Source: a virus. From it: a DNA stretch of 64,000 nt. The stretch is from positions 38,083 through 102,082 of the IMG/VR virus record IMGVR_UViG_3300046535_000869, one strand, 5' to 3'. Below the pieces are notes generated by a model, which did no database searches, was not told where the DNA came from, and saw nothing but the letters and a program-made list of their open reading frames with translations. Each line of letters begins with the position of its first letter. Positions within the stretch are counted from its first letter, which is position 1. Position numbers and translations under genes: made by a program. Below, piece after piece: positions 1 through 64,000 of this stretch.

Positions 1-1211
1 TGGCGAGACCGATGGCGACGCCGACGCCGACGGCGAGACAGACGCGCTGGGGCTAACACTGGGTGACTGTGACGCGGACGGCGAGACGCTCGCGCTCGGA
101 GACTTCGAGGCGCTGGGCGACACGCTCGGCGATTGCGAGGCAGACGGAGAGACCGACGGCGACTGACTCGCCGAGGGACTAACCGACGCCGACGGCGACA
201 CAGAAGCAGACGGACTGACCGACGCCGACGGCGAGACCGACGGACTCGATGAGGCTGACGGGCTAACGCTCGGCGACTGCGAGGCTGAGGGGCTGACCGA
301 CGCGCTGGGCGAGACGCTGGCGCTGGGGCTGACAGACGGCGACGCCGACGCCGAGGGACTGACGCTCGCCGACGGCGAGATGCTGGGCGACTGTGAGGCC
401 GATGGCGACACGCTGGCGGACGGCGACTTCGACGCCGACGGCGAGACAGACGGACTCTGTGACGCTGATGGACTAACGCTGGCCGACGGGCTGACGCTCG
501 GCGACTGACTCGCGCTGGGGCTGACACTCGCGCTGGGCGACACGCTCGGAGAGGCCGACGCCGACGGCGAGACCGACGCAGACGGGCTAACCGATGGAGA
601 GGCGCTCGCGCTTGGCGAGACGCTCGCCGACGGACTGATGCTCGGAGAAGCGCTGGCGCTTGGCGACTTCGACGCTGAAGGCGAGACCGACGGCGACGCG
701 CTCGCTGAGGGAGAGACCGACGCGGACGGGCTGACAGAGGCACTCGCTGACGCCGACGGAGAGACGCTCGGCGACTCGGCCTTGTTGAACGCCGTGACCT
801 CGGTCGTGTTCAGGATCGCGACAGCCGCCTGCACGTCCACCGTCTCGATGGCGTGGCTGAGCGACGCCGACGGACTCACGCTCGCCGACGGTGACTTCGA
901 GGCGCTCGGACTGACGCTCGCGCTGGGCGACTTCGACGGCGACGATGACGCCGACGGCGAGACGCTTGGACTCTGCGAGGCGGACGGTGAGACGGACGCG
1001 CTCGGCGAAACGCTGGCGCTTGGAGACTTCGAGGCCGACGGGCTGACGCTCGCACTCGGAGAGACACTCGGACTTTGTGAGGCCGATGGGCTGACAGATG
1101 GCGACTGGCTGGCGCTGGGGCTGACCGACGCGCTTGGACTGACGCTCGCCGAAGGGCTGACCGACGCTGAAGGCGAGACCGACGCCGACGGCGATAGCGA
1201 CGATGACCCGG
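1..1211 (-). repeat. Degenerate coding repeat (SPSAS units)
   Basis: Consecutive short units encode Ser-Pro-Ser-Ala-Ser followed by Val, Lys or Gln. The DNA copies differ mostly at synonymous sites. A unique island interrupts the tract at about 775-860. On the plus strand the same DNA reads as an Asp/Gly/Leu-rich shadow frame that I do not call. Confidence 0.85.
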
Positions 1212-1914
1212 TACTGCTCTCGACCAGCGCGACGAAGATGTGGTTCGAGTCGCCAGTGATCGCCGTGACCGACGGGTTGCTCGTTTCCCCGGTCGACGTG
1301 TTGATCCTGAACTCCGACCAGCAGCTCACCGCGTTCGCGTTGTTCCTCGACCGCGTCGTCGCGCCAGTCGTGAAGTTGGTCGAGACCGTCAGCGCGGTGC
1401 CGCTGCCGTTGGCTTCCTTGCCCAGCGCCGAGAAGTACAGGCGTGAGAGACTCGCCAAGCTGCTGAAGGCCGTCGAGCCGAAGCCCGCGTTCGCCGCGAT
1501 GTTGTTGAACTGACTGGTCGCGCCATGCACCAGCGAGCTGCCCGCCGCGACCGTGAACTTCCAGCCGACCATGACCTTGTCGGAGCTGGACGGAGCAACC
1601 GTCGCCGTGAAGACCGTGCCGATGGCGTTCGTGCCAGACGAGACGAACCGCCAGAGCGACGTGCAGACGCCGTCCGAGGCCGCGCCGGTCGGGCTGTAGG
1701 TGTACTCCTCCAGCTTCGTCCATGTCCCGGTGCCGCCAGTGATGGACGTGTGGTCGTTCGTCGTGCCGGTCGTGGTCGAGTTGTTGTCGGTGGTGATGAC
1801 GACGAGCGCGATGTCGCCTGACGCCGACAGGGCGTTCGTCGTCGTGGTCAGCGTGATCGCCGTCGCGCCGCTGACGCCGTTGACGCCGAGTGTGCCGACG
1901 GAGGTGATCGCCAT
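1..1914 (-). CDS. Ser/Pro-repeat structural-type protein (3' end outside window)
   Basis: The reading frame opens with ATG at 1914, three bases after the stop of the beta-helix gene, and stays open to the left edge, so the C-terminus is missing. The first ~230 residues form an ordinary Thr/Ala/Gly-rich domain with Trp and Tyr residues, typical of small beta-rich virion domains. After that come hundreds of residues built from [12 protein letters not shown]-like units. The repeats are broken once, near 775-860, by a non-repetitive stretch of about 29 residues. Codons for Ser alternate between AGC, TCG, AGT and TCT, so the repeat is kept as protein rather than as a fresh DNA duplication. The C-terminal part could be an extended, perhaps glycosylated stalk. 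A virion appendage role is inferred from its neighbours. Confidence 0.75.
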
Positions 1915-1917
1915 CGG

Positions 1918-3705
1918 CTAGAACTGCTTGATGGCGATGCCTGACGGGAAGTCGACCTCAACGTCCGCGCCGGTCGTGACCAGCGTGAACGGGAAGAACG
2001 CGACCGGGACCGACTGCGTGTCGTCAGCGCTCACGTCCCGGTAGAGCACCATGCCGCCCAGCGTCTGCGCCGTCGTGACCGCCGGGAAGACCGGCGACGT
2101 GGCCGACAGCGTCGCGAGATCGTTCGTGTCGTCCTCCGCGACGGAACGCCCGGCCATCGTCTGCCGCGTCACGCCTGCCGCCTCCTTGCTCGTCACGTCG
2201 CCCGCGCTGCCGTCGTCGAGCGTCTGAAGATCCGGGTCGAAGACGTACGTCGACAGGACCAGCGTCATCTTGAGTGTCGACGTGTCGAGGTCGAGCGTGC
2301 CGATGAGTAGCTCCTTCTTCGCCCGGTTGTAGAGGTACTGCGCGCTCGCGCCTGCCGGTTGGATCGGCCCAATCCATGCGTAGTTCGTGGCCGCGCCAAG
2401 CGTCGGCGGATTTGCCGCGCCCTTGAGGAGCGTGTTCGTCGGCGTGTAGTCTCCTGTCTCTCCAGTCGCACTCACGTACTGCGGGTCAACGGCGAGATCG
2501 TGTGCTCCGGCGCTGATCGCGCTATATCCGCCAGCCGTGTTGTTGTAGACGTTGTTGAAGTCCATCAAGTGTCCGCCATAGCGGTCATTCGTCGCTGTCG
2601 TTCCACCTGAAAGCAGGAGTCCGTACCCACCATTGTTCGTCAAATTGTTGTTGTTGACGATTGTTCCAGCAGCGGTTTGGACAGACAAAGCTGTATCAGC
2701 ACAACTGTCGATGACGTTCCCTGTGATTATCGAGTTAAGCGCAATATCAGAACCTGACCCGGAGTGATCGTGGATAGCTGGCGAGGCTGCGCGACAACGG
2801 GTGATGACGTTACTGATGAACGCGCACCCTTTTGATGTGTCAAAGACAGGCCCACGATAGTTGTCGATGATGTTGCCGACTAACCGAGTAAAATAGAGAC
2901 CTCCATACAGCGCGTAGTAGGTTCCGGCTGAAGTGCTTCCAGAATTACGGATGATGTTGTCTGTGAAGGAGACGATTCCAGCTACAAACGTCCCATCGAA
3001 CCCGTTCTGGTCATAGATGCAGCTATCAACGGAAGCGCCGCCGTTCCCTTGGATGAAGCCGTTGTCGGTAAGAAAATTCGTCCCGGTCGGGACCATCTTG
3101 AGTTCGCGGAAGATCCAGCCATTGGCCTGATAGAACATCAACCCATTACAGGTCAGGTAAGGACGCCCGTTGTAGCCGAGTACGGTAATCGGTGCCTCTA
3201 ATGTTGACCCCAGTAGTTGGTTGTACCCCGTCTGTGCGACATCAGGCGTACTACCGAGGGCAGGATCGGTACTGCCTCCTGCCGCTCGGACGTTGACGAT
3301 GTTACCAGCGATGAGAGGAGAGGCGAGCAGGGGAGCCGTGATCGTTCCGCCGATGGACACATTTCTGAAGTCGGCCCACGCGCCGCCGATGCGCGCCGAC
3401 TGGCCGGTTCCGGTCCCGGTGTTTCGGTCGACGCCGATGGTGTTCGTGTTCGTGCGGCTGGTGATGACGTAGTAGCCGTCGCCAGCGATCCGAATCACGT
3501 TCCCGATCATCTGCGACGTGAAGCCGCCAGTGACGGACGTGACCGCGCCGGTCCCGACCGTGACGACGTCCGTCAGGCTGAGTTGTGGACTCGCCTGATC
3601 GGAGTAGTTCGTCCCGGCCCCGCTGATCGTGGAGTCGAAGCCTCCACCGTTCAGCTCGTCACCGTCGACGCGAATCCACCACTGTTGTGAGGCGAGGATC
3701 GACAT
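1918..3705 (-). CDS. Right-handed parallel beta-helix protein
   Basis: The 595-residue protein starts MSILASQQWW and is rich in Asn, Gly, Thr and Ser. Short rungs such as NVITRC, NSIITGNVIDSC and NIIDNYRGP recur between about residues 150 and 390, the pattern of a pectate-lyase-like right-handed beta-helix. The C-terminal ~170 residues look like a separate beta-rich domain. There is no signal peptide. Phages use such folds in tail spikes and other carbohydrate-binding or cleaving appendages. No catalytic residues can be assigned by eye. The helix-coding part (about 2500-3330) is visibly richer in A and T than its neighbours, which suggests separate ancestry of this domain. Confidence 0.7.
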   Translation of the reverse strand: MSILASQQWWIRVDGDELNGGGFDSTISGAGTNYSDQASPQLSLTDVVTVGTGAVTSVTGGFTSQMIGNVIRIAGDGYYVITSRTNTNTIGVDRNTGTGTGQSARIGGAWADFRNVSIGGTITAPLLASPLIAGNIVNVRAAGGSTDPALGSTPDVAQTGYNQLLGSTLEAPITVLGYNGRPYLTCNGLMFYQANGWIFRELKMVPTGTNFLTDNGFIQGNGGASVDSCIYDQNGFDGTFVAGIVSFTDNIIRNSGSTSAGTYYALYGGLYFTRLVGNIIDNYRGPVFDTSKGCAFISNVITRCRAASPAIHDHSGSGSDIALNSIITGNVIDSCADTALSVQTAAGTIVNNNNLTNNGGYGLLLSGGTTATNDRYGGHLMDFNNVYNNTAGGYSAISAGAHDLAVDPQYVSATGETGDYTPTNTLLKGAANPPTLGAATNYAWIGPIQPAGASAQYLYNRAKKELLIGTLDLDTSTLKMTLVLSTYVFDPDLQTLDDGSAGDVTSKEAAGVTRQTMAGRSVAEDDTNDLATLSATSPVFPAVTTAQTLGGMVLYRDVSADDTQSVPVAFFPFTLVTTGADVEVDFPSGIAIKQF

Positions 3706-3714
3706 GCCCTTCCC

Positions 3715-5820
3715 TTACTGCTTGACGAACGCCTGACAGTTGACGCCGGTCGTGTCTGGGCAGAGTCGGAACAGGTTCTGCGGAACGCCGTCAATCGCCT
3801 CCTGCTGAAACAGGCCCGGCAGCGTCGTGAAGGTGATGACCGGCGGAGGCGGAGGCGGAGGCGCGGTCCCGCCGTTCAGTGGAGACGTCCCGGTCCCATC
3901 CCAGAGCACGTCATCGTAGAGCTTCATCACGAACCGGCGAGGATGCGACCCGTACGGCAGAAACGTCACGCGAGCGAAAGCGGTGTTCGGAGGGAGCGTG
4001 ATGGTCGGCGTCTCGACGTAGATATCGAAGAACACGCCGACGGCCCCTTGGACGATAGAATCGGAGACGAGATAGTCGCTATTCGGCACGCCCCAGAGCG
4101 CCGTCGTGCAGCCGGACAGGTACGCGCCTGTGATCTTAATCGGATGCACGTAGCCAGTCGTGATGTCGACACAGCGGCTTCCGTAGTACCGGTCGATGTA
4201 GCCCAGCGGCGCGCCATTACCGAGGCTGCTCTGCTGGATCACTACAGGGTTACGGAACCAGCCTTCGTTGACGTCTTCCGCCTGACGTGCGCCGATGCCG
4301 ATGAAGTCGTTGATGCTCCGCACGTTGTCGAGGACCGGGAGGTGGGCCTCGTCGAAGAAGCGGCCCGGATCTTCAATGCCCCACGTCTCGAAGCCGACGA
4401 ATCCGTTGCCGACGCTGAGCGCATGGTCGACCAGTATCGGCGGGTTGTTGTTGGTGTAGGGAGGCGCGAACAGCACGTCCGGCATCGCCCCAGCGACCGA
4501 CGGATACAGCCCGGACTTTCCATGAAAGCCGAACAGGTTCCAGCCGACCGTGTTGTTCCAGCATTCGTTCCCGTCGAAGGTGTTCTGGATGCCGTGAAAC
4601 CAGCCGCACGCGCCCTCGACGCCGGGTTTATTGTTCAGGAAGTTGACGCCCGCCTGAATCTCCGACACGTCGGAGAAGTTCGTGAGGTTGGCGAAGCCGA
4701 TGTTTCTCAGGAAGCTGTTCCTGACTTCGTAGCCGTCCTCTGTGATGAAGCCCGCGCCTTGGAAGCCGGTCGCGATGTTCTCGACGACGAGCGTGTCCGA
4801 GGTGCCGTGCGTGACGTGGCCCCACTTCCCGCGCCCCTGCCCGATGAGGACCATGTCGACCGTCCGACGCTCGACCGCGCAGCCACCGCCGTGAACATGG
4901 TGCGCGTGAAAGGCGTACTTCCCGATCTGGTTCGTCCCGATGTGCGATTGGTCCGCCGATGTCGAGTTGAGGTCGTCGACCGTTGTTCGACCGAGGCCGA
5001 CGAGCGCGCCGCCTTGGATGTCCCAGCAGGCCGTATCGCCGATATTGGCGACGTGACCGGCGGTCCCGTTCGCGTTCTCTGACCGGATGACGACGTTGCG
5101 CGTGACGTTGAGGATCTTCGGCCGGATGGCGAGCCGCCCATCGTGCGCGAAGACCGCCGCGTGCGCGAACGACAAACCGCGCGACAGGCCGATGCTCGTC
5201 CCGTTGACCGACGTGATGAACGTGGCAGGCTCGACGATGGGCGAGTCCGGGAAGACCGCCGGGTTCGTGCTGAGCAGCTTGACCTCGTCGCCGACGCGCC
5301 ATCCGCTCGGCACGCCGCAGAGGGTGATGAACGAGCTGCCGGGCTGCGCGTCGAAGCACAAGTCCGCGCCCGGCGTCCGGTACGGTTCGTTGATCTTGAT
5401 GGTGCCGAAGCTGGCGATGCCGTTGCCCCACTGGAACGGATCTTGCCCAAGGTCAATCGGCACGTTGCGAATCTGGAGGTCGACGCGCACGCCAGCCGGA
5501 ATCGGGTCGGCTGGTGTGCCGAGGTCGAGCGTCCCGCCCGGCAGGATGAGCAGCGTCGTGACCTTCGCTGAGGTATTCGCCGACCGGCTGACCTTCAGCG
5601 TCCCGCCGACCTCGATGTAGTCGAAGACACTGCCGTCCGGGAGCGTGACCGTCTGTCCGGCCGCGACGATGAGCTGCGCCGGGAGGTCGGTGCGCCGCTT
5701 GACGAACTCCGACGCGCCGATGGTGACGCGGTCCGGCTGGACTGTCGCCATGATCATCTGGGCTGAGGCCGTCGAGGCGATGAACAGCGACGCAAGCAGG
5801 AAGCGGAATGTCTTACGCAT
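3715..5820 (-). CDS. Secreted G8-domain protein with signal peptide
   Basis: I place the start at ATG 5820 because AAGGAG lies 7 bases upstream; a longer frame begins at 5847. The protein (about 701 residues) opens with MRKTFRFLLASLFIASTASA, a clear Sec signal peptide with an Ala-x-Ala cleavage site. Residues ~50-110 carry VEVGG/IEVGGTLKVSR and LPGGTLDLGT segments, the hallmark of the G8 domain known from hyaluronan-binding CEMIP and fibrocystin and from bacterial secreted proteins. The remainder resembles a beta-helix with many N-x-S/T and Trp-containing turns, and the C-terminus has a poly-Pro linker (APPPPPPP). It overlaps the preceding glycosyltransferase-like gene by 8 bases. A role in carbohydrate binding or cleavage outside the cytoplasm is inferred. 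Confidence 0.7.
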   Translation of the reverse strand: MRKTFRFLLASLFIASTASAQMIMATVQPDRVTIGASEFVKRRTDLPAQLIVAAGQTVTLPDGSVFDYIEVGGTLKVSRSANTSAKVTTLLILPGGTLDLGTPADPIPAGVRVDLQIRNVPIDLGQDPFQWGNGIASFGTIKINEPYRTPGADLCFDAQPGSSFITLCGVPSGWRVGDEVKLLSTNPAVFPDSPIVEPATFITSVNGTSIGLSRGLSFAHAAVFAHDGRLAIRPKILNVTRNVVIRSENANGTAGHVANIGDTACWDIQGGALVGLGRTTVDDLNSTSADQSHIGTNQIGKYAFHAHHVHGGGCAVERRTVDMVLIGQGRGKWGHVTHGTSDTLVVENIATGFQGAGFITEDGYEVRNSFLRNIGFANLTNFSDVSEIQAGVNFLNNKPGVEGACGWFHGIQNTFDGNECWNNTVGWNLFGFHGKSGLYPSVAGAMPDVLFAPPYTNNNPPILVDHALSVGNGFVGFETWGIEDPGRFFDEAHLPVLDNVRSINDFIGIGARQAEDVNEGWFRNPVVIQQSSLGNGAPLGYIDRYYGSRCVDITTGYVHPIKITGAYLSGCTTALWGVPNSDYLVSDSIVQGAVGVFFDIYVETPTITLPPNTAFARVTFLPYGSHPRRFVMKLYDDVLWDGTGTSPLNGGTAPPPPPPPVITFTTLPGLFQQEAIDGVPQNLFRLCPDTTGVNCQAFVKQ

Positions 5821-6529
5821 AAGTGTTCTCCTTGAGGAACTCGTCAAACCGTCCGGCGGTCTGGCCCCAGCCCGGCACGCTGTCGGACTCGGTCCAGCCG
5901 TCGGTGTACTTCTGGTTGCGAAACTCGTCCTTCGACCAGCGCGAAGGCGTCAGGTTCTTGTCGTGTCGGATGTCGATGTTCGGGAGCGCCGACATGCACG
6001 CGATGACGTCCAGGTCGTCGATGCCGCCGTGTCGGATCTTCCGCGTGCCAGGCTCGTAGCCCATACGCTGGGTGAAGCCCTCGCGCTCGACGCGCAGGCA
6101 GCGCTGGCGGTAGTGCTCAGCCAGGAGCAGCCGGTTCGCAAAGAGGCCGCTGGTCTGGTTGCAGAAGTAGAACAGGGCCTTCCCGGAGGCCGCGTCGACC
6201 TTCCAGACGTTCTGGTTGTAGTAGTAGGCGTCGTGACGCCGGACGGACAGGTCGAAGTGGCTGTCGTGATACAGCACGTCGTGCTCGACGAGGAACGCCA
6301 CGTCGGTGGATATCATCAGCAGCCCGGCCATGATCTGCTGGAACATCGTGAGCTGGCCAGGCCGCGCGTTCAGGACGACGTTCTTCCAGCCGGTCGGCAG
6401 ATCGGTCCGCTCCAGCGTGACCGCGACGATGGGCCGATGGCCGCGCGCCTCGTCGAGCCGACGACGAACCGCCTCCAGGATGGCCGGGTTGCCGCGACCG
6501 TGCGAGTAGTACACCAGGCCGGACGTCAC
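5813..6529 (-). CDS. Glycosyltransferase-like protein (GT-A type)
   Basis: This 238-residue protein begins MTSGLVYYSHGRGNP. Its Asp-containing centre, FLVEHDVLYH, sits after a hydrophobic strand, as a metal-binding DxD-type motif would in a GT-A fold. The order of an N-terminal nucleotide-binding half and a His/Arg-rich acceptor half is consistent with that. It is translationally coupled (ATGA overlap) to the preceding GalNAc-transferase-like gene and lies in a five-enzyme sugar cluster. The sugar donor and acceptor are unknown; the family assignment rests on motif and context. Confidence 0.55.
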   Translation of the reverse strand: MTSGLVYYSHGRGNPAILEAVRRRLDEARGHRPIVAVTLERTDLPTGWKNVVLNARPGQLTMFQQIMAGLLMISTDVAFLVEHDVLYHDSHFDLSVRRHDAYYYNQNVWKVDAASGKALFYFCNQTSGLFANRLLLAEHYRQRCLRVEREGFTQRMGYEPGTRKIRHGGIDDLDVIACMSALPNIDIRHDKNLTPSRWSKDEFRNQKYTDGWTESDSVPGWGQTAGRFDEFLKENTYA

Positions 6530-7515
6530 GCGACACGCTCCTCGGCTGGGTAGATGAACTCACGGCCCGCCGTGAGCACGGTGTCGAGCGCCGCCTGGCC
6601 GACCGGCTCGTGCCAGCCAGGGATGGGTGCGAACTTCGCAATCAGCCAGGCCAGCGGGAGCCGCTGACCGGCCCAGGCGTTCGTCATCCACAGATGGCGC
6701 GAGTAGGCCCGCGCCACGTCCGGCTGGTTGCCTAGCGGGTATGGGAAGCTGAAGCCGTGCTGGGTCCTGAACAGGTGCGAGTACCAGGTCGACCGGTTGA
6801 CGACGTGCCGCCCGCCAGACAGCCAGCTCTTGCAGGCGATCTCGACGCCGTACTGGCCCCAGCTCCCATGCCGGTTGTCCAGACCGCCGAGCGCGTTGAA
6901 CCGCGCGCGCTCCATGAAGAAACACGCCCCTATCGAGGACATCACATCCTGGATCTGGTTGTTATCGCAGCGGGTCTTGTACGCGCCCCAGTACTGGAAG
7001 TGGAGGTCGTGGTCGAACCGCCAGAAGTCCGTCCGCCGGTTGCCCCGCTTCTGCCAGACCATCACCTTGTCGAAGCCGAGCGTCGACAGGCAGCTCGCGC
7101 ACTTGTCCAGCGCCGGACCCTGGTAGGTCCTGGCCTGGCACGACCGGCACTGCCAGTCGAAGACGTGCAGGTTGAACATCCGAGGAATCTGGGTGACATC
7201 CGGGCCGAGCGCCTCCGCCGCCTCGATGAGCTTCACGTCGAAGCCCTCATCGACGCCGCAATGTGCGTCCAGCTTCATCACATACTTGGCCCGCGACAGC
7301 CGAGCGCCCAGGTTGGTCGCCTCCCGCTGGCCGACCGCCGCGCCAGGCTGCACCACGGTCACGCGAGGATGCGTGTCCAGGGCCTCGACCGGCCAGCCGC
7401 CATCGCAGACCGCGATGACCTCCGTGGCCGCGCGCGCGTGCGCGAGGATGTCCTCGACCGTGTTCTTGAGGAACGGCTCGTTCCGCGCCGGGATGATGAC
7501 GCTCAGGTCTAGCAC
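6526..7515 (-). CDS. GalNAc-transferase-like glycosyltransferase with inserted zinc ribbon
   Basis: Translation probably starts at GTG 7515, overlapping the TAG of the upstream gene. The protein (329 residues) begins VLDLSVIIPARNE, a GT2-type nucleotide-sugar fold. It carries KLDAHCG, a DxH metal site like that of polypeptide GalNAc-transferases. Further on it has ALGGLDNRHGSWGQYGVE followed by SWLSGG, matching the acceptor-side LGGxD...WGxENxE...W..GG block of that family. Between the two lies a Cys-x2-Cys...Cys-x2-Cys ribbon (CRSC and CASC), which is not a usual part of the fold. It is a paralogue of the gene at 10042-11259, which lacks the ribbon. Likely role: glycosylation of virion or host surface polymers (inferred). 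Confidence 0.72.
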   Translation of the reverse strand: MLDLSVIIPARNEPFLKNTVEDILAHARAATEVIAVCDGGWPVEALDTHPRVTVVQPGAAVGQREATNLGARLSRAKYVMKLDAHCGVDEGFDVKLIEAAEALGPDVTQIPRMFNLHVFDWQCRSCQARTYQGPALDKCASCLSTLGFDKVMVWQKRGNRRTDFWRFDHDLHFQYWGAYKTRCDNNQIQDVMSSIGACFFMERARFNALGGLDNRHGSWGQYGVEIACKSWLSGGRHVVNRSTWYSHLFRTQHGFSFPYPLGNQPDVARAYSRHLWMTNAWAGQRLPLAWLIAKFAPIPGWHEPVGQAALDTVLTAGREFIYPAEERVA

Positions 7516-7781
7516 GGCCCGGCCCCCCGCCAGCTCGCCGAGCACTTCCAGCCGGTGCTGTGCATCCTGAACGCCTCGACGACCAGCGGGCCGATCTTCA
7601 TCCAGACGAACGTGCGGTCCCGGTAGTACTCGAACCAGCCCCAGTCTTCCGGCCGAATGTAGATCGGGCCGACCCGAACGTCGACGCATAGCCCGCAGGA
7701 GTAGCCCTCGCCGTGGCCTTGTGGGCAGGTTGATGCCTTCGATGGCATCGTATCGCCGGTTTTTGATGCGTCTCGTAGCAT
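7509..7781 (-). CDS. Small Cys/His protein of unknown function
   Basis: The 90-residue protein starts at ATG 7781 within a TGATG overlap with the methyltransferase gene. It contains CPQGHGEGYSCGLC near residues 19-32, a possible metal site. An aromatic stretch, EDWGWFEYYRDRTFVW, follows. No family is recognised. The tight coupling on both sides places it in the glycan-modification operon. Confidence 0.6.
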   Translation of the reverse strand: MLRDASKTGDTMPSKASTCPQGHGEGYSCGLCVDVRVGPIYIRPEDWGWFEYYRDRTFVWMKIGPLVVEAFRMHSTGWKCSASWRGAGPC

Positions 7782-8506
7782 CAGCGTCCCACGTCCAGCG
7801 GTCCCGGAGCGTTGACCCAGAGGAAGGACCGATGCTCGTCCCGCTCGACGCCGACCGCCCCGTCCTTCGCTCCGAGGATGAACCACGGTTTGATGTCGTA
7901 CGCCCGCGTGAAGGCGTCGACGACGAGCTGCACATGCAGCCCCGCGCCAGGCTTGCTGCCGTAGTAGTCGTGGCCCGCGATGATGCCGCCGAACCGGACC
8001 TTCCGCGACCACTCGACGATGTCGTTCGTGACGTTCTGGAAGTTGTGATGCCCGTCGATGTAGACGAAGTCCAGCGACCGGTCCGGCACGCCGCGCACCG
8101 CCTCCATGCTCCGGGAGACCGCCAGCGCCGCGTACTTGTAGGGAGCCAGCCGCTTGGAGGCCAGCCGGTGATAGTTGTCGAAGACCGTCTGGTTCCGCTT
8201 CTGGTCCCGGTAGTCGTCCCGGAGGTTGTACGGATCGACGCCTGTGTAGTGGAGCTGTGGGTTTGCCGCCAGGAGCACCTCGGCGAACTCGCCCTCCATG
8301 ACGCCGATCTCGACGCCCCGGTTGAAGTTGTATCGCCAGAAGAACCTCGCCAGCTCCTTCCGGGTCGATGGGATGACGACCGGGTGCCTGGCGTCCGGCG
8401 GACCGTCGCCGTCTCGGCCCAGCGCCGGGAGGCGGAAGAACTCGGCGAGCTGGTCGAGCGTCTCCGCCTGGGCCGTCGCAGGTCTATTGTCCACTGCTGA
8501 GGTCAT
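7781..8506 (-). CDS. Class I SAM-dependent methyltransferase (Methyltransf_24-like)
   Basis: The 241-residue protein has the class I motif GVEIGVMEGEFA (motif I, about residue 65) and the downstream block FVYIDGHHNF (about residue 145), followed by RFGGIIAGHDY. This arrangement, with the DGxH signature, is typical of the Methyltransf_24 group that often acts on sugars or small molecules in polysaccharide clusters. It overlaps the next gene upstream by four bases (ATGA). Substrate is unknown; methylation of a surface glycan is the natural guess from its neighbours. Confidence 0.75.
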   Translation of the reverse strand: MTSAVDNRPATAQAETLDQLAEFFRLPALGRDGDGPPDARHPVVIPSTRKELARFFWRYNFNRGVEIGVMEGEFAEVLLAANPQLHYTGVDPYNLRDDYRDQKRNQTVFDNYHRLASKRLAPYKYAALAVSRSMEAVRGVPDRSLDFVYIDGHHNFQNVTNDIVEWSRKVRFGGIIAGHDYYGSKPGAGLHVQLVVDAFTRAYDIKPWFILGAKDGAVGVERDEHRSFLWVNAPGPLDVGR

Positions 8507-9360
8507 AGCACCCTTTCCCAGAAGCCTCGGCAGATGCGAGGCCAGTTGAACCGCGCCGCCCCTTCGTCAATCTCTGCCTGGCTGACCGGAACCGGCTTCC
8601 GGCTCAGGGTGTCCTGGAGCCAGTCGGTCACCTCTGGCCGGGACAGCTCCGGGACGAAGATGGCCAGCCCGTCGTACCAGGTGCGGTAGTGTGGCCGGTT
8701 GAACACAATCGGCCTGGCCCCGCAGAGCAGGCCCTCCGCCGCCGGTAGCTCGAAGCCCTCGACCCGACGCAGCCCCGACACGTACTCGGCCGAGCTGTAC
8801 AGCCCAGCTACTACCTCGTCGGAGACATCAGTATGGCAGACTACGCCGCTCCGGCGAAGGTTCGGACCGAGATGTGCTACGGTTTTCCCATTTGCCCAGG
8901 CTGCGCGCGCGCACTCCTTGACACTTTCTGTCAGCCAGGACTGGCCGGTCGTGACGATGCCGAAGGTCCGGTCCGTGCCTCGTGGGTAGAAGACCGCCGG
9001 GTCGACGCCCAGGGCCGAGTGATAGAACGGGAACTCGACCTGGAGCGCGTCTTCGAGGAGCAGCTCCTTGAGGTTGTAGTAGGACCAGACCAGCTTCGCC
9101 CCGGCCCAGAGGCGCAGCCAGGCGTCCGTCCTCGGCTTCTGGGTCGACCTCACGGCATACTGGATGACGGCGTACTTGCCGGTCTTCTTGATGAGGCCCG
9201 CCTGCTCGGTGAACTGCTCGACCCGCCCGTTGACGTGGAGGATGGTCAGCCGGGCCTGCTCAGGCCCGACCCAGGTGACGCAGCTCGGCGCGGAGCGCTT
9301 GAGCGCCTCGCTGACCCGTTTCATCGCCCGGTCGTCTGGTGTGACCATGTGGACCCGCAC
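8503..9360 (-). CDS. GT-B type glycosyltransferase (GT4-like)
   Basis: The 285-residue protein has a GT-B arrangement. An N-terminal half is followed by FYPRGTDRTFGIVTTGQ at the domain boundary. A C-terminal donor-binding segment, GFELPAAEGLLCGARP, matches the E-x7-E/G type motif of family GT4 enzymes. It starts at ATG 9360, overlapping the stop of the upstream glycosyltransferase by one base. The N-terminal domain is shorter than in classical GT4 proteins, so it may be a compact phage version. Donor and acceptor cannot be inferred. Confidence 0.68.
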   Translation of the reverse strand: MRVHMVTPDDRAMKRVSEALKRSAPSCVTWVGPEQARLTILHVNGRVEQFTEQAGLIKKTGKYAVIQYAVRSTQKPRTDAWLRLWAGAKLVWSYYNLKELLLEDALQVEFPFYHSALGVDPAVFYPRGTDRTFGIVTTGQSWLTESVKECARAAWANGKTVAHLGPNLRRSGVVCHTDVSDEVVAGLYSSAEYVSGLRRVEGFELPAAEGLLCGARPIVFNRPHYRTWYDGLAIFVPELSRPEVTDWLQDTLSRKPVPVSQAEIDEGAARFNWPRICRGFWERVL

Positions 9361-9935
9361 TACCCGATCTCCGCGATAATGGCCGGGTTCCAGACCACGT
9401 TGCGCCGAGGCCAGGTCCAGGAATTCATAAAGTCGAAGTCGCCCTCGAACCGATGGCCGAACGTGCTCAGCCGATCCGGGATGTTCGGGACCAGCATCAT
9501 CGGCGTCCCGACGTTGCCGTTCCGTAGGTCCTGGTCGGCCCAGAGGACCCGCCCATCCGCCCGGTAGCGCATGCGGAACAGGACCGGGAACAGCCGCCGC
9601 CGCCCGATGAGGCCCGCGATGGCGTCCGCCTGGTGCGACCGATGGCCCTTGACGTAGGTGTCGTCGTCGTCCATGAACGCCAGCCAGCCGCCCCTCGCCT
9701 GCGGGAGCGCCGCGTTGCGCTCGGTGTGGCCCCAGTCGCCCGCCGGAGGCTTCCCGCGCGCGAGGAGGATCTCATCGCCAGGCCAGAGGTCGATGGACGC
9801 CAGGGTCGCCGCCAGGCTCTCCCGGCCGGTCGTCGCGACGATGAAGCTGATGCTGGTCGACCGGAGCGCCCGGTCGTCGGCCGTGATGCGCTCGACCACC
9901 ACCTCGACGTCCTTGCCCTTCCGTGGCCCCTTCAT
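9360..9935 (-). CDS. GT2-like glycosyltransferase, short
   Basis: This 191-residue protein has SISFIVATTGRESL at its first strand, as in GT2 family enzymes, and LAFMDDDDTY as the metal-binding acidic motif (residues ~84-93). The catalytic C-terminal half is shorter than usual (family members are mostly above 230 residues). It starts at ATG 9935, overlapping the stop of a 37-residue membrane peptide. It belongs to the sugar cluster of at least five enzymes. Confidence 0.7.
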   Translation of the reverse strand: MKGPRKGKDVEVVVERITADDRALRSTSISFIVATTGRESLAATLASIDLWPGDEILLARGKPPAGDWGHTERNAALPQARGGWLAFMDDDDTYVKGHRSHQADAIAGLIGRRRLFPVLFRMRYRADGRVLWADQDLRNGNVGTPMMLVPNIPDRLSTFGHRFEGDFDFMNSWTWPRRNVVWNPAIIAEIG

Positions 9936-10045
9936 CGCGGCCCTCGGTAGACGACAAGGAGCAGGATGGCCGTCGTGACCGCCACGGCAATCGCGCCAGC
10001 CGCCAGCACGTACTTGAGGACGACCAGCCCTGTTGCCAGCGTCAC
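9932..10045 (-). CDS. Single-span membrane peptide (37 residues)
   Basis: GTG at 10045 sits in a GTGA overlap with the upstream gene, and the stop TGA overlaps the ATG of the next gene. The peptide has one hydrophobic segment (AAGAIAVAVTTAILLLVV) followed by a short basic tail YRGPR. Coupling on both sides is the main argument that it is real. It might anchor or assist the neighbouring glycosyltransferases, but this is only context. Confidence 0.6.
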   Translation of the reverse strand: MTLATGLVVLKYVLAAGAIAVAVTTAILLLVVYRGPR

Positions 10046-11259
10046 AGGTAGCCCAACCTCAATGACTTGCGCTCCAGCGTGACCGCGACGCCCGGCTTGC
10101 CGTCGTGGTACGTGACCCAGAGCCGCTTCCGCTGGCCCGGATAGACAGGCCCGACGCCCAGGGCCTCGTTCGTGACCGTCAGGTCCAACCGAGCGCCATC
10201 TTTGACCGCCGCCCGGACCACGTCCGCGACGTCGACCGTCTCCGCCTCCGACACGCCGTACCGCGCCGACAGGATGGTGAGGCCAGTAGGTTCTGGTGCT
10301 GCGCCGCCGGTAGGTTTTGCCGCCGACATCGCCGCCGCCGGAGTGTCGCCCAGGTAGCCGCGCGCGGCCCGGAACGCCTCGTCGAGGTCGGTCGGCCAGG
10401 ATGGCACGCTTCCTGATTGCGCCGAGAACTTCTCAATCAGCCAGCGAAGGTCGTGAACCCGCCCGGCCCACTGGTCGAGCATCCAGTGCCGAACACACCA
10501 CGCCGAGCCGAGCTTCAGCTCCCGCTTGTCGATGAAGTAGCCGCGCCCATGTTGCGGCCCCTTATGGAGATGCGCGTACCAGGTGCGCTTCGTGACCGCG
10601 ACGTGTCCGCCGCCGAGCCACGTCTTGAGGCCCAGCTCCTGGAACTCCTGGATGAACGTCCCGTAGGTCGCCGGGTTGTCGTCCAGCCCGCCCAGCCAGT
10701 CGAAATGCCGCCGGTCCATCACCCAGCACGAACCCTGGCTCGACATCTCGTCGTCGACCTCGTACGCCGGGTTGCCCAGCCGCGCCTTGATGCGCTCGTT
10801 CCAGATGGTGCCGTGCAGCCCGCACTTCGGGTCGTTCGGCCGCGCAAACGGGTAGCTCAGGTAGTGGTAGTCGACGTCCAGCTTGCCGACATCCTGGATG
10901 GCCCAGGCGTCCGCATCGAGCCGCTTGCGCCGAGGAACCAGGATGCTGTGGTCGTCCGGGAGGTCCCGCTGAACCTGCTCGTCGAAGCCAGGCGCGACCA
11001 TACAATGGGCGTCCAGCTTCATCAGCACGTCCGCCGAGGCCATCGCCACGCCGTCGTTAATCCCGGCCCGCATGCCGCCCGCTGTGCCTTTATGGAGGAC
11101 CTTGACGCGCGGGTCGGCCGGGAGGGGCGTCTCCGGCCAGTAGCCGTCGAGGACGGCGATGACCTCGATGTCACCAGTAGCCTTCTCCAGCAGATCCTGG
11201 ACGGTACGGCCGAGGAACTTCTCGCCGCGTGACGGGAGGATAATACTCAGCTTCGCCAT
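10042..11259 (-). CDS. GalNAc-transferase-like glycosyltransferase with C-terminal SARYG domain
   Basis: The 405-residue protein opens MAKLSIILPSRGEKFLG. It carries MKLDAHCMVAPGFDE, a DxH metal motif, and later LGGLDDNPATYGTFIQEFQE, the acceptor-side block of GalNAc-transferase-like enzymes. It is a clear paralogue of the gene at 6526-7515 but lacks the zinc ribbon. Residues ~325-405 form a second domain beginning LTILSARYGVSEAE and ending near RKSLRLGYL. It resembles the beta-sandwich DUF3395-like domain found attached to unrelated bacterial proteins. The linker between the two is Ala/Pro/Gly rich. A role in virion or host surface glycosylation is inferred. Confidence 0.72.
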   Translation of the reverse strand: MAKLSIILPSRGEKFLGRTVQDLLEKATGDIEVIAVLDGYWPETPLPADPRVKVLHKGTAGGMRAGINDGVAMASADVLMKLDAHCMVAPGFDEQVQRDLPDDHSILVPRRKRLDADAWAIQDVGKLDVDYHYLSYPFARPNDPKCGLHGTIWNERIKARLGNPAYEVDDEMSSQGSCWVMDRRHFDWLGGLDDNPATYGTFIQEFQELGLKTWLGGGHVAVTKRTWYAHLHKGPQHGRGYFIDKRELKLGSAWCVRHWMLDQWAGRVHDLRWLIEKFSAQSGSVPSWPTDLDEAFRAARGYLGDTPAAAMSAAKPTGGAAPEPTGLTILSARYGVSEAETVDVADVVRAAVKDGARLDLTVTNEALGVGPVYPGQRKRLWVTYHDGKPGVAVTLERKSLRLGYL

Positions 11260-11286
11260 TGGCCCCGCTGGCGCGCTCCTGACCGG

Positions 11287-11691
11287 TTAGGGTTTGTTCT
11301 CGAAGCTGAAGGTCGGTGTGACCTTGACCTCGTCGTCTGTGTGCGCGATGTTGTACGGCCCATCGTCGAACCGCTCGACCCAGACCAGGTCGCCCGCCGC
11401 CGACGTGACGTAGTAGCCGTAGGCCGGTCCAGCCGCCCCGGTGAACAGGAAGCTCTGCCGCGCGTAGGTCGCCAGGCTCGGCTCGCCGACCGCGACGCCC
11501 CACGCGCCAGCCGGGAGCGTCTTCGCCGCGTAGCCGCCGCCCGCCATCTCGACCAGGTTATCCAGCCGCGTCGCGACCGACGGTGTGTAGTCGTTGGCGT
11601 ACAGGTGCAGCGTGAACGGCGAGAGGCTCGACGTGTTCAAGATGGCGTTGAGGATGTCGGCCGATGCCGCCGACGGAATAACCAGCGTCAT
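11287..11691 (-). CDS. Small virion-type beta protein, unknown
   Basis: The 134-residue product begins MTLVIPSAASADILNAIL and is rich in small, aromatic and Thr residues, with no signal peptide. It starts one codon inside the end of the portal-MuF gene (ATGA overlap). Composition and position directly downstream of the portal gene suggest a head or tail structural protein, but I recognise no family. Confidence 0.55.
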   Translation of the reverse strand: MTLVIPSAASADILNAILNTSSLSPFTLHLYANDYTPSVATRLDNLVEMAGGGYAAKTLPAGAWGVAVGEPSLATYARQSFLFTGAAGPAYGYYVTSAAGDLVWVERFDDGPYNIAHTDDEVKVTPTFSFENKP

Positions 11692-14084
11692 ACGGCCTCG
11701 TCCTTATCTGTGTGAATCTTCGCAATCAGCCCGCGCTCGTCCCGCTCGACGGTCTGGGTTACCCGACCTGCCGTGAGCTGCTTGGGTGCCTTCGGCGCTT
11801 CGACGGTGATGTGAATCTCCGGCAGGCCCTTCGACATCTGCCGCCTCAGCTCCGCCTTGACGGCCCGCTCTTGGGTACGGAAGGCCGATCCCAGCTTGGT
11901 CTTCAGAAGCCGGACGTACGCCATCCGCTCGGCGTCCAGGGCCTTCCAGCGCGACTTCCGAAGCATCCCCGCCAGCTCGCCGCCCGCCTCGTCGCCGCCG
12001 CCGCGCGCGAGAGGCGTGATGACCGTGCAGCGACAGTTACAGTCGTCCTCTGGCCCGCCCATCTCGCCAGGGTACGGCCCGCTGTTCCCGGAGGTCTCAG
12101 ACTCGAAGTCATCGTCGACCGCCTGGACCTGGCCGTCCATCTCGACATGGCTGGCCGACTCGGTATTCCGAACCCTGTCATCTTGAGTGGACAACCACTC
12201 TTTTTCCTCGAATCCTGCTTGCGACATGCCCTCCAGCGCCCCGAAGTTGGAGGACCGGGTGATCTCGGTCGTCGCAATCAGGTCGGCCCGGAACTCGTCC
12301 GCCAGGTCGAAGACCTCGGTGATCCGGTCCGAGATGTCGTCGAAGGTCTCGCCCTCCTCCAGGCCGTCAGCGATAGCGTTGGCGATGTCTTCCTTGGTCG
12401 ACTCGTTGATCATGCCGGTGACGCGGTCCGCGCCCCAGCTCCGCATGTGGTTGATGACGTTCGGGTCGGACAGGTCGAACGGGTTCTCAATGGCCGCGTC
12501 GGTCAGGACTTGCTGCCCGAAGTGGCCGATGACCGACCGGATGACCGGACGCCCGGCCCGGATGATGACCTGCGCGTCGGCCGCGTTGGCGATCTCGTGC
12601 GGGTCCGGCCCATCCGCTTTCTCACGCGCGCGTGAGACTTTCGCGACCCGACCCTTGAGCCGCTTCGGCGGAACTGCGTCGCCACTGGTCGTCGCCGCAG
12701 GCGGGAGCGCGGAGTCCGGCTCAGGCTGAGGCGTGCCAGGGTCCGGCTTCGGGTTGAACGCCTCGGCCGTGAACGACGTGACCGGCGTCAGGTTGAACGG
12801 GACCATGTGAACCTTGCCCCGGTTGTTCGGGAGAGGCTCACGCCCAGCGAAGCCGCGCCACTCGTCCAGGTCGAACGCTTCCGGCTTGGCCTGCCAGACC
12901 TTGAGGATGAACTCGCGGTCCTCCTGGACCGGGTTCACGTAGTCGATGACCAGGCGCTCGTCGAACAACGGCATCAGGGTCTCCTGCATCTGCGCCCGGA
13001 GGAACTCCGCGCGAGGCACAATGACCCTGGACTGGTAGATGAAGTCGGCCGACTCGATGGTCGACCGGTTGCTGTTCTCGATGACGCCCGCGATCTCTGG
13101 CGGGATGCCCAGCGTTTGCAGGATGTTATCCCGCTGTTGCTTGCGAATCTCGCCGAACTGTTGCTGCTCGAAGCTGGGACTGAGCTGGTGGACGTCGACC
13201 TTCGCGCCGAGGAAGGCAGGCATCCAGCCCGCGCCGACCCGCTGGAACTTCGACAGCCACTTCTCCTCGACCCGCTGCAGCTCCGACAAGCCGAGGCCCA
13301 GGCCCGCGATAAGGACCGGCGGAACCGCCCGATTACGGAAGAAATCCTTGATGTACTTGGCCGCGTATTCGTCCGTCTCCAGCTCGTCGGCGAGGACCTG
13401 GGCGATGCCAGTGCCACGGCTGAACGGGTTGGCGGGCGACGGATGGTACGCCCAGAACATGTTCGGTTTCGGCACGTCCCATGTGCCGCCAGGCCCGACG
13501 ATGCGGTAGAAGCCGCCGGTCGAGGCCGGGAGCGCCGTAATCCAGGTCGGCGGAATCGGGAGCGCCTTGACCGGCATCCGGTACTGGTTCAGCTCCAGCA
13601 GCCAGGAGGTCTCGCCAACCAGGTCCAGATGGGTCTGGGCGAGCTGCATCGAGACCAGGCCAGGGAAGTACTCGTTCCCGGCCGTCAGGAGGTCGATGAC
13701 CGGATGGTTGGGTAACTCGCGCAGCTTGCCAGCTTTGATGTACTGGCTCATCAGCTCGGCGCGAACCTTGCTTGATGCGCGCTGCAGCCGCTTGTCGCGG
13801 AACGCCTTGCCAGGCTGGAGCGAGGTACCCGGATCTAGGGTAGGCACGTAAACGTGCCAGGTGAGGCCCGCGACATCCTCAGAGATTTTCTGGAGGAAGG
13901 ACCGGAGCCAGGGCATCGTGTCGTACGCCCGGAGCATGCCGTCCGTGCCGAGGCGCGGAGCCGTCGACCAGGACGGCCAGACGGAGCCGCCGATGCCGCC
14001 TGTCCCAGCGAAGATCTTGGACGCCGCGCTGCTCACCAGCGACGCAGCTCGACCGAGGATGGACGGAGTGTTTCGCCTGGACAA
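11688..14084 (-). CDS. Portal protein fused to MuF-type head morphogenesis domain
   Basis: The 798-residue protein has an N-terminal HK97/SPP1-like portal part (residues ~1-430). Landmarks are TMPWLRSFLQKISEDVAG, GTGIAQVLADELETDEYA and the IPPEIAGVIENSNRST block typical of portal proteins. A Pro-rich linker (about 450-490) follows. Residues ~520-690 form a MuF/SPP1 gp7 domain ending in the signature DDCNCRCTVITPL. The last ~110 residues are a basic tail. Portal forms the dodecameric DNA gate at the head vertex; MuF proteins ride inside the head. Fusion of the two is less common than separate genes. It begins a new translational unit after a 27-base gap. Confidence 0.9.
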   Translation of the reverse strand: MSRRNTPSILGRAASLVSSAASKIFAGTGGIGGSVWPSWSTAPRLGTDGMLRAYDTMPWLRSFLQKISEDVAGLTWHVYVPTLDPGTSLQPGKAFRDKRLQRASSKVRAELMSQYIKAGKLRELPNHPVIDLLTAGNEYFPGLVSMQLAQTHLDLVGETSWLLELNQYRMPVKALPIPPTWITALPASTGGFYRIVGPGGTWDVPKPNMFWAYHPSPANPFSRGTGIAQVLADELETDEYAAKYIKDFFRNRAVPPVLIAGLGLGLSELQRVEEKWLSKFQRVGAGWMPAFLGAKVDVHQLSPSFEQQQFGEIRKQQRDNILQTLGIPPEIAGVIENSNRSTIESADFIYQSRVIVPRAEFLRAQMQETLMPLFDERLVIDYVNPVQEDREFILKVWQAKPEAFDLDEWRGFAGREPLPNNRGKVHMVPFNLTPVTSFTAEAFNPKPDPGTPQPEPDSALPPAATTSGDAVPPKRLKGRVAKVSRAREKADGPDPHEIANAADAQVIIRAGRPVIRSVIGHFGQQVLTDAAIENPFDLSDPNVINHMRSWGADRVTGMINESTKEDIANAIADGLEEGETFDDISDRITEVFDLADEFRADLIATTEITRSSNFGALEGMSQAGFEEKEWLSTQDDRVRNTESASHVEMDGQVQAVDDDFESETSGNSGPYPGEMGGPEDDCNCRCTVITPLARGGGDEAGGELAGMLRKSRWKALDAERMAYVRLLKTKLGSAFRTQERAVKAELRRQMSKGLPEIHITVEAPKAPKQLTAGRVTQTVERDERGLIAKIHTDKDEAV

Positions 14085-14111
14085 TTGGGCCTTGTCCAGT
14101 TTTATGACGAG

Positions 14112-14327
14112 CTACTCTGAATTGCTAGAGGGTCGGGTCCGAGGGACGCGAACTTCCCGAACGTCGCCGCGATACGGGTCGGACGACCACTCCTCAATCG
14201 GCGGACAGGGACACTCGAAGACGTGCATGCGGTGGACGGTACAGAGGAACTCGCCACAGCCTTGAGGACACCGAACCCATGCAGGCATGGTTCTTGCCTT
14301 GGGAACAGTTCTTGCCTGGCGCGTCAC
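14112..14327 (-). CDS. Small Cys/His-rich protein
   Basis: GTG at 14327 lies in a GTGA overlap with the upstream membrane-peptide gene. The 71-residue protein contains VRCPQGCGEFLCTVHRMHVFECPC (split here: CPQGCGEFLC then HRMHVFECPC), so up to five Cys and two His could bind zinc. No family is recognised. Confidence 0.55.
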   Translation of the reverse strand: MTRQARTVPKARTMPAWVRCPQGCGEFLCTVHRMHVFECPCPPIEEWSSDPYRGDVREVRVPRTRPSSNSE

Positions 14328-14482
14328 AGACGCCGGTCCTTCAGGTAGGCCAGGCCGGTCCAGACCGCCAGGCCGAGGAAGATCGCCCGGCCTGGCGTGC
14401 CAGGGATGAAGACAAACGACAGCGCCACGAACGCACCACTCATCAGCCCGCCGAGCATGTTAGGCTCCATTCCAAACGACAT
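14324..14482 (-). CDS. Small two-span membrane protein
   Basis: Start chosen at ATG 14482, which has AGGAG five bases upstream; a second ATG at 14470 is possible. The 52-residue protein has two hydrophobic stretches (LGGLMSGAFVALSFVFI and AIFLGLAVWTGLAYL) and a basic end KDRRL. It overlaps both neighbours. Function unknown; a holin-like role is possible but unsupported. Confidence 0.55.
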   Translation of the reverse strand: MSFGMEPNMLGGLMSGAFVALSFVFIPGTPGRAIFLGLAVWTGLAYLKDRRL

Positions 14483-14711
14483 CGAACTCCTGGCCCTCGA
14501 CGACGACCGGGATGGCTGGCCGAGGCTGGAGGCGCTCGTCTGGGATTTTGTTCCTGGCGATCTGCTCCTCGGCCCGGCGGACCTGGTCGCGCTCACGCTC
14601 GAAGACCGACTGCTCGAACAGGCCCAGCCGCGTCGCGCAGCGCCGACAGTGACCGCGCGTCTGAACCCATCGAACCTGGCATGCCTTACACATCTGCGTC
14701 TTGAAGCTCAT
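14460..14711 (-). CDS. Zinc-ribbon protein
   Basis: The 83-residue protein starts at ATG 14711 (ATGA overlap). It has CKAC at residues 8-11 and CRRC at 22-25, a four-Cys ribbon. A charged helical stretch rich in Arg and Glu follows. Function unknown; nucleic-acid or protein binding is plausible. Confidence 0.6.
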   Translation of the reverse strand: MSFKTQMCKACQVRWVQTRGHCRRCATRLGLFEQSVFERERDQVRRAEEQIARNKIPDERLQPRPAIPVVVEGQEFDVVWNGA

Positions 14712-15076
14712 CGCGACCTCCGCTCGATCTCGCGCTGGCAGTACCAGAGCGCCTTCTTCAGGTCCTCCAGCTCGTGGCCCTTCTCGTCCGCACGCCACAG
14801 GTACTTGATCGCGTTGCCGACGTTGAAGTTGAAATGCTCGACGATGGTGATGCACTCGACGCCGGACGGGTGCGCGTTGTAGTGCTTCGGATGGTTGACC
14901 GTCTCCTTCGGCGGAAGGACGCCAGCTATCGACTTGTCAATCGCGCGCGACTGCCGCCGACGCATGGCCATCAGCACCGACGCCGGGTCGCCCGCGCAGT
15001 TCCCGCAGATGTCGCCGACCATGATCGGCAGCTCGCAGACGATACACACGTTCGGACTCACTGAGGTCTCCGCCAT
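14708..15076 (-). CDS. DUF3310 protein with N-terminal zinc ribbon
   Basis: The 122-residue protein has CIVC and CGNC near the N-terminus, then VNHPKHYNAHPSGVECI and IEH/VEHFNFNVGNAIKYLWR, then EDLKKALWYCQREIE. These are the signature of DUF3310 (PF11753), a small helical domain very common in phages and of unproven function, sometimes annotated as nucleotide-kinase-like. The added N-terminal Cys pairs are not part of the domain core. Confidence 0.82.
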   Translation of the reverse strand: MAETSVSPNVCIVCELPIMVGDICGNCAGDPASVLMAMRRRQSRAIDKSIAGVLPPKETVNHPKHYNAHPSGVECITIVEHFNFNVGNAIKYLWRADEKGHELEDLKKALWYCQREIERRSR

Positions 15077-15085
15077 CGTCGTCTC

Positions 15086-15247
15086 CTAGTGTTTGTAGAG
15101 GAATGTCACCGTGGCCGTGATGCAGAGCGCCGAGGCCCAGTAGCAGGCGTCGGCCAGGGAGCGCGCCCAGGTCCATCGGATGATGTTCGCCGCGTACAGG
15201 ACCATAATTATAAAATTAAACATGCGAGGGTCAGACAGCCAGCGCAT
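15086..15247 (-). CDS. Small membrane protein
   Basis: The frame encodes about 53 residues with hydrophobic segments MFNFIIMVLYAANII and ACYWASALCITATVTFL, so probably two spans. The start at 15247 (MRWLSDP) is uncertain: GGAG directly abuts it, and an in-frame start at 15286 exists. It overlaps the end of the HNH gene by 17 bases. Confidence 0.5.
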   Translation of the reverse strand: MRWLSDPRMFNFIIMVLYAANIIRWTWARSLADACYWASALCITATVTFLYKH

Positions 15248-15674
15248 CTCCGGTCCCCCACGTCCTGACCGCGTGACAATTCGCACAGACTAAATCGCAC
15301 TTGGCGATCTCGGTCATCATCAATCTCACGCTCATAGTGCCGGTCACGGCACGGCCGATCTGAAACTTCTTCTTCGCTGGCTCGCGGTGGTCGAAGTGCA
15401 TGGCTGCTGGAGCAAACGACCCGCCGCAATCGCTACATGCCTCGGCCTTCAGTTGGCGCACGATACGCTTCTTAATCGTGGAGACTCGTAATCGCGCCCT
15501 GCGAACGGAAGCGCGGTATCGTTCTGGATCTTTCCGCCGCCGCTCCTTCATGTCTTCTGCAAGGCACGGCTTACACCATCGGTGGAGGCCGTCTTTCGAT
15601 TTGGCCGATTTGCAGTAGTCGCTGAGAGGTCTATCCGTGCGACACCTGATGCAGTTCTTCGTTCCGGCTCTCAA
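15231..15674 (-). CDS. HNH endonuclease (homing type)
   Basis: The likely start is TTG 15674 in a TTGA overlap with the upstream stop, with GAGG upstream. The 147-residue protein has a Cys4 finger (CIRC...WCKPC) near the N-terminus. An HNH core follows, with CSDCGG, MHFDHREP and CDLVCANCHAVRT. This layout is typical of free-standing phage HNH homing endonucleases, which nick DNA at specific sites and spread with their genes. It is inserted in a coupled operon of small genes. Confidence 0.8.
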   Translation of the reverse strand: MRAGTKNCIRCRTDRPLSDYCKSAKSKDGLHRWCKPCLAEDMKERRRKDPERYRASVRRARLRVSTIKKRIVRQLKAEACSDCGGSFAPAAMHFDHREPAKKKFQIGRAVTGTMSVRLMMTEIAKCDLVCANCHAVRTWGTGDALAV

Positions 15675-15952
15675 TGGTCGCCTCGCAGCCCAGCCAAGAT
15701 CGTCGGTGACGCCGCCTCGATGGAGTACTGGCCGACGGCCCGCTGGACGATGATGCCCTTCCCGGCGAACCACGCGCGCGGTTGCGCCGCGCCCGGCCGG
15801 TAGACGCTGGTGACCGGCACGTTCAGCACAACTTCCGTCGCCGCGATACAGGCGTCCGACAGGTGAATCGTCCAGACCTCGCGCAGCCCGCGCCGCATGT
15901 TGTTCTGGTTGAAGTGGAGCCGGAACTTCCGCGCCTTCATCGACAGCGCCAT
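15671..15952 (-). CDS. Conserved small protein, unknown
   Basis: The 93-residue protein starts at ATG 15952 in a TGATG overlap. It is basic at the N-terminus (MALSMKARKFRLHFNQNN), then beta-rich with Gly and aromatic residues (VYRPGAAQPRAWFAGKG). No motif is recognised. Its stop overlaps the TTG start of the HNH gene, so the HNH depends on its translation. Confidence 0.5.
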   Translation of the reverse strand: MALSMKARKFRLHFNQNNMRRGLREVWTIHLSDACIAATEVVLNVPVTSVYRPGAAQPRAWFAGKGIIVQRAVGQYSIEAASPTILAGLRGDH

Positions 15953-16101
15953 CAGTCGCCCTTCCGCGCGACGATGGTCTGCGTGTGCTCCAGACCGCAG
16001 CCTGAGCAGACCAGGTACAGGTACGAATGTACGTGAGGCGGAGCCGGGCTGATGATCTTGACGATGAACAGCTCGCTGCACTTCGGACACACGATGTCCA
16101 T
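15952..16101 (-). CDS. Zinc-ribbon microprotein (49 residues)
   Basis: Start at ATG 16101 in a TGATG overlap; longer frames exist but this fits the coupling seen throughout the operon. It contains CPKC at residues 5-8 and CSGC at 31-34, a four-Cys ribbon flanking a His/Pro-rich loop. Confidence 0.6.
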   Translation of the reverse strand: MDIVCPKCSELFIVKIISPAPPHVHSYLYLVCSGCGLEHTQTIVARKGD

Positions 16102-16607
16102 CACGAGATGCGTATCTGGCATCGGACGCCGCATGCCTTCCCGGATTCCTTGTCCATCACGATGGCCGACTGCTGCGACATCGCGATGTCCGCCAGGCGA
16201 ACCTCAATCTCGCTCGGCCTCCAGCCCTTCGTCGCGTCATCAGGCTTGACGCCGTACATCAGCTCCTGGGCCGACTCGCCAGGCTTCAGCGTCTTGTCGA
16301 GGCTCTCCCGCATCTGCGCCAGGACGATGTCGAGCCTAGCCGTGATGTCGCCCAGCGTATCAGAGCCGAGGTTGATCGGGACAGGCGTGTAGCCCGCGTC
16401 CTCGACGGCCTGTGCCAGCTCCGCGTCAGCGTCCGCCTCGGCCAGCTTCGTCGCCGCCAGCGCGGTCCGCGCGTCCGAGTAGCCCTCGTCGAATCGCTTC
16501 CTGAACGCCCGCCGGAACGCGCCGACGAAGATCCTGACCCAGAGGACGCCCGCGACCAGCAGCCCGCCGACCACCATCCCGCCGATGAGGAACAGCAGCG
16601 GAATCAT
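16101..16607 (-). CDS. Membrane-anchored helical protein
   Basis: The 168-residue protein begins with a transmembrane segment (PLLFLIGGMVVGGLLVAGVL) followed by basic residues FRRAFRKRF, so the C-terminal part is likely cytoplasmic. The rest is an acidic helical region with possible coiled coil. No family is recognised. It starts in a TGATG overlap with the HTH gene. Confidence 0.55.
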   Translation of the reverse strand: MIPLLFLIGGMVVGGLLVAGVLWVRIFVGAFRRAFRKRFDEGYSDARTALAATKLAEADADAELAQAVEDAGYTPVPINLGSDTLGDITARLDIVLAQMRESLDKTLKPGESAQELMYGVKPDDATKGWRPSEIEVRLADIAMSQQSAIVMDKESGKACGVRCQIRIS

Positions 16608-16822
16608 CAGTTGACCAGAGGAAGAACGCCGCTCTTGAACAGGTACGACCGGAGGTTGCGCCAGGGAATCTTGTAGCAGCGCCCCACATAGACGCCGCGA
16701 ATGTCGCCAGCCTTGATGAGTTCTCGGACGGTCTTCCCGGAGATGCCAATCAGCTCGACCGCGTGCCGCGTGCCGAGCGTTGGACCGTCTTCTTTGTGCT
16801 GCATGTCGTGGAGCGTCGGCAT
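16607..16822 (-). CDS. Excisionase-like helix-turn-helix protein
   Basis: The 71-residue protein has TRHAVELIGISGKTVRELI as the winged-helix recognition region and then GDIRGVYVGRCYKIPWRNL. This matches the MerR/excisionase (DNA-binding helix-turn-helix_17) pattern 'ei..lgvs..tv...i..G.ipa..vgr.yripr..l..yl'. It could be a DNA-binding regulator. There is no integrase in the window, so recombination-directionality is unlikely. The start at 16822 overlaps the stop of a 24-residue peptide gene (TGATG). Confidence 0.7.
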   Translation of the reverse strand: MPTLHDMQHKEDGPTLGTRHAVELIGISGKTVRELIKAGDIRGVYVGRCYKIPWRNLRSYLFKSGVLPLVN

Positions 16823-16896
16823 CAGGTCTTTGTCCCTTTGCCCCGGATCTTGGTTTTCCAGTCCTTCGCCTTGGGAAGCGGAGGGTTCTTGCTCAT
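16822..16896 (-). CDS. Tiny basic peptide (24 residues)
   Basis: ATG 16896 overlaps the upstream stop (ATGA) and its own TGA overlaps the ATG of the HTH gene (TGATG). The peptide, starting MSKNPPLPKAKD and ending KGTKT, has nine Lys/Arg residues. Coupling on both ends is the only evidence that it is made; it may serve simply to pass ribosomes on to the HTH gene. Confidence 0.4.
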   Translation of the reverse strand: MSKNPPLPKAKDWKTKIRGKGTKT

Positions 16897-17000
16897 CGGT
16901 AGCCTCGCGCGAGGTACTCGATGTAGACGAGCGCCCCGAAGATGATGATCGCTTCGACGGTGAAGTAGACGACGTCACGCCGCGAACCGGGCCAGCTCAT
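16893..17000 (-). CDS. Single-span membrane peptide (35 residues)
   Basis: ATG 17000 lies in an ATGA overlap. The peptide has one hydrophobic segment (VVYFTVEAIIIFGALVYI) between short charged ends. Function unknown. Confidence 0.55.
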   Translation of the reverse strand: MSWPGSRRDVVYFTVEAIIIFGALVYIEYLARGYR

Positions 17001-17458
17001 CGACGCCCTTTCCACTCGTTCCGCGTCAGTGCCAGCACGTCCCAGTAGTCGCCGTAGATGTACTCGCCGTCGACCTTCGCCATCGGGTATTTGCCGCCCT
17101 CGATGACGCGGCAGCAATCGTACGTTCCGTAGATGTGGCTCAACTTCTCGGTGACAAGGTTCCGCACCGTGACGCGAATATCAGGCGCGTTGTTGTAGCG
17201 CATGTAACCGAGACCGGAGGCGTGCCAGCCCTCCGGCGCGATCTCCATACTGACGACCCGGCCCTGACAGAGTATTTCGCCGGGCGCGTCGGTTGCCCAC
17301 TCGAAGATGTAGTGCTTGCCGACCTCGCAATCGAGCAGCGTCAACTGGCGCGCGTAGACAGGCTCGACGCGGAAGCTATACACGTCAGGCTTCGCCTCGG
17401 CCAACTTCGGCACGAACGGCAGGCAGGACAGGAGACCGAGGAACCAGCGCCGGGTCAT
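16997..17458 (-). CDS. Exported protein with Tat-type signal peptide
   Basis: The 153-residue protein starts MTRRWFLGLLSCLPFVPKLAEA. TRRWFLG matches the twin-arginine consensus (S/T-R-R-x-F-L), followed by a short hydrophobic run and an Ala-x-Ala site. The mature part is beta-rich with four Cys. If genuine, it would be a folded protein exported to the periplasm by the host Tat pathway, which is unusual for a phage gene. No family is recognised. Confidence 0.6.
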   Translation of the reverse strand: MTRRWFLGLLSCLPFVPKLAEAKPDVYSFRVEPVYARQLTLLDCEVGKHYIFEWATDAPGEILCQGRVVSMEIAPEGWHASGLGYMRYNNAPDIRVTVRNLVTEKLSHIYGTYDCCRVIEGGKYPMAKVDGEYIYGDYWDVLALTRNEWKGRR

Positions 17459-17679
17459 AGCGCGACTCCTGGGATGGCGTTCGGAGCCAGGACCTTCAGC
17501 GTGAACTCCTCGCCGGTCTGCGTGACCTCCAGGATGCTCACATAGTCAGAGCCGTTGCGGACAGCCTGCAGCATCGACTGGATGGCAACCATGTTCAGCA
17601 TCAGCTTCATCCCAGGCCGAATCAGCGCCCGGCCGATGTGCGTGTCCGGTGGAGCATCCACGGTGCCGTCGGCGTTCAT
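17455..17679 (-). CDS. Small conserved-type protein, unknown
   Basis: The 74-residue protein has a Pro/Asp-rich start and a helical middle (MKLMLNMVAIQSMLQAV). No motif is visible. It overlaps the Tat-signal gene downstream and the gene upstream by four bases each. Confidence 0.45.
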   Translation of the reverse strand: MNADGTVDAPPDTHIGRALIRPGMKLMLNMVAIQSMLQAVRNGSDYVSILEVTQTGEEFTLKVLAPNAIPGVAL

Positions 17680-17918
17680 GCCTTCTTCGCCTCAACCGGG
17701 ACGACCGGCTTCTTCTTCGGAGGAACCAGCGCGACCGTCTTCACCAGCGTCGACCGCCCAGGAGGCACGCCATCCGCGATGGGCTTCGCCTCGTAGCCGC
17801 CTTCGACGATGTAGACGCCGACCGGAGCGCCGCCGTTCTCGCGCGAGTACTTCGCCGCCCAGTCGTCAGCCCGCCACTGGAGCGCGGCCCGACAACGGTT
17901 CCGAGGAGGAGCTGGCAT
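17676..17918 (-). CDS. Small protein with Lys/Pro tail, unknown
   Basis: The 80-residue product ends in PPKKKPVVPVEAKKA, a flexible basic tail. The central part (ADDWAAKYSRENGG) is helical. It abuts the upstream membrane-protein gene with no gap. Confidence 0.45.
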   Translation of the reverse strand: MPAPPRNRCRAALQWRADDWAAKYSRENGGAPVGVYIVEGGYEAKPIADGVPPGRSTLVKTVALVPPKKKPVVPVEAKKA

Positions 17919-18272
17919 CTAGTGTGCGACTTCCTTCCGACTTGTCCGCTGGGTGAACCGGGAGACTTGCTGGTCCGGGAGCCAGGGATTGCCCTGGTCC
18001 GGCCGGGCCATGCGCTTCAGCGCCGCCTGGCGCTTCTCCGCCTCGGCGACCTCAAGCCGCCGCTTCTCGCCAGCCGCCTCCAGGAGGAGGTCGTCACGCC
18101 TGGCGTGAATGACCCTGACCGGCTTGATGAGGGTGTCGATGGCCTTGTCCTGTGCTGAACTGAACAGCCCGACCAGGAGGCGCTGCGCTAGGCTAAGCGC
18201 CGGAGAGTACGCGAACGCCAGCAGACAGAGGCCAGCCAGCGCGGACCATAGCTCGAAGGGTGTGACCCTCAC
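17919..18272 (-). CDS. Membrane-anchored coiled-coil protein
   Basis: The 117-residue protein has an N-terminal transmembrane segment (WSALAGLCLLAFAYSPAL), a second amphipathic stretch, and then a charged Arg/Glu/Ala-rich helix likely to form a coiled coil. The topology would suit an inner-membrane spanin or an anchored assembly factor, but no lysis partner gene is recognised, so this is only a possibility. Confidence 0.5.
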   Translation of the reverse strand: MRVTPFELWSALAGLCLLAFAYSPALSLAQRLLVGLFSSAQDKAIDTLIKPVRVIHARRDDLLLEAAGEKRRLEVAEAEKRQAALKRMARPDQGNPWLPDQQVSRFTQRTSRKEVAH

Positions 18273-18520
18273 GATGGAACCTGGTCATGGTTGAGCGCCT
18301 CAACCTCAGCGTCCGACAGCCGAACGCCCTTATGGTCCGGGTGCGAACCCAGCCGCTGGAGCCAGCTTCCCTTGGACGGTGCGCGGAGGAGCGCCGCGTG
18401 CATCTCCGCCGTCACGCCGTCGAACTTGTAGAACCGTCCGTCTTTATACTTCACGACCAGGCCAGCGGGCCGTAGCCCGACCGCCTCAACGTGCGAACTC
18501 GTCACCGTCGTCATCAGCAT
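18269..18520 (-). CDS. KTSC-domain protein
   Basis: The 83-residue protein reads SSHVEAVGLRPAGLVVKYKD, then GRFYKFDGVTAEMHAALL, then APSKGSW. This is the pattern of the KTSC domain (PF13619), a small beta-rich domain named for its Lys-Thr-Ser-Cys signature; here the Cys is replaced by Trp in a Ser-Lys-Gly turn. Function in phages is unknown; association with nucleic-acid metabolism has been proposed for the family. AAGGAC precedes the ATG. Confidence 0.7.
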   Translation of the reverse strand: MLMTTVTSSHVEAVGLRPAGLVVKYKDGRFYKFDGVTAEMHAALLRAPSKGSWLQRLGSHPDHKGVRLSDAEVEALNHDQVPS

Positions 18521-18593
18521 ACCAGTCCTTGTGGGTTGGGCCAGGATGAGGCACAGGATAGCACCCTACCGGCCCAGCCGTAAAGATCTTCTG

Positions 18594-18842
18594 TTAACTT
18601 GCCGCCTCGCCCAGCCCGCCGGTCTTCCGCTCCAGGTGGGTCAAGGTCTCCAGGCAGAGCGCCTGCCAGCGGGTCGTGATGGCCGTCTGCCGCTTCGCCA
18701 GCTCGACCAGGTCGAGGACCGTCCCGGTCAGCCGAGCCATGTGTAGCTCGGCCCGCATCTGGGTAATCGCTTCCTGCATCTGCCTGTCCGGGTCCGGCAG
18801 GACGCCCTCCCGGCTTTCGATCCGTACGCTGACAGGTATCAT
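18594..18842 (-). CDS. Helical small protein, unknown
   Basis: The 82-residue protein is helical and charged (QEAITQMRAELHMARL). It is the last gene of a subunit: a 73-base gap separates its TAA from the next gene downstream. AGGAG lies upstream of its ATG. Confidence 0.45.
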   Translation of the reverse strand: MIPVSVRIESREGVLPDPDRQMQEAITQMRAELHMARLTGTVLDLVELAKRQTAITTRWQALCLETLTHLERKTGGLGEAAS

Positions 18843-18851
18843 CCTCGTCTC

Positions 18852-19103
18852 CTATTCGTAAACCACCGTGATGCCGTCCATCCCGGCTGCGTTGAGCTGC
18901 TTCGTCATCGCCTCCGCCGTGGCTTGCCCGGTCGCCTGAATGTACTGGTAGTACGCGTCGGCCTCGGCCTTCATCAGACGACGCCGCCAGCGGAGGTAGC
19001 GGTTGATCCGCCGCCGCGTCGGCGACCTGACCTTGACGAGGAACAGCGCCAGCCCGATGTTCGACAGATCCTTCTTCGTCTTCCGAGGAAGCCGGGTCTT
19101 CAT
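18852..19103 (-). CDS. Basic helical protein, unknown
   Basis: The 83-residue protein starts MKTRLPRKTKKDLSNIG and is strongly basic in its first half, with helical character throughout. PRKTKK at the N-terminus resembles PRKMKK inside the upstream gene's product (19100-19429), where KRAFALRMRR follows, so the two may be distant duplicates. Confidence 0.45.
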   Translation of the reverse strand: MKTRLPRKTKKDLSNIGLALFLVKVRSPTRRRINRYLRWRRRLMKAEADAYYQYIQATGQATAEAMTKQLNAAGMDGITVVYE

Positions 19104-19429
19104 GCTGGCCGACTTGTCCCGGCGATGATGCCGATGTCAGGGCCAGCCCAGACGAGGCCGGTCTTCCGCTCCCAGCGGAGCAACCGGCTGACCAGCTTGT
19201 AGTCGCCTCTCCGCATGCGGAGCGCGAACGCACGCTTCGCCAGCGCCTTCTTCATCTTCCGAGGAAGCCGAGGCCCATGTTGACCGAGCACGGCAAGCTG
19301 TCCCAGCGGCTTACGCAGCCCGACGATGGCGTCCGTCGCCAGCCTGCCGTGCTCGGCCAAGTCCTTCATCGACGCCGTCATCTGGTCGACAGCCGCGATG
19401 ATGAGCGCGGTGGCCTCGTCTCCGATCAT
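19100..19429 (-). CDS. Helical protein, unknown
   Basis: The 109-residue protein starts MIGDEATALIIAAVDQ at ATG 19429, in an ATGA overlap with a membrane peptide. The N-terminal half is helical. The C-terminal half (LPRKMKKALAKRAFALRM) is basic and shares the PRKxKK element with the next gene. Confidence 0.5.
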   Translation of the reverse strand: MIGDEATALIIAAVDQMTASMKDLAEHGRLATDAIVGLRKPLGQLAVLGQHGPRLPRKMKKALAKRAFALRMRRGDYKLVSRLLRWERKTGLVWAGPDIGIIAGTSRPA

Positions 19430-19548
19430 CGAATAACTAGCCAGCGCGCGATGCTCGCACCGATGAGCAGCGCCAGTGTGACGACCCAGATCGGCGCGTC
19501 CAGCTCGACGTTCAGTCGGCCGTGCCTGACGCTCACGTCGAACGTCAC
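19426..19548 (-). CDS. Single-span membrane peptide (40 residues)
   Basis: GTG 19548 overlaps the upstream stop (GTGA) and the TGA overlaps the next ATG. A hydrophobic segment (PIWVVTLALLIGASIA) follows a polar N-terminal part. Evidence is coupling plus a plausible membrane segment. Confidence 0.55.
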   Translation of the reverse strand: MTFDVSVRHGRLNVELDAPIWVVTLALLIGASIARWLVIR

Positions 19549-19796
19549 AGGATGACCCAGTCGTCCGCCGCGAGGTCGCCTTCGCTGACGAGTAGCTTGT
19601 GACCGCCAGCGATCCTGTCGCCGATGCTGTCCGCGATGTAGATGTGCAGGAAGCCGCCCTGCATGAAGATCTGGTCACCGTCCGGCCAGCTCAGTCGACG
19701 GGCGGACTGCCCGGCGAGGAGCGCGGTGATGAGGACGTCGCCGAATCGGCGCTGTGTCTTGGAAGCTGTCGGTGTAGCTGTCGGTGAACCTGCCAT
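19545..19796 (-). CDS. DUF2829/Tad2-like protein (candidate anti-Thoeris sponge)
   Basis: The 83-residue protein has RRFGDVLITALLAGQSARR, then SWPDGDQIFM, then SEGDLAADDWVIL. This follows the DUF2829 pattern: F..aL..ll.G..v.R..W.g near the start and dl.a.DW at the end. Tad2, an anti-Thoeris protein that sequesters cyclic ADP-ribose signals, belongs to this family; many members are uncharacterised. The product is shorter than Tad2 from Bacillus phages in the middle loop. It follows a strong terminator, so it may have its own expression. Anti-defence function is inference. Confidence 0.55.
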   Translation of the reverse strand: MAGSPTATPTASKTQRRFGDVLITALLAGQSARRLSWPDGDQIFMQGGFLHIYIADSIGDRIAGGHKLLVSEGDLAADDWVIL

Positions 19797-19805
19797 CGTC
19801 GTCTC

Positions 19806-19840
19806 CTGAAGAAAAGCAGGCCAGCGCGGTGCTGGCCTGC
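19806..19840 (-). terminator. Rho-independent terminator
   Basis: On the minus strand, GCAGGCCAGC and GCTGGCCTGC form a perfect 10-bp stem around the loop ACCGC, followed by TTTTCTT. It lies 10 bases past the stop of the Ig-like gene (19851-20162). Confidence 0.88.
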
Positions 19841-19850
19841 CGGTGAACGC

Positions 19851-20162
19851 TTACTGTTTGAACGGCGTGCCTGCCGCGAACGCGAACGCCGCCTCGTCGC
19901 CGACCTTGATCTCGACCGCGATGTTGTCGGTCAGGACGCCGTCGGTGACGCTCACGATGGCCGCGCTCGACAGCGGGCCGACCGCGCTCAGGAGCTTCGA
20001 GTTCGGGTCGCCCGCCGGGTCATCCAGCACCTTGACGATGGACTCGTCAGCCGACGTGAAGACGAGCGTGCCGCCCAGGGGCTGCGGGTTGCCCTTGCTG
20101 TCGACTGCACCGCCGATGGTGACGAGAACATTCTCGTCGGCTTCGATTGAGACATTGAACAT
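19851..20162 (-). CDS. Ig-like (Big-type) beta-domain protein
   Basis: The 103-residue protein begins MFNVSIEADENVLVTIGGAV and includes GTLVFTSADESIVKVLD and SVTDGVLTDNIAVEIKVGD. This is the strand pattern of a bacterial Ig-like fold, found in phage head-decoration and tail proteins. CAAGGAG precedes the ATG and a perfect terminator follows, which suggests strong, discrete expression as for a structural protein. It ends in PFKQ, like the next gene upstream (PFKQAI). Confidence 0.6.
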   Translation of the reverse strand: MFNVSIEADENVLVTIGGAVDSKGNPQPLGGTLVFTSADESIVKVLDDPAGDPNSKLLSAVGPLSSAAIVSVTDGVLTDNIAVEIKVGDEAAFAFAAGTPFKQ

Positions 20163-20183
20163 GGTGACTCTCCTTGGTGGTTG

Positions 20184-20432
20184 TTAGATAGCCTGCTTGA
20201 ATGGTTTACCGAACGTGACCTTGAACCCGACCGCGACACCAGCCGACACGGCGTCGAAGACGTCCTGATACGGCGCGCGAACATCGAACGATACGCCGCT
20301 TCGGAGCGTGACCTCTGTGCCATCCCGGCCCTCGTCGCCCAGTGCGTCTACTTCGGCTGCGAGGAACATCGCCCTGTTCTGTCCGTGATGGTCGACCATG
20401 ACGACGTACGGCCCGACGCGCTTCGCTGTCAT
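20184..20432 (-). CDS. Small protein, possibly structural
   Basis: The 82-residue protein begins MTAKRVGPYVVMVDHHGQN and ends VTFGKPFKQAI. The ending resembles that of the Ig-like gene downstream. ATGA overlap couples it to the peptide gene before it. No family is recognised. Confidence 0.5.
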   Translation of the reverse strand: MTAKRVGPYVVMVDHHGQNRAMFLAAEVDALGDEGRDGTEVTLRSGVSFDVRAPYQDVFDAVSAGVAVGFKVTFGKPFKQAI

Positions 20433-20548
20433 TGGCTGCTCCTTACTGCTCTGGCCCGAACCTTGAGACGCTGCACAGATCGGGCCAGCGATGCGACACG
20501 CCGCTTCAGGCCGAGAATAGACGGGTCGCGTCCCTTCGTCTTCGTCAT
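20429..20548 (-). CDS. Basic helical peptide (39 residues)
   Basis: The peptide MTKTKGRDPSILGLK... is rich in Arg and Ala (RVASLARSVQRLKVR). GAAGGCGG lies upstream of ATG 20548 and the stop overlaps the next ATG. It is the first gene after the promoter at 20637-20666. Confidence 0.5.
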   Translation of the reverse strand: MTKTKGRDPSILGLKRRVASLARSVQRLKVRARAVRSSQ

Positions 20549-20636
20549 CGTACCGCCTTCGTGTAACTTCGATTGCGAGGTTGTCGTCGACCGGGTTGTC
20601 ACGCCGGTCACATCATCGCCGTCTTCACGCGGGAGG

Positions 20637-20666
20637 ATGATAAGACCAAGCCGCCGCCGTTGTCAA
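20637..20666 (-). promoter_or_regulatory. Sigma-70-type promoter
   Basis: Minus strand TTGACA, 18-bp spacer, TATCAT. It lies between the end of the large terminase gene and the peptide gene at 20429-20548, leaving a leader of about 80 bases. It is the only clear member of the TATCAT promoter family in the late region. Confidence 0.75.
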
Positions 20667-20670
20667 GTGA

Positions 20671-21885
20671 TTAGTAGAAGATCGGGAATGGCGCGCCGAA
20701 CTCCAGGCTCGCCCGCGACCCAGACGTGAACGCCGAGCGCGCCAGCGCCAGCGCGCAGACCGCGTCATCGTGCAGCCCGGACGGAGCCGAGTATCGCACG
20801 CCGGTCCGCGTCGACTCGAACTCGAATGCCTCCAGCTCGTCGACGATGACGCCCTCCGGGAATCGAATGGCCCGCTGCTGAATCGCGAGCGCCAGGCCCT
20901 CCATGATCTGCTGCTTCGACGATGCGCTGAACTTGAAGCCCTCGTATTTGCCAGACGGGTTGCGCCGCTGGATGGCCTCGACTACCGGGTCGCCGACGCC
21001 GGTCGAATCAATCAGCGCGCGCGCGGTCCCAGTCGCCTCCAAGATCGCCGCGACGGTTTCTCCCCACGGCTTCTGGAACCGCACGAACCGACACGCGCGC
21101 CCGTCCTCGTCGAGCGCGATGCCGACCGTCCAGTCGAAGGACTTCGCCAAGTCCCAGCCCCAGACAACCGGAGGCTCGTCCGTCAGATTCCCGACGCAGG
21201 CGCGAATGGCCGAGAGGCCGAACGGGTTGCCCGCGTCGTCCGACGGCTCCGCCAGGTACAGCTCCCGGAAGACTGCCTCTGGAAGCTGCTGCCGCGCGTC
21301 CTCCACTTCCTCGGCCGACAGGAAGCCCGCCAGGACCGCGTCGTGGCAGACGATCTTCGCGTATGACATGTTCGGCGCGTGACTCTGCGCCTTGCGCGCG
21401 ATGTGGTACGCCCAGTTCCGCCGCCCCTTCACGTTGCCGATGATCCGAACGGGACCTTCCGTCGCCGTCAGCGTCGACCGGACCGCGTGCCAGGCTTCCT
21501 CCTTGACGCGCGTCGCCTCGTCGATGACCGCCGCGTAGACGTCGTCGCCGTACAGGGAGTCGGGATGGTCCGCGCCCTTGCACCAGATGATCGCGCCGTT
21601 CTTGAGGGTCAGCGTCAGCTCGGTCTCGTTGGCATGGTAGACGCGCCGAGGGAGCGCATGCTTCAGCCGCCGGAAGACCATCTTGGCCTGGTCGCGAATC
21701 GGCGAGACCCACCAGAAGTTCTGGTGCGCCTGCCCCATCATCGCTTGCTCGGTCAGCCAGACCATGCAGCCGGTCGTCTTCCCGACCTTGGTCGAGGCTT
21801 CGACGATGCCGTAGCGGGCATCGCCGAACAGGGCCGTCAGTTGGTAGTCGGCGAGTTTAGGACGTGTGTACGTCCACGCCGTCAT
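20671..21885 (-). CDS. terL: Terminase large subunit
   Basis: The 404-residue protein has a Walker A-type segment ASTKVGKTTG (residues ~30-39) and Walker B VYAAVIDEA (117-124). A coupling region follows, then a C-terminal RNase H-like nuclease domain opening VVWGWDLAKSFDWTVG, with further acidic residues (LIDSTGVGD, near the middle, and HDDAVCALALA near the end). It drives ATP-powered packaging of DNA through the portal and cuts concatemers. It starts in an ATGA overlap with the small subunit gene and is followed by a promoter. Confidence 0.92.
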   Translation of the reverse strand: MTAWTYTRPKLADYQLTALFGDARYGIVEASTKVGKTTGCMVWLTEQAMMGQAHQNFWWVSPIRDQAKMVFRRLKHALPRRVYHANETELTLTLKNGAIIWCKGADHPDSLYGDDVYAAVIDEATRVKEEAWHAVRSTLTATEGPVRIIGNVKGRRNWAYHIARKAQSHAPNMSYAKIVCHDAVLAGFLSAEEVEDARQQLPEAVFRELYLAEPSDDAGNPFGLSAIRACVGNLTDEPPVVWGWDLAKSFDWTVGIALDEDGRACRFVRFQKPWGETVAAILEATGTARALIDSTGVGDPVVEAIQRRNPSGKYEGFKFSASSKQQIMEGLALAIQQRAIRFPEGVIVDELEAFEFESTRTGVRYSAPSGLHDDAVCALALARSAFTSGSRASLEFGAPFPIFY

Positions 21886-22280
21886 TGTGGAGAGGACAGA
21901 TTGAGCGTGAAGGCCAGCGGTTCGCCGTCAGCTCCCGCGTGCTCCAGCTTCGTCGGCGCGTCCAGGCCCAGGAGCTTCGCCCGCCGGTCCATCACCGCGA
22001 CGACCGCGCGAACGGCCTTCTCGTCGCCAGCCTTGACCTTGGGCCAGAGCGCCAGCACCAGCTTGTCGCACCGCTCCAGCTCCAGCTCGCGTAGCTTCTC
22101 GGCCTTCTTCGCCGACAGCGCCGCCAGCTCGCCGAGCGCGGCCTGGACATCCCGATACGCCGTCTGATGGTTGACGCCGAGCTGCGCGCCGATCTGCCGG
22201 TAGCGTACGCCCGCGATCCTTAGCTCCAGGGCCTTCCCGCGCCGCTCTATCGCCGCTTCCGATTGGCCAGTCTTAGGCAT
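21882..22280 (-). CDS. terS: Terminase small subunit
   Basis: Start chosen at ATG 22280 (MPKTGQSEAAIERR), 8 bases inside the end of the ParB-methylase gene. The 132-residue protein has a helix-turn-helix (GVRYRQIGAQLGVNHQTAY) followed by a long helical region (ELAALSAKKAEKLRELELER), the usual small terminase layout for binding pac or cos DNA and oligomerising. Its position immediately upstream of terL supports the call. Confidence 0.82.
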   Translation of the reverse strand: MPKTGQSEAAIERRGKALELRIAGVRYRQIGAQLGVNHQTAYRDVQAALGELAALSAKKAEKLRELELERCDKLVLALWPKVKAGDEKAVRAVVAVMDRRAKLLGLDAPTKLEHAGADGEPLAFTLNLSSPQ

Positions 22281-23679
22281 CGATCTTCTTCGCCTTCTTC
22301 CCCGTGAACGCTTCCCAGCGGTCGATGGCAACCTGCACGTACGTCGGGTCCAGCTCGATGGCGAAGACCTTCCGGGAGGTCATCTCGCCCGCGATGATCG
22401 TCGACCCGGAGCCTGAGAACGGCTCGAAGACCTCCAGGATGGCATGGTTCCGCATCGGCCGGGCCATGCACTCGACCGGCTTCTGGGTACTGTGAATCGT
22501 GTCGCCCGTCTTATCGCGCGTCTCGATATCCCAGACCGTCGAGTCCATCCCTTCAGGGAGCGCGTCGACCTCGGTGGAGCCGCACGTCTGACAGGTGTGG
22601 ACGGTCGGAACAATCGGCCAGACCGTCGACTGGTTCCGCTTCCCGCCCCAGTGACCGGTCCGGTTGTCCTTGACCGCGTAGAAGCAGGTTTCGTGCTGCC
22701 AGTGGTAGTGACCGCGCGAGAGGACGATCCGTGGCTTACGCCAGATGATCTGGCTCCTGACGCCGAACGCCGCCTTCGTCAACGAGTCCTGGACCTCCGA
22801 GCAGGCGACCGAGGCGTGCCAGACGTACGCGACATCGCCAGGGAACAGCTTCCAGACCTCGGTCCAGTCCGCCCGGTCGTCGTTCATCACCTTGCCCATG
22901 CGGTCGGACTTGTTCACGCCCGCGCGCGTCCGCCACTCCGGGTCGTACTCGACGCCGTACGGCGGGTCCGTGACCATCAGGAGAGGCTTGGCCCCAGCCA
23001 GCAGCCGGTCGACCGCCTCAGCCGACGTGGAGTCGCCGCAGAGCAGCCGGTGCGGCCCCAGCTCGAACAGGTCGCCAAGCTGGATCTCGGTGTGCTGCTT
23101 GGCCGGGACGGAGTCCGGGTCGGTTAACCCACCGTTAGGTTTCGCGTCCGCTTCGTACAGCGCCGCCAGCTCGTCCTCGTTCCAGAAGGTGCTCAGGTCG
23201 ACGCCGTCCGCCGCCAGGGCCTTCAGGACCTCGGTGTCCCAGCCGTCCGCCAGCTCAGCCGCCCGGTTGTCGAAGATGGCCAGGCGCGCCTTCTGCTCAG
23301 GCGTCAGCCCGCGCCGCCGGACCGCGATGATCGTGTTGCCGTCCGCCTCGACCACCTGGACCTTCGTCAGCCCGGCTTCGCCAGCCGCCTCGATGGTCGC
23401 GTTCCCGGCCAGGACGACGTTGTCCTCGTCGATGACGATGCTCCTGGCTGCGCCGACCTCGTTCAGGGCATCCACGATGGTGCCGACGTTGCGAGGCGTG
23501 TGCTTCCGGGCGTTCTTCGGGTCGGGAACCAGGTCGGAGATGTGGGTCGTCGGGCCGTCGCCAGCCGAGGGAGCGACCGGAGGAGGCTGCTCGGTGACGA
23601 GCTGTGTCGCGCGCGGCTTGGTCTTCTTTGGCGGAACTTCAGCCTGCAGAGCGAGATGCGCGCCGTCTGACTCGGCCAT
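22273..23679 (-). CDS. ParB-like domain fused to DNA methyltransferase
   Basis: The 468-residue protein has an N-terminal ParB/sulfiredoxin-type domain (VPDPKNARKHTPRNV, then VVLAGNATIEAA, residues ~47-130). A beta-class N4/N6 methyltransferase follows, with TDPPYGVEYD at residues 237-246 and FEPFSGSGSTIIAGE near the C-terminus. The target-recognition region carries an inserted Cys pair (CQTC). This fusion is widespread in phages and protects DNA or competes with host marking. GC-rich neighbours and coupling to terS place it in the packaging unit. Confidence 0.88.
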   Translation of the reverse strand: MAESDGAHLALQAEVPPKKTKPRATQLVTEQPPPVAPSAGDGPTTHISDLVPDPKNARKHTPRNVGTIVDALNEVGAARSIVIDEDNVVLAGNATIEAAGEAGLTKVQVVEADGNTIIAVRRRGLTPEQKARLAIFDNRAAELADGWDTEVLKALAADGVDLSTFWNEDELAALYEADAKPNGGLTDPDSVPAKQHTEIQLGDLFELGPHRLLCGDSTSAEAVDRLLAGAKPLLMVTDPPYGVEYDPEWRTRAGVNKSDRMGKVMNDDRADWTEVWKLFPGDVAYVWHASVACSEVQDSLTKAAFGVRSQIIWRKPRIVLSRGHYHWQHETCFYAVKDNRTGHWGGKRNQSTVWPIVPTVHTCQTCGSTEVDALPEGMDSTVWDIETRDKTGDTIHSTQKPVECMARPMRNHAILEVFEPFSGSGSTIIAGEMTSRKVFAIELDPTYVQVAIDRWEAFTGKKAKKIDA

Positions 23680-23712
23680 TCTCGCCTAGAGTAGCACAGA
23701 CCAGCCAGGTCG

Positions 23713-23841
23713 TCAGAATCTCCGCCTCCAGGCGTACGCCCAGAGCATCAGCGGGAGAGGCCAGGGCGACCCGGCCATCCAGAGGACCGAGCCGGTCAGG
23801 AGCGTCAGGACGAACCGGTCGCGCGGACCGAGCCGCCTCAT
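23713..23841 (-). CDS. Small membrane protein (42 residues)
   Basis: ATG 23841 overlaps the stop of the helicase gene (ATGA). The peptide has hydrophobic segments FVLTLLTGSVLWMAG and PLPLMLWAYAW and basic ends MRRLGPRDR and RRRF. Function unknown. Confidence 0.58.
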   Translation of the reverse strand: MRRLGPRDRFVLTLLTGSVLWMAGSPWPLPLMLWAYAWRRRF

Positions 23842-25043
23842 CTCCGCCTCCGTGATGTCCTCGGCGCGCCGAGGTAGGTGTTCGTCAACTGCGTGTCGCC
23901 TGACCAGACGGCCCACTGCTCGCCGCCCTTGCCGCCCGCCACCAGCTTCAGGTCCTCGATCTTCCCGAACTGGTCGACGTTGCCGACCATGTCGACAATC
24001 ATACCGTGAGACTTGCCAGGCGACGGCCGAACCGCCCGGCCGACCTGTTGGTAGTACTTGGTCAGGCTGAGCGTCGGGTGCGCCAGGACGACCGTGTCCA
24101 GCTCCGGGAAGTCGAAGCCGAGGCCCAGGACGCCGACGTTGGCGATGACCTTCAGCTTCCCGGCCTTGAAGTCGGTAATAAGAGCCGCGCGTTCCCATCG
24201 GCCGGTTTCCCCGGTGACGACCTCGGCCTGTCCAGAGAACGCCGTCGCCAGCTCCTCGGCCTCGTCAACGTAGCGCGTGAAGACCAGAACGTGCTGCCGC
24301 CCGATGGTCAGCAGCCGCCGGACGACCCGCTCCAGCCGAGCACTAAAGGCCGTCGCTTTCAGGTGCGCCTTGAGGGACTCGTCGTCGAAGTCCGAGCCGG
24401 TCGTGTTCCGCTTGACCGCGCCCGCGTAGAAGCCCGGAACCCGGTGGTACTCCAGCGGAGCCAGGAAGCCCTGCCGGAACAGGTCGCCGGTCTGGGTCAC
24501 ATGCAGGACATCAGTGAAGACGCGCGGACGGGTCCGGGTCAGAAACTTCAGGATGGCCCCGCCGTAGCCGTCGACCGTCAGCCGGTACGGCGTCGCCGTC
24601 AAGCCGAGGATCTTCGCGCCCTGTAGCTTCTCGAAGAATTGCCGGTACATGGTCCCGGCGACCGCGCCGACCAGATGGGCCTCGTCGACGATGACGTACT
24701 TGGTCCCGGCGAACGGCGCGACATCGTTGACGACGCTGCCGATGGTCGCGAGGGTGATCTGCCCGGTCGTCTTCTCGCCCATTGATGCCGACCATACGCT
24801 CGGAGCGTAGCCGTAGCTCAGGAGCTTCTCGGCGTTCTGTTCGAGGATCTCCTTGGTCGGCTGGAAGACGATGGTCCGCCCGCCGAGCTGCGTCGCCAGG
24901 TTCGCGATGATGAGCGCCTTCCCAGACCCGGTCGGTGCGACGATGAGGCCGTGCCTTGGCTTCGTCGGCGACTGCGGCTGGGACAGGAACGTCACGCCCG
25001 CGTGAACGGCCGCTGCCTGGTAGCCCCGGAGCGCGTAGCTCAC
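23838..25043 (-). CDS. SF2 DEAD/DEAH-type helicase
   Basis: The 401-residue protein has LRGYQAAAVHAG (Q-motif-like), APTGSGKALI (motif I), VIVDEAHL (motif II, DEAH), GLTATP (motif III), VLVFTRYVDEAEEL (motif IV) and QQVGRAVRPSPGK (motif VI). It belongs to the UvsW/RadD/XPB-like branch that phages use for branch migration, replication restart or recombination. The length is compact for the family and no extra nuclease domain is seen. Confidence 0.88.
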   Translation of the reverse strand: MSYALRGYQAAAVHAGVTFLSQPQSPTKPRHGLIVAPTGSGKALIIANLATQLGGRTIVFQPTKEILEQNAEKLLSYGYAPSVWSASMGEKTTGQITLATIGSVVNDVAPFAGTKYVIVDEAHLVGAVAGTMYRQFFEKLQGAKILGLTATPYRLTVDGYGGAILKFLTRTRPRVFTDVLHVTQTGDLFRQGFLAPLEYHRVPGFYAGAVKRNTTGSDFDDESLKAHLKATAFSARLERVVRRLLTIGRQHVLVFTRYVDEAEELATAFSGQAEVVTGETGRWERAALITDFKAGKLKVIANVGVLGLGFDFPELDTVVLAHPTLSLTKYYQQVGRAVRPSPGKSHGMIVDMVGNVDQFGKIEDLKLVAGGKGGEQWAVWSGDTQLTNTYLGAPRTSRRRR

Positions 25044-25237
25044 GCCGAGAACTCCTCGATGAAGCAGCCCGCCGGAAGGCCGCGACTGAGCGTGACGCCG
25101 ATGCCGCCGGTATCAACTCGACACAGCCGACAGTCCGCCGGGACAGGTTCGAGGAAGGCCCGCGACTCCCGCTTGCCGTCGTCGACCGATGCGCCGACGA
25201 CAACGTCGTTTTTGTTCAGGAGCACCCAGACCTTCAT
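25040..25237 (-). CDS. Small protein, unknown
   Basis: The 65-residue protein MKVWVLLNKNDVVVGASVDD... has a beta-strand start and a Cys pair (CRLC). ATGA overlap with the cysteine-peptidase-like gene and with the helicase gene. No family is recognised, although the beginning resembles short phage proteins that report an 'expected' value field. Confidence 0.5.
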   Translation of the reverse strand: MKVWVLLNKNDVVVGASVDDGKRESRAFLEPVPADCRLCRVDTGGIGVTLSRGLPAGCFIEEFSA

Positions 25238-25677
25238 GCCTTGCTCCAGTAGCCGTAGACGCAGCGCGTCCCGCCGCGCGACGGGTTGTAGATGTCGTGG
25301 ATGACGCCGTCGATGACCGCGACGATGTGCTTGGAGCAGTTGACGACCAGCCGCCCCTTCGGCAGCTCGCTCGCCTTGAGATGTACCGTGCAGCCGGTCC
25401 CGATGCCCATCGTTGGCGTCCACTTCCAGCCGATCCGGGCCATGTACTTCCGCGTCGTCGGCTTATAGACGCCGGACTGCGAGGTCGACCGGCCCGCGCT
25501 TTTGCGTCCGCGCGTCACACGCTCGACCCGGCCGAGCGCGTCGATCCCATCCGCGACGACCTGATACGGGAGGCTGGTCGCGATGGCGATGGCCCGCGTG
25601 ACGCAGTCGTTTTGCCGCTTGACCGACGGGTAGCCCGCCGCCTTCCGCCCGCCGTCGTTGTAGGTCCAGGTGATCAT
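25234..25677 (-). CDS. Papain-fold cysteine peptidase-like protein
   Basis: Start chosen at ATG 25677 (MITWTYNDGG), 6 bases after AAGGAG; ATGs at 25683 and 25686 are alternatives. The 147-residue protein has QNDCVTRAIAIAT, a Cys at the head of a helix, then HIVAVIDGVIHDIYNPS with a His on a strand and Asn/Asp after it. This Cys-His-Asn/Asp order is that of C39/papain-like folds, seen in several conserved phage proteins. Catalysis has not been shown for these. A second, unrelated protein with a similar layout lies at 53101-53601. Confidence 0.55.
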   Translation of the reverse strand: MITWTYNDGGRKAAGYPSVKRQNDCVTRAIAIATSLPYQVVADGIDALGRVERVTRGRKSAGRSTSQSGVYKPTTRKYMARIGWKWTPTMGIGTGCTVHLKASELPKGRLVVNCSKHIVAVIDGVIHDIYNPSRGGTRCVYGYWSKA

Positions 25678-25703
25678 CGTCATCATCTCCTTAGCTGCAG
25701 GGT

Positions 25704-25934
25704 TTAGGCTCGTTCCGCCCAGTACTGATAGAAGGCCGTTCGGTAGATATCGCTCGGCTTCGGAGCCATCAATTCCTCGGCGACCGCCTTGGCCTCGGTC
25801 TCGGTCTCGAAGTATTGAACCGCGCCGTCGCGCTTCAATGGAGCCTGGCGCGTCCCAGCCGCTCCGCCAGAGACGCGACACATTACGATAAAGTCGCCCG
25901 CCACCGTCGCCGTCCGCGTCGTCATCGTCATCAT
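25704..25934 (-). CDS. Small protein, unknown
   Basis: The 76-residue protein opens MMTMTTRTATVAGDFIV and has a helical acidic middle (YFETETEAKAVAEEL). Repeated ATG/ACG codons at the start resemble other genes that follow TATCAT promoters. It is the first gene downstream of the weak promoter at 25942-25970. Confidence 0.5.
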   Translation of the reverse strand: MMTMTTRTATVAGDFIVMCRVSGGAAGTRQAPLKRDGAVQYFETETEAKAVAEELMAPKPSDIYRTAFYQYWAERA

Positions 25935-25941
25935 GTAGAGG

Positions 25942-25970
25942 AGTTTATATGCTCAAAGGACCGATGTCAA
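25942..25970 (-). promoter_or_regulatory. Candidate promoter (imperfect)
   Basis: Minus strand TTGACA followed by the TTGAGCATATAAAC element. The TTGAGCA box next to the -10 matches the early promoters, but the spacer to TATAAA is only 15; a 17-bp spacer gives TAAACT. It lies between the dUTPase gene end and the gene at 25704-25934. Confidence 0.45.
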
Positions 25971-25995
25971 CAGGAGATTCGACCCTGGCGAAGAT

Positions 25996-26460
25996 TTATT
26001 TTCCGGTGCTGCCGAACCCGCCCCGGTCGACCACGCCCGGCGAGAACATCCCGAAGATGGCCCGGATGTGGGGCAGAATCACGACCTGCGCCAGCCGTTC
26101 GCCTCGCTTGACAGTAATTGTCACCTCGTCGAAGTTGTGCAGCGGGAGGAAGACTTGGTCCGTCGGCCCGCAGTAGTCCGGGTCGACGATGCCGACGCCG
26201 TTCGCCAGCATCAGCCCGCGCTTCTGGAGGCTGGACCGCGCGACGACCATCGCGAAGTAGCCAGGCGACGGCTTGAGGATGACGCCGGTCGCGACCTTGG
26301 CAACCCGGCCCGGCCGGATGAAGGCATCCTCGTTCGCCGTCAGGTCGAAGCCGACCGCCCGCTCGCTGTGGTACAGCGGAGGCCCGGCCCCGTCCAGGAG
26401 CGCAACCTGGCAACCGACGTCGACGATCCCGGTGTCGTAGAAGAACCCGCCATCGCTCAT
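25996..26460 (-). CDS. dut: dUTPase (trimeric dUTP diphosphatase)
   Basis: Start at ATG 26460 (ATGA overlap). The 154-residue protein shows all five trimeric dUTPase motifs: AVGFDLTA, ARSSLQKRG, GIVDPDYCG, ERLAQVV and RGGFGSTGK. It hydrolyses dUTP to dUMP and pyrophosphate, which keeps uracil out of phage DNA and feeds dTMP synthesis. The C-terminal Gly-rich arm that closes over the active site is present. Confidence 0.92.
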   Translation of the reverse strand: MSDGGFFYDTGIVDVGCQVALLDGAGPPLYHSERAVGFDLTANEDAFIRPGRVAKVATGVILKPSPGYFAMVVARSSLQKRGLMLANGVGIVDPDYCGPTDQVFLPLHNFDEVTITVKRGERLAQVVILPHIRAIFGMFSPGVVDRGGFGSTGK

Positions 26461-27104
26461 CTGCATCCCTCCATGAAGTCCATCCGGTCCCGCCCGGTCC
26501 AGGCCCGCTCTGACGGCCGACAGGCCGCGCACCAGCAGCCGAGCGCGTGCTGTTGGACGAGCGTCCCGTCGACGATGACCGGCATCCGAGGAGCCAGCGT
26601 GTACAGCTCCTCGACCGGCCGAAGGTCCGCGCGCGAGACGCCCAGCGGCTTCTCGTCACCGTGCTTGTCCCAGCCGCTGACCGGCCGCGCCAGGATGAGG
26701 AACTCGTCCCAGGGCAGGTAGCCCGCCGCGACCGCGTACGTCTGGTCCGGCGCGACAACCGACAGCGCGATGAAGTCCGGCTCGATCTCGCCCTCCCGGT
26801 AGAGGAGCTGGAACGGGTAGTTCATCCGGCTCTCGACCTGGACGCCGCGCACTGCAAGCTGCCGTCCATCCGGGAATCGCAGATCGCCGGAGTCGGCCCC
26901 AGCGAAGACCCGCATATCGACCGCCAGCGACAGCAGCGACCCGTAGACGACCTCGCTCAGCTTCCCGCCGAGCTGATACGCCGTCTCGACGGTCTCGTGC
27001 GCCTTGCTGATGGGCAGCGGCTTGAGCCGCCGGAACTCCTCACAGAAGGCGTTGACAGCCGCCAGGTCCTCGCCGCGAATCGGCACGATGACCTCGCTCA
27101 CCAT
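26457..27104 (-). CDS. Conserved-type phage protein, unknown
   Basis: ATG 27104 overlaps the end of the upstream methylase gene by seven bases. The 215-residue protein includes SGDLRFPDGRQLAVRGVQVE, then YREGEIEPDFIALSVV and GYLPWDEFLI, then a C-terminal region with CWCAACRPSER. The order of acidic strands (D...PD..V..E) could fit a PD-(D/E)xK nuclease fold, but I cannot assign catalytic residues. It is coupled to the dUTPase gene. Confidence 0.5.
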   Translation of the reverse strand: MVSEVIVPIRGEDLAAVNAFCEEFRRLKPLPISKAHETVETAYQLGGKLSEVVYGSLLSLAVDMRVFAGADSGDLRFPDGRQLAVRGVQVESRMNYPFQLLYREGEIEPDFIALSVVAPDQTYAVAAGYLPWDEFLILARPVSGWDKHGDEKPLGVSRADLRPVEELYTLAPRMPVIVDGTLVQQHALGCWCAACRPSERAWTGRDRMDFMEGCR

Positions 27105-27766
27105 AGCCCCGGCTGAATCTCTTGGCGGCTGATGCCGGACATCAGCGCGTCCATGTTCTCGCGGTAGCTCTTGGTCTCGGCGTCCAGCTCGTCGAGGACG
27201 CGCTCGTCGGCGTACTTGATGAACTGCTCGCCGCTGTGATCCCAGACAACCCAACAGCAGCACATCGAATCCGTGGCCCAGTCGCCGGTCGTCGGCGAGC
27301 GCTGGAACGCGAAGCGCTGGAGCCAGAGGATGCCGTTCGGCGGACGGTTCGATAGCCACGTCCGGCGGACGCCGGTCTTGAGGACTTCGTGAATGCTCGC
27401 CCGGAGCAGCATCGCGACGCCGACGCGCGAGATCTCCAGCATGTTCTCGATGATGTCGACGGCTGGCTCGAACGGCGGGTTGCTCACCGACCAGTCGACC
27501 GAGCCGAGTGTTGACTGGTTCAGTAGTGGCTTCGCTGCATCGAAGTTGTAGTCGGCCGTCCAGCGCGGGTCGAGGTCGTTCGTGACCCACGTCCGGCCAG
27601 ACGGCGAGCCGATAGACCAGTGTGGCCCATCAGCCGCGCGAGGGATGGCCCCGCTCCCGACGCACGGCTCGAAGCACCGCCCGCGTATGTCGACGTTCCT
27701 GAACAGGAACCTGACGAAGGCGCTGGGCGTCTCGTAGAACTCGAACGGGTTCGCCTCGTGGCTCAT
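27098..27766 (-). CDS. DNA adenine-type methyltransferase
   Basis: Start ATG 27766 (ATGA overlap). The 222-residue protein has YETPSAFVRFL near the start, FEPCVGSGAI at residues 32-41 (SAM-binding motif I) and SNPPFEP at 95-101 (catalytic NPPF motif IV). The gamma-like order (motif I before IV) and compact size are typical of phage N6-adenine methylases. Target sequence is unknown. Confidence 0.8.
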   Translation of the reverse strand: MSHEANPFEFYETPSAFVRFLFRNVDIRGRCFEPCVGSGAIPRAADGPHWSIGSPSGRTWVTNDLDPRWTADYNFDAAKPLLNQSTLGSVDWSVSNPPFEPAVDIIENMLEISRVGVAMLLRASIHEVLKTGVRRTWLSNRPPNGILWLQRFAFQRSPTTGDWATDSMCCCWVVWDHSGEQFIKYADERVLDELDAETKSYRENMDALMSGISRQEIQPGLW

Positions 27767-28059
27767 GCGCGGGTCCATTCCTCGGCCAACCCGGCGAGAT
27801 GTTCGAAGCGCGCGTCCTGCTTCGCCAGCCGGTTCAGCGCCTCCTGATGGTCGGCTTGTAGGCGGGCGTTCTCCTGCTGGAGACGGGAGACGTCGGCCCA
27901 TAGGAAACAGATATTGCAGTCGCAAGGCTGCTGATGGTCTCCACCCGGAGGATCAAGCCGCATCTGCTGGAGTCGCACGTCTTTATCCATCATCTTCGTG
28001 GTCTCACGAACTTGATGGAGGCGTGTGTGGGTGTCGTCAGGGGCGACGGGCTTGGTCAT
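27763..28059 (-). CDS. VAPDDT-tagged coiled-coil protein A
   Basis: The 98-residue protein starts MTKPVAPDDTHTRL, sharing its first residues with the next two genes upstream. A Cys pair (CDCNIC) precedes a coiled coil (LQQENARLQADHQEALNRL). The common phrase DVSRLQQE resembles ADVSRLREE in the neighbouring gene, so the two are related by duplication. Function unknown. Confidence 0.6.
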   Translation of the reverse strand: MTKPVAPDDTHTRLHQVRETTKMMDKDVRLQQMRLDPPGGDHQQPCDCNICFLWADVSRLQQENARLQADHQEALNRLAKQDARFEHLAGLAEEWTRA

Positions 28060-29055
28060 GATCTGGTTCGCTTTCGCGCCATATCTTCAGCCGACGCAAG
28101 CTGCTTCTCATAGACCTCGATGATGCGTTCTCTGGCTGCAAGTTCATCGCGGAGACGGGAGACTTCGGCCTCGGCTTTGGTCAGTTCTCCACGCAGGTAG
28201 CGCACGGTTTCCGCATGGCTGTCTCGTTCCTCGCGGAGACGGGAGACGTCGGCCGTTTGCTGCGAATCATGTTCACAAATGGCATCCACAAGGTCAGCCA
28301 CGTTGTCAGGCGTGGTGCGCTGAAAGTGTAAGGCCCGCGTATGCTTCTCCAGCCGGTCAATTACGTCAGCAACCACGGCTTCAGACAAGCGTGTGGGGGT
28401 GTCGTCAGGGGCGACGGGCTCAGTCATGAAATCCTCTCTCGGATGGCTCTGGCAACATCCTTAGCGAAGTTCAACCCATCTGCACAGTTCGGACACCATT
28501 GACTAAATTGCTTCTGGTCGTCCCTATGGTGCGTCTTGTGCTCCTTGTCCCCGTAGTCCTCGCACCACCTGTAAGCCAACCCTCGGAGCAGTTCCCTCAT
28601 ACAGTCCTGCGGCGGGGTGTCGTCAGGGGCGATGGGCTTGGCCGCGCCCGCACGAATCTCATCAAGCGGCCGGATGCGTCCCGCCTTCACATCATCAAGG
28701 GCGGTCACAAGTGCTTCCGCTTCTGCCTGATCGAACTGCGGCGGGGTGTCGTCAGGGGCGACGCAACTAGGGCTAGGCGCGTGTGGCAATCGACCGCCAC
28801 AACGACAAATAATGTCATCAGGGTCGGGGGTGTCGTCAGGGGCGACGGGCGGCTGACAGGTGCAGGGCCGTGTTCGATCAACGCTGATGGAATGTTCTCC
28901 CTCAACGAAGACATTGCAGCCTTCATAATGGCCGAAGGCTTCAAAGACACTCGCTGGCATCTTCGGCGCTTCGGCGTTTTCAGCATCGCACGCCGGACAG
29001 CCCCATGTCTGATACGGCTGGTCATGGTTATGTTGCGGCGGGGTGTCGTCAGGGG
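28031..29055 (-). repeat. Six dispersed in-frame copies of a VAPDDTP-coding element
   Basis: The plus-strand core gtgtcgtcaggggcgacg occurs near 28031, 28399, 28617, 28746 and 28830, with a diverged copy near 29043. Every copy reads VAPDDTP-like on the minus strand. Two copies lie at gene starts; the diverged third copy also does. Confidence 0.85.
28056..28427 (-). CDS. VAPDDT-tagged coiled-coil protein B
   Basis: The 123-residue protein starts MTEPVAPDDTPTRLSE and then has a long heptad-like region with ADVSRLREERDSH and AEVSRLRDELAAR. It overlaps the next gene by four bases. It is probably a duplicate of gene A with a longer coiled coil. Function unknown; oligomerisation is likely. Confidence 0.6.
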   Translation of the reverse strand: MTEPVAPDDTPTRLSEAVVADVIDRLEKHTRALHFQRTTPDNVADLVDAICEHDSQQTADVSRLREERDSHAETVRYLRGELTKAEAEVSRLRDELAARERIIEVYEKQLASAEDMARKRTRS

Positions 29056-29071
29056 GGCGGGCGTCAGACAT
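28424..29071 (-). CDS. Multi-VAPDDTP protein with zinc-binding Cys clusters
   Basis: The 215-residue protein begins MSDARPPDDTPPQHN and contains three further copies of the element (PPVAPDDTPDP, CVAPDDTPPQF, KPIAPDDTPPQD). Between copies lie Cys clusters: CPAC, then CTC, then CRC, and near the end CPNC. The modules look like small domains joined by a repeated linker. AKDVARAIRERI closes the protein as a helix. Function unknown. Confidence 0.6.
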   Translation of the reverse strand: MSDARPPDDTPPQHNHDQPYQTWGCPACDAENAEAPKMPASVFEAFGHYEGCNVFVEGEHSISVDRTRPCTCQPPVAPDDTPDPDDIICRCGGRLPHAPSPSCVAPDDTPPQFDQAEAEALVTALDDVKAGRIRPLDEIRAGAAKPIAPDDTPPQDCMRELLRGLAYRWCEDYGDKEHKTHHRDDQKQFSQWCPNCADGLNFAKDVARAIRERIS

Positions 29072-29240
29072 CGGCCCGCCCGCCCGTCGCCGAGAACTGC
29101 GCCAGCGCCCGCTGGAACTCCGGCCGCTTGCCGAACTTACGGATCATGCGCGCCCGGACCAGATCGCCCGCTACGCCGCTCGGCAGTCGCTTGAACGCGA
29201 TGGCCCTCATCGCCCAGGTCAATCGCTTAGCCCTTCCCAT
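29064..29240 (-). CDS. Basic small protein, unknown
   Basis: The 58-residue protein MGRAKRLTWAMRAIAFK... is strongly basic. GGAGG lies upstream of ATG 29240, within the end of the preceding gene. Low-complexity Arg/Ala content; no family is recognised. Confidence 0.45.
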   Translation of the reverse strand: MGRAKRLTWAMRAIAFKRLPSGVAGDLVRARMIRKFGKRPEFQRALAQFSATGGRADV

Positions 29241-29475
29241 GCTTCGCCTCCTCCTCCAGTGCTGCCCAGGTCTCGCTGTTTTCGCTGACCATCTGGTTAT
29301 AGAACGCCTGGACCTCTGGCTTCTCGAACTGGTCCGCGTACGCCTCGCGCACGCCGTCCGGGAGCAGGTCGCTGTCACCGCCGTCGGCCGCGTCGGCGAC
29401 GGCCAGGAAGATCTCGACCAGCGCGCGGACGACGACCGGCTTCAGCGGCTCGCCCATCTTCGGTTTGAACATCAT
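29227..29475 (-). CDS. Acidic helical protein, unknown
   Basis: The 82-residue protein MMFKPKMGEPLKPVV... is acidic and helical in its C-terminal half (AYADQFEKPEVQAFYNQM). Alternative starts lie at Met2 and Met7. No family is recognised. Confidence 0.5.
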   Translation of the reverse strand: MMFKPKMGEPLKPVVVRALVEIFLAVADAADGGDSDLLPDGVREAYADQFEKPEVQAFYNQMVSENSETWAALEEEAKHGKG

Positions 29476-29487
29476 GCCCTCATGCCA

Positions 29488-29625
29488 TCATGCCGCGACG
29501 TACCACTTCCCCAGGTAGCGGAACAGGACGCCGGTCGTCTGCCCCGGAGGCAGCGCGACGAAGCGCTGGATGTCCTCGTGGAAGACGACCAGCAGCGACC
29601 CGTCCGGTTGTCGTTCGACGCCCAT
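29488..29625 (-). CDS. Small beta protein starting at the end of the pentamer array
   Basis: The 45-residue protein MGVERQPDGSLLVVFHED... is beta-rich. Its ATG at 29625 is the base next to the last GCCTGCC anchor of the 5-base array (29626-30755), and an AGGAG upstream falls inside the array. It therefore uses array sequence as its leader. Confidence 0.5.
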   Translation of the reverse strand: MGVERQPDGSLLVVFHEDIQRFVALPPGQTTGVLFRYLGKWYVAA

Positions 29626-30755
29626 GCCTGCCACTCCTCGCCGGGCCGCGCCACGCCTGCCCATCCGAACCCAGACTTGCCTTGCCCCGCCTTGCCTGCC
29701 GGACACCGCCTCGCTCTTCCTGACCTCTCCCTGCCATGCCTGCCAGACCGGACGAAGCCGGGCCTAGCCTCACCACGCCTGCCGAGCCGCTCCGCGCGCC
29801 GCCTAGCCTTACCTGTCCAGGCCCTGCTTCGCCTGGCCTGCCGAACCGCGCCTAGCCCAGCGCAACCGGACCTCGCCTGGCCTGCCGCTCCGTTCTTAGC
29901 CCAGCCAAGCCAGGCCGGGTCCAGCCCAACCTCGCCTGCCGCTCCACGCCACGCGATGCCGAACCCGTCAGCGCCGCGCACCGCCACGCCTGCCGAACCG
30001 TGCCGAACCGTGCCGAACCGTGCCAGGCCCAGCCTCGCCTCGCCAGGCCCATCCTGCCGAGCCGAGCCATGCCATTCCCGGCCTCGCCTTTCCTTACCTG
30101 CCTCGCCGAACACCGACTCGCCCTGCCTGGCTTCGCCCTGCCATGCCTGCCGAACCAGACCCAGCCAGTCCTCGCCTTACCTAACCAAGCCTGCCAAGCC
30201 CGACCGCGCCATTCCCGGCCGCGCCAGGACACGCCTAGCCTGCCGAGCCGCGCGCAACCTTACCCCGCCTGTCGTTACCCAACCACTCCATACCTGGCCT
30301 GCCGAGCCTAACCTATCCACGCATGACCACGCCTTGCCCAGCATTACCGAGCCTGCCGCTCCGAACTAAACCCAGCCGCGCCCGGCCGCGCAGCGCCTAA
30401 CCAGTCCTGCCGAACCGCGCCAGACCTAGCCGACCTGACCTAGCCGAACCTGCCGAACCGCTCCATGCCCGTCCCGACTACGCCCCGCTGGGCCAGTCAT
30501 GACCACGCCTGCCGATCCGACCTCACCAGTCCAGGCCCGGCCGAGCCTCGCCCCGCCTGCCAGACCTCGCTGGACCTTGCCCTACCAGACGCCGCCTTGC
30601 CGCGCCTGCCGTTCCTTGCCTCTCCAAGCCCGAACACGCCAGACCAGGCCAGTCCTAGCCCTACCACGCCTGCCTCGCCGTGACCCGCCATGCACCGCTG
30701 TGCCACGCCTGCCGAACCAGGCCGCGCCAGTCCTAGCCCTGCCTTGCCTGCCGAG
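29626..30755 (-). repeat. Quasi-periodic 5-base array (CCNNN with 4-base anchors)
   Basis: For about 1.13 kb, plus-strand CC dinucleotides recur every 5 bases with free trinucleotides between them (minus strand GGNNN). At anchors reading CCTGCC the spacing drops to 4. GCCTGCC-type anchors start at 29626, 29655, 29694, 29738, 29777, 29836, 29880, 29934, 29988 and so on to 30746. Nearly every interval equals 5n+4 (29, 39, 44, 59, 54, 64, 49). No gene is called in this stretch: frames are open on both strands only because stop codons are rare in it. Confidence 0.9.
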
Positions 30756-30757
30756 AC

Positions 30758-31387
30758 TTAGACGCGCTCGAACCGGCCCCAGCCCAGCGCGCTCGACCGC
30801 TCCGGCCGTCCCTCGCAGATCCCGACGCCCCAACCCGCCTGGTCAATCAGCGCCAGAAGCTGGGCCTGGCTGATGAGCCGAGGGTTGAATTCGATGCGGA
30901 CCCTGAGCTGCCAGTGCGGGTAGATCGGCCGGTAGACGAGGCCGCGCGTGTTGATCCCGATGGTGACCGCGTCCTCCCGCATCGCGCCGATGGCTGGCCC
31001 GCCGTTCGGCGTCTCGATGGGAACATACGCCGCGCCAGGCGACGCCACGCTGTCGACGAAGATCGCCTGCCGGAGCGCAACCTTGGTCAGATCGTCGAAC
31101 GCCGTCGCCGCCGAGATGAGGGACTTCTTGAGCGCCGTGATCGGCGCGCACTCCCGGCCCTGCTCGTCGACGTACCGCGCCGCCAGGAACTCCGTCTCCG
31201 GCACGCGCTCCGCCTTCGCCTTCTTCGCCTTCTTCTGCTGCTTGTCCCGGATCTCCTGCTTGGCCTTCTCGGCGAACGCATGGATGACCAGAGGCGATCC
31301 GTTGCGCCCGCGCAGCGTGACCTCGATGCTCTGGATGCCGGTCGTTGCCGTGTTCTCGGTTGGTGCTGCCAGTACTGCCGTCGTCAT
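30758..31387 (-). CDS. Conserved phage protein, replication-region, unknown
   Basis: The 209-residue protein starts MTTAVLAAPTENTATTG. It includes a basic KQEIRDKQQKKAKKAKAER stretch and REDAVTIGINTRGLVYRPIY, and ends with AGWGVGICEGRPERSS...GWGRFERV. I recall this C-terminal layout from proteins in many phage replication or recombination regions with no assigned function. Its TAA is two bases from the start of the pentamer array, which therefore forms its 3' untranslated region. Confidence 0.55.
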   Translation of the reverse strand: MTTAVLAAPTENTATTGIQSIEVTLRGRNGSPLVIHAFAEKAKQEIRDKQQKKAKKAKAERVPETEFLAARYVDEQGRECAPITALKKSLISAATAFDDLTKVALRQAIFVDSVASPGAAYVPIETPNGGPAIGAMREDAVTIGINTRGLVYRPIYPHWQLRVRIEFNPRLISQAQLLALIDQAGWGVGICEGRPERSSALGWGRFERV

Positions 31388-31408
31388 CTTCGTCTCCTTG
31401 GTGAGTTG

Positions 31409-31963
31409 TTATTTGAGCTTCACGTTTCGGCCTTCGAGTTTGAGGCGGTCGGCCAGGGCCTGCTGGTCCGCCGCGTCGACGCAGGACACGGACAACCAGC
31501 ACGCGGTCGTCTCGCCCTTCGCGATCTTCTTGGTTTCCTTGATCTGCGCGCGCACCTGGTCGCGCGTGAGATGTTCCGCCTCGGCCTTGTCGAGCCAGGC
31601 GTCCTGCTGGTCCGGTTCCAGCGGCGCGACCTCCTGATGAATCGCGAACGGGAGCGACTCGCGCCGACGGCTCGGAGGAATCGCGCGCGCGACCCAGGCC
31701 AGGTTGTCCGCCGTCCCAGACTCGTAGTCGACCGCGTCGAGGAACTGGCTGTACGTCTCCGGGAAGGTGACCTCGCCGAACGCCAGCAGATCGCCGACCC
31801 AGAACGGACTCGCCCGGTGCGCGTGCTTGGCCCAGGCCAGCGTCTCGCCCCACTCCTCGACGGTCATGTCCTCGGTCGCGACGACACGGTTGCCCTCGAA
31901 CTCGAACTTCCCAATCGTGAACGGAGCGACCTCTAGGGCCTCAGCGACAGCTTCCATCGTCAT
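31409..31963 (-). CDS. Conserved phage protein, unknown
   Basis: The 184-residue protein includes VVATEDMTVEEWGETLAWA, SPFWVGDLLAFGEVTFPE, and ARAIPPSRRRESLPFAIHQE followed by DKAEAEHLTRDQVRAQI. The latter resembles the helix-turn-helix-rich central part of ParB/KorB-like plasmid proteins, which phages also carry near replication genes. This is a weak comparison. It is coupled to the upstream endonuclease gene. Confidence 0.5.
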   Translation of the reverse strand: MTMEAVAEALEVAPFTIGKFEFEGNRVVATEDMTVEEWGETLAWAKHAHRASPFWVGDLLAFGEVTFPETYSQFLDAVDYESGTADNLAWVARAIPPSRRRESLPFAIHQEVAPLEPDQQDAWLDKAEAEHLTRDQVRAQIKETKKIAKGETTACWLSVSCVDAADQQALADRLKLEGRNVKLK

Positions 31964-32418
31964 CTCCTAGCGCCGAACACTTCGCCCAGCACTTGAATCG
32001 CCCGGCCACTATATATCATATCAGTAGTGAAACGCAAGAGCCGATATCCAGCCAGCGTGAGCGCATTATACTTCTCGATGTCGTTCACGTACCCCTGCCC
32101 GAAGTTGTGCCGAGACTTCTGCCATGTCCCGCCCTCGACCTCGACGACCAGGCGACGGACAGCCCAGTAGAAGTCCACCTGCCACTTGCGCCCAGGAATC
32201 AGACGGACCTCGCGCTCTGGAGCCGGGATGCCATCCGAGTTGAGCTGGAGCAGGAGCGCCTCCTCGCCAGGACTCGGCGCGCGCTTCGCCTTGCGCCGCT
32301 CGACCGGCGTTTCCTCCGGCCAGTCGCGGACGACCTCGGCCCGCTTCAGATCGGCGCGCGGTTTCGGGAGCCGCCGCTTGAGTCGCATCACGTCGGCCTC
32401 GGTCCAGCGTTGCGTCAT
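31960..32418 (-). CDS. DUF559/Vsr-like endonuclease
   Basis: Start ATG 32418 (ATGA overlap). The 152-residue protein has SPGEEALLLQLNSDG (conserved Glu), then WQVDFYWAVRRLVVEVEGG (Asp, then Glu-x-Glu), then DIEKYNALTLAGYRLLRFT. This is the PD-(D/E)xK layout of the DUF559/very-short-patch-repair group. It probably nicks or cuts DNA; repair, recombination or host takeover are possible roles. Confidence 0.72.
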   Translation of the reverse strand: MTQRWTEADVMRLKRRLPKPRADLKRAEVVRDWPEETPVERRKAKRAPSPGEEALLLQLNSDGIPAPEREVRLIPGRKWQVDFYWAVRRLVVEVEGGTWQKSRHNFGQGYVNDIEKYNALTLAGYRLLRFTTDMIYSGRAIQVLGEVFGARR

Positions 32419-32609
32419 GCAGGACTCCACGTCGTCGAGCACCACGTACAGAAGAACTCGCCAGACGGTTTCGCGATGGCCCCGGTCTGTTGACAGCTCG
32501 GACATCTCGCCGACGTGAGGCGCGAGCGCTCGGCCTTGTCCTTCGGCAGCTTCATCATCGGCCGCGCGCCGGGCCGACGGAGGCCCAACTTCTCGTTGAT
32601 CTTGCTCAT
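32415..32609 (-). CDS. Zinc-ribbon protein (64 residues)
   Basis: The protein MSKINEKLGLRRPGARP... has CPSC at residues ~36-39 and CTWC at ~54-57, a C-terminal zinc ribbon after a basic N-terminal tail. It is coupled to neighbours on both sides. Confidence 0.6.
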   Translation of the reverse strand: MSKINEKLGLRRPGARPMMKLPKDKAERSRLTSARCPSCQQTGAIAKPSGEFFCTWCSTTWSPA

Positions 32610-32854
32610 CGCCAGCCCGCGTCGTAGAGGTCAACCTGCATCTGGAGGTTCAACCAGAACTCCGGCGTCGTCTTCGTGTACTGCGCGAAGATGAGCGCCA
32701 CGCGCGTCGACACATTCCGCCGACCGTGGATGATGTCGCCGAGGTACGTCGCCGCGATGCCCATCTTCCGCGCGGCGTCCTGCTGGGTCTCGGATAGAAA
32801 CTGCTCAATGAAGACCTGACCGGGAGGCGTCGGCTCGCGCTGCTTCGGCGTCAT
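32606..32854 (-). CDS. HigA-like antitoxin/regulator (HTH_XRE)
   Basis: The 82-residue protein has PGQVFIEQFLSETQQDAARK, then MGIAATYLGDIIHGRRNVS and TRVALIFAQYTKTTPEFWLNLQ. This matches the HigA addiction-module antidote family, including the PEFWLNLQ(x)xYDL ending. No HigB-type toxin lies beside it: the neighbours are a zinc ribbon and an HNH-like gene. It may act as a repressor or as an antitoxin against a host toxin. Confidence 0.8.
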   Translation of the reverse strand: MTPKQREPTPPGQVFIEQFLSETQQDAARKMGIAATYLGDIIHGRRNVSTRVALIFAQYTKTTPEFWLNLQMQVDLYDAGWR

Positions 32855-33258
32855 GCGACCTCTGTGCTCTGGACGATGCCCATGAACCTGCGCGCGTCCC
32901 TGAAGCGCAGCTTGATCCGCCGCTCAGTCACGTCGCGATGGCAAACGTGGCAGAGTCTTCCGCAAACTAAAATATTGAAGCGGAGGTATGGAGCCATCCC
33001 GCGTGTCGCCGAACGTGGCGGATCTTCGTGCATTTCATCCGGCCTTCCATCGCACTCGCCGCGCCTGAGACCAGCGCAGACCTGACAGCGCTCGTGCAGG
33101 AGGAAGACGATCTCATGGGTCTGCTGGATGATAGCCGCTTCGAGCGCGTCGGCTTGGTCCTTCTTCTCGGCGCGCGTCTGGCCGATGCCGAACGCCGCCG
33201 TCTGCTTGTACTGCTGGAGCGCCGAGCGTGCGCGCGTCAGCTTCTTCTTCGGCCTCAC
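32851..33258 (-). CDS. HNH-like protein with Cys/His clusters
   Basis: Start GTG 33258 in a GTGA overlap. The 135-residue protein has a basic helical N-terminal half. Then come CQVCAGLRRGECDGRPDEMH and ILVCGRLCHVCHRDV. The spacing of Cys pairs with a central H-E-D resembles phage HNH/NinG-like nucleases, but a canonical HNH triad is not clear. Confidence 0.5.
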   Translation of the reverse strand: MRPKKKLTRARSALQQYKQTAAFGIGQTRAEKKDQADALEAAIIQQTHEIVFLLHERCQVCAGLRRGECDGRPDEMHEDPPRSATRGMAPYLRFNILVCGRLCHVCHRDVTERRIKLRFRDARRFMGIVQSTEVA

Positions 33259-33491
33259 ATGACCCGCCTTCCGTCGGTCGCTTGGTCGTTCCGTTTGATG
33301 TGTAGCACAGCTCCGCTGAAGTCTGCATCGAGCGCGACCAGCGGACAGCCTGTCGAGCCGTCGAGCCGGTAGGTTGTCCCGCAGGACCGGCAGACGAAGT
33401 CGCCGACGCGCAGCACCATCCGATTGTCTTGGTCGAGGCCGAGGCTCCAGCCTAACTTCAGGTCTGGCGCAGCGCAGCACAGCTCAGTCAT
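33255..33491 (-). CDS. Zinc-binding small protein
   Basis: The 78-residue protein contains CC near the start, CRSC at ~34-37, and another Cys at ~49. The gene shares TGATG/GTGA overlaps with its neighbours. Function unknown. Confidence 0.5.
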   Translation of the reverse strand: MTELCCAAPDLKLGWSLGLDQDNRMVLRVGDFVCRSCGTTYRLDGSTGCPLVALDADFSGAVLHIKRNDQATDGRRVM

Positions 33492-33673
33492 ACGTCATGC
33501 TTCAATCTGCCGAGGATCATGTGCTCCACGGCCTGCTGTTGTTTCGGCGTGACGACGCCGGACGCGACCATCGTCGCCCGGATGCCCGTCATCGTCTCGC
33601 GACACCAGTCGTACTTGCCGGTCGCTAGATGCCGGTCGATGACGTCGATGTAGTACTCGGCTGACGGCTTCAT
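33488..33673 (-). CDS. Small helical protein, unknown
   Basis: The 61-residue protein MKPSAEYYIDVIDRHLATG... is helical throughout. No family is recognised. It is coupled to neighbours on both sides. Confidence 0.5.
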   Translation of the reverse strand: MKPSAEYYIDVIDRHLATGKYDWCRETMTGIRATMVASGVVTPKQQQAVEHMILGRLKHDV

Positions 33674-34143
33674 TCGAGGTCGATCTTTCTGGTCTTCCCG
33701 TCCGGGAGGACCGGGTCCACGTAGGGTTCAGGCTTCGGCTTTTTGACCGGCGGGAACTTCGGCACGCGCCCGCCGCCGTCGAACTCGTACTCCTCGTCTG
33801 GCGCTTCGTGCGAGACCGACACGCTCGGCGACGGCGAGTACGAGAAGTCCGAATGCGAACCTGACTCCGACTCCGAGTACTCCGGGTCCAGCGTGACACC
33901 GGCCGGGATATGCTTCGCCGCCGACAGGACGCCGTAGACTTGCTGCTTCGCCAGCATCACTGCCTCGTCGCTCGCGTCGCCAACGCCGACGGCCTTCGCG
34001 CTCCAATCGCTCGGATGGCCGTAGGTCTGCTGGCAGTGGTCGCAGAAGACGAACCGCCCGCCGCTGTAGAGCGCCCACTCCGGTTGATGGAACAGGATAC
34101 ACCGCAAGCGCGACGCCGCCGTGATTAGCTTGCCGGGCTTCAT
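33670..34143 (-). CDS. Protein with acidic Ser-rich middle and shared C-terminal tail
   Basis: The 157-residue protein has a Cys pair (CDHC, residues ~34-37). A Ser/Glu-rich middle follows (SESESGSHSDFSYSPSPS). The C-terminal tail KPKPEPYVDPVLPDGKTRKI ends in DLE. The same tail, with small changes, ends the next gene upstream. Function unknown. Confidence 0.55.
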   Translation of the reverse strand: MKPGKLITAASRLRCILFHQPEWALYSGGRFVFCDHCQQTYGHPSDWSAKAVGVGDASDEAVMLAKQQVYGVLSAAKHIPAGVTLDPEYSESESGSHSDFSYSPSPSVSVSHEAPDEEYEFDGGGRVPKFPPVKKPKPEPYVDPVLPDGKTRKIDLE

Positions 34144-34727
34144 TCGAGGTCAATCAGCCGCGTCTTGCCGTCGGCGAGGACCGGCTCAGGCTCCGGCTTC
34201 TTCGGCTCGATGACCTGGCGCGTCGCCCTTGGAGCAGGAACCAGTACCGCCTCGTTATTCCACGCCGGGTCGTAGGCGCTGTAGCCTGACGCGACCAGCG
34301 GGTAGACCTTCGGCTTCTGGAGACCAGAGACCCACTTCTTGACCGAGTCACTTAACGTTGTCACGTCTATCGGCGCGTCGAGGATGACCGTCGCCGTCCC
34401 GTCGTCTGGATGGTTCTCGTGGTTCCGAAGCGCCAGGCCAAGGTGCCACGGTGAGCACGCGACGATGGTCTTCCCGGTCTGCTTACTGACCTCAGAGCAG
34501 CGCGCCTGGAAGCCGTCGACGTCGACGCCGCAGACCGGACACGCGATGTCCTGGTGCTCGATGCCCGCCTGCTCGCGCGCCGCCTTGACCGCCTCCTTGA
34601 TGTGGTCGTTCGAGCATGCCTCCAGCTTGACGCCGTTGACCTGGGCCTCCCAGACGCCGCCCGTCAGGAAGCCGTGGCAGTACGAGCAGCGCCGAGCCGG
34701 AGGAGCCTTCGGAGACTCCAGGCCCAT
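34140..34727 (-). CDS. Zinc-binding protein with shared C-terminal tail
   Basis: Start ATG 34727 in a TAATG overlap with the cold-shock gene. The 195-residue protein has CSYC at ~14-17, a nearby Cys, and CPVCGVDVDGF at ~63-73. It ends KKPEPEPVLADGKTRLIDLE, nearly the same tail as the neighbouring gene. Nucleic-acid binding is plausible. Confidence 0.6.
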   Translation of the reverse strand: MGLESPKAPPARRCSYCHGFLTGGVWEAQVNGVKLEACSNDHIKEAVKAAREQAGIEHQDIACPVCGVDVDGFQARCSEVSKQTGKTIVACSPWHLGLALRNHENHPDDGTATVILDAPIDVTTLSDSVKKWVSGLQKPKVYPLVASGYSAYDPAWNNEAVLVPAPRATRQVIEPKKPEPEPVLADGKTRLIDLE

Positions 34728-35002
34728 TACTCGAAGATCCAGACCCTGGACGCGCGGTAGCCGTTCCCGTTGCCCTTTGTGTCCTTCGGCTTGCCGTCGT
34801 CGTCGAGGACCGGGACGAACTTGCAGTCCATGTCGTTGACGACGTCCTCCCACGGAACCGGCGAGCCGGTCATCATCGACCGATGGAAGAAGAAGTCCAT
34901 CCCGGTCTCCGTGTGACTGATGAAGCCGAACCCCTCGACTTGCTTCACGGCCTTGACCACACCGTTCAGCGTCGCCTTCTCCATCTCCTCCGTCAGATTC
35001 AT
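34727..35002 (-). CDS. Cold-shock domain protein
   Basis: The 91-residue protein has NGVVKAVKQVEGFGFISH and FFFHRSM, the RNP1-like (GFGFI) and RNP2-like (FFFH) strands of a cold-shock OB fold. It ends NGYRASRVWIFE. Such proteins bind single-stranded RNA or DNA and could act as RNA chaperones during infection. The loop after RNP2 is longer than in bacterial CspA. Confidence 0.78.
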   Translation of the reverse strand: MNLTEEMEKATLNGVVKAVKQVEGFGFISHTETGMDFFFHRSMMTGSPVPWEDVVNDMDCKFVPVLDDDGKPKDTKGNGNGYRASRVWIFE

Positions 35003-35003
35003 C

Positions 35004-35450
35004 TCACGCCTCCGTATGCCAGTGTTTTCGCGGTCGCCCCACTTTGTTGTAGGGCGGGTTGTGTTCGACGATGAGCGCCTTCTCGAACTTCAGATCCTGG
35101 CGTTCCCCGGTTGACCAGTCCGTCGGCGGACGCCTCACGCTGACCGTCCAGTCGCTCCAGTTCACACAGGTCCAGCCCTTCCCGTTCGCCAGCGCGCTCC
35201 GCAATCGCAGCGCGATTGGCATCTCCGTCAGGCCGACGTACTGAACCGTGCCGTCAGGCGACCGCAGGATGTATGCCCCCGTCGCCAGGTCCGTCCGGTC
35301 CTCCCTGCCGAAGACCGCCTTCCTCGATACGATGTCAATAATCAGGACGCGCTCACTCTCAGCGCCGCTGTCAGGAACCGCGACATAACGCGCACGAAAC
35401 CGACGACAGTACCGCTCCTCGATGTCCCAAAGATCCTTAGAAGTAGCCAT
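35004..35450 (-). CDS. GIY-YIG endonuclease
   Basis: The 148-residue protein has GAYILRSPDGTVQYVGLTE, the GIY-YIG pair, then a conserved Arg region and KALIVEHNPPYNK, the Glu and Asn parts of the fold. GGGAGGAG precedes the ATG. A distinctly AT-rich leader (35451-35568) precedes it, unlike the rest of the phage, which suggests a homing endonuclease gene acquired from elsewhere. Confidence 0.75.
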   Translation of the reverse strand: MATSKDLWDIEERYCRRFRARYVAVPDSGAESERVLIIDIVSRKAVFGREDRTDLATGAYILRSPDGTVQYVGLTEMPIALRLRSALANGKGWTCVNWSDWTVSVRRPPTDWSTGERQDLKFEKALIVEHNPPYNKVGRPRKHWHTEA

Positions 35451-35568
35451 AATCTCCTCCCTCTAATACTGAGAATAAAGTAAGAATACCCTACTTTAAG
35501 AAAGTTCCTTTAGAGAGAGAAGTAGAAAAGTTTCTAAAAATGGTCGTTCTTTGTTTACTCTCACTTCG
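35451..35568. other. AT-rich intergenic region
   Basis: This 118-base gap is far richer in A and T than the flanks. On the plus strand AAAGTAAGAATACCCTACTT forms a near-palindrome, and CTTTAAGAAAG is another. No TTGACA-type promoter is found. It could hold a promoter for the GIY-YIG gene, an end of a mobile segment, or an origin element. Confidence 0.4.
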
Positions 35569-37767
35569 TCAGCCTTCAAAAAGATCTTCCTTGGTTAGCT
35601 CGAAGCCCTTGTAGGCGACTGTGTTATGGACCTTCACGCGCTCGAACGGTCGACGCGCCATCAGGTTACTGAACGACTTCGACGTCATCATCTCGCGCTC
35701 CCGAATGCCCTGGGCTTCAGCCCATTTACGATAAGCGTTGTAGAGCGCTGGTAGAGAGACCACCGACGTCACCGTCGCCGCGTCGCACCTGGTCCGCGCC
35801 TCGAAGAACTCGGCGACCGGATCTTCCCCTTGCTGGTAGACCTCCGTCGCCTCCTGGACGACCGGCGGAATCGGCAGGCCGTGTGCCTGCCATTCGAGAC
35901 AGCCTCGCACAGCCCATGCCAAGATGCCTGGCGCTTCCGCCTTCAGCGTCTGCCGTAGCGTTCGATCTTCGGCCGAGCCTTGGAACGTTCGCAGGAACGG
36001 AACCAGGCGGACCCGCCGCCAGAACCCGAAGCTGTCATCGGCGACCTTCGGCCGATGGTTCACGCCCAGCCAGATCTTCCCTTGCGGGCGAATCGTGAAC
36101 GACCGGCCGTACTTGTGCTCAGCCCGGAGACTTTCGCCGCCGGTAAAGTTTTTCAGCGTGTGCTCGTTCATCCGGCTGTTCGGCTTGATCTCGGCCGCGA
36201 AGACCAGACGCTTACCCCGGAAGTCCGCGTTGTGGAACGTGTTCTGGTCCGCGCCGTTCCCGGCGAAGATCCGCATGTCGGCCCGATGGCCGTAGGTTCC
36301 CCAGACGGTCTCCAATGTATCAAGGAATATACTTTTGCCGTTGCTCCCGGCCCCGTAGGCGACGAAGAAACACTGCTCGCGCATGTCGGCCGTTAGGCTG
36401 TAGCCGAGCGCCCGATGGATGTACGTGACAATCTCCAGGTTCTCCTCGAACACTTCCTCGACGAAGCGCTCCCACCTGGGACACGTCGCGTCCTTGTCGT
36501 AGGGTGTGCCAGTCTGCTGGGTGATGCAGTCGTCGAACTGCCCAGGCCGTAGCTCGCCCGTCTTCAGATCGAGCACGCCGTTCGGACAGCCCATCAGCCA
36601 GCCGTTCGAGTCCCAGGCTTCGCCGTCGCTCGCGATGGGCGTCAGCGCCCGCGCCTGGCCCATCATCGCCACGATCTTCCCGCGCTGTTCCCGGCCCAGG
36701 GCGAACTCCGTGATGGCCTTGCGCCGGGAGTAGTCGGTCAGCTCGGTCGACGCTGCCGCCTCGGCCTGCCACTTCCTGACGTGTTCGTGCGCCAGGCGGT
36801 AGGCGTGCTCGTCCGCGTCCGGTCGCCAGTGATGCCCTTGCCAGATCAACCACTGCTCGCGCTGGTGGTCGAACCGGACGACGTCGCCGAACCGGTCACG
36901 GAACGCCTCCGCCGCGCCCAGGTCGGTCAGGTTGTACGCGCCTGGGTCGATGACGCCCTTCGCCAGCGGGACCGGCCCCTCGACGACAATCGGCGCGAGG
37001 CCCGCCGCCGGGACGACGTAGAGCGCCGCCGCCAGCCGGGCCTTCAGATCGTCGGCCGTGTTCCCGGCGTTCAGCCAGTCGCTGACATCGCCATGCGCGC
37101 CCAGGCCAGGGAGATCGACGACGTTCACGCCGAGGCCCGCCGCCTTCGACTTCTGCGCGACGACGTCGGCATGGTTTTTGCCAGCTTCGTCGTTGTCTGG
37201 CAGGATGATGATCCGCGCCGCGCCCGCCGCCTTGAGCGCCTGGGACTCGCCCGCGCCCCACTTCTTCGCGCCCGCCGTCGATGTCGTGGCCGGGATGCCG
37301 ACGGACCAGAGGCGATCCGCGTCCTTCTCGCCCTCGACGACGACGACGACCTCCTTGTCCTTCAGCTCGTTCAGCCGGTACGGGAGGCGCTTGACGCCGG
37401 TCATATTCCAGACCCAGCCGCCGACGCCGTCCGGCCGACGCTGGCGGAACTGCTTCCCAGGGTAGCGGCAGACCTGGTAGACGAGCGCCCCGAAGGCGTC
37501 CTTGTAGTCGTAGGTCGCGATGGGGAGCTGCTCGACCGGGTCGGTCTTCGTGAACAGGTCCGCCATGCTCAGGCCCATCGCCGACAGAATCGAGGACGGC
37601 GCGCAGCCCGCGTGACAGAAGATCAGCGCCCGGCCGTCGTCGCCCTCGTCAATCTTGAGACTTTGGACCTGGTCTTCGTGCGCCGGACAGCGACCTAACC
37701 AGCCGCCGTTGCCAGGTTTGACTCCGCCGATCTTTGTGAGTAGAGCCTCGACTGCACTTGATGGCAC
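35569..37767 (-). CDS. D5-like primase-helicase
   Basis: Start GTG 37767 with GGAGGC upstream. The 732-residue protein has a CHC2-type zinc site (CPAH near 27, CHAGC at 51-55), a TOPRIM domain (EGEKD 145-149, DNDEAG 191-196) and a D5_N region. An SF3-type helicase follows, with GAGSNGKS at 474-481. It would unwind DNA and prime replication. This is the main replication enzyme visible; no polymerase is seen in the window. Confidence 0.9.
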   Translation of the reverse strand: MPSSAVEALLTKIGGVKPGNGGWLGRCPAHEDQVQSLKIDEGDDGRALIFCHAGCAPSSILSAMGLSMADLFTKTDPVEQLPIATYDYKDAFGALVYQVCRYPGKQFRQRRPDGVGGWVWNMTGVKRLPYRLNELKDKEVVVVVEGEKDADRLWSVGIPATTSTAGAKKWGAGESQALKAAGAARIIILPDNDEAGKNHADVVAQKSKAAGLGVNVVDLPGLGAHGDVSDWLNAGNTADDLKARLAAALYVVPAAGLAPIVVEGPVPLAKGVIDPGAYNLTDLGAAEAFRDRFGDVVRFDHQREQWLIWQGHHWRPDADEHAYRLAHEHVRKWQAEAAASTELTDYSRRKAITEFALGREQRGKIVAMMGQARALTPIASDGEAWDSNGWLMGCPNGVLDLKTGELRPGQFDDCITQQTGTPYDKDATCPRWERFVEEVFEENLEIVTYIHRALGYSLTADMREQCFFVAYGAGSNGKSIFLDTLETVWGTYGHRADMRIFAGNGADQNTFHNADFRGKRLVFAAEIKPNSRMNEHTLKNFTGGESLRAEHKYGRSFTIRPQGKIWLGVNHRPKVADDSFGFWRRVRLVPFLRTFQGSAEDRTLRQTLKAEAPGILAWAVRGCLEWQAHGLPIPPVVQEATEVYQQGEDPVAEFFEARTRCDAATVTSVVSLPALYNAYRKWAEAQGIREREMMTSKSFSNLMARRPFERVKVHNTVAYKGFELTKEDLFEG

Positions 37768-37855
37768 GCCTCCGCCTCCAGCCCCAGGTTCGTAGTGTCA
37801 CAGATGAAGACCGCGAGCCGGAGGGAAGCCGGGACGCCAGGGAAGAATAAAGTCA

Positions 37856-38704
37856 TCATCGTCGTCGTCTCACGCCCGCGTGGACAGGCACAGCCCGCAC
37901 GCCAGGATAGGCTTTCTCGACTTGCTCCTTGAGCGCCGTGGCCTGCTTGTTGAGCTGAGGCCCCAGCGCGTCCATCAGAGGCTCGATGTCAAGATGGCAG
38001 CGCCCGGCGAGCCAGGCTTCCATCAGCAGCTTGAAGTCGAAGACCTCGGCGGACCAGGTCGTCCGCACGCTCGCGCCTGCTATCGGTGCGGGCCGACGCT
38101 CGATCTCCACAGGTGCGGCCTTAACCTGGACGGCCGCGACGGCCGCGCTCTCCTGGCGGAAGGCTTCCGCGAGCGCCGGGTTCGGCTCGGCCTCCGCGAT
38201 CCGCTCGTAGGTTGCCGCCTTCGCCGCCTGGGCCGCGCGTGCCGCCGCGTCAGCGGCCTCCTGGTCGCGTCGCTGCTTCTCCCTGGCCAGTCTGTCCTGC
38301 TCGACCTTGAACGCGCCCAGGCGTCGCGACAGGGCCTGCTTGACCGGCTCCAGCGGCTTGGCGACCTCGCCCTCCAGCGCCCGGACGGTGTTGACCAGGG
38401 TGTTCAGCGGCCCCTTGAACCTGGCGTAGTGCTCGACGATCTTGAGCTGAAGGTCTCCCAGTTCCTGGATGACCTCGAAGCCCCGCTTGTTCGCGTCCTC
38501 GTCGACGACCAGTAGCTCGGTCGCCGTCGCGATGAGGATCTCGTCGTCGATGGACAGCTCGAAGGCGTTCGCCTTGAGCGCCGCGACCAGGCCGTCGAGC
38601 GCCGCCTGGCTGGTCAGCTTGTTGTTGAGGATCGTCAGCGCGTCCGGGTCGCGCGCCACTTCGATGTCAGGTAATGCTCGGCCGTGGTCTTCCATCTTCG
38701 TCAT
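37856..38704 (-). CDS. Coiled-coil protein of recombination module
   Basis: The 282-residue protein is helical, with an Ala/Glu/Arg coiled coil (residues ~125-175). The C-terminal segment runs FDFKLLMEAWLAGRCHLDIE to AYPGVRAV. I recall similar endings in proteins sitting beside annealases and exonucleases in phages. It overlaps the exonuclease gene by 38 bases. Function unproven. Confidence 0.55.
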   Translation of the reverse strand: MTKMEDHGRALPDIEVARDPDALTILNNKLTSQAALDGLVAALKANAFELSIDDEILIATATELLVVDEDANKRGFEVIQELGDLQLKIVEHYARFKGPLNTLVNTVRALEGEVAKPLEPVKQALSRRLGAFKVEQDRLAREKQRRDQEAADAAARAAQAAKAATYERIAEAEPNPALAEAFRQESAAVAAVQVKAAPVEIERRPAPIAGASVRTTWSAEVFDFKLLMEAWLAGRCHLDIEPLMDALGPQLNKQATALKEQVEKAYPGVRAVPVHAGVRRRR

Positions 38705-39227
38705 CTCCTCCGTGTGTCCGTGGTATCCAGTAGTCGCCGTCGTTCGTGACCATGTCTATCGCCGACGCCCGATCATACTCGAAGCGCCGATGGTCGGCCG
38801 GGTCCTCGTATAACTGCAAGCCGTACTTGCCGTTAGCGCCCAGGTAGCAGGCCCAGCGCGCGCCGGTCGGGTGCAGCGCGTTGTACGCCGCGAGCTGCTG
38901 TCCGTGCCAGGCCGACCTCCCGCCCGTCTTGAAGTCGAGGATGGCCCGCGTCCCGAACAGGTTCGAGCAGACCCGGTCGATCCGTCCCGCCAGGCAGTCC
39001 GCCTGCACCTCCAGCTCCGTCGCCTCGTAGGTCGGCCGGACGATAGCGAGGAACATCTGGTACGCCTCGACATAACCCCAGAGGCCCTCCGGCACGTTCA
39101 GCGACTCGCCCCGGTCCATCGCCTCCGTCAAGCTGTGAACCGCCTGGCCCCGCGCCGCCGCCTCCGGCGAGAACCAGGTCTTGTCAATCCGACCGGCGAG
39201 CGTCAGGACTTGCGTGACCGATATCAA
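38667..39227 (-). CDS. Cas4/RecB-like PD-(D/E)xK exonuclease
   Basis: The 186-residue protein has RGQAVHSLTEAMDRG (motif His and helix), then LAGRIDRVCSN (Asp), then ILDFKTGG (Asp-x-Lys) and QLAAYN. This is the RecB nuclease motif order, without the Cys cluster of Cas4. It would resect DNA ends to feed the adjacent annealing protein. Confidence 0.8.
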   Translation of the reverse strand: MISVTQVLTLAGRIDKTWFSPEAAARGQAVHSLTEAMDRGESLNVPEGLWGYVEAYQMFLAIVRPTYEATELEVQADCLAGRIDRVCSNLFGTRAILDFKTGGRSAWHGQQLAAYNALHPTGARWACYLGANGKYGLQLYEDPADHRRFEYDRASAIDMVTNDGDYWIPRTHGGDDEDGRPRPSIT

Positions 39228-39267
39228 CGGTCGTCCGTCAGCCCGCCGGTAGCGGACAGGTAAGCGC

Positions 39268-39357
39268 TCAGTCAGGACCGAACCTCTGCGCCAGGACCCA
39301 GAGCAGGACCAGCGACAGCACCGCCGTCAGGACGCCGCCCGCGATGTAGGCCAGCAT
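39268..39357 (-). CDS. Single-span membrane peptide (29 residues)
   Basis: ATG 39357 overlaps the upstream stop (TGATG). The peptide MLAYIAGGVLTAVLSLVLL... is almost entirely one hydrophobic helix with a short polar end. Coupling is the main support. Confidence 0.55.
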   Translation of the reverse strand: MLAYIAGGVLTAVLSLVLLWVLAQRFGPD

Positions 39358-39533
39358 CACATCCTCGCCCTGATGACGTCCTCGACGACCCGCTGCTCAA
39401 TGCCAGGGAATAAGGCCCGGATCTGCTCAGTCGACCAGCCGTCACGGAACAGGTCGACCATCGCCAGCTTGCACAACTCGACCCAGGCGTCTAGATCAAC
39501 CCGCCGCCGCCGCTGCTTCGGCTTGCCCTTCAC
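39357..39533 (-). CDS. Basic helical protein (58 residues)
   Basis: GTG 39533 lies in a GTGA overlap with the annealase-like gene. The sequence has a basic start (KGKPKQRRRRVDL) and a helix-turn-helix-like part (FRDGWSTEQIRALFPGIEQR). It might bind DNA. Confidence 0.55.
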   Translation of the reverse strand: MKGKPKQRRRRVDLDAWVELCKLAMVDLFRDGWSTEQIRALFPGIEQRVVEDVIRARM

Positions 39534-40684
39534 CGGCTCACCGGCAGGTCGAACTTCGTCACGTTGTAGCTGCCCCGCTTGTTGCCCGGCTCCAGGACCG
39601 GCAGGACGAGCGCGCCGCTCGACCGGTAATCCTCCGCCTGGGCCGCGACCTTCTCGTCCAGGGTCGTCGCGCTGTTGGCGTTCTGCCCGTCGCTCGCCTT
39701 CACCGCGCCGCCGAACTTGACGACGTAGAGGTTCCAGCCGCCGCGCGAGTTGGTCCCGGACTTCAGCTTGTCGACCGCCGTGACCTTCACGCCCGCGTGA
39801 CTCGCGACGACCTCCGGCCCAGGCTCCGGCCCTGGCCCAGTCTGCGCGACCGATGGCTCGACCTTCGGCTCGACCGCCGCGACGATAGCTGGCCCGATGG
39901 TCTGCTCGACCGCCTGCTTGAGCGTCGGCCCATCGAGGACGACCGCCTTGACGTCGATGATCGGCTGATGGCTCAGGTCTTCCATGTCCTGGGTGAACAT
40001 CCCGGCCGACCGCGTGACGCCGATGACCGCGTCGATCTTCGCCCGCTTCTTCGCCATCTTCAGGACGGTGTTCTTCGCGTCCGCGATGTCCGGGTTCTCG
40101 ACGCGCCCGACTTCCTGGCTGATGATGTTCGGGTCGTTGTCGTTGAACTTCGCCCCACAGCCGCCCTTGTTCTTGAAGCACAGCCAGCCGCCGCCGTACT
40201 CCTGCTTGCCCTTGATGATCGCCGCCTGGCGACACTGCGGACAGAGACGCTGGGCCTGCCGCCAACGGTAGCGCGACTCGAACGTCGAGCACGATCCGAG
40301 GCCAGTGCCGAGGAAGCTGTCGTCCCGGCGAGATCGGAGCGTGCATTCGAGCATGTAGTCGAACAGCCCGCTGTCCCAGTCTTCGGTCTTGCTCAGGATT
40401 TTGTACTCGTCCGCCAGGCCGTAGATCTCGCACAGCTTGTCGGCCCCGGACTTCAGGAGCGTCATCTTGTTCCGCGTGCCTGGGATGACGCCGTAGTCGC
40501 CGCCGTCGTCGCCGCCGTCCTTGCTCTCCGTCAGGTAGTGCTGGCAGAACTCCTGGAACTTCTCCAGGTTCGTCTTCGCGACCGCGACCTCCAGGACTGG
40601 CATCAGGACGACCGCGCTCCGCTCGCGAATCATCATCCCGGTCCCGACCGTGTGCTCGATTGCTTCGTCCACTGCTGTCGTCAT
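39530..40684 (-). CDS. Putative recombination protein with zinc ribbon
   Basis: Start chosen at ATG 40684 after GAGGGAG. The 384-residue protein has DYGVIPGTRNKMTLLKSGAD and KLCEIYGLADEY, like RecT/Erf-type annealing proteins ('tLlKpGaekl...fgL'). Then come ESRYRWR, a Cys4 ribbon (CPQC...CGAKF), and NTVLKMAKKRAKIDAVIG, a block conserved in many phage replication-recombination proteins. The last ~150 residues are Ala/Pro-rich then beta-rich. It neighbours a RecB-like exonuclease, as annealases do. Confidence 0.6.
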   Translation of the reverse strand: MTTAVDEAIEHTVGTGMMIRERSAVVLMPVLEVAVAKTNLEKFQEFCQHYLTESKDGGDDGGDYGVIPGTRNKMTLLKSGADKLCEIYGLADEYKILSKTEDWDSGLFDYMLECTLRSRRDDSFLGTGLGSCSTFESRYRWRQAQRLCPQCRQAAIIKGKQEYGGGWLCFKNKGGCGAKFNDNDPNIISQEVGRVENPDIADAKNTVLKMAKKRAKIDAVIGVTRSAGMFTQDMEDLSHQPIIDVKAVVLDGPTLKQAVEQTIGPAIVAAVEPKVEPSVAQTGPGPEPGPEVVASHAGVKVTAVDKLKSGTNSRGGWNLYVVKFGGAVKASDGQNANSATTLDEKVAAQAEDYRSSGALVLPVLEPGNKRGSYNVTKFDLPVSR

Positions 40685-40746
40685 CGTCTCCCTCGTTTCT
40701 GTTGGTTGCATCTGCCGAGTATGTCACGCCCCTCTGACAGGGGAGG

Positions 40747-40935
40747 TCACGCCGCGCGGTTGATTTTTCTGGACGTCTCGGAGATCCGCCGCTTGTGGCG
40801 GGCCTTTATCTTCGACGCCCAGAAGACGGTCTTGTTCTGCCAGCGGCCCTTGCCTTCGCCGCTCGGCCGATGCTTCAGCGCGGTCTTCCTGAACCGCCGC
40901 TGCTTGCCGCCGACCTTCCGTATCGCGACGGTCAT
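40747..40935 (-). CDS. Very basic small protein
   Basis: The 62-residue protein MTVAIRKVGGKQRRFRKTAL... has about one third Lys/Arg. It is coupled to the upstream gene (TGATG). Likely nucleic-acid binding by charge alone. Confidence 0.5.
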   Translation of the reverse strand: MTVAIRKVGGKQRRFRKTALKHRPSGEGKGRWQNKTVFWASKIKARHKRRISETSRKINRAA

Positions 40936-41174
40936 CAGCTCGCCTTCGCGACGGTCGCGCCGTCCGGGAGCTGCACGTTGTCGGCGTGCTTGTCGACCAG
41001 GAGGCCGAGCACGTCCGCGCGCGTCACGCCCAGCCGCGACTCCGCCTGTCGGAGTTTTCGCAAGTGGAGCGCCGTGAAGGTGATCGTGACCGGGTGCTCG
41101 CGCACCTTGCCCCGGAACAGAGATCGCCGCCCTGGTCGAATCTTCGCTGCCTTCGTTTTTGCTGCCTTCGCCAT
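40935..41174 (-). CDS. Ribbon-helix-helix-like small regulator
   Basis: Start ATG 41174. The 79-residue protein has HPVTITFTALHLRKLRQAES followed by RLGVTRADVLGLLVDKH, the strand-helix-helix order of ribbon-helix-helix DNA-binding proteins. A basic tail precedes it. The Shine-Dalgarno site is weak. Confidence 0.55.
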   Translation of the reverse strand: MAKAAKTKAAKIRPGRRSLFRGKVREHPVTITFTALHLRKLRQAESRLGVTRADVLGLLVDKHADNVQLPDGATVAKAS

Positions 41175-41242
41175 GTCGTCCGTGGTGTCCTTTGTGCAGG
41201 ATGTGGCCGGACCCGTTGCCAGGTCCGGCCGGGTGTCTACGC

Positions 41243-42202
41243 TCACTCGTCGCCGTCCGTGAAGGAGATGGCGCGGTCGGCCTTGTCGACCACCAGCGGG
41301 TCGAGCGCCGCCGCCAGCTCCGAGATTTCGTTCAGGACCTTCGTCCGCACCAGGTCGTCCTTCAGCGTCTGCGGGTCGACGCCTTCCATCACGCTCCTGG
41401 CCTTCGCGATAATCGGCGCGAAGTCCGCGTCGCCAGTGATGTCCTCGAACGACTTCAGCCACTCCTGGATGTTGCCGGTTGCCGACTTCATCAGGCGCTT
41501 CGGCTTCCCGTCCGCGCCCGGCGTCAGCCGGTCGGCCAGGTGGTCGAACATGTCGCTGAGCTGCTTCCGAATCGCCTGCTGGACGTTGTCCGCGACCATC
41601 GTGAGCTGGATGACGGCCTTCTGCTTCTCCTGCTCGAAGATGTCCGCGTTGATGGCCTTCAGCTTCGTCGGCGTCTCGAACGCGACCCAGTTCCACTCGA
41701 AGCCGAACTTCGACCGGAAGACCTCGACCGACGGATAGTCGCCGCTCGCCGCGACCACATTCAGCCGTGCCGCCGTCTCCTCGCAGCGCTGCGCGTACAT
41801 CTCGCAGGCCCGGTTGACCAGGACCTCGCGCTCCGCTTGCCAGGTCTTCAGATTCTCGTTCGTCTCCGTGACGCGCGTCACGCTCACCAGGTAGACGCCC
41901 GCCTTGAAGTTGGACGGGAAGCTGACCTTCTCGATGGCGTTCGCGACCTTGCTGTCGTGCTTGCCGATGGCGACCAGCTCCGGCGAATCGAGCAGGGTCT
42001 TCGTCAGCCGGAGGAGCGCCTTGTCGGCCTCGACCGTGACGACGGACATGCTGGCCTTGCGGCTGTTGCCGAAGCTGCGCTTCTGAATCGACAGGCAGAT
42101 GGTCTTCGCCGCGATGTTCGCGGCTGGTGCTGGAAGGATTTCAATCCCGTCAATCGGTTCCGGTTCGGTCATCGCGGCGTCCTCTATCGTCATCTGAGTC
42201 AT
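41243..42202 (-). CDS. Large helical early protein, unknown
   Basis: The 319-residue protein begins MTQMTIEDAAMTEPEPIDG. It has MSVVTVEADKALLRLTKTLL, FKAGVYLVSVTRVTETNEN and a long helical region including WNWVAFETPTKLKAINADIF. I recall related phage proteins of unknown function. It is the first gene after the strong promoter at 42245-42274, so is probably made early and well. Confidence 0.6.
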   Translation of the reverse strand: MTQMTIEDAAMTEPEPIDGIEILPAPAANIAAKTICLSIQKRSFGNSRKASMSVVTVEADKALLRLTKTLLDSPELVAIGKHDSKVANAIEKVSFPSNFKAGVYLVSVTRVTETNENLKTWQAEREVLVNRACEMYAQRCEETAARLNVVAASGDYPSVEVFRSKFGFEWNWVAFETPTKLKAINADIFEQEKQKAVIQLTMVADNVQQAIRKQLSDMFDHLADRLTPGADGKPKRLMKSATGNIQEWLKSFEDITGDADFAPIIAKARSVMEGVDPQTLKDDLVRTKVLNEISELAAALDPLVVDKADRAISFTDGDE

Positions 42203-42244
42203 CGTCGTCGTCTCCTGCTGTCGGCGGAATTGCCTGACCAGGGA

Positions 42245-42274
42245 ATGATACGCTCAACGGGTTGAGCATGTCAA
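42245..42274 (-). promoter_or_regulatory. Strong promoter with palindromic spacer
   Basis: Minus strand TTGACA, 18-bp spacer, TATCAT. The spacer contains the inverted repeat GCTCAACCCGTTGAGC, a likely operator. The TGA inside TTGACA is the stop codon of the upstream gene (42271-42495). Confidence 0.85.
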
Positions 42275-42495
42275 CAAGTATTTTTCGGAGGCGACAGCGG
42301 GTCGCCGACCGCGTGCCGCCGCCGCCACTCCTCGCGCCCGATCTTCTGGGCGTAGGCCCCGGAGCGCTCCATGTGCGGGACGGATGTGCGCTTGCCGTTC
42401 GGTTGCCGACACGGCCGCTCTGGAGCCGCCTCGCACTTCGGGCAGGCCATCTCGCGGACGACCTGGATGTTCGCCCAGCGGCTGATGCTGCTCAT
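42271..42495 (-). CDS. Zinc-finger phage protein
   Basis: The 74-residue protein has CPKCEAAPERPCRQPNG and then HMERSGAYA, a C-x2-C...C...H pattern common in short phage zinc-finger proteins. Its TGA overlaps the -35 box of the promoter at 42245-42274. Confidence 0.6.
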   Translation of the reverse strand: MSSISRWANIQVVREMACPKCEAAPERPCRQPNGKRTSVPHMERSGAYAQKIGREEWRRRHAVGDPLSPPKNTC

Positions 42496-42809
42496 CGTCG
42501 ACTCTGCGCCAGACGCTGCGCCTTCTGCGCCAGGACCGACTGGTAGATCGCGGACAGCTCCCGCGCGACGCAGCCCAGGAGATCGAGCCGCTCGACATGC
42601 TCCTGACGTGCGATGGCGAAGGCGTTGTCGCTCTGGACGTAGTAGTCCCGCGCGTTCGGGCTGGCGTCTTGTAGCGCCCGGATGGCCTCGTGGACCTTCG
42701 TCGTCGCCGTCTCGTACTGCGCCTCCAGGTCAAGCCCTGACGTGCCGTTCAGGTGAACGGTCGGCGCGATGACCGTGTGCTCGCCGATAGCGATCAGGTT
42801 GTTCTTCAT
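42492..42809 (-). CDS. Helical protein, unknown
   Basis: The 105-residue protein MKNNLIAIGEHTVIAP... has a short beta start and then helices (YETATTKVHEAIRALQDA). It is coupled on both sides. No family is recognised. Confidence 0.5.
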   Translation of the reverse strand: MKNNLIAIGEHTVIAPTVHLNGTSGLDLEAQYETATTKVHEAIRALQDASPNARDYYVQSDNAFAIARQEHVERLDLLGCVARELSAIYQSVLAQKAQRLAQSRR

Positions 42810-43015
42810 CGGTTGTACGGCTGGAGCGCCTCCTCCATCTCGACCTCGGCGCGGTCGAGCGCTTCGAGGGACTTGTTGAACCGCTCGCTGGCCCGCCGGA
42901 ATGTCGGCGAGTTGGTCTTGAACTGGACCCAGTAGTAGTAGCGCTCCTGGGCCTTGAGCGCCGCGCGGCCCGCGCGCATCAGGGAGATCGCCGCCCGTTC
43001 GACGCGGTTCTTCAT
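42806..43015 (-). CDS. Helical protein, unknown
   Basis: Start ATG 43015 (ATGA overlap). The 69-residue protein MKNRVERAAISLMRAG... is helical and charged. No family is recognised. Confidence 0.5.
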   Translation of the reverse strand: MKNRVERAAISLMRAGRAALKAQERYYYWVQFKTNSPTFRRASERFNKSLEALDRAEVEMEEALQPYNR

Positions 43016-43167
43016 GGCTTCCTCCGCCGCTGTTGGCGCAGGAAGTAGATCACGGTGTCGCAGACCAGAATCCAGAAGGCTGGCCGCGCGAACGGCGCGA
43101 TGGCGTCCGGGACGGAACCTGCGCTCAGCGCCTGCCAGCGCTCGATGAGCTTCGCGTTCTCGGTCAT
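43012..43167 (-). CDS. Membrane protein (51 residues)
   Basis: ATG 43167 overlaps the upstream stop (ATGA). The protein has a polar N-terminal half and a hydrophobic segment FWILVCDTVIYFL followed by QQRRRKP, placing the C-terminus inside. Function unknown. Confidence 0.55.
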   Translation of the reverse strand: MTENAKLIERWQALSAGSVPDAIAPFARPAFWILVCDTVIYFLRQQRRRKP

Positions 43168-43355
43168 CGCTGCGCCTCCACCAGCCGGTCGACGGCCCGC
43201 CGCGCCGCCTCGATCTCGGTCGCGCGGTGCGCTCCCAACCAGTCAAGTCGAGCCGTGGTTCCGATCACGTCGTCGCCCAGCGCCAGCCTGCCCATCGAGA
43301 CCAGCATCTTAAGCTGGGCCTCCGTGAGTCGCACGTCGTAGTACCTTCCCATCAT
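43164..43355 (-). CDS. Small protein, unknown
   Basis: The 63-residue protein MMGRYYDVRLTEAQLKM... resembles short phage proteins with an 'LTeaQl..Ll' start. Met2 is an alternative start. It is coupled on both sides. Confidence 0.5.
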   Translation of the reverse strand: MMGRYYDVRLTEAQLKMLVSMGRLALGDDVIGTTARLDWLGAHRATEIEAARRAVDRLVEAQR

Positions 43356-43435
43356 CGCCTCCGTAGCGCCAGAAAGAAGTTATAGAGGCTCAGCCCCAGC
43401 GCGACGCCGAGCATGAACTGTTGCGTCTCGGTCAT
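43352..43435 (-). CDS. Membrane peptide (27 residues)
   Basis: ATG 43435 and the TGA both overlap neighbours (ATGA on each side). MTETQQFMLGVALGLSLYNF is followed by FLALRRR, one span with a basic end. Confidence 0.55.
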   Translation of the reverse strand: MTETQQFMLGVALGLSLYNFFLALRRR

Positions 43436-43536
43436 CGGTCGAACCACTTCCCCGGATGCTGGCCCCGGAGCGACAGCCACATGAGCGCCGCCGCCGCCAG
43501 GACGATGAGCGCCGCGCCGATCTGTTGGAGTGTCAT
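43432..43536 (-). CDS. Membrane peptide (34 residues)
   Basis: ATG 43536 (TGATG overlap with the upstream stop) begins MTLQQIGAALIVLAAAALM, one hydrophobic span, followed by a basic segment ending KWFDR. It directly precedes another membrane peptide gene. Confidence 0.55.
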   Translation of the reverse strand: MTLQQIGAALIVLAAAALMWLSLRGQHPGKWFDR

Positions 43537-43775
43537 CACAGCCCCTTGTGCTCGCGCAACCATGCCAGCTCCGCGTCGAGCGCGTCCTGCCGGAGCACGA
43601 ACGGCCCCAGCTTCGGGCCGAGGACCGGACCCATGTCCGCGAACCAGCCCTTCCCGTTGTCGGCAGGCTCGACGTGGCTCACGCGCCGAACCGTCGCCGG
43701 ACCCATCGCCAGCAGCCCGGCCATCTCGTCCGAGTAGATGAACTGCGCGACGCCGTTCCTGATGTTCACTCTCAC
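43536..43775 (-). CDS. Conserved phage protein, unknown
   Basis: The 79-residue protein has RRVSHVEPADNGKGWFADM and GPKLGPFVLRQDALDAELAWL. I recall this RxSHVEP...GP.LGPF...A...E..WL layout from small proteins in many phages of high-GC hosts. Function unknown. Confidence 0.6.
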   Translation of the reverse strand: MRVNIRNGVAQFIYSDEMAGLLAMGPATVRRVSHVEPADNGKGWFADMGPVLGPKLGPFVLRQDALDAELAWLREHKGL

Positions 43776-43963
43776 TGGCCTGCTCCTGCTCGGAGGCCGA
43801 GCGTGTTCGGTTTGTTCATCTCCTCAGTCGCCGTGTCGCTGGTCGTCGCGCCGAGCGCCCGCTCCAGCATCTTCGTCGCGTCCTTGCAGGCGACGCCGCT
43901 GAAGCCCTTCGTCGTGATGACGGCCTTGCCGTTCTCGATGACGACCGTGATGGTCTGCGCCAT
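43772..43963 (-). CDS. DUF2997 protein
   Basis: The 63-residue protein has ITVVIENGKAVITTKGFSG and ACKDATKMLERALGA, the strand-turn-strand-helix with conserved GF.G..C..a...le.alG of DUF2997. It is followed four bases away by a DUF1257 gene; the two families commonly travel together, often near a Ycf46-like AAA+ protein, as here (50706-52286). Confidence 0.75.
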   Translation of the reverse strand: MAQTITVVIENGKAVITTKGFSGVACKDATKMLERALGATTSDTATEEMNKPNTLGLRAGAGQ

Positions 43964-43966
43964 GTT

Positions 43967-44428
43967 CTACCCCTTCACCATGTCAAGCTGCAACCCGGTC
44001 GGCGTGACCGTCCGCGTAATCCGGTAGCCCTGGCGCGCCATAATCCGCATCGTGACTTCCGCCGCCAGTTCGTTCTTCAGCGTCTCCAGGTTCTTCCCGG
44101 CCCGCTCCTCGATGGCTCGCCCGCCGCTCGACCAGTTGTCGTACAGCAGCTCGAAGCCTGGCTGGCCGTCGACGCGGTTGACCAGGCCGACCTCGTACAT
44201 GCCGTCCTTGTGGTCCTTGCGACGCAGCTTCCAGCCGTCGCACTTGCCGAAGTTTTTCGGGTCGTGGCCGTTCGAGACCGCCGCGACGCCGCCCCGGAAG
44301 TCGTTGACCCAGGTGCCGTACCACTTGTAGGTCGTGGCCTGCACCAGGTCGAAGCCGAGGCGATCCGCTGCCGACTTCAGCGCGTCCAGGTCCGTGACGA
44401 AACACTCGACCGATGCTACGTGACTCAT
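43967..44428 (-). CDS. DUF1257 (Ycf35-like) protein
   Basis: The 153-residue protein starts MSHVASVECFVTDLDALKSA, then has ADRLGFDLVQ and YEVGLVNRVDGQPGFELLYD, matching the DUF1257/Ycf35 family first known from chloroplasts and cyanobacteria. The family function is unknown; regulation of transcription or an AAA+-linked assembly role has been suggested. Its neighbour is DUF2997. Confidence 0.8.
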   Translation of the reverse strand: MSHVASVECFVTDLDALKSAADRLGFDLVQATTYKWYGTWVNDFRGGVAAVSNGHDPKNFGKCDGWKLRRKDHKDGMYEVGLVNRVDGQPGFELLYDNWSSGGRAIEERAGKNLETLKNELAAEVTMRIMARQGYRITRTVTPTGLQLDMVKG

Positions 44429-44676
44429 TTCACCGCCGCCTTCTGCTTGTTGGTCAGCGCCCAGAATGGAACCAGGTGCCGACGGTTAATCGGGTAGACG
44501 TGGCCGCGCTTCGGGTCGCGGACGTACAGGTGCTTCGTCCCCAGCTCCGAGTAGAGCAGCTCGACGACGACCGGCTGCGCGAAGTAGGCCCGGTCGGTCT
44601 CCAGGACGAACTGCTTGAGGAGCGCCGTCGGTGTCACCAGGTAGCCGGTCGTGTTCGTCATCGTCATCGTCTCCAT
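44425..44676 (-). CDS. Small early protein, unknown
   Basis: Frames begin at ATG 44676 (one base after the predicted transcript start), 44667 or 44661. The product (about 83 residues from the first ATG) starts METMTMTNTTGYLVTP and is beta-rich (LYSELGTKHLYVRDP). The start ATGGAGACG recurs in several genes after TATCAT promoters. Confidence 0.55.
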   Translation of the reverse strand: METMTMTNTTGYLVTPTALLKQFVLETDRAYFAQPVVVELLYSELGTKHLYVRDPKRGHVYPINRRHLVPFWALTNKQKAAVK

Positions 44677-44683
44677 GAACCGA

Positions 44684-44713
44684 ATGATAGGATAAAGCCC
44701 TGACCGAAGTCAA
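44684..44713 (-). promoter_or_regulatory. Early promoter (TTATCC class)
   Basis: Minus strand TTGACT, 18-bp spacer ending TTTATCC, TATCAT. Predicted start near 44677, one base before the first ATG of the gene at 44425-44676. Confidence 0.8.
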
Positions 44714-44723
44714 GGCTTTTCTT

Positions 44724-45068
44724 TTAGCGCGCCGTCGGAATCTTCGAGTCGGCCTCACGGTCGTGGTCGCCCTCAAACCAGCCACGGCCCGCGCTGATGT
44801 TGACCAGGCCCGCGTGATACGCCTCGAACGCCGCCACGGCCTCGCGCTTCGTCCGGTAGAGCATCCGGGAGCCGAGGCCCCGGAAGGACCAGAGCCAGCG
44901 CTTGCTGGTGCTGTGTGCCTTGCGGACAGGGTAGCCAGCCGAGCCGAAGCGGCTGACATGAACCAGCAGCGCTCGGTGGTCTTCGTTGTTGAACTGGGCC
45001 TCGAAGTAGGCAACCTCGCCCGCCGTCAGTTCCCGCTTCGTCGTCGCCGTCGTCATCATGTTGTCCAT
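44724..45068 (-). CDS. Small early protein, unknown
   Basis: ATG 45068 is one base past the predicted transcript start; ATG 45059 is an alternative. The product (about 114 residues) includes ELTAGEVAYFEAQFNNEDHR and a C-terminal part rich in aromatic residues (RTKREAVAAFEAYHAG). No family is recognised. Confidence 0.55.
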   Translation of the reverse strand: MDNMMTTATTKRELTAGEVAYFEAQFNNEDHRALLVHVSRFGSAGYPVRKAHSTSKRWLWSFRGLGSRMLYRTKREAVAAFEAYHAGLVNISAGRGWFEGDHDREADSKIPTAR

Positions 45069-45075
45069 GTAAGCG

Positions 45076-45104
45076 ATGATATGCTCAATGGAGTCGCCTG
45101 TCAA
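45076..45104 (-). promoter_or_regulatory. Early promoter (TTGAGCA class)
   Basis: Minus strand TTGACA, 17-bp spacer ending ATTGAGCA, TATCAT, with the upstream A-rich AAAATAGTTG element. Confidence 0.85.
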
Positions 45105-45148
45105 CAACTATTTTCAGCCGCCGCGATCTTTTTTTCGCGCGGCCGATC

Positions 45149-45448
45149 TCAGGCCGCGTCGACCCAGCGGCCCAGGCGTATCGCCTCGGCGAGCTGCTCC
45201 TCCGCGATGTGGATGGTCATCGCCTTCGCCAGCTTCTTGTAGTCGTCCGCGACCGTGCAGCGATAGCGCCGGGCCTCCCGGTCCAGCTCCTCGACGTGGA
45301 CGACGACCGACTCGCCGTACACTTCCAGGACGTAGGTCGCGCCGATAATCGGCTCCTCCGTCGGTGGCATTGATCTTGTCATGCGGCCAGTCTGCACTGG
45401 TTCGTCCGCGACCGCAAGTCCTTCGTCTTCCCTTCGCCTCGATCTCAT
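45149..45448 (-). CDS. Small protein, unknown
   Basis: ATG 45448 directly follows the upstream TAA, and GGGAGGA lies nine bases before it. The 99-residue protein has a basic start, then a beta-rich core (GATYVLEVYGESVVVHVEEL) and a helical end. An in-frame Met at residue 23 is a possible alternative start. Confidence 0.5.
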   Translation of the reverse strand: MRSRRREDEGLAVADEPVQTGRMTRSMPPTEEPIIGATYVLEVYGESVVVHVEELDREARRYRCTVADDYKKLAKAMTIHIAEEQLAEAIRLGRWVDAA

Positions 45449-46261
45449 TTAGAACAGTCCTCCCTGAATGGCGATCTTCGTCGCCGGTTCACGCTCTAGC
45501 GCGAACGGAACCTCGGCGACCGCCGGAGGCTCCGCGTTGACCTGGTCGGCGATCTCCGTCAGCACGTCCCGCGCCGACGCGCCTGGCCAGCCGTAGCTCG
45601 TCAGGAAGTCACAGCTCGCCGCCGTGACCGCCCACTCTCCGCCGCGCCCGGCCTGCCGGTCGAGCGTGTTCCCACAGCGCGCGATGCCGCGACATCCGGC
45701 CAGCGACATCTGGACGAACGTCATCTTGAAGCACAGGTCGGCCAGATCGGTCGCGTCGAACCAGACCCGGTTCGCGTCGACGCCGCGCGCCTTCAGGACC
45801 GCCGCCGTCGCGAGGATCATGCCGCCCGCGCCGCTCGCCGGTTCCGCAATCGTGATGTACGGTTGCCCGTCCAGGTCAGGCGTCAGGTCGCCCATCGTCA
45901 TCTCGGCCATCAGCCGGGAGACTTCTGGAGGCGTGAAGTACTGGCCGATGTGTCCGTTGACGGCCGCGATCCGCTCGTCCTGGGCGATAGCTCCCAGGCT
46001 GTCGCCTTGGCCCTCCAGGAGATCGAGCGTCAGCTCGCCGAGCAGCTCACCGAACTGCTGGGTCCTAGCCGCGCCGATGGCGTCCGCGACCCGCTGGTAG
46101 CGCGCCTCCAGGTTCGTCGCGCGCGGTTCTCCGGCCAGCGCCTTCGCCAGCGCGCAGTAGGCCATCTCGATGAAGCGCTCGAACTCGCGGTAGGGTGCCT
46201 CGCCCGCCCGCCCGTCGGCCAGCGCCTTGATGATGGTGGTCTGCCTGGTGCGGTCTCTCAC
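45449..46261 (-). CDS. HsdM-like N6-methyltransferase, catalytic motif not seen
   Basis: The 270-residue protein has GQYFTPPEVSRLMAEM (residues 106-121) and IAEPASGAGGMIL (138-150). These are the FTP and motif I blocks of type I HsdM-like N6-adenine methylases. The catalytic NPPF/NPPY motif expected ~60 residues later is absent; the corresponding segment reads GNTLDRQAGRG. It may therefore bind SAM or DNA without methylating, or act on another substrate. Confidence 0.72.
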   Translation of the reverse strand: MRDRTRQTTIIKALADGRAGEAPYREFERFIEMAYCALAKALAGEPRATNLEARYQRVADAIGAARTQQFGELLGELTLDLLEGQGDSLGAIAQDERIAAVNGHIGQYFTPPEVSRLMAEMTMGDLTPDLDGQPYITIAEPASGAGGMILATAAVLKARGVDANRVWFDATDLADLCFKMTFVQMSLAGCRGIARCGNTLDRQAGRGGEWAVTAASCDFLTSYGWPGASARDVLTEIADQVNAEPPAVAEVPFALEREPATKIAIQGGLF

Positions 46262-46491
46262 CGTCGTCTCCTCCGTATATCCGGGTCCGTCGTCGTGATC
46301 TCCGCCGGGTAGCCCAGCTCCATGTACGCCTGGTAGTTCGCCAGGTCATCGCGACCGAGCGCCGTGACGAAGCCCGTCCAGACGCCCTGCCAGACGAACG
46401 CCTGGCCCGGATCGACCTGTTGCCAGCGCCGACAGACGCGCTCGGCCCAGAGCCGGACCACGTCCTTCGTCGCCATCTTCTTCTTCGTCAT
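46258..46491 (-). CDS. Small protein, unknown
   Basis: ATG 46491 (ATGA overlap) begins MTKKKMATKDVVRLWAERV. The 77-residue protein is aromatic-rich in the middle (FVWQGVWTGFVTALG). No family is recognised. Confidence 0.5.
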   Translation of the reverse strand: MTKKKMATKDVVRLWAERVCRRWQQVDPGQAFVWQGVWTGFVTALGRDDLANYQAYMELGYPAEITTTDPDIRRRRR

Positions 46492-46766
46492 CCTCGCCTC
46501 CCGGCCTCGCGGCCGATCTCGGCCACGGTCCCGCGCTCGCGGACCCGCTCCTGGAGGAACGCTCGATCTTCCGGTCGCAGGCCGACGCCCGCGAAGTCGT
46601 AGTTCCCATGCCGGACCTCGGCCTCCTCGCGCGCCCGCGCGTAGCTGAAGTTGGGGGCCTGCTTCTCGTCCTGGCTGCACGGTAGACAGATGTCGTCCCG
46701 GTTGAAGTAGCTGGTCGTCCAGCTTCGCAGCTCGCCCTGACAGCGCGGGCAGATCTTCTCGCTCAT
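46488..46766 (-). CDS. Zinc-ribbon protein of common phage type
   Basis: Start chosen at ATG 46766 (AAGGAG six bases upstream). The 92-residue protein has CPRCQGELRSW, then FNRDDICLPCSQDEKQAPN, then VRHGNYDFAGVGL. This layout is familiar to me from many phage proteins of unknown function. Confidence 0.65.
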   Translation of the reverse strand: MSEKICPRCQGELRSWTTSYFNRDDICLPCSQDEKQAPNFSYARAREEAEVRHGNYDFAGVGLRPEDRAFLQERVRERGTVAEIGREAGRRG

Positions 46767-46884
46767 CGTCATCTCCTTGAATGTGGAAGGGCCGACGTGT
46801 TAGGAACAGCGCGCGCTCGCGGAATTGCGCCGCCTCTCGCTGCCCAGCGCCTGCACGGAACTGGCACGTCGACCCCTCAACCTC

Positions 46885-47070
46885 CTACGCCGGGCGGTAC
46901 TCCTCGGCGTGCTCGCACTCGTAGCAGAACCAGACCGCGACCAGGACGCGCCGCGTCGGGAGCGCCTGACCGGCGACATGATAACCGGGATGATAGACCT
47001 CCTCGGTTTGCGCCTGGCGGTCCAGGTGCATCGTCCCGCCGCACTCGCCGCACCGCTTCGTGGCGTCCAT
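46885..47070 (-). CDS. Zinc-ribbon microprotein (61 residues)
   Basis: ATG 47070 overlaps the upstream TAA (TAATG). The protein has CGECGGTMHL and WFCYECEH, a four-Cys ribbon with a beta-hairpin core. Function unknown. Confidence 0.6.
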   Translation of the reverse strand: MDATKRCGECGGTMHLDRQAQTEEVYHPGYHVAGQALPTRRVLVAVWFCYECEHAEEYRPA

Positions 47071-47309
47071 TACTTCACCTCGTAGACCCGACGCTCGCTG
47101 GCGTCGTAGACGAACCCGGTCGTCCGCCGCGCGTTGCACTCGGCCGAGCCACGGTTCGCGAAGGCCCAGCGGCTCGCCTTCCCGAAGTCGTTGCGGTCGT
47201 AGATGCCGCCGTCGGCCGTGACGACGATGAACTTCATCCCGCCGTCGCGCGACCCGCTCACCAGCCGCTCTAGGAACTCCGCGTTCGCCTTCGTCATCGT
47301 CGTCTCCAT
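47070..47309 (-). CDS. Small early protein, unknown
   Basis: The 79-residue protein starts METTMTKANAEFLERLVSG and is beta-rich (FIVVTADGGIYDRND). ATG 47309 lies two bases past the predicted transcript start; the in-frame second ATG with GGAG upstream is the alternative. Confidence 0.6.
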   Translation of the reverse strand: METTMTKANAEFLERLVSGSRDGGMKFIVVTADGGIYDRNDFGKASRWAFANRGSAECNARRTTGFVYDASERRVYEVK

Positions 47310-47317
47310 GTCCAGGG

Positions 47318-47346
47318 ATGATAGGATAAACCAGAACCGAAGTCAA
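47318..47346 (-). promoter_or_regulatory. Early promoter (TTATCC class)
   Basis: Minus strand TTGACT, 17-bp spacer ending TTTATCC, TATCAT. The -35 overlaps the end of the upstream gene (47343). Confidence 0.8.
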
Positions 47347-47603
47347 GCGGTTTGTTCCGCGCCCTCGCGGTAGTCGCCCAGCTCCAGCACGCCGTACTTG
47401 AGGCTGATCCTGGCCGGGCGCTCGTTGACGATGTCGCGCGGCGTCCCGACAATCATCTCCTCCTGGCGCTCGCCGTCCGCCGAGTAGACCCGGTAGAAGA
47501 CCAGGCGATCCGTCCGCTTGACCAGGAGGCCCCAGAAGGACCGGCGCTTGCCCTCGGCCAGCTTGACCGTCGCGCGCACGTAGGCCGTCGGTTCGTAGGT
47601 CAT
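47343..47603 (-). CDS. Small protein, unknown
   Basis: ATG 47603 overlaps the upstream TAA (TAATG). The 86-residue protein MTYEPTAYVRATVKLAEGK... is beta-rich (LVFYRVYSADGERQ, then RISLKYGVLEL). No family is recognised. Confidence 0.55.
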   Translation of the reverse strand: MTYEPTAYVRATVKLAEGKRRSFWGLLVKRTDRLVFYRVYSADGERQEEMIVGTPRDIVNERPARISLKYGVLELGDYREGAEQTA

Positions 47604-47827
47604 TAGCGTGCCTGACGGACGATGACCAAGTCGCCGTCCAAGGTGTCGACCGATGGCGCGCCGAACAGCGCGTCGATTCTGGCGTCGTCGGCGTTCTGTG
47701 ACCGCGCCGCTGCGTGCATCTCGGCCTCGGTGCCGACCGCGACGACCGCGCCGCTCACCGCGTAAACCGCCTCGAACACCACCACCACCACCGTCGCCGC
47801 GTTTGCCTTTGTCATCACCGCCTCCAT
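47603..47827 (-). CDS. Small early protein, paralogue of 54116-54514
   Basis: Frames start at ATG 47827 (one base after the predicted transcript start) or ATG 47815 (GGAGG upstream). The core VVFEAVYAVSGAVVAVGTE, then NADDARIDALFG and LVIVR, matches the gene at 54116-54514 (MFEAVYNLGGVVIAAGTLDE, NADDKAFEDFHG, FVIVR). Function unknown. Confidence 0.6.
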   Translation of the reverse strand: MEAVMTKANAATVVVVVFEAVYAVSGAVVAVGTEAEMHAAARSQNADDARIDALFGAPSVDTLDGDLVIVRQAR

Positions 47828-47834
47828 GTCCAGA

Positions 47835-47863
47835 ATGATAGGATAAAAGGCCGGGCCTGTCAA
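47835..47863 (-). promoter_or_regulatory. Early promoter (TTATCC class)
   Basis: Minus strand TTGACA, 17-bp spacer ending TTTTATCC, TATCAT, preceded by AAAATAGTTG. Diverges from the plus-strand promoter at 47894. Confidence 0.88.
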
Positions 47864-47893
47864 CAACTATTTTCAGGATCGGTGCGATTTTTT

Positions 47894-47921
47894 TTGAGGC
47901 CCTGGCCAGCTCGGCTAGAAT
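47894..47921 (+). promoter_or_regulatory. Plus-strand promoter candidate
   Basis: TTGAGG, 16-bp spacer, TAGAAT. The last -10 base is 8 bases before ATG 47929, so the lipoprotein transcript would be nearly leaderless. Confidence 0.55.
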
Positions 47922-47928
47922 AGGTGCC

Positions 47929-49599
47929 ATGAAAATGACGCTTCGATCTGCCTTCGCCCCGATCTTCCTGGCGCTGGCCGCGATCTCCGCCTGTCGCCCG
48001 GCCGTGACGCCGCTCCCGCCGCGCGCGTTCGCCGTGGACGTGGCCGCGACCTCCGGGACCATCACCCTGGACGGCTGGGCCTGCCCCGGCTCGAACCCGG
48101 ACTGGTGCGGTATCCCGCAGACCATCCAGAACAAAGGCACGTACGGACACGCCGACTTCCCGGCACTGGCCGGGAACGCGCCCGCGATGAACTTCCACAT
48201 CCGGGCGAACGGGTACGAGCCGATGGATTGCGTCGGGAGCGTCCCGCCAGGGAACGCGACAGCGGCCTGGGACGTACCACCGAACCCTCAGCGCTACACG
48301 CCGACCGGCTGTCCCGACCACCTGACGCCGAGCTTCCCGCCCGCCAGGACCGGCGTCGTCATCCCGGACGGGAAGGCGATCCGAGACGGCCAGGGGAACT
48401 TCCATGCTGAAGGGCTGACGTTCTTCTGGGCCATGCAGGGCATGAGAGGCGACTACGACCGGTTCCTCGCGAATGTGAAGTTTATCGCGACCCATGACCG
48501 GCCGGACTACGTGCGTATCCTGGCCCAGGTCGACTGGCAGGGCTGGGAGATCGACCCGAACTGGCCAGACTACGAAGCCGTCCTCGGCCGGGTCATCGAC
48601 CTGTTCTACCAGTACGGCATGCGGGTCGAGATCACGGTCCTCGGTAGCCCGTACAGTAACCCGGTCGAGCTGGCCCATCGCGTCGCCCGCGTGACGTCGA
48701 CGCGCCCGGAGAAGGTCATCGCCATCGAGACCTGGAACGAATGGTCCCAGAACGGCGGCTCGATCTCCGCGATGTCCGACATGGCGCGCGTGTTCCTCGC
48801 CGAGTCCGGCGTGAAGCTGGTCGCCCTGTCGTCCGACCCGTTCGATCCGAACATCGCCGCCGCGACCGCTGCCGTCGGCGCGACGATGGGCACGATTCAT
48901 CCTGACCGCGATGCCGGAGACGGCGACTGGCGAGCCGTCCGGCAGTGCTTCGACGCCAAGGACTTCCGCATGATTATCGACCTCAACGAACCGCCGGGAC
49001 CGAACAGCTCGGTCGAGGTCATGTCAGACCCGACCCATCTCGGCATGTTCCGGGCCTGCACCCATCAGTCGGGCGGAGCCATGTGGGTGTTCCACGTCGG
49101 AGACATGGTCATGGGCCAGCGCGATCCGGGCCATCACCGGATGCCGAACATCTGGCAGGTCGGCTGCGAGTCGGACAACCCGGTCGCGAACACGCCGGAG
49201 AACCCCTGCCCCTACATCGTCCAGGCGCTGCACGCCGTCAGATCGGTCGACGGGTACATCCCGGACTCGGTCGAGAACTGGCAGAAGACGGCGGGGAACC
49301 CGAACTTCGCGCCCCAGGCGCTGAAGCCAGATCAAGCTGGCTGGGACGTGCAGGGTCCGACCGTCAACCGGGCGTACGCCGCGCTCGGCGGGACGATCTT
49401 CATGCAGACGCTCCTGGGCCTCAAGGGTCCGCTCCACTTCACGCTGACGATGCCGGGCGTCTCCAGGTGTCACATCCAGGGCCTGAACCCAGGAACGGGC
49501 GAGCTGCTGTCGCTCGATCTCAACGTCGGCGACGGGACGGTCATCACCGGACGCGACGACGGGAACACTGGGTATGTCCTGACCGGGTTGTGCCAGTGA
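47929..49599 (+). CDS. Lipoprotein with glycoside hydrolase-like TIM-barrel
   Basis: The 556-residue protein starts MKMTLRSAFAPIFLALAAIS, then AC: a signal peptide with lipobox ISAC, so it is probably lipid-anchored after export. A Cys-rich N-terminal part precedes a barrel-like region with AIETWNEWSQ, the Asn-Glu catalytic pair of clan GH-A hydrolases. RMIIDLNEPPGPN lies further on. A beta-sandwich-like C-terminus ends at GLCQ. It stands on the plus strand between minus-strand genes. Possible roles: changing the host cell surface (superinfection exclusion) or degrading a glycan. Confidence 0.68.
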   Translation: MKMTLRSAFAPIFLALAAISACRPAVTPLPPRAFAVDVAATSGTITLDGWACPGSNPDWCGIPQTIQNKGTYGHADFPALAGNAPAMNFHIRANGYEPMDCVGSVPPGNATAAWDVPPNPQRYTPTGCPDHLTPSFPPARTGVVIPDGKAIRDGQGNFHAEGLTFFWAMQGMRGDYDRFLANVKFIATHDRPDYVRILAQVDWQGWEIDPNWPDYEAVLGRVIDLFYQYGMRVEITVLGSPYSNPVELAHRVARVTSTRPEKVIAIETWNEWSQNGGSISAMSDMARVFLAESGVKLVALSSDPFDPNIAAATAAVGATMGTIHPDRDAGDGDWRAVRQCFDAKDFRMIIDLNEPPGPNSSVEVMSDPTHLGMFRACTHQSGGAMWVFHVGDMVMGQRDPGHHRMPNIWQVGCESDNPVANTPENPCPYIVQALHAVRSVDGYIPDSVENWQKTAGNPNFAPQALKPDQAGWDVQGPTVNRAYAALGGTIFMQTLLGLKGPLHFTLTMPGVSRCHIQGLNPGTGELLSLDLNVGDGTVITGRDDGNTGYVLTGLCQ

Positions 49600-49796
49600 C
49601 GCCTCCCTGGACGGACCAGGAGCCGATCACCGCCGAGACCTCGCCAGCTCGCCTCCGCGAGAACCTGGCCGAGGCCCGCGCCCAGCTCTTGTGGATTCGG
49701 GAGATGATCGACGGGAAGGAACCAGCGCCGGAGGTCTTCGACTTCGCGCTGTCCTTCCCGCTCGTCAGGGACGTCTGGGTCCAGCTCGACGCCTAG
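49596..49796 (+). CDS. Small acidic protein, unknown
   Basis: GTG 49596 lies in a GTGA overlap with the lipoprotein gene. The 66-residue protein VTPPWTDQEPITAETSPARL... is acidic and helical. It ends tail-to-tail with the minus-strand gene at 49793, overlapping by four bases. Confidence 0.5.
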   Translation: MTPPWTDQEPITAETSPARLRENLAEARAQLLWIREMIDGKEPAPEVFDFALSFPLVRDVWVQLDA

Positions 49797-50308
49797 TCGT
49801 CGAACGTGATCAGCCTGACGCCGATGACCACCGGCTCGCCGACCGTCGCGCTGATGGACGGAGCCTGGCCGCTCGGCTTGAACGCCCGCAGGCGCTGAGT
49901 CATCTTGTCGACCATGCGCTGGCGCTCGCGCTGGCCCAGCGTCTCCCAGATCGCGCCGTCGGCGACGCCGAGCACGTCCCGCAAGATCGCCGCCGCCTCC
50001 TCCTCCTGGTGCATCCAGATCGGCTTCGGTGGAGGAACCGTCACGCCCGCGTGAGACTTCGGCCCGAACGTCGCCAGGCTTCCGCTCGACAGGCCGGGCT
50101 GGGTGTTCAGGCTTGCCGTCTCCGCGTAGTACTGGTGGATGTGTTTACAGGTCTTCGGGCTGGCCTTGTTGAACTGCCAGGCCGAGCACAACTTCTGGCT
50201 GGTCACGTCGTAGCAGTAGACCTTCCCGTCGGCGTCGCGCCGCACGGAGTAGATCCGGCCGCTGGTCTTCGACGGCCCCTCGGCCAGGACGACGAACTGC
50301 TTCGCCAT
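49793..50308 (-). CDS. Protein with SWIM-like Cys/His site
   Basis: ATG 50308 overlaps the upstream stop (TGATG). The 171-residue protein has YSVRRDADGKVYCYDVTSQ, then LCSAWQFNKASPKTCKHIH. The Cys-x(n)-Cys-x-His order resembles a SWIM zinc finger ('pCKHi'). Helices follow (AAAILRDVLGVADGAIWE). SWIM domains bind DNA or proteins; the first Cys pair is atypical. Confidence 0.5.
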   Translation of the reverse strand: MAKQFVVLAEGPSKTSGRIYSVRRDADGKVYCYDVTSQKLCSAWQFNKASPKTCKHIHQYYAETASLNTQPGLSSGSLATFGPKSHAGVTVPPPKPIWMHQEEEAAAILRDVLGVADGAIWETLGQRERQRMVDKMTQRLRAFKPSGQAPSISATVGEPVVIGVRLITFDD

Positions 50309-50622
50309 CAGTCGACCACCGGGCCGAGGATGATGTTCGCGTAGTGCGCCGCCTTGCGGACGTGCATCACGAGGTCGAGCGTCGCCGTCGTGACCGCGAA
50401 CTGGCTGACCGATCCGGTCGCCAGGTTGCCGCCCTTGCGCTGGCTGGCCGCGACCAGCGCGTTCCGCCGCGCCGTGTTCAGGCGCTTGAAGGTCTTCGCC
50501 GCCTTGACCAGGCCGAAGGTCCAGACGTTCAGGTTCCACGTCGCCAGCTCCAGATCGGAGCCGAGGCGGAAGGACGCGGTCATGCTGTTCAGGTGTTCGT
50601 CGTTGGTCATCATCGTCTCCAT
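50308..50622 (-). CDS. Helical early protein, unknown
   Basis: The 104-residue product (from ATG 50622) starts METMMTNDEHLNSMTASFR and is helical (GLVKAAKTFKRLNTARRN). ATG 50622 coincides with the predicted transcript start; ATG 50610 is the alternative. No family is recognised. Confidence 0.55.
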   Translation of the reverse strand: METMMTNDEHLNSMTASFRLGSDLELATWNLNVWTFGLVKAAKTFKRLNTARRNALVAASQRKGGNLATGSVSQFAVTTATLDLVMHVRKAAHYANIILGPVVD

Positions 50623-50628
50623 GTAGCG

Positions 50629-50657
50629 ATGATATGTTCAATGATTGTGCTTGTCAA
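50629..50657 (-). promoter_or_regulatory. Early promoter (TTGAACA class)
   Basis: Minus strand TTGACA, 17-bp spacer ending ATTGAACA, TATCAT, preceded by the A-rich element AAAATAGTTG. Confidence 0.85.
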
Positions 50658-50668
50658 CAACTATTTTT

Positions 50669-50699
50669 GAGGCCGGGCGGATTATTTTCGCCCGGCCTC
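50669..50699 (-). terminator. Hairpin after the AAA+ gene
   Basis: GAGGCCGGGCG and CGCCCGGCCTC form a perfect 11-bp stem around an AT-rich loop, 7 bases after the AAA+ gene stop. No U-tract follows on the minus strand (AAAAATAG follows instead), so termination may be imperfect or the loop may have another role. Confidence 0.6.
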
Positions 50700-50705
50700 C
50701 TGGCC

Positions 50706-52286
50706 CTACTCGCCGACCTCGATGGTCCGCTCGGTGGGCAGCGGAGCCTCGTCCGGCCGCTCGTCCTCCGGCGACTTGTACCAGCCCGGCTTGCTGGCGC
50801 TCAGGAACCGCCCGGAGGCGCTCGACCGGAGGTCCTTAATGACCTGGCGCGCGCTGACCGCCGACGGGATGATGTAGCGTGCCGCCTCGACGACCGTGGT
50901 CTCGAACTCGGCCGCGCGCTCGCAGGCCCGCTCAATCTCCGCCCCGGTCCAGCCGTCGTCGAACCCTTCCGGGAACGTCGCTTGCTCCGCCGTCAGGCCC
51001 AGCTTGCTGACGTAGACGTCCCAGACCGCCCGGCGACCGGCCTTGTCAAGCAGGTCATGGAAGAACTGGTCCGGGAAGCGCCGGTTCATCTCCGGCGAGA
51101 AGGTCGTCGTCTTGTTGGCTGTCGCGATGAACAGGACGCGCCCGCCCTCGCCCGCCATCGCTGTGACCATCTTCAGGCCGACCCGGATGGTCGCCTCGGA
51201 CTGGCCGACGACGCCGCCCTTCATGCCGCCCAGGTCGAACACCAGGACCGGCTTGCCGCTGGCCTTGCCGACCGCCTTGGCGAGCTGGGACTTGCCGCAA
51301 CCGGCGACGCCGCCGAGCAGGACGCCCAGGTGTGCCTTCCGGCCCTTCGGCGTCATCACGCCGTCCTGGATGTAGCTGAGGACCTGGCCGACCTGGTCCT
51401 TGCCGACGCCGCTGTCGCCAACGTGCTCGGCCATGCCGCCCGCGAATGCCTTCTCCGCCTCGTCGATGAAGACGATGACCTTGAAGGCGTTCTTCGCGAT
51501 GTAGCGCGTGAAGAACTCGACGACGTTGTCGAGGCCCTTCAGGTCTTCCAGCTTCTCCTGCCCGCGCCAGACGCGCAGCCCGGCCGTGTTCTCGATGGCC
51601 TGAATCTTCCGCTCCCACAGCTTGGCGACGTCGATGCCCTTCGGCGTCAGGCTGATGGCCGTCGCCTCCTCCGCCGTGTAGGCCGACAGACCGATGACCG
51701 CGTCGAGCGCCGCCTCGCGCACCGCGCCGACCGGGAGCGCCAGGTTCGCGTTTTTGTGCTGCTGGTCGACGATGGCCTCCAGCTCCGCGCGGGTCGGGAG
51801 AGGTTCGCTCAGAAGGTGGATGTCGCCGGTCAGCTCGACCGGCAGCTTGAACGTCGGGCCGAGCAGGACGAGCTGTCGACGGTTCATCTTGAACTTGTCG
51901 CGCAGGTTCCAGACGGCCTGGACGTTGCCGGTCTCCGCGAGCTGTCGATGCGCGTTCAGGATGAAGACGACCGTCTTCTCCGAGAACTTCTCCGCCATCT
52001 CCATCGCCGTGACGAAGTTGACGCTCTGGAACAGGTTCGGGAACTTGGTCAGCTCAGCCTGGCCGGTCTCGTTCAGACCGATGAGGCCGCGTACGGCGTC
52101 CCACTGGCACGTCGGGACGACGCCGTTTAGGCTGACCCGGATGGCCTTGATGGTCGCCGCCGGGTCGGGCGTCTCGATGGCAATCAACGGCGAGGATACG
52201 CGCCGCGCTGCCTTGAAGGACTTGACCAGCTCACTGTCCGCTGGCGCTACCGTCTGGTCGATTGTCGCTACTGCCTTGGGTGTCAT
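50706..52286 (-). CDS. Ycf46-like AAA+ ATPase with permuted Walker motifs
   Basis: The 526-residue protein has an N-terminal Ycf46-type domain: VVFILNAHRQL, LRDKFKMNRRQLVLLGPTFK, and LPVELTGDIHLLSEPLPTR. LKGLDNVVEFF follows at 249-259. The Walker B segment VFIDEAEKAFAGG (272-284) and its follow-on helix VLSYIQDG (302-309) come before Walker A GGVAGCGKS (325-333). VFDLGGMKGGVVGQSEATIR (349-368) and sensor-1 FIATANK (386-392) come after it. In standard Ycf46, Walker A precedes Walker B. ATPase activity with an altered core topology is expected; the substrate is unknown. A promoter lies 36 bases upstream. Confidence 0.85.
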   Translation of the reverse strand: MTPKAVATIDQTVAPADSELVKSFKAARRVSSPLIAIETPDPAATIKAIRVSLNGVVPTCQWDAVRGLIGLNETGQAELTKFPNLFQSVNFVTAMEMAEKFSEKTVVFILNAHRQLAETGNVQAVWNLRDKFKMNRRQLVLLGPTFKLPVELTGDIHLLSEPLPTRAELEAIVDQQHKNANLALPVGAVREAALDAVIGLSAYTAEEATAISLTPKGIDVAKLWERKIQAIENTAGLRVWRGQEKLEDLKGLDNVVEFFTRYIAKNAFKVIVFIDEAEKAFAGGMAEHVGDSGVGKDQVGQVLSYIQDGVMTPKGRKAHLGVLLGGVAGCGKSQLAKAVGKASGKPVLVFDLGGMKGGVVGQSEATIRVGLKMVTAMAGEGGRVLFIATANKTTTFSPEMNRRFPDQFFHDLLDKAGRRAVWDVYVSKLGLTAEQATFPEGFDDGWTGAEIERACERAAEFETTVVEAARYIIPSAVSARQVIKDLRSSASGRFLSASKPGWYKSPEDERPDEAPLPTERTIEVGE

Positions 52287-52321
52287 CGTCGTCTCCTCCG
52301 TCGGTTCATTCCGACCCGCTG

Positions 52322-52350
52322 ATGATAGGATAAAGCCTGACTGAAGTCAA
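52322..52350 (-). promoter_or_regulatory. Early promoter (TTATCC class)
   Basis: Minus strand TTGACT, 17-bp spacer ending TTTATCC, TATCAT. Drives the AAA+ gene with a leader of about 30 bases. Confidence 0.85.
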
Positions 52351-52359
52351 GCTCTATCT

Positions 52360-52665
52360 TCAGCCCTGGTTGTCGCCGCACCATTCGCAGCTCTCGATGT
52401 CGCAGGCGATGACCCGCTCGTCGATGAGCGCTTCCATCGCTCGACGCCAGAGACCGTCGCTGACCGGCCCGGCGTTCGCGATGACCTGCTCGTGCAGGTC
52501 GCAGCCGTAGAACTTGTGACCGTCCGGTGCCGTCAGGATTAGCTCGAACCAGCCGCCGCTCTCGTCGACCGCGATGGTCGCGCCCAGCTCCTTCGCCCGC
52601 GCCCGCGCAATCTTCCGCGCCGCCGTAGCGACGCTCCGTTCCTTCGCGCTCGTGTAGTATGCCAT
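52360..52665 (-). CDS. Small protein with C-terminal Cys pair
   Basis: The 101-residue protein MAYYTSAKERSVATAARKI... is helical at the start, then beta-rich, and ends CDIESCEWCGDNQG with three Cys. No family is recognised. Confidence 0.55.
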   Translation of the reverse strand: MAYYTSAKERSVATAARKIARARAKELGATIAVDESGGWFELILTAPDGHKFYGCDLHEQVIANAGPVSDGLWRRAMEALIDERVIACDIESCEWCGDNQG

Positions 52666-52675
52666 CGTCGTCTCC

Positions 52676-52915
52676 TTAGAACTGCTGCCCAGACGCCGCC
52701 TGCGCCGCCTGCGCCGAGGCGACCGACAGCCGAACCGCCGCCTTGCGCGCGGCCGTCTCGGACTTGTAGACGTTGCCGACCGGCTGGTCGCCGTCGACCG
52801 GGAACACGCGGTAGCGGACGTTGTCGCGCTGCCAGCCGAACTCCGCGCCGCAGCGGCTGTAGTCCGTCCGAACCTCGTAGTCCTGATACTCGACGCCGTA
52901 GAAGGTGGTGGCCAT
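52676..52915 (-). CDS. Small protein, unknown
   Basis: The 79-residue protein MATTFYGVEYQDYEVRTDYS... has an aromatic start and an Ala-rich helical end (AARKAAVRLSVASAQAAQA). GGAGACGACGACA precedes the ATG. Confidence 0.55.
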   Translation of the reverse strand: MATTFYGVEYQDYEVRTDYSRCGAEFGWQRDNVRYRVFPVDGDQPVGNVYKSETAARKAAVRLSVASAQAAQAASGQQF

Positions 52916-52930
52916 TGTCGTCGTCTCCTC

Positions 52931-53047
52931 TTAGTGTCGGGTCGCGTGAACCGCGACTCGGTGCGCCTTGTGACTCGATGCGCTCATGTCAATCATGCAG
53001 ACCAGCGCCGCCAGGAACATCGCCGCCCGCAACATCGTCATCACCAT
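52931..53047 (-). CDS. Small exported or membrane peptide (38 residues)
   Basis: ATG 53047 lies one base past the predicted start of the promoter at 53055-53084; no Shine-Dalgarno site is visible, so leaderless translation is likely. MVMTMLRAAMFLAALVCMID has a hydrophobic core, then a His-rich polar end (SSHKAHRVAVHATRH). Confidence 0.5.
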   Translation of the reverse strand: MVMTMLRAAMFLAALVCMIDMSASSHKAHRVAVHATRH

Positions 53048-53054
53048 GAAGGAG

Positions 53055-53084
53055 ATGATATGCTCAATGTGTTGAGCTTGTCAA
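53055..53084 (-). promoter_or_regulatory. Early promoter with palindromic spacer
   Basis: Minus strand TTGACA, 18-bp spacer, TATCAT. The spacer contains GCTCAACACATTGAGC, an imperfect inverted repeat like that at 42245. Confidence 0.85.
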
Positions 53085-53100
53085 CAACTATTTTCAGCCC

Positions 53101-53601
53101 TCACGCATTTTCTTTGAAGCGCTGCCGGTAGATCGCGTGCCGGTGCGGCCCGGCCCAGTTGTCCAGGATGCTGACGCTCTGGGCGTTCCTGACCGCGAAG
53201 ATCTCGGCCTGGCGGAAGACGACGCCGAAGTAGCTGGTCCCTGGCGTGTCCCAGGTCTGGTCGATGACCCGGCCCAGCTCGTCGACGATCCAGGCATGGT
53301 GGACCGGGAAGAACTGGGACAGCGCGATGCCCTCGACGTACCGCAGATCGCGCCGCTTGTGGCGGGCGTCCGTCAGGGTCCGGTAGGCGTTGTCGAAGCA
53401 GTACTTCGCGGTCATCTGCCGGAAGCCGCGCGGCCGATCTTGGGGCGTCCAGAACCGCCCATGCTGCTGGAGGAAGTCGCACATCCCGGCGTACACGAAG
53501 CCGTCCGGTCGCGGCCGATCTTTACCGGTCGCCAGGTCGAACTTCTCCAGCGCTGCGCGGGCCTTGATGTAGTCGTCGACGACCCGATCCTCGGCCGTCA
53601 T
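53101..53601 (-). CDS. Papain-fold-like conserved phage protein
   Basis: The 166-residue protein has TAKYCFDNAYRTL (Cys at a helix start), YVEGIALSQFFPVHHAWIVD (His on a strand) and GRVIDQTWDTPGTSYFGVVF (Asp). I recall this C..NA...YvEG......HAW..D..G.v.D.TW arrangement from many phage proteins. It is consistent with a Cys-His-Asp papain-like fold (NlpC/P60 or transglutaminase type), but activity is unproven. Confidence 0.6.
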   Translation of the reverse strand: MTAEDRVVDDYIKARAALEKFDLATGKDRPRPDGFVYAGMCDFLQQHGRFWTPQDRPRGFRQMTAKYCFDNAYRTLTDARHKRRDLRYVEGIALSQFFPVHHAWIVDELGRVIDQTWDTPGTSYFGVVFRQAEIFAVRNAQSVSILDNWAGPHRHAIYRQRFKENA

Positions 53602-53708
53602 GGGAGCAGCGCCGCCAGGTGTCCGGCCTGGGCCAGGACGCTCAGCATCCCGGCCGTGAGCAGCCCGCCGAGCACTAGCACGCCGAGCGCCCGTTCTGTC
53701 ATCGTCAT
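53598..53708 (-). CDS. Membrane peptide (36 residues)
   Basis: Start chosen at ATG 53708 (GAGGAG six bases upstream); ATGs at 53714 and 53702 are in frame. MTMTERALGVLVLGGLLTAG continues to a single hydrophobic helix. Its TGA overlaps the next ATG. Confidence 0.55.
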   Translation of the reverse strand: MTMTERALGVLVLGGLLTAGMLSVLAQAGHLAALLP

Positions 53709-53962
53709 CGTCATCTCCTCGAAAGTGCGCCGGGTGATCGTCCCGGCCTTGGTGGATTCATCACGACCGGGTGATCAATCCCGGTCGCCCTCTCGCTTGT
53801 GACCTGATGCCTGACGCCCGAGAAGGGTCCACGTCAGGTTGTCGGTCGCTCTATCGCCCCATCTGCCCTCCTGAGTTGCGCGACGTTTCGACCTTTATCT
53901 GGTCGAGCGTGCGAGCCTGCTGCTCGCCCCTACGGTGACAGCCCCTCCGGCCGTCGCGCTGG
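53709..53962 (-). other. Structured non-coding leader
   Basis: No convincing gene. On the minus strand two similar hairpins occur near 53723-53790: CGACCGGG with CCCGGTCG, and GCCGGG with CCCGGC, both with GATCA-containing loops. Upstream in the same RNA, AGGAGGGCAG precedes a three-codon frame ATG GGG CGA TAG. Confidence 0.45.
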
Positions 53963-54100
53963 TTAATCTTCGAGAACCCGTCGACCCTTCGCCCCGTCCT
54001 GATAATACGACTTGAAGACCTTCACTAGTCCCTGATGTCGAGCCTGACGCCGCCGACGTGCCTTCAGGTACCGCTTCGTGACTGCTCGATGATGTGACAT
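53963..54100 (-). CDS. Basic small protein (45 residues)
   Basis: ATG 54100 has GGAG ten bases upstream. The protein MSHHRAVTKRYLKARRRRQA... is strongly basic, then has KVFKSYYQDGAKG. Nucleic-acid binding is likely from charge; no family is recognised. Confidence 0.6.
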   Translation of the reverse strand: MSHHRAVTKRYLKARRRRQARHQGLVKVFKSYYQDGAKGRRVLED

Positions 54101-54115
54101 CGCTATCTCCTCCGG

Positions 54116-54514
54116 TTACTCGGTGCCGAGCGCCAGGTCCGTCTCGTCGAACTCGTGGCCGAACTCGTGACCCTCGGCTTCCATCTCCGCGAGCGCCGCG
54201 CGCGTCAGCTCCCACTCGTCGGCCTCGTCGAAGGCCGACGAGTGGAGGAGCGCGTCAACCGTGGCCTCGTCGCGGGTCGGGAACATCAGGTCCAGGCCCG
54301 CCGCAGTCAGCCCGCGCACGATGACGAAGTCGTCGGAGGTAAAGCCGTGGAAGTCCTCGAACGCCTTGTCGTCGGCGTTCTGCATCTGTGCCGCTTCGAG
54401 CATCTCGTCGAGCGTGCCAGCCGCGATGACCACTCCGCCCAGGTTGTAGACCGCCTCGAACATCAGCACCAGGTCCGTCGCCACTTCGTTGTTGTTGTTC
54501 ATCATCGTCTCCAT
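54116..54514 (-). CDS. Acidic early protein, paralogue of 47603-47827
   Basis: ATG 54514 sits one base past the predicted transcript start; ATGs at 54505 and 54502 are alternatives. The product (~132 residues) has the MFEAVYNLGGVVIAAGTLDE core shared with the gene at 47603. A strongly acidic C-terminal extension follows (EMEAEGHEFGHEFDETDLAL). Such charge could mimic nucleic acid, which is speculation. Confidence 0.6.
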   Translation of the reverse strand: METMMNNNNEVATDLVLMFEAVYNLGGVVIAAGTLDEMLEAAQMQNADDKAFEDFHGFTSDDFVIVRGLTAAGLDLMFPTRDEATVDALLHSSAFDEADEWELTRAALAEMEAEGHEFGHEFDETDLALGTE

Positions 54515-54521
54515 GTAGTGA

Positions 54522-54550
54522 ATGATATGCTCAATGTTTCTGGATGTCAA
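54522..54550 (-). promoter_or_regulatory. Early promoter (TTGAGCA class)
   Basis: Minus strand TTGACA, 17-bp spacer ending ATTGAGCA, TATCAT, preceded by GAAAATAGTTG. Confidence 0.88.
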
Positions 54551-54570
54551 CAACTATTTTCAAAAATCTT

Positions 54571-54807
54571 TCAGAGGAACCGAACCTCGACCCGGTAGCC
54601 GCGCGCCGTCAGGTTGAACCGGATGACCTCGGCCCATTCCGCCGTCAGCGGGAGCGCCTGCGCGCGCGAGCCGACGATGGGTTCGTTGAACTTGTGACCG
54701 GTGTGCTTGAAGTAGCGCAGCCGGGTCGACTGGAAGTGTCCGCCGCCGACGGCCAGGATACGGTCCTTCGGGCTGTCCATTGTCACGTTCGCGAGTGGGG
54801 TGTCCAT
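54571..54807 (-). CDS. Small protein, unknown
   Basis: The 78-residue protein MDTPLANVTMDSPKDRILAV... ends VIRFNLTARGYRVEVRFL. GGAGACGACG precedes the ATG. No family is recognised. Confidence 0.55.
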   Translation of the reverse strand: MDTPLANVTMDSPKDRILAVGGGHFQSTRLRYFKHTGHKFNEPIVGSRAQALPLTAEWAEVIRFNLTARGYRVEVRFL

Positions 54808-54831
54808 CGTCGTCTCCTCAGTTGGCTGCTG

Positions 54832-55032
54832 TTAGTTGGCGAGCGCCGCGTTCATCTTGGCCTTGTGCGCGTGCGCCTGGGTCTTGTTCGCGAACTCGGC
54901 CTTGTAGCTGCCGGTGACTTCCTTGCCGTCGACCAGGACCACCGACAGGACGTACCAGCCGCGAACCGTGGGCTTCGGGCTGACGTAGTACCGAACCGCC
55001 GCCGCCGTCTTCGTTGTCGTCATCGTCATCAT
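54832..55032 (-). CDS. Small early protein, unknown
   Basis: ATG 55032 lies one base past the predicted transcript start. The 66-residue protein MMTMTTTKTAAAVRYYVSPK... has a strand-rich core (WYVLSVVLVDGKEVTGSY) and an Ala/Lys helix. No family is recognised. Confidence 0.55.
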   Translation of the reverse strand: MMTMTTTKTAAAVRYYVSPKPTVRGWYVLSVVLVDGKEVTGSYKAEFANKTQAHAHKAKMNAALAN

Positions 55033-55039
55033 GGAGAGA

Positions 55040-55068
55040 ATGATATGCTCAATAGAATCGGTTGTCAA
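55040..55068 (-). promoter_or_regulatory. Early promoter (TTGAGCA class)
   Basis: Minus strand TTGACA, 17-bp spacer ending ATTGAGCA, TATCAT, preceded by GAAAATAGTTG. Confidence 0.88.
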
Positions 55069-55143
55069 CAACTATTTTCAGTCCAGGCGAATTATTTTTG
55101 AGGTCCGTGTAAGTCCTTGAGCTGGCTCCTGCCAGGACAGGAC

Positions 55144-55197
55144 AAGATCGGACAGATGTGAAATTAAGTCACTAGCCCTAGTGGTCGCTCCGATCTT
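55144..55197. other. Nested inverted repeat in divergent region
   Basis: AAGATCGGA (55144) and TCCGATCTT (55189) are an exact 9-bp inverted repeat. They enclose CACTAGCCCTAGTG, itself an inverted repeat. It sits between the minus-strand promoter at 55040 and the plus-strand metallophosphoesterase gene. It could be an operator, a transcript hairpin or an origin-type element. Confidence 0.6.
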
Positions 55198-55309
55198 ACA
55201 TACTAGGCCCCATAATGACCAGGTTGACTCCTGAGCTACGGCCCGCCGTCGACATCCACAGGTCCCGATCCTGAGCGTCTACCGCCCAGGAACGGAGCCG
55301 CCCTGCCCC

Positions 55310-56443
55310 TTGCAGCTTCCTGGCTGTCAGGGCTACGTCAAATCCCGCGACGCCAAGAGCTGCTATCCCTGCTCCCAGGTCGCCTCCCGGCGGAGGCCCT
55401 CAACCAGGGAGCTGCCCAGTGAGCGACCGATCTCCCAGACGGCCGGACCTGCCTGGCCCTCGGCGATGATGCACGCTGGGCCAGCCTCGCCAGCCCAGGC
55501 CCCGATCTCCGCGCTAGTCGAGCCGCCCTTCGAGCCGGTCCTCCATGTCCCTGATCGGCCCTTCGAGGAACACTGGGCGGTCTTCATGCGCGAGATCGGC
55601 ATGGCCAAGGACCGGTACGCCGGGCCTGCGAAGCTCCGGGCGAAGGTCGGACGCCGGAAGATCCTCGTCGTCCCGGACCTCCATGCGCCGTTCCAGGACC
55701 ACCAGGCCGTCGCGATGATGCTGGAGCGCGAGAAGGACGCCGACCTCTGCGTCATCATGGGCGACATCGGCGACAGCTACTCCCTGTCCCGGTTCCTGAA
55801 GTACGACAGCGTGCCGTACGAACAGGAGATCGCGGCCGTGACGCTCCTGCTTCAGACGTTCTCGGAGCGCTTCCCAGAGGTCCGAATCATCGTCGGGAAC
55901 CATGACGGACCCAGGCTTGAGAAGCAGCTCCTCGAACGCCTGTCCGGCGACATGGTGGTCGCGATCCGGTCGATGACCGGAGGCACGCTCGACCCGGTCG
56001 AGGTCCTCTGCCGCCAGTTCGGGAACATCGAGCGCGTCATGCCGTTCGCCGATGGCATCGGCCTCCGCTGGATGACCCAGGTCGGCGACGCGATCTTCAC
56101 CCATGCCGAAAAGTACAGCCGGGTCCCAGGGAGCGCGCTCCGCTCCATCGATGAATGGATGACCGACTTCGAGGACGTCATCGGGCTGAAGGACTGGCGT
56201 GTCCTCGTCCAGGCTCACACCCATGCGATGTCCTGGATTCCCTGGAAGGCGAACCGGCTGCTGATCGAATGCGGCTGTCTCGCCAGGAACATGGGCTACC
56301 AGTTCACGGCCCGCATCGGCGGACGGCCCCAGCGCCGTGGCTACGTGGTCCTCGAACAGGTCGACGGTCGAACCGACATCAACGCCTCGCGCGTCGTCTG
56401 GCTCGATCCTGAGCTGGCCGACATCAAGGCACAGAATCAGTAG
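55310..56443 (+). CDS. Calcineurin-like metallophosphoesterase
   Basis: The start is uncertain: TTG 55310 or CTG 55271 (which adds another Cys). The N-terminus has a Cys cluster (CQGYVKSRDAKSCYPC). The enzyme core reads VVPDLHAPFQD (DxH), MGDIGDSYS (GDxxD), VGNHDGPR (GNHD) and QAHTHAMSW (HxH), all motifs of a two-metal phosphoesterase. Such phage enzymes act on nucleic acids or nucleotides. It is in a plus-strand island of four genes. Confidence 0.85.
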   Translation: MQLPGCQGYVKSRDAKSCYPCSQVASRRRPSTRELPSERPISQTAGPAWPSAMMHAGPASPAQAPISALVEPPFEPVLHVPDRPFEEHWAVFMREIGMAKDRYAGPAKLRAKVGRRKILVVPDLHAPFQDHQAVAMMLEREKDADLCVIMGDIGDSYSLSRFLKYDSVPYEQEIAAVTLLLQTFSERFPEVRIIVGNHDGPRLEKQLLERLSGDMVVAIRSMTGGTLDPVEVLCRQFGNIERVMPFADGIGLRWMTQVGDAIFTHAEKYSRVPGSALRSIDEWMTDFEDVIGLKDWRVLVQAHTHAMSWIPWKANRLLIECGCLARNMGYQFTARIGGRPQRRGYVVLEQVDGRTDINASRVVWLDPELADIKAQNQ

Positions 56444-56513
56444 GACGGATGGGCTGGCATGGACTACACTGCTCGCGACGTTCGCCTCACCGAACCTTCG
56501 CTGGACGGAGCCG

Positions 56514-56876
56514 ATGCCACAGACACGTCGCCAGACCCCTCGACCGAAGACACCTTCGCGCGACAGCGCCGCCTTCATCGCACGCATGCTGCACGCGCTC
56601 GGCGGGAAGGCCGCGACCAAGGGTTACAACCAGACCGGACCAGACAGTGCTAACCCGCTGTACGAATTCGTCCTGGAGACGAACGGCGACCACGGTCACG
56701 CCGTCGGCGAGGTCATCTACAAGATCCGCCGCTGGACCCGAACCAGGAATGACGAGGACCTGGAGAAAGCAGCCGCATGGCTGTTCCTGATCTGGAAGCA
56801 TACGCCGCCGTCGTCCGGCTCGCCCGCGCCGCGTGCGCGTGCGGCTTCGCGACGCGCCTCGTCGTCGCGCCGATAG
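56514..56876 (+). CDS. Conserved-type phage protein, unknown
   Basis: ATG 56514 follows GGAG. The 120-residue protein has a basic N-terminus, then NPLYEFVLETNGDHGHAVGE and DEDLEKAAAWLFLIWKH, a pattern I recall from phage proteins of unknown function, then a low-complexity Arg/Ala/Ser tail. The tail region is shared in another frame with the next gene. Confidence 0.55.
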   Translation: MPQTRRQTPRPKTPSRDSAAFIARMLHALGGKAATKGYNQTGPDSANPLYEFVLETNGDHGHAVGEVIYKIRRWTRTRNDEDLEKAAAWLFLIWKHTPPSSGSPAPRARAASRRASSSRR

Positions 56877-56956
56877 ACCTCGCCTCGATTCCCTGTCCAC
56901 GCTGCGACGCGCCAGTCGCCCTGACTCCTCCGCCGGAGGTCCGCCCCGATGTCTAA
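56777..56956 (+). CDS. Zinc-ribbon microprotein (59 residues)
   Basis: ATG 56777 overlaps 100 bases of the preceding gene in another frame. The protein has CACGFATRLVVAPIDL and SIPCPRCDAPVAL. It closely matches the minus-strand gene at 60430-60570 (CQCGFATRLVVVPADL, SIPCPRCAEPVAV), which shows this frame is real. Confidence 0.75.
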   Translation: MAVPDLEAYAAVVRLARAACACGFATRLVVAPIDLASIPCPRCDAPVALTPPPEVRPDV

Positions 56957-57251
56957 GACCCTGCTCGTCCTCGCCGTCCTCCTCGCCTCCCAGCTCGGCC
57001 TACCAGGTCGAGGCCCGGCGATGCTGTGCATGGGTGCGGTCCACGCTGCCGCCGCCCAGGAGCGCTCGACGCCTCCAGGCGAATGGTGCCAGCGCCCGCC
57101 GGTCAGATCGACGAAGGCGCACGCCTGCGCCTGCCATCAGCACGATTGCACGGACCCGGACCCGAACCACGTCAGCGCGCACGTCGACGCCGCCTGCCTG
57201 AACTTTTGTACGACGAAAAATTGTCAGTGCGTACACAACGACTGCCCCTAG
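56949..57251 (+). CDS. Exported Cys-rich peptide
   Basis: ATG 56949 overlaps the upstream stop region. The 100-residue protein begins MSKTLLVLAVLLASQLGLPG with a signal-peptide-like core and a later AVHAAAAQ site. The mature part has about ten Cys and several His (CACHQHDCTD, NFCTTKNCQCVHNDC), spaced as in disulfide-rich or metal-binding peptides. Unusual for a phage; function unknown. Confidence 0.6.
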   Translation: MSKTLLVLAVLLASQLGLPGRGPAMLCMGAVHAAAAQERSTPPGEWCQRPPVRSTKAHACACHQHDCTDPDPNHVSAHVDAACLNFCTTKNCQCVHNDCP

Positions 57252-57256
57252 TCGAG

Positions 57257-57451
57257 CTAACCGGCCTTCGCGCTGGGCTTCGGGATGTCGACCGGCTTGA
57301 AGTCTGGAAGGTGGACCGTGACGATCTGCCCGTCGGTCCACTTGACCGTGATGTCGCCCGCCTTGGTTCTCAGCGTGAAGCCGCCCGCGTCGAGGTTGAA
57401 CTTCTCCAGCTCGACGCCGATGACCTGATTCTCGAAGTACTGCCTAATCAC
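57257..57451 (-). CDS. Small beta protein (64 residues)
   Basis: GTG 57451 overlaps the upstream TGA (GTGA) with GAGGAGG before it; ATG 57469 is a less likely start. The protein VIRQYFENQVIGVELEKFNL... is beta-rich and ends in a Pro/Lys tail. Tail-to-tail with the Cys-rich gene, six bases apart. Confidence 0.55.
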   Translation of the reverse strand: MIRQYFENQVIGVELEKFNLDAGGFTLRTKAGDITVKWTDGQIVTVHLPDFKPVDIPKPSAKAG

Positions 57452-57543
57452 ACATCCTCCTCTTGGCATGGCCCGACCTTCGTCACCACGTACTCGCCAG
57501 CGTCGGTCAGATAGTCCCACTCGCGCATCGTCCAGCGCCTCAC
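57448..57543 (-). CDS. Tiny peptide (31 residues)
   Basis: GTG 57543 overlaps the upstream stop (GTGA) and its TGA overlaps the next GTG. VRRWTMREWDYLTDAGEYVV... may be a beta hairpin. Coupling is the main support. Confidence 0.5.
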   Translation of the reverse strand: MRRWTMREWDYLTDAGEYVVTKVGPCQEEDV

Positions 57544-57821
57544 GGCCAGTCCGTCGCGACGATGAACGGGTTGCCGTCGACGACCCGCACGAAGATGTGC
57601 TCGGTCGGCCAGCGGGCGATGAGCTTCGCGACCTCGTCCCAGGTCCGGCGACGGAGCGTCGGCTTCGTCAGAATCTCGAACTTGATGACGATGTCGTCCG
57701 CGCCCGCGCAGTCCTCGCAGATGTAGCGCCCGTCGACCTGGCACTGATCGCTCACCGAGGTCTCGCCGTGGCACTCGCTGCAGGTGAAGGTTGAGAGGCC
57801 GTCGTCGTCGTGCATCATCAT
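57540..57821 (-). CDS. Zinc-ribbon protein
   Basis: The 93-residue protein starts MMMHDDDGLSTFTCSECHGE and has CSEC and CEDC pairs around CQVDGRYI, a treble-clef-like ribbon. A basic part follows and ends VVDGNPFIVATDWP. CGGAG lies before the ATG cluster. Confidence 0.6.
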   Translation of the reverse strand: MMMHDDDGLSTFTCSECHGETSVSDQCQVDGRYICEDCAGADDIVIKFEILTKPTLRRRTWDEVAKLIARWPTEHIFVRVVDGNPFIVATDWP

Positions 57822-57864
57822 CGTCGTCTCCGTTCGTGTCAGCCGACCATCGACTGACTTGCAG

Positions 57865-57893
57865 ATGATAGGATAAAGGCCAGGCAGAGTCAA
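57865..57893 (-). promoter_or_regulatory. Early promoter (TTATCC class)
   Basis: Minus strand TTGACT, 17-bp spacer ending TTTATCC, TATCAT. Leader of about 36 bases to the gene at 57540-57821. Confidence 0.85.
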
Positions 57894-57894
57894 G

Positions 57895-57930
57895 AGAAAA
57901 GTGAGGACCGGGAGTTTTATCTCCCGGCCC
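57895..57930 (-). terminator. Rho-independent-type terminator
   Basis: Minus strand GGCCGGGAG and CTCCCGGTC form a stem around ATAAAA, followed by TCACTTTTCTC. It lies 10 bases after the stop of the DUF6011-like gene and just before the promoter at 57865. Confidence 0.75.
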
Positions 57931-57939
57931 CTGCCCCGA

Positions 57940-58716
57940 CTAGAACCTCCAGGCCCCGTTGACCGCCTCCCGCTCGGCTCGGTCGATGTCCATGTTCTCC
58001 GCCGCGCGCTCGGCCGCGATCTCGGCCAGGTAGTCCGCGCGCTCGTTGGCGATCTCGGCGTCCAGGATGCGCTGTTCCATCTCGTCCTCTTCGGCGATCC
58101 GGCCCTCGACCGGGACCGCCGTCAGGGCCTTCGTTCCCTTCGGGTGATGCGGGAGGCCCCAGTGCTTCGCGCAGATGGGACCGTAGCCGACTTCGATGCT
58201 GCCCTCGTCCGTGAGCTTCAGCCCGCAGAAGCTGCAGGAGCAGGTCAGCGCGCCGTACGCCTTGGCCGCTGCGACCGGGTCCGCCGCGATGGCCGTCAGC
58301 GTCGCGATGACCGAACCGTCGCTGTAGGTCATCGGCCCGGCCGTCTTGCCGTCGACGCCGATGCGGCCGACCCAGAAGCCGTCAATCTTGACCTGGACGG
58401 AGCCAGGGAACTTCGAGCCGCTGCCCGCGATGCTGAGAACCAGCTCGCCGCCCTTGGGTGCGAGGAAGCGCGCCTTCGGGAACTTGAGACCGCGCTCGCG
58501 CGCCGCCATCAGGAACGCTGCGATGCCGGTCGACTCGACCACCGGAGCTGCCGCGACCGCCGCAACCTTCGACGCCGTCGCCTTCGCGCAGGCTTCCAGG
58601 CTGATGTGCTTCGCGCCCGCTTCGCGCGTCCAGGTGATTACCTCGCCCGCCTTGATGTAGCCGCCGCAGGCTTTGCAGGAACCGTTGAACTTGGAGGTCA
58701 TCGTCATCGTCGTCAT
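57940..58716 (-). CDS. Protein with two zinc sites, DUF6011-like
   Basis: Start chosen near ATG 58716 (AAGGAG upstream); ATG 58707 is possible. The ~258-residue protein has CKACGGYIKAGE near the N-terminus. A beta-rich middle follows, then CSCSFCGLKLTDEGSIEVG with GPICAKHWG, the DUF6011 zinc-binding pattern. A long acidic helix closes it. Common in phages of high-GC bacteria; function unknown. Confidence 0.7.
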   Translation of the reverse strand: MTTMTMTSKFNGSCKACGGYIKAGEVITWTREAGAKHISLEACAKATASKVAAVAAAPVVESTGIAAFLMAARERGLKFPKARFLAPKGGELVLSIAGSGSKFPGSVQVKIDGFWVGRIGVDGKTAGPMTYSDGSVIATLTAIAADPVAAAKAYGALTCSCSFCGLKLTDEGSIEVGYGPICAKHWGLPHHPKGTKALTAVPVEGRIAEEDEMEQRILDAEIANERADYLAEIAAERAAENMDIDRAEREAVNGAWRF

Positions 58717-58747
58717 CTCCTTGCGCCTTGATTGGCCCGACCAGAGA

Positions 58748-58776
58748 ATGATAAGACAAACGAATGAGCATGTCAA
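58748..58776 (-). promoter_or_regulatory. Early promoter (TTGTCT class)
   Basis: Minus strand TTGACA, 17-bp spacer ending TTTGTCT, TATCAT. Confidence 0.85.
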
Positions 58777-58825
58777 CGATTATCTTGGGCCTCGGTCGAT
58801 TTATTTACAGGCCCAGAAAACCGGG

Positions 58826-59041
58826 CTATTTCGGCCTGATTCGGTCTCCTTTCGCTTTCTCCGCCGCCTTCTCGCAGGCCCGGTGGACGGCCCGGTCCGC
58901 GATGACGACCGCCTCCTCGATGACGTTCGACGTTGGGTCCGCCGAGGCCGACGCCTCTCGGAGCAGCTCCGCGACCTCTTCACGCGCGCGTGAACGCCAG
59001 AGCACGCCGACCGTGAACCGAACCCAGACATGCTGGCTCAT
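58826..59041 (-). CDS. Helical small protein, unknown
   Basis: ATG 59041 (ATGA overlap). The 71-residue protein MSQHVWVRFTVGVLWRSRAR... has a strand then helices. Downstream lies a hairpin with TGGGCCT and AGGCCCA arms before the next promoter. Confidence 0.5.
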   Translation of the reverse strand: MSQHVWVRFTVGVLWRSRAREEVAELLREASASADPTSNVIEEAVVIADRAVHRACEKAAEKAKGDRIRPK

Positions 59042-59385
59042 CGGAGCAGCTCCTGAATGGCCCTGAGCTTCTCGGCGCTGTGACACTGACGGACCGCGTC
59101 GACGATCTTGCCGATCTCGTCGTGGACGAAGACCGCCGAGTCGACCTGCTCAGCCGACGTGTAGATCTCCCGATTCTTGCCGTACAAGTTCGCGCCTCGC
59201 AGGAGCAGCGTCTTCTTGTCGACCTTCAGCGCGTCCGAGTATTCGCCGTCCAGGAGCCAGCTCGCCTTCGTCTCGGCCGTGATGACGTGCGCGACGAAGG
59301 ACGACCGGAAGTCCGGCCCGCCGCCCTTGTCCTTATAGACCCGGACGTTTCCGTCCCAGACCCAGACCGTGTCGCCGATCTTCAT
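59038..59385 (-). CDS. Small protein, unknown
   Basis: The 115-residue protein MKIGDTVWVWDGNVRVYKDK... is beta-rich (SWLLDGEYSDALKVDKKTL), with a C-terminal helix. ATGA overlap with the upstream gene. No family is recognised. Confidence 0.55.
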   Translation of the reverse strand: MKIGDTVWVWDGNVRVYKDKGGGPDFRSSFVAHVITAETKASWLLDGEYSDALKVDKKTLLLRGANLYGKNREIYTSAEQVDSAVFVHDEIGKIVDAVRQCHSAEKLRAIQELLR

Positions 59386-59747
59386 TTGCCGCCTCCCGTC
59401 TCCAGGCCGACCATCCCGCCCGCGACCGCCTCAGCCAGCTTGACCATCAGCGCGCCGACCTCGTCGCCGCTGCCGGTCGTCAGGACGAACCCAGGCTGCG
59501 GCTTGCCCATCGAGTCCTTCGCAGCCAGGACGCGCAGCCGGAAGAACCGCGCCGGGAGCCTGCACTCGTCAATCTCGACCGCCTGGCCGTCGCCGTCCTC
59601 GCGGTCCTTCTCGAACCGCGCCACGGTCTGCCAGTCGCCGTGCGAGAACTTGCCGACCTTGAGGTAGCGCTTCCCGAACAGCGCGCGGTCGCGCGGGTCG
59701 GGTTCGTACAGGCCAGCCATCGGACCATCGTGAAGATGGCGGCTCAT
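59382..59747 (-). CDS. Small protein, unknown
   Basis: ATG 59747 (ATGA overlap). The 121-residue protein has GDWQTVARFEKDREDGDGQA and ARFFRLRVLAAKD, a mixed strand-helix pattern, and ends GLETGGGK. No family is recognised. Confidence 0.5.
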   Translation of the reverse strand: MSRHLHDGPMAGLYEPDPRDRALFGKRYLKVGKFSHGDWQTVARFEKDREDGDGQAVEIDECRLPARFFRLRVLAAKDSMGKPQPGFVLTTGSGDEVGALMVKLAEAVAGGMVGLETGGGK

Positions 59748-60124
59748 CGCGTCACCGTCCGACGTCCGGTCAGGACGTTCACGACTTCGACGCCCTTGCC
59801 GAACGCTGCCGACATCTCGAACATCTCTTCCTCGGACGGCTCGACCGCCTCGCGCTGCCGGAGGTCGGCGACGATGGCCGCAGTGTAGACGCGCCGGGCC
59901 TGGTCCTGGACCGCCGGGCGGAAGATCGCTACCCCGTCTGCGGTCGAGCGCTCCGCGCCGTGAACCTTGGCGTCGAAGATGACCAGGCCGTCGGCCTCGG
60001 CGTGCGCGCGCGCGTCCTCGGCGAATAGCGGCGCGTCGTTTGACTTCCATCGGTAGACACCCTCGGCGTCGTAGTAGCTCTCGAACTGGAGGCTGCGATT
60101 CGCGTGCAGGTCTTGGTTTTTCAT
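59744..60124 (-). CDS. Small early protein, unknown
   Basis: Start chosen at ATG 60124 (GGAG nine bases upstream); ATG 60133 is also in frame. The ~126-residue product has LQFESYYDAEGVYRWKSND and a C-terminal segment including LTGRRTVTR. No family is recognised. Confidence 0.55.
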   Translation of the reverse strand: MKNQDLHANRSLQFESYYDAEGVYRWKSNDAPLFAEDARAHAEADGLVIFDAKVHGAERSTADGVAIFRPAVQDQARRVYTAAIVADLRQREAVEPSEEEMFEMSAAFGKGVEVVNVLTGRRTVTR

Positions 60125-60170
60125 CGTCGTCATCTCCGTGAACCTTGTCAGCGTTCGTGCTGACCAGGGA

Positions 60171-60199
60171 ATGATAAGACAAAAGGAATCCGCTGTCAA
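60171..60199 (-). promoter_or_regulatory. Early promoter (TTGTCT class)
   Basis: Minus strand TTGACA, 17-bp spacer ending TTTTGTCT, TATCAT. Confidence 0.85.
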
Positions 60200-60430
60200 C
60201 TACTTTCTTCGGCCCAGGTGCTCTTCGAGGAACCGGACCCGCGCGACCGCCTCCCGCTTCAGGTCGTAGTCGCCGTCGACGACGCCGTCGATGAGGACGA
60301 CCCAGCGCCAGCGCCCGGCCGAGACGTAGGTCCGGTTGCCGCGCTCGGTCACGGCCTCGTTCCCGTCCCACTCCTTCGCGACGGTGAACTTCGCGCCGGT
60401 TCGCATTTCCTTCACCAGCCCAGTCGCCAT
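60200..60430 (-). CDS. Small protein, unknown
   Basis: ATG 60430 overlaps the upstream stop (TGATG). The 76-residue protein MATGLVKEMRTGAKFTVAKE... is beta-rich in the middle (RWRWVVLIDGVVDGDYD) and ends in basic residues GRRK. Its stop is at the -35 of the next promoter. Confidence 0.5.
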   Translation of the reverse strand: MATGLVKEMRTGAKFTVAKEWDGNEAVTERGNRTYVSAGRWRWVVLIDGVVDGDYDLKREAVARVRFLEEHLGRRK

Positions 60431-60570
60431 CAGCGTGCCTCCGGCTGAACCGCGACCGGCTCCGCGCATCGAGGACATGGAATCGAGACCAGGTCGGCCG
60501 GGACGACGACCAGCCGGGTCGCGAACCCGCACTGGCAGACGACCCGGCCCAGACGCAGGACGGAGGCCAT
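60430..60570 (-). CDS. Zinc-ribbon microprotein, paralogue of 56777-56956
   Basis: ATG 60570 overlaps the upstream stop (TGATG). The 46-residue protein MASVLRLGRVVCQCGFATRL... with SIPCPRCAEPVAV matches the plus-strand gene at 56777. Two Cys-x-Cys / Cys-x2-Cys pairs could bind zinc. Confidence 0.75.
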   Translation of the reverse strand: MASVLRLGRVVCQCGFATRLVVVPADLVSIPCPRCAEPVAVQPEAR

Positions 60571-60905
60571 CAGGCCCTCCCGTCCAGGACCGCCGCCGCG
60601 CGCTCCAACTGCTTCGCCGCCGAGTGGCGGACTTCCCAGGACTCCTGCCGGGCCTGGTCGACCAGCCGGACGGCTTCCTGCCGACCCTTCGAGACGATCT
60701 CCGCCGCCTCGGCCTTCGCCGCCGCGAGCAGGTCGAACGCCTCCCGCCGGGCCTGCGCTGGCATCGTCGGGTCGGGCGTCACGTCGTTCGTGATGTCCGC
60801 GACGAAGCTCGCCCGGTTCTCGGCCAGCCAGGGTCCCAGGTAGGACTCGGTCCCGAACGCCCGGATGGTCTTGTCCAGCAGCTTGATCTCGTCGGCTTTC
60901 ATCAT
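60570..60905 (-). CDS. Helical early protein, unknown
   Basis: ATG 60905 (AGGAGG seven bases upstream; second ATG at 60902). The ~111-residue protein MMKADEIKLLDKTIRAFGTE... is helical with an Ala/Glu/Gln-rich coiled-coil-like C-terminal half (AKAEAAEIVSKGRQEAVRL). Confidence 0.55.
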   Translation of the reverse strand: MMKADEIKLLDKTIRAFGTESYLGPWLAENRASFVADITNDVTPDPTMPAQARREAFDLLAAAKAEAAEIVSKGRQEAVRLVDQARQESWEVRHSAAKQLERAAAVLDGRA

Positions 60906-60948
60906 CGTCGTCGCCTCCTGGTGTCCGCCGGAATTGGCTGACCAGAGA

Positions 60949-60977
60949 ATGATATGTTCAATGGAACCTGATGTCAA
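60949..60977 (-). promoter_or_regulatory. Early promoter (TTGAACA class)
   Basis: Minus strand TTGACA, 17-bp spacer ending ATTGAACA, TATCAT. Confidence 0.85.
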
Positions 60978-61023
60978 CAGGAAAATGAGACCCGGCGAAA
61001 ATAATTCGCTCGGGCCTCCGGGC

Positions 61024-61470
61024 CTACCGCGCACCGTGCCTGCCGCCTCCCTTCCTGATGGGCCGACCTGGCAACCAGTCGCCTTCAGCGCCGACCTTCG
61101 GTTCAGCCTCTGGGTTCGCCCGCTCAGCCGCCAGCTTGTCCGCTTGGTACCTGGCCTTCGCCGAACGACTGCGGATCTTGGTCGTCAGGGCCTCCCGCTG
61201 CCGCGCGATGATCGTCGACACGCTCGGCGGAAGGTGAACCCGCTGCAGGCCCTCCGGCCCGGTGATGGTCACGAACACAATGTCGCCGACCTCCGGGACC
61301 CGGAACGTCTCGACGATGTAGGACCGGACGCCGCCGATGCCCATCAGGTTGGCCTCGGTCTTGGTCGACGGCCCAGCGTGCGCGAAGCCCTGCGCCTGGC
61401 CGTACGCGCGGTCGAAGGCGTCCGGCTGGTGCTCGGTGAAGTGTCGCTCGGTCTCGTTCTTGGTCGTCAT
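61024..61470 (-). CDS. Conserved-type phage protein, unknown
   Basis: The 148-residue protein MTTKNETERHFTEHQPDAFD... includes FRVPEVGDIVFVTITGPEG and a basic helical segment (LTTKIRSRSAKARYQADKL). GGAGGAGACG precedes the ATG. No family is recognised. Confidence 0.55.
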   Translation of the reverse strand: MTTKNETERHFTEHQPDAFDRAYGQAQGFAHAGPSTKTEANLMGIGGVRSYIVETFRVPEVGDIVFVTITGPEGLQRVHLPPSVSTIIARQREALTTKIRSRSAKARYQADKLAAERANPEAEPKVGAEGDWLPGRPIRKGGGRHGAR

Positions 61471-61494
61471 CGTCTCCTCCGGTCTCTGGTGAAT

Positions 61495-61521
61495 CCCGCC
61501 GGACGGTTGTCGCCCGGCGGG
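61495..61521 (-). terminator. Strong hairpin
   Basis: CCCGCCGG and CCGGCGGG arms form an 8-9-bp GC stem between the genes at 61576-61896 and 61024-61470. No clear U-tract follows, so it may attenuate rather than terminate. Confidence 0.5.
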
Positions 61522-61575
61522 CCTAGCCTACCATCGCTTCATCCTGCCCTCCTTCCTGGAGCCGAGCCTCCCGGC

Positions 61576-61896
61576 TCAGGCCCCGATTGCCACGTAGTAG
61601 CCTGCCGCCTGCACGCGGTAGGTGACCCGTCCACCGCGCGCGCGCATCGGTGTCATCGTCGGCACGGACCCGGTGAAGAAAATCACCGCCTCGCGCACGC
61701 CGAGCAGGTCGCGGTCGTTGTCGAGGACCACGTCCGCGTCGATGGCGAGCTTCCAGTTCTCCCGGTTCTCGACCTGCTTGAAGTAGGACGCCAGCTCCTT
61801 GCGCGTCCATTCCATCGACCCGTTCTTGGCCGCGACCAGGTTGTCGAACTCGGCCATCTCGGCGTTCAGGGCTTCGATTTGCGTCATCTGGGTCAT
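61576..61896 (-). CDS. Small early protein, unknown
   Basis: ATG 61896 begins MTQMTQIEALNAEMAEFDNL; the protein (about 106 residues) has RKELASYFKQVENRENWKLA and ends VTYRVQAAGYYVAIGA. GGAGACG precedes the ATG. No family is recognised. Confidence 0.55.
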   Translation of the reverse strand: MTQMTQIEALNAEMAEFDNLVAAKNGSMEWTRKELASYFKQVENRENWKLAIDADVVLDNDRDLLGVREAVIFFTGSVPTMTPMRARGGRVTYRVQAAGYYVAIGA

Positions 61897-61941
61897 CGTC
61901 GTCTCCGGGTCTGTTGGGCCAGCGTTCGTGCTGACCAGTGA

Positions 61942-61970
61942 ATGATAAGATAAAGCGTTGAGCATGTCAA
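61942..61970 (-). promoter_or_regulatory. Early promoter (TTATCT class)
   Basis: Minus strand TTGACA, 17-bp spacer ending TTTATCT, TATCAT, preceded by AAGATAGTTG. Confidence 0.88.
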
Positions 61971-61983
61971 CAACTATCTTCAA

Positions 61984-62433
61984 CTAAATCACGAACCCGC
62001 CGCGCGCCGCCAGCTCCCGGACCGCCCGCTCGTACCGTGGCTTCAGGCTCAGCGGGAGGCCCGGCGTCTCCAGGTGGTCCGCCAGGTCGGCACGCTTGAC
62101 CTCGATGGCCAGCTCGTCGCCGCTCGTCGCCAGGACGCTGATGTACATCCCGTAGGTCGTGAAGCCCTCCGGCCTGGTCAGCTTACGGACCGCCGCGACG
62201 ACCTCGGCGCTGATGCCGACGCTCGCCAGGTACTCCAGGGTGATGTCGGTGTCCTCGACGACGTCGTGGAGCCAGGCCGCTGCCTTGGCCTTGTCGCCGC
62301 TCACGCGGGCGACGACGCGCTCGACGTGCAGGATGTAGTCGTGGCCGGTCGCGTCGACCTGGTTCGTGTGGGCGTCGCGCGCGATCTCTTCGGCCAGCGC
62401 CAGCTCGTTCTTCGTTGTCATCATCATCTCCAT
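61984..62433 (-). CDS. Small HD hydrolase, SpoT/MESH1-like
   Basis: ATG 62433 lies one base past the predicted transcript start (alternatives at the next Met codons). The ~149-residue protein has ARDAHTNQV (His 22), YILHVERVV (His 36), AAAWLHDVVEDTDI (HD 56-57, ED 60-61) and VAAVRKLTRPEG. These are the motifs of the small alarmone (ppGpp) hydrolase group, including the ED diad. It could remove alarmones made by the host in response to infection, but other nucleotides are possible substrates. Confidence 0.78.
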   Translation of the reverse strand: MEMMMTTKNELALAEEIARDAHTNQVDATGHDYILHVERVVARVSGDKAKAAAWLHDVVEDTDITLEYLASVGISAEVVAAVRKLTRPEGFTTYGMYISVLATSGDELAIEVKRADLADHLETPGLPLSLKPRYERAVRELAARGGFVI

Positions 62434-62440
62434 ATCCAGA

Positions 62441-62469
62441 ATGATATGCTCAACGGCCGGGAGAGTCAA
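62441..62469 (-). promoter_or_regulatory. Early promoter (TTGAGCA class)
   Basis: Minus strand TTGACT, 17-bp spacer ending GTTGAGCA, TATCAT. The promoter overlaps the 3' end of the upstream gene (62450-62725). Confidence 0.85.
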
Positions 62470-62725
62470 GCCCTTTCTTGGCCAGGGCAAAAATAATCTC
62501 CTGGTGCCGGGCCTCGGCCCAGGCGAGCGCCTTCGCCTTTGAGGCGAAGTGGACGCTGCTCGCGAAGGTCCCGTCGGTGTTGCAGCGTGAGCCGTTTCGA
62601 TACACCCAGTAGATGCCGACCTTCCGGCCGGACTCGACCCGGAGGCCGATGGGACCTCGGACCAGCCAGCGCCCGGACTCGGCCAGCGCCACGTACCCGT
62701 AGGGAGATTTGAGCCAGGTCATCAT
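62450..62725 (-). CDS. Small protein, unknown
   Basis: The 91-residue protein MMTWLKSPYGYVALAESGRW... has GIYWVYRNGSRCNTDGTFAS and a helical C-terminus (ASKAKALAWAEARHQ), like a small beta-beta-helix domain. Its 3' end carries the next promoter. Confidence 0.55.
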   Translation of the reverse strand: MMTWLKSPYGYVALAESGRWLVRGPIGLRVESGRKVGIYWVYRNGSRCNTDGTFASSVHFASKAKALAWAEARHQEIIFALAKKGLDSPGR

Positions 62726-62731
62726 CGCCTC

Positions 62732-63088
62732 CTAGTCGTGATCCATCTCGTCGCGCCGGACCTCGGCCGCGACCCGCGCGTCCATCTCCTCGAACGTCTC
62801 GCCAGGCCAGGTGCCGCCATCCTGGCAGGACTCGACGCTGACGAGCGCGCCGCAGGCCAGGCAGGACGTGACGTGCTCGCTGCCGTCGCAGTTCGTGACG
62901 GCGTCCTCATGCCCGCAGGCCAGCGGTGACCCGCCCTGCTGTGTGGGCTTGTGGCCCGCGACGAACAGCTCGATGTAGTCCAGGTCGCCCTCGATGTCGA
63001 ACACGAACTGGTCCTCCAGGGGCATCTGGGCCTTGTCGCCGACCATAACCACCGTCCCGCAGCCGCATGAGCAGGTTGTCGTATCCAT
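62732..63088 (-). CDS. Cys-rich zinc-binding protein
   Basis: ATG 63088 begins MDTTTCSCGCGTVVMVGDKA. The 118-residue protein has CSCGC, then CGHED, CDGSEH and SCLACG, enough ligands for two zinc sites, and ends in an acidic helix. GGGAG precedes the ATG region. Confidence 0.6.
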   Translation of the reverse strand: MDTTTCSCGCGTVVMVGDKAQMPLEDQFVFDIEGDLDYIELFVAGHKPTQQGGSPLACGHEDAVTNCDGSEHVTSCLACGALVSVESCQDGGTWPGETFEEMDARVAAEVRRDEMDHD

Positions 63089-63102
63089 CGTCGTCATCTC
63101 CC

Positions 63103-63288
63103 TTATTTGCGCCCGGTGTTGAACATTTCCAGGTCCTTGACGTCCTCGCGCTGACGGAGGATCTGGTGGAGCTGCCGAGCCGCCATGAAGCCCCTCGGCC
63201 CGGTGAACGCCTGGCGGACATCGTCGTCGTTCTCGTCGAGGAACCGGACGACCCAACCGCGCTCGCCGCTCTGTGTTCGCGTGTCCAT
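63103..63288 (-). CDS. Small early protein, unknown
   Basis: ATG 63288 is one base past the predicted transcript start and no Shine-Dalgarno site is visible, so translation may be leaderless. The 61-residue protein MDTRTQSGERGWVVRFLDEN... is mixed strand-helix. Confidence 0.55.
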   Translation of the reverse strand: MDTRTQSGERGWVVRFLDENDDDVRQAFTGPRGFMAARQLHQILRQREDVKDLEMFNTGRK

Positions 63289-63295
63289 GTGTGAG

Positions 63296-63324
63296 ATGAT
63301 AGGATAAACGCAGGAGTGAGTCAA
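63296..63324 (-). promoter_or_regulatory. Early promoter (TTATCC class)
   Basis: Minus strand TTGACT, 17-bp spacer ending TTTATCC, TATCAT. Confidence 0.85.
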
Positions 63325-63469
63325 GCACTATCTTGGGGTCAGCCAAAAATAAATGACGCGGACGGGAAGGCGGTCGACAACGACCGTGGTCCGGGGCGAA
63401 CCACGTTCCCAGCGCTGCTCCGCCTCGCCCGCCCGCGCCAACTTGCGCCCGACTTTCGCCGGGCAAGCT

Positions 63470-63706
63470 TTACCAGGTCTTCTGGATGGTCACGCCGTAG
63501 TCCAAGCCGCCAGCCCAGGGATGGTCGATGTAGGGAGCCAGGACCCAGGCGTCCGGGTCATCCGTCATCCGCATGGCCGCGACGACCCGTACGCCGTCCT
63601 GGTTGACCACCGTGACGAACGCGCCACGGTGACCCGCCGGGATGCTCGTGTCGAGCGCCAGGGCCTCCTGGACCGCCTTGGTGACGTCCTCCGGGCCGAA
63701 CGCCAC
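63470..63706 (-). CDS. Small protein, unknown
   Basis: GTG 63706 overlaps the upstream TAG (TAGTG). The 78-residue protein MAFGPEDVTKAVQEALALDT... has a beta part (GAFVTVVNQDGVRVVAAMRM). Downstream (63325-63469) is a 145-base gap containing a hairpin with CTTGCCCG and CGGGCGCAAG arms. Confidence 0.5.
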   Translation of the reverse strand: MAFGPEDVTKAVQEALALDTSIPAGHRGAFVTVVNQDGVRVVAAMRMTDDPDAWVLAPYIDHPWAGGLDYGVTIQKTW

Positions 63707-64000
63707 TAGGCTCCGACCGTCGCGAGGCCGACCTCCAGCGCCGCGAACACGTACCAGTACTGCGTCAGCACGCTCTCCGGGAGCAGGCTGTACAGCTTCT
63801 CCAGGCAGGTCCGCACGATCTGCCCGTAGTTCTGCCCGGCGATATCCGCCGCCAGCGCGGCCTGGGCCTCACTGATGGCGACCAGGACAGCCGGGTTGAC
63901 GTTCGACTGGTGCGACAGGATGCCAGCCAGCGCCGCCAGCCCGTTCGTCAGCGACTGCGCGACCTGGGGCGAGACGACCGGCGGACGGTTGCCCGCGCAG
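63706..64000 (-). CDS. Helical protein, 5' end outside window
   Basis: The frame is open from the right edge to TAG at 63706. The visible 97 residues read CAGNRPPVVSPQVAQSLTNG, then LAALAGILSHQSNVNPAVLV, and end VFAALEVGLATVGA. The leading Cys-Ala-Gly-Asn could be the lipidated end of a lipoprotein whose signal lies outside, but this cannot be checked here. Confidence 0.6.
   Translation of the reverse strand, partial: CAGNRPPVVSPQVAQSLTNGLAALAGILSHQSNVNPAVLVAISEAQAALAADIAGQNYGQIVRTCLEKLYSLLPESVLTQYWYVFAALEVGLATVGA

Follow-up and report, generated by a model that had tools for sequence, protein, structure and literature searches.

Short conserved DNA repeats in a phage gene array as probable boundary sequences for in-frame exchange of gene pieces

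The array locus and its repeats

The window, that is the whole stretch of 64,000 nucleotides analysed here (positions 38,083 to 102,082 of IMG/VR record IMGVR_UViG_3300046535_000869), comes from a phage with a 102-kb record and 65% G+C. Three small genes on its minus strand (array genes 1 to 3, Table 1) follow one another with 4-nt overlaps (ATGA), and the stop codon of the preceding gene and the ATG of array gene 1 overlap as well (ATGTCTGA). Downstream of the array, on the same strand, come methyltransferase, helicase and terminase genes. The interval from the array to the terminase large subunit gene (20671-21885) holds two DNA methyltransferase-like genes, at 27098-27766 and 22273-23679, the latter fused to a ParB-like domain. 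From 29640 to 30760 the sequence is C-rich and of low complexity, a long run of degenerate TGCCGAACCG/GCCTGCC units in which no convincing gene is seen; a doubtful tRNA-Ala(ggc) is predicted inside it (30140-30233, minus strand). Comparison of array genes 1-3 with Pfam and PHROGs gave weak coiled-coil matches and sub-threshold PHROG matches only.

The array contains six copies of one repeat (P) and three of another (S). The P repeat is an 18-bp DNA sequence, GTCGCCCCTGACGACACC, and all of its copies in the window lie on the minus strand; four are exact, one has a single mismatch and one has three. By chance 0.26 matches are expected, and six copies were seen in none of 100 shuffles. A 14-mer, CCCCTGACGACACC, is common to all six. 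The S repeat, GCCGAMGTCTCCCGTCTCC, encodes A-E/D-VSRL and lies in array genes 2 and 3 (0.03 copies expected). An earlier note on this DNA had described nearly identical N-termini in three adjacent genes, three more copies of the element between Cys clusters in one of them and near-identity over about 18 bases. All of this was borne out, with the gene starts as listed in Table 1 and the internal copies in array gene 1. Both the S repeat and the recurrence of the repeats in other phages were absent from that note.

Table 1. Genes, repeats and cassettes of the array in the window
Feature	Position	Strand	Description
Array gene 1	28424-29071	minus	215 aa; start MSDARPPDDTPP; MSDA-RPPDDT start form, four cassettes, joints VAPDDT/VAPDDT/IAPDDT
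Array gene 2	28056-28427	minus	123 aa; start MTEPVAPDDTPT; MTEP-VAPDDTPTRL head, two AEVSRL/ADVSRL repeats, coiled-coil-like tail
Array gene 3	27763-28059	minus	98 aa; start MTKPVAPDDTHT; MTKP-VAPDDTHTRL head, ADVSRLQQENA tail
P repeat, start (R) form CGCCCCCCTGACGACACC	29042-29059	minus	18-bp match
P repeat, V form, exact	28829-28846	minus	18-bp match
P repeat, V form, exact	28745-28762	minus	18-bp match
P repeat, 1 mismatch (IAPDDT)	28616-28633	minus	18-bp match
P repeat, exact, array gene 2 start	28398-28415	minus	18-bp match
P repeat, exact, array gene 3 start	28030-28047	minus	18-bp match
S repeat GCCGACGTCTCCCGTCTCC (ADVSRL)	28235-28253	minus	repeat match
S repeat GCCGAAGTCTCCCGTCTCC (AEVSRL)	28151-28169	minus	repeat match
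S repeat GCCGACGTCTCCCGTCTCC (ADVSRL)	27879-27897	minus	repeat match
Cassette c44, Cys-rich	28847-29041	minus	single occurrence
Cassette c45, short, Cys-rich	28763-28828	minus	single occurrence
Cassette c38 (FDQAEAEALVTALDDVKAGRIRPLDEIRAGAAKP)	28634-28744	minus	97.4% identical to first cassette of G012 (L028)
Cassette c46	28416-28615	minus	holds array gene 1 stop and overlapping gene 2 ATG
3' cassette (..ELAARERIIEVYEKQLASAEDMARKR.RS stop and next start)	28056-28150	minus	90% over 115 bp to G002 (L009)

Recurrence of the repeats and architecture of the arrays

The P and S repeats co-occur in about 45 IMG/VR phage contigs, with one locus per genome. The exact P 18-mer was found in 39 IMG/VR contig stretches, a few of which are chance matches in other contexts, and the start form CGCCCCCCTGACGACACC in 31, nearly all of them loci with the 18-mer; a scan for the S repeat recovered the P loci again together with a few additional ones. 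P and S also ranked top when the pooled loci were searched, unsupervised, for short words flanked on both sides by many different sequences. All the carriers are metagenomic contigs. Among 50,697 records of isolate phages the array was found in none, by blastn of the array or by tblastn with a tail protein. An exact 19-mer search of cellular genomes in GTDB gave six matches, spread over unrelated taxa such as Streptomyces, Dyella and Sutterella. Their number is about that expected by chance for a 19-mer, and on this count they were taken to be chance matches.

The carriers range from 39% to 66% in G+C, and the hub-masked arrays lie mostly at 0.55-0.62, with lower values in the two phages of lowest G+C. 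G+C-rich repeats are carried by G010 (L084-L085) at 39%, G020 (L088-L089) at 44% and G017 (L074-L078) at 48%. Outside the array the window phage shares almost nothing with the main carrier group (281 bp in all with G012), and G015 (60% G+C) and G017, with 348 bp in common altogether, share hardly more than two cassettes. The main group has its array directly upstream of the terminase genes. One phage of this group, G012, has a run of genes among its structural genes (L079:4539-9303), which includes a glycosyltransferase-like gene (L079:4539-5429) whose product could modify the virion or the host surface.

The typical array reads M(S/T)xx-RPPDDTP, one or more variable cassettes, VAPDDTPTRL, a variable part, AEVSRL, a further variable part and ADVSRLQQENALLRRSLEMLTKQ. 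Cassettes are as a rule 45-500 bp long and their variable parts are often Cys-rich. The 83 cassette occurrences in 28 dereplicated arrays fell into 73 sequence clusters, from which a pool of about 430 is estimated (Chao1). The segments from one repeat to the next are open in frame in 72 of 90 cases; most of the others hold a stop and a new ATG, with the next repeat kept in the same frame, and by inspection the short MSEPDDTP copies start with their own ATG. An exception is a P copy, GGTCCCCCTGACGACACC (L028:5251-5268), which follows a stop without an obvious start and is possibly a decayed joint. DUF551 (PF04448) was found over the cut-off of 22 bits in the array proteins of L013 (31.7) and L023 (31.5); the window's own array is without it.

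In the main group and several other phages five or more extra boundary sequences (H1-H5) lie 5' of the array, in constant order over 1-3 kb. H3b, H4 and H5 are gene starts with a ribosome-binding site; H1 (MPRTPAPLT) and H2 (DARAFVALPAL) lie inside genes. Scans for H2 and H4 returned only contigs that already carry the array, and the upstream region of the window phage is without H1-H5.

Exchange at the repeats and alternative explanations

It was found that cassettes are shared between arrays which otherwise differ. Seven shared clusters were observed, 95-100% identical, and the neighbours of the shared cassettes differ each time, except for c13 and c14, which occur as a pair in two arrays. 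The similarity of c38 to its G012 counterpart ends at the repeats on both sides. When homology blocks of at least 100 bp between arrays were examined, 30 of 34 interior ends lay within 6 bp of a repeat; with a null of random blocks forced to contain a repeat, 21% is expected and the maximum in 2000 simulations was 48%. Two contigs from different metagenomes, L029 and L044, are 100.000% identical over 3,982 bp; the identity sets in at base 2 of the S repeat and runs on until the shorter contig ends. Their arrays have no cassette in common. Essentially no cassettes are common to related phages whose flanks are 83-95% identical. Thus conserved short DNA is present at the junctions of differing modules, and the breakpoints of exchange coincide with it, both in the block ends and at the L029/L044 junction. 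On these comparisons a history of exchange at the repeats is well supported.

The data indicate that the repeats are conserved at the level of DNA. The identical 12 bases encode PDDT in 75 of the 76 copies near arrays, and synonymous codon differences amount to 0.7% in PDDT and 4.9% in the S repeat, as against 30% in the adjacent conserved tail. A codon-blind search for PDDTPTRL in 2.9 million contigs gave carriers with a few silent single-base variants, all of them outside PDDT, and one unrelated contig pair. It should be noted here that the first loci were found by an exact match to P, and its conservation is therefore partly ascertained; the S and upstream repeats, which were not used for finding these loci, are as conserved as P. 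The conserved unit is the DNA, fixed at silent positions, and VAPDDTP would then be the translation of a DNA boundary sequence.

It could be argued instead that VAPDDTP is a tag or linker kept for the function of the protein, in localisation, assembly or as a hinge, and that the variable parts simply evolve fast. PDDT is indeed constant in all copies and stands at N-termini or between small domains. Nevertheless its silent positions are fixed whereas the adjacent conserved coil varies silently, and the codons are the same in phages of 39% and of 66% G+C. The residues adjoining PDDT vary freely, V/R/I/S/N/E before it and P/T/R/H/Q/D/L after it, and cassettes that are identical turn up in different arrays, where the similarity breaks off sharply at the repeat. 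This explanation is already largely refuted and we regard it as very unlikely, and the localisation, assembly or capsid signal suggested in the earlier note is left without support. A site-specific recombination system of the integron, shufflon or serine-recombinase kind, recognising the repeats, would account for a cassette array with start, inner and end forms, a fixed orientation and a single locus per genome. On the other hand a tyrosine recombinase (PF00589) was found in none of 25 carrier records, with control genomes positive, and a resolvase or serine recombinase (PF00239) in none of 16. One recombinase would also not fit the boundary sequences P, S and H1-H5, because these are completely different from each other. 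No inverted copies were present in the records, where the repeats all lie on one strand, which leaves no shufflon-type sites, and by inspection no attC-type inverted repeat is common to the P forms and S. Such a system is therefore considered very unlikely.

All the data come from metagenomic contigs and the repeats are near the usual k-mer lengths, and assemblers could have joined strains at short repeats. Five arrays, however, recur base for base in 2-4 independent metagenome assemblies, and a second contig holds an identical copy of the window array; because of this identity the arrays cannot be regarded as assembler noise. Reading frames are kept, and shared cassettes differ from copy to copy by 1-5%, as in older exchanges, so that an artefact of assembly is highly improbable. 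Least credible is a recent and neutral duplication of a short element within one phage. Six near-identical copies inside 1.3 kb would suit it, but dozens of other phages have the same repeats at the same kind of locus with non-homologous segments between the copies, and these relatives, which show exchange, refute it. The earlier note had seen here a recurring linker spread by local duplication. The recurring linker stands; the mode of spread does not, as the segments between copies are unrelated and c38 matches an almost unrelated phage. Homologues that lack the element, as recent neutral duplication would predict, were not seen.

Proposed mechanism and comparison with known systems

From the sequence comparisons we consider it likely that the repeats are DNA boundary sequences, acting as recombination handles at which phages swap gene pieces in frame. 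One accessory locus would carry a set of nearly invariant DNA sequences of about 14-33 bp, at gene starts and in gene interiors, in a fixed frame. Matching boundary sequences of co-infecting phages would recombine, and the cassette between two of them would be swapped. Each swap would either fuse the pieces in frame or introduce a stop that overlaps a restart codon, and the product would therefore remain translatable. The outcome would be small mosaic proteins with variable, often Cys-rich N-terminal pieces, a Pro/Asp linker and a conserved coiled-coil-like tail. The swapping appears to join even quite unrelated soil phages and to build ever-different small proteins at one spot of the genome.

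The enzymes of such exchange could be those of phage single-strand annealing. Erf is present in G002, G004, G007, G011, G013, G014 and G024 (four by profile, three by similarity) and a Sak4-like AAA_24 protein in G010 and G017, thus at least nine carriers have an annealing protein of the Erf or Sak4 type. YqaJ exonuclease and NinB-like genes, both named from sequence features, adjoin Erf in several carriers. In G024 the three genes are consecutive and lie 5-6 kb upstream of the array (L107:4471-6160; G024:24471-26160); in close relatives, G012 among them, different genes take the place of this block. RecT and Rad52 annealing proteins were not found in the carriers searched, and the window phage and several other carriers are without a recognised annealing protein. 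The minimal pairing segment is reported as 23-27 bp for Red-beta and 31-34 bp for RecA (PMC3945230), and Erf may act like other phage annealing proteins on short homology (PMC2327257). The core homology of P, 14-22 bp, is below the RecA minimum and slightly below that of Red-beta, the length of which is reached with the frequent flanks. Since annealing proteins need shorter homology than RecA, exchange by them fits the length of repeat and common flank, and we infer single-strand-annealing recombination of the Erf/Sak4 type on short homology. The array products could be accessory early proteins whose diversity is under selection, for instance by host defences; of the possible roles an accessory one that favours diversity is the most likely. 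A wider proposal, which we put forward tentatively, is that of a dedicated, recombinase-free system of combinatorial gene assembly, in which unrelated phages keep a common set of in-frame joints since selection acts on recombinability itself, and take their pieces from a shared pool of hundreds of peptide cassettes, so that their accessory proteins keep changing.

Several known systems resemble the array in part. Like integron cassettes, its cassettes form an interchangeable pool at one locus whose start and end are constant; unlike them, they are parts of genes joined in frame, with joints that are themselves coding, and there is no integrase. The replacement of whole cassettes also differs from the adenine-directed point changes of a diversity-generating retroelement. 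Smug et al. 2023 (PMC10684548) described recently exchanged fragments common to unrelated phage proteins; their study dealt with protein domains and took no position on the genetic process. The arrays likewise involve fragments exchanged among unrelated phages, but in this locus of small proteins the joints can be read directly as short DNA sequences. The Ea22 proteins found in lambda and Stx phages are described in PMC10834534 as small accessory proteins of the early region with a variable part, a coiled coil and portable domains including DUF551. The placement of the array, the DUF551 in two arrays and the coiled-coil tails recall this mosaic Ea22 region. Membership of the Ea22 family was rejected on the Ead_Ea22 profile (PF13935), which matched none of 18 carriers at E<=1; in the Pfam comparison of the window's genes, array gene 2 gave E=0.16 and 13.0 bits, below the cut-off of 27. 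The parts of that paper drawn on here describe mosaic protein blocks and mention no conserved repeat in the DNA where these are joined.

Whether conserved linker sequences or random illegitimate joining give rise to phage mosaicism is an old question. The boundary or linker sequences of lambdoid phages are short conserved DNA at the junctions of exchangeable modules, proposed as targets of homologous recombination, and they cannot be found at most mosaic boundaries (PMC3029335). At the array locus the joints are visible base by base, intragenic and in frame, in phages almost without other similarity. The locus also suggests that phages of different lineages have access to a common pool of small protein pieces, a possible source of fast-changing accessory or counter-defence proteins. 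The repeats resemble the lambdoid sequences as short conserved DNA at the joints of exchangeable modules. They differ from them in being also intragenic in a fixed frame, in forming an ordered series fixed at silent sites and in being common to phages with unrelated genomes. H3b, H4 and H5 stand at gene starts, and P and S lie within open reading frames too, between exchangeable pieces; in this respect P and S partly extend the kind and are not a plain case of sequences between genes. The array system is thus an extreme and novel form of the boundary-sequence idea, at the level of populations.

What the first reader, a model, noticed from the sequence alone, without database searches (positions are those of the whole stretch)
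29626..30755. 1.1-kb array of CC every 5 bases, phase-shifted at CCTGCC anchors
On the plus strand the pattern CCNNN runs for over a kilobase with the trinucleotides almost free. At about 24 anchors (GCCTGCC or close) one unit is 4 bases. Anchor-to-anchor distances are almost all 5n+4 (29, 39, 44, 59, 54, 64, 49). Where a CC is lost it is usually one substitution (CT, CA, CG). So spacing, not sequence, is conserved. On the transcribed strand this is GGNNNGG repeated, which could form two-tier G-quadruplexes or bind a GG-recognising protein. The array fills exactly the space between one gene's stop and the next gene's start. I know no described element with this design; possibilities include a long structured RNA, a packaging or replication site, or a protein scaffold.
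Basis: seen in the sequence. Interest (0 to 1): 0.92.

Follow-up and report, generated by a model that had tools for sequence, protein, structure and literature searches.

The report
Phage VIPR guide-RNA array
The odd one-kilobase stretch is a string of about two dozen RNA guides that a bacterial virus carries next to the gene for its CRISPR-like Vipr protein, almost certainly to switch off rival viruses; this kind of system was first described in a 2026 preprint, and here it is found unusually long and neatly punctuated.

Summary
In detail: CC recurs every 5 bases over 29622-30751, reset by 4-base CCTG units. Read as RNA (minus strand, the strand of the neighbouring genes), the unit is YNNGG and the anchors are GGCAGG. 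This is the guide-RNA (vrRNA) array of a VIPR system (Viral Interference Programmable Repeat; bioRxiv preprint PMC13142463, 2026). The adjacent gene 30758-31387 (-) encodes Vipr: PHROG 4652, profile match E 1e-20 to the solved SUSP1 Vipr, and a confident AlphaFold model closest to CRISPR Csm3/Cas7 RAMP proteins. Of 163 comparable arrays fetched, 133 share a locus with a Vipr homologue, always in sense orientation. Decoding their NN dinucleotides gives targets only under the published 1-nt skip rule. Mycobacteriophage Quico's guide hits the tape-measure gene of phage Che8 (19/20, skips on wobble bases; Quico's own site 14/20). A Mycobacterium szulgai guide hits the vipr genes of cluster F phages. 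Target matches stop at the GGCAGG anchors, which therefore act as punctuation between roughly 24 guides in the window. The window's own targets were not found, and no standard accessory (vap-like) gene lies beside it. Verdict: new member of a known, very recent kind; the punctuation may be undescribed.

The parts
29622..30751 (-). vrRNA (guide RNA) array: about 231 units, RNA consensus YNNGG (CCNNR on the plus strand), cut by GGCAGG anchors into about 24 guides of 5-12 units
   Evidence: autocorrelation; HMM parse; guide list
30758..31387 (-). vipr gene, 209 aa (PHROG 4652; RAMP/Cas7-like RNA-binding protein), directly 5' of the array in the transcript
   Evidence: PHROG 4652 E 6.9e-21; family profile hits PDB 36pp SUSP1 Vipr E 9.7e-21, single sequence E 7e-4; AlphaFold pLDDT 92.5; Foldseek best hits all CRISPR Csm/Cas7-type RAMPs
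30101..30145 (-). guide 15 (ATnAGnGAnCAnAGnGAnGGnTCnGA), shares 7 consecutive NN with guide 23
29699..29738 (-). guide 23 (ATnAGnGAnCAnAGnGAnGGnCC): same 7 NN as guide 15 while 6 of 21 GG/Y positions differ
30453..30507 (-). guide 7, 11 units, an example of a long guide; no exact match in IMG/VR
30669..30672 (-). one of 23 CAGG anchors (GGCAGG in RNA, CCTGCC on the plus strand), guide punctuation
   Evidence: target matches of homologous arrays stop at such anchors
29488..29625 (-). possible 45-aa ORF just 3' of the array; no PHROGs match; unconfirmed
32606..32854 (-). HTH regulator-like gene (PHROG 1381, antitoxin with HTH domain) upstream on the same strand; resembles the early-region setting of other VIPR phages

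Best explanation
The array is the guide-RNA bank of a phage-encoded VIPR system. It is transcribed with the vipr gene as a GGYNN-repeat RNA (inferred). Vipr, a single-RRM RAMP protein related to CRISPR Cas7, would coat the RNA, one subunit per 5-nt unit, gripping GGY and presenting the NN dinucleotide (inferred from the preprint). The NNs of one guide together pair with DNA in which every third base is skipped. Binding represses transcription of the target, mostly genes of rival phages or prophages (shown in the preprint for SUSP1 and Pseudomonas fulva VIPR; the decoding rule is independently supported here for arrays of the window's kind). The GGCAGG anchors, one base short, end one guide and start the next, so this one array holds about 24 guides (inferred from where target matches end in homologous arrays).
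For: Vipr identity. Array-Vipr linkage: 133 of 163 arrays have a Vipr homologue in the fetched locus, all in sense orientation; about half of the 30 without one start or end at a cut locus end. Second gene: PHROG 15946 family present in most loci, with layouts Vipr-P2-array or Vipr-array-P2. Unit logo YNNGG with variable NN. Skip rule: in the first, unselected set, 1-nt skip gives 7 guide-target pairs with score >= 18 and the other five skips give none. In the enlarged set, 12 guides score >= 17 against 1-2 for each other skip. Biological sense: Quico guide to Che8 tape measure LEGAINNMNF, 19/20 with skips on wobble bases, own site 14/20; M. szulgai guide to cluster F vipr genes 20/22, at most 15/22 in the fetched DNA around its own array; guides from several contigs hit a Sak4-like recombinase gene. 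Beyond the anchors matching falls to chance, about 25%.
Against: No target was found for the window's own guides: five pattern scans of IMG/VR gave only hits consistent with chance. No PHROG 15946 gene lies beside the window's array. No expression data. The window's Vipr is divergent (21-41% identity to others).
Confidence: 0.95

Rival explanations
1. The array codes for a repeat protein read in one frame.
For: Some frames are open for 185-248 codons within the array because it is GC-rich; annotators have called short genes inside such arrays in mycobacteriophages.
Against: All six frames contain stops (3 to 16 each). Period 5 with 4-base resets is incompatible with a fixed codon frame. 163 arrays in many phyla keep spacing, not a frame. 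No family match to the ORF 29472-30113.
Confidence: 0.02
2. A G-quadruplex or R-loop forming DNA element (replication, packaging or recombination site) in which GG spacing itself is functional.
For: GG every 5 bases on the non-template strand.
Against: Does not explain the linkage to a RAMP protein, the pyrimidine after GG, the decoded targets or the anchors at guide ends.
Confidence: 0.01
3. A VIPR array that is decayed or out of use in this phage: guides without living targets.
For: No targets found; only about 85% of units keep CC; no vap-like gene beside it.
Against: Intact vipr ORF with all invariant family residues; phase kept over 1.1 kb with no 6-base units; two guides keep seven identical NN while their GG/Y positions drifted (post hoc, about p 0.03). 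Other target-matching arrays have similar CC loss.
Confidence: 0.1
4. A hammerhead-ribozyme-interspersed VIPR array (a type named in the preprint).
For: That type exists in the preprint.
Against: No Rfam family, hammerheads included, up to E 1 in 29000-31500; guides abut with only 4-base anchors between them.
Confidence: 0.01

Closest known systems
VIPR systems (Vipr + vrRNA), PMC13142463, bioRxiv 2026
   Same: Phage-encoded RAMP protein of about 200 aa next to a noncoding RNA of YNNGG repeats with hypervariable NN; guides of about 7-12 units; targets read by the 1-nt skip rule in homologous loci; competitors' genes as targets.
   Different: One continuous 1.1-kb array of about 24 guides separated only by GGCAGG phase resets; no recognised vap beside the window's vipr. 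[quoted passage not shown] S18), which I could not read and which may be this layout.
Class 1 CRISPR-Cas (Cas7/Csm3 backbone on crRNA)
   Same: RAMP fold (best Foldseek matches); RNA-guided recognition with periodically skipped bases.
   Different: No cas operon or conserved direct repeats with unique spacers; the repeat and the guide alternate every 5 bases; carried by phages.
PHROG 4652 and PHROG 15946
   Same: The window's vipr is a PHROG 4652 member.
   Different: PHROGs lists both as unknown function; 15946 (predicted small protein, only weak winged-helix-like fold matches) is absent beside the window's array.

Membership tests
VIPR | RAMP-homologue vipr gene adjacent to the RNA locus | tested here: met
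   PHROG 4652, PDB 36pp match, AlphaFold plus Foldseek to Csm3/Cas7
VIPR | vrRNA of tandem YNNGG with conserved GGY and hypervariable NN, same strand as vipr | tested here: met
VIPR | about 9-16 repeats per guide | tested here: met
   Window blocks mostly 7-12 units (some shorter, so slightly under the published range); pooled spacing mode 9-11 units
VIPR | Targets follow the 1-nt skip rule (homologous loci) | tested here: met
[quoted passage not shown]
   No convincing target
VIPR | Accessory vap gene (typical, not universal) | tested here: inconclusive
   No PHROG 15946 homologue in the window; neighbours 29227-29475 and 29488-29625 unknown
VIPR | Invariant structured 3' tail (SUSP1 clade) | not tested
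   No separate tail is obvious; guides abut
VIPR | RNA expressed and bound by Vipr | not testable with these tools
   needs sRNA-seq and pull-down
CRISPR-Cas (Class 1) | Identical direct repeats separating unique spacers, with cas genes | tested here: not met
   Tandem-repeat finder gives only short patches in the array; the Vipr has no PADLOC match and the neighbours tested have no cas-type PHROG match
Hammerhead-interspersed VIPR array | Hammerhead ribozymes between guides | tested here: not met
   No Rfam hit

The most novel reading that the evidence does not exclude
The GGCAGG phase resets are true punctuation: a one-base deletion in the repeat, giving a fixed CAGG unit, ends one guide and begins the next, so that a single long RNA (24 guides here) is read as many guides without tails, ribozymes or CRISPR-type repeats, and the last NN before each anchor is not read. 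This would be an undescribed way of packing guides, shared by VIPR phages of actinobacteria, firmicutes, proteobacteria, planctomycetes and cyanobacteria.
Probability: 0.45. Interest if true: 0.7.

Novelty: new member of a known kind. Interest (0 to 1): 0.6.

Why it matters
VIPR was reported only in 2026 as an RNA-guided system with a noncontiguous code that may predate CRISPR. This window adds a very long natural array. The related loci give an independent check of the code in phages of Mycobacterium, among others. They also show that the preprint's kind of phage-against-phage targeting occurs between sequenced M. smegmatis phages (Quico against Che8), which are easy to grow and engineer, so the mechanism is directly testable there. 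The GGCAGG rule allows guides to be cut out of any such array by eye or by script.

Tried and rejected
Whole-array blastn against plasmids: nothing. Rfam: nothing. ARAGORN's tRNA-Ala at 30140-30233 is a false call inside the array. The first target run was swamped by simple repeats in false arrays such as L173 and was discarded. Window guides: guide 15/23 matched L250/L251 (skips on codon position 1) and L252 (start of a small ORF, skips on wobble), but no second guide matched the 42.8-kb contig of L252, so I do not claim it; guide 12 matched an AT-rich contig out of frame; guides 7 and 11 matched nothing. An automatic test of whether skips fall on wobble bases was inconclusive because the longest ORF is a poor guide to the true frame in GC-rich DNA. 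Host of the window phage not established: best primase hits are Arthrobacter and Acidithiobacillus phages at about 31-33% identity.

Full report
What is there. On the plus strand CC recurs every five bases from 29622 to 30751. CC pairs at lag 5 number 147 against 52 +/- 6 in shuffles, and no other part of the window comes close. A period-5 HMM parses 231 units, 25 of them four bases long, 23 of these CCTG, and none six bases long. Successive CCTGCC sites are 4 mod 5 apart in 20 of 26 cases. The three 'free' bases are really two free bases and a constrained one: the third is G, A or T and never C in the window. Read on the minus strand, which is the coding strand of the neighbours, the unit is YNNGG and the anchor GGCAGG.

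Relatives. A pattern search for GCCTGCC followed by CCNNN units brought back viral contigs; with the window and three reference phages, 93 loci carry arrays. Arrays were then found in bacterial contigs from many phyla. BLAST found them in cluster F mycobacteriophages, Gordonia phages and a cyanophage. Because the search pattern contained the anchor, the frequency of anchors in this set is biased upward. The 4-base units are CCTG followed by CC in 575 of 781 cases, and their spacing peaks at 9-11 units.

The partner protein. In annotated phages the array lies in the early operon, antisense as CC and sense as GG, next to a gene of about 208 aa (248 aa as annotated in cluster F). That gene belongs to PHROG 4652, of unknown function, and the window's neighbouring gene 30758-31387 does too (E 6.9e-21). 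A profile built from the arrays' own neighbours finds a homologue in the fetched locus for 133 of 163 arrays, always in sense orientation. Of the 30 without one, about half abut a cut locus end, while some have ample flanks and no homologue detected. A second gene family, PHROG 15946, is also in most loci.

Identification. The profile of the partner matches PDB 36pp, 'SUSP1 Vipr protein', at E 9.7e-21. The window protein alone matches it at E 7e-4. AlphaFold models the window protein at mean pLDDT 92.5. Its best PDB matches by fold (36pp was not among them; that library stops at April 2026) are Csm3-type and other Cas7-type RAMP subunits of CRISPR complexes. VIPR is described in PMC13142463: a Vipr protein, vrRNAs of alternating GGY and NN, and DNA recognition in which the NNs pair and one target base is skipped per unit.

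Independent test of the code. I decoded the guides of 143 Vipr-linked arrays and searched about 2.1 Mb of fetched DNA, arrays masked, with skips of 0 to 5 bases. Only the 1-nt skip gave pairs with score 18 or more: seven pairs, from three guides of which two are copies; all other skips gave none. After adding more phage DNA, 12 guides scored 17 or more under the 1-nt skip against one or two under each other skip; one of the 12 is a window guide against L253, a contig fetched with that very guide, and should be discounted. Eighty of the added loci were chosen for carrying the recombinase gene already hit, so the second count is partly biased; the first is not.

Targets make sense. A Quico guide matches Che8's tape-measure gene at 19 of 20 bases, codons CTT GAG GGC GCG ATT AAC AAC ATG AAT TTC, with every skip on a wobble base; Quico's own tape-measure gene gives 14 of 20 at the homologous place. 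Only Che8, Wachhund, Squirty and Minnie carry a close relative of the Che8 stretch in the phage collection. A guide of a Mycobacterium szulgai contig matches the vipr gene of cluster F phages at 20 of 22 and at most 15 of 22 in the fetched 8 kb around its own array. Guides from several contigs (L035/L123, L064/L096, L170) meet on one stretch of a P-loop gene that looks like a Sak4-type recombinase, and L075 on another; that gene name is my reading of its sequence, not a database match.

Anchors as punctuation. For ten target-matched guides I compared bases beyond the anchors at eight offsets: 17-34% matched, which is chance. Inside the block nearly every NN matches except the one at the RNA 3' end (11 of 20). 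In the window that last NN is mostly TC or GC. So anchors bound the guides, and the last unit before an anchor looks like part of the punctuation. The GGCAGG sequence and its phase shift are not mentioned in the preprint's main text; its fig. S18 may show them.

The window's own guides. Most blocks have 7-12 units. Guides 15 and 23 share seven consecutive NN dinucleotides while six of their 21 other positions differ, as expected if only NN is under selection; this was noticed after the fact (hypergeometric p about 0.03). Exact searches of IMG/VR with guides 15/23 (two versions), 12, 7 and 11 gave no convincing target. No match scoring 14 or more in the window's own genome was listed, as one would want of a weapon. 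The host is unknown.

Verdict. The finding is a real and well-read observation. It is a new, unusually long member of the VIPR kind. Function of this particular locus is inferred, not shown.

Noticed in passing
L034:7608-9162, L046:4398-4705, L015:802-1422: Arrays beside divergent Vipr homologues that have few or no CCTG anchors, so punctuation is not universal; probably other VIPR types.
   Followed up: partly
L031, L036, L048, L097, L149, L178: Good period-5 arrays in loci with ample flanks on at least one side but no detectable PHROG 4652 homologue; could pair with a still more divergent Vipr, or the gene lies outside the fetched stretch.
   Followed up: no
L054:1959-3546: A 325-unit, 1.6-kb array with 29 CCTG anchors in a 158-kb viral contig; longer than the window's.
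   Followed up: no
L002:5002-5250 (BobaPhett), L004:3000-3342 (Donkeykong), L244:4971-5287 (UmaThurman): Public records carry probably spurious hypothetical-protein genes inside vrRNA arrays, and their vipr genes are labelled hypothetical protein.
   Followed up: partly
PHROG 15946 family, e.g. L010:1868-2332: Second gene of most loci, motif SPLHxxFEWDDxxAAxxYRxxQAxxLIR; confident model (pLDDT 93.6) with only weak winged-helix-like matches; candidate vap, which the preprint predicts to be DNA-binding in some types.
   Followed up: partly
window 22273-23679 (-): ParB-like domain fused to a DNA methyltransferase (PHROG 498).
   Followed up: no
window 153-1202: 18- and 36-bp degenerate tandem repeats inside a large ORF near the left end of the window.
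   Followed up: no
window 30140-30233 (-): tRNA-Ala called by ARAGORN inside the array; a false positive of the repeat.
   Followed up: yes
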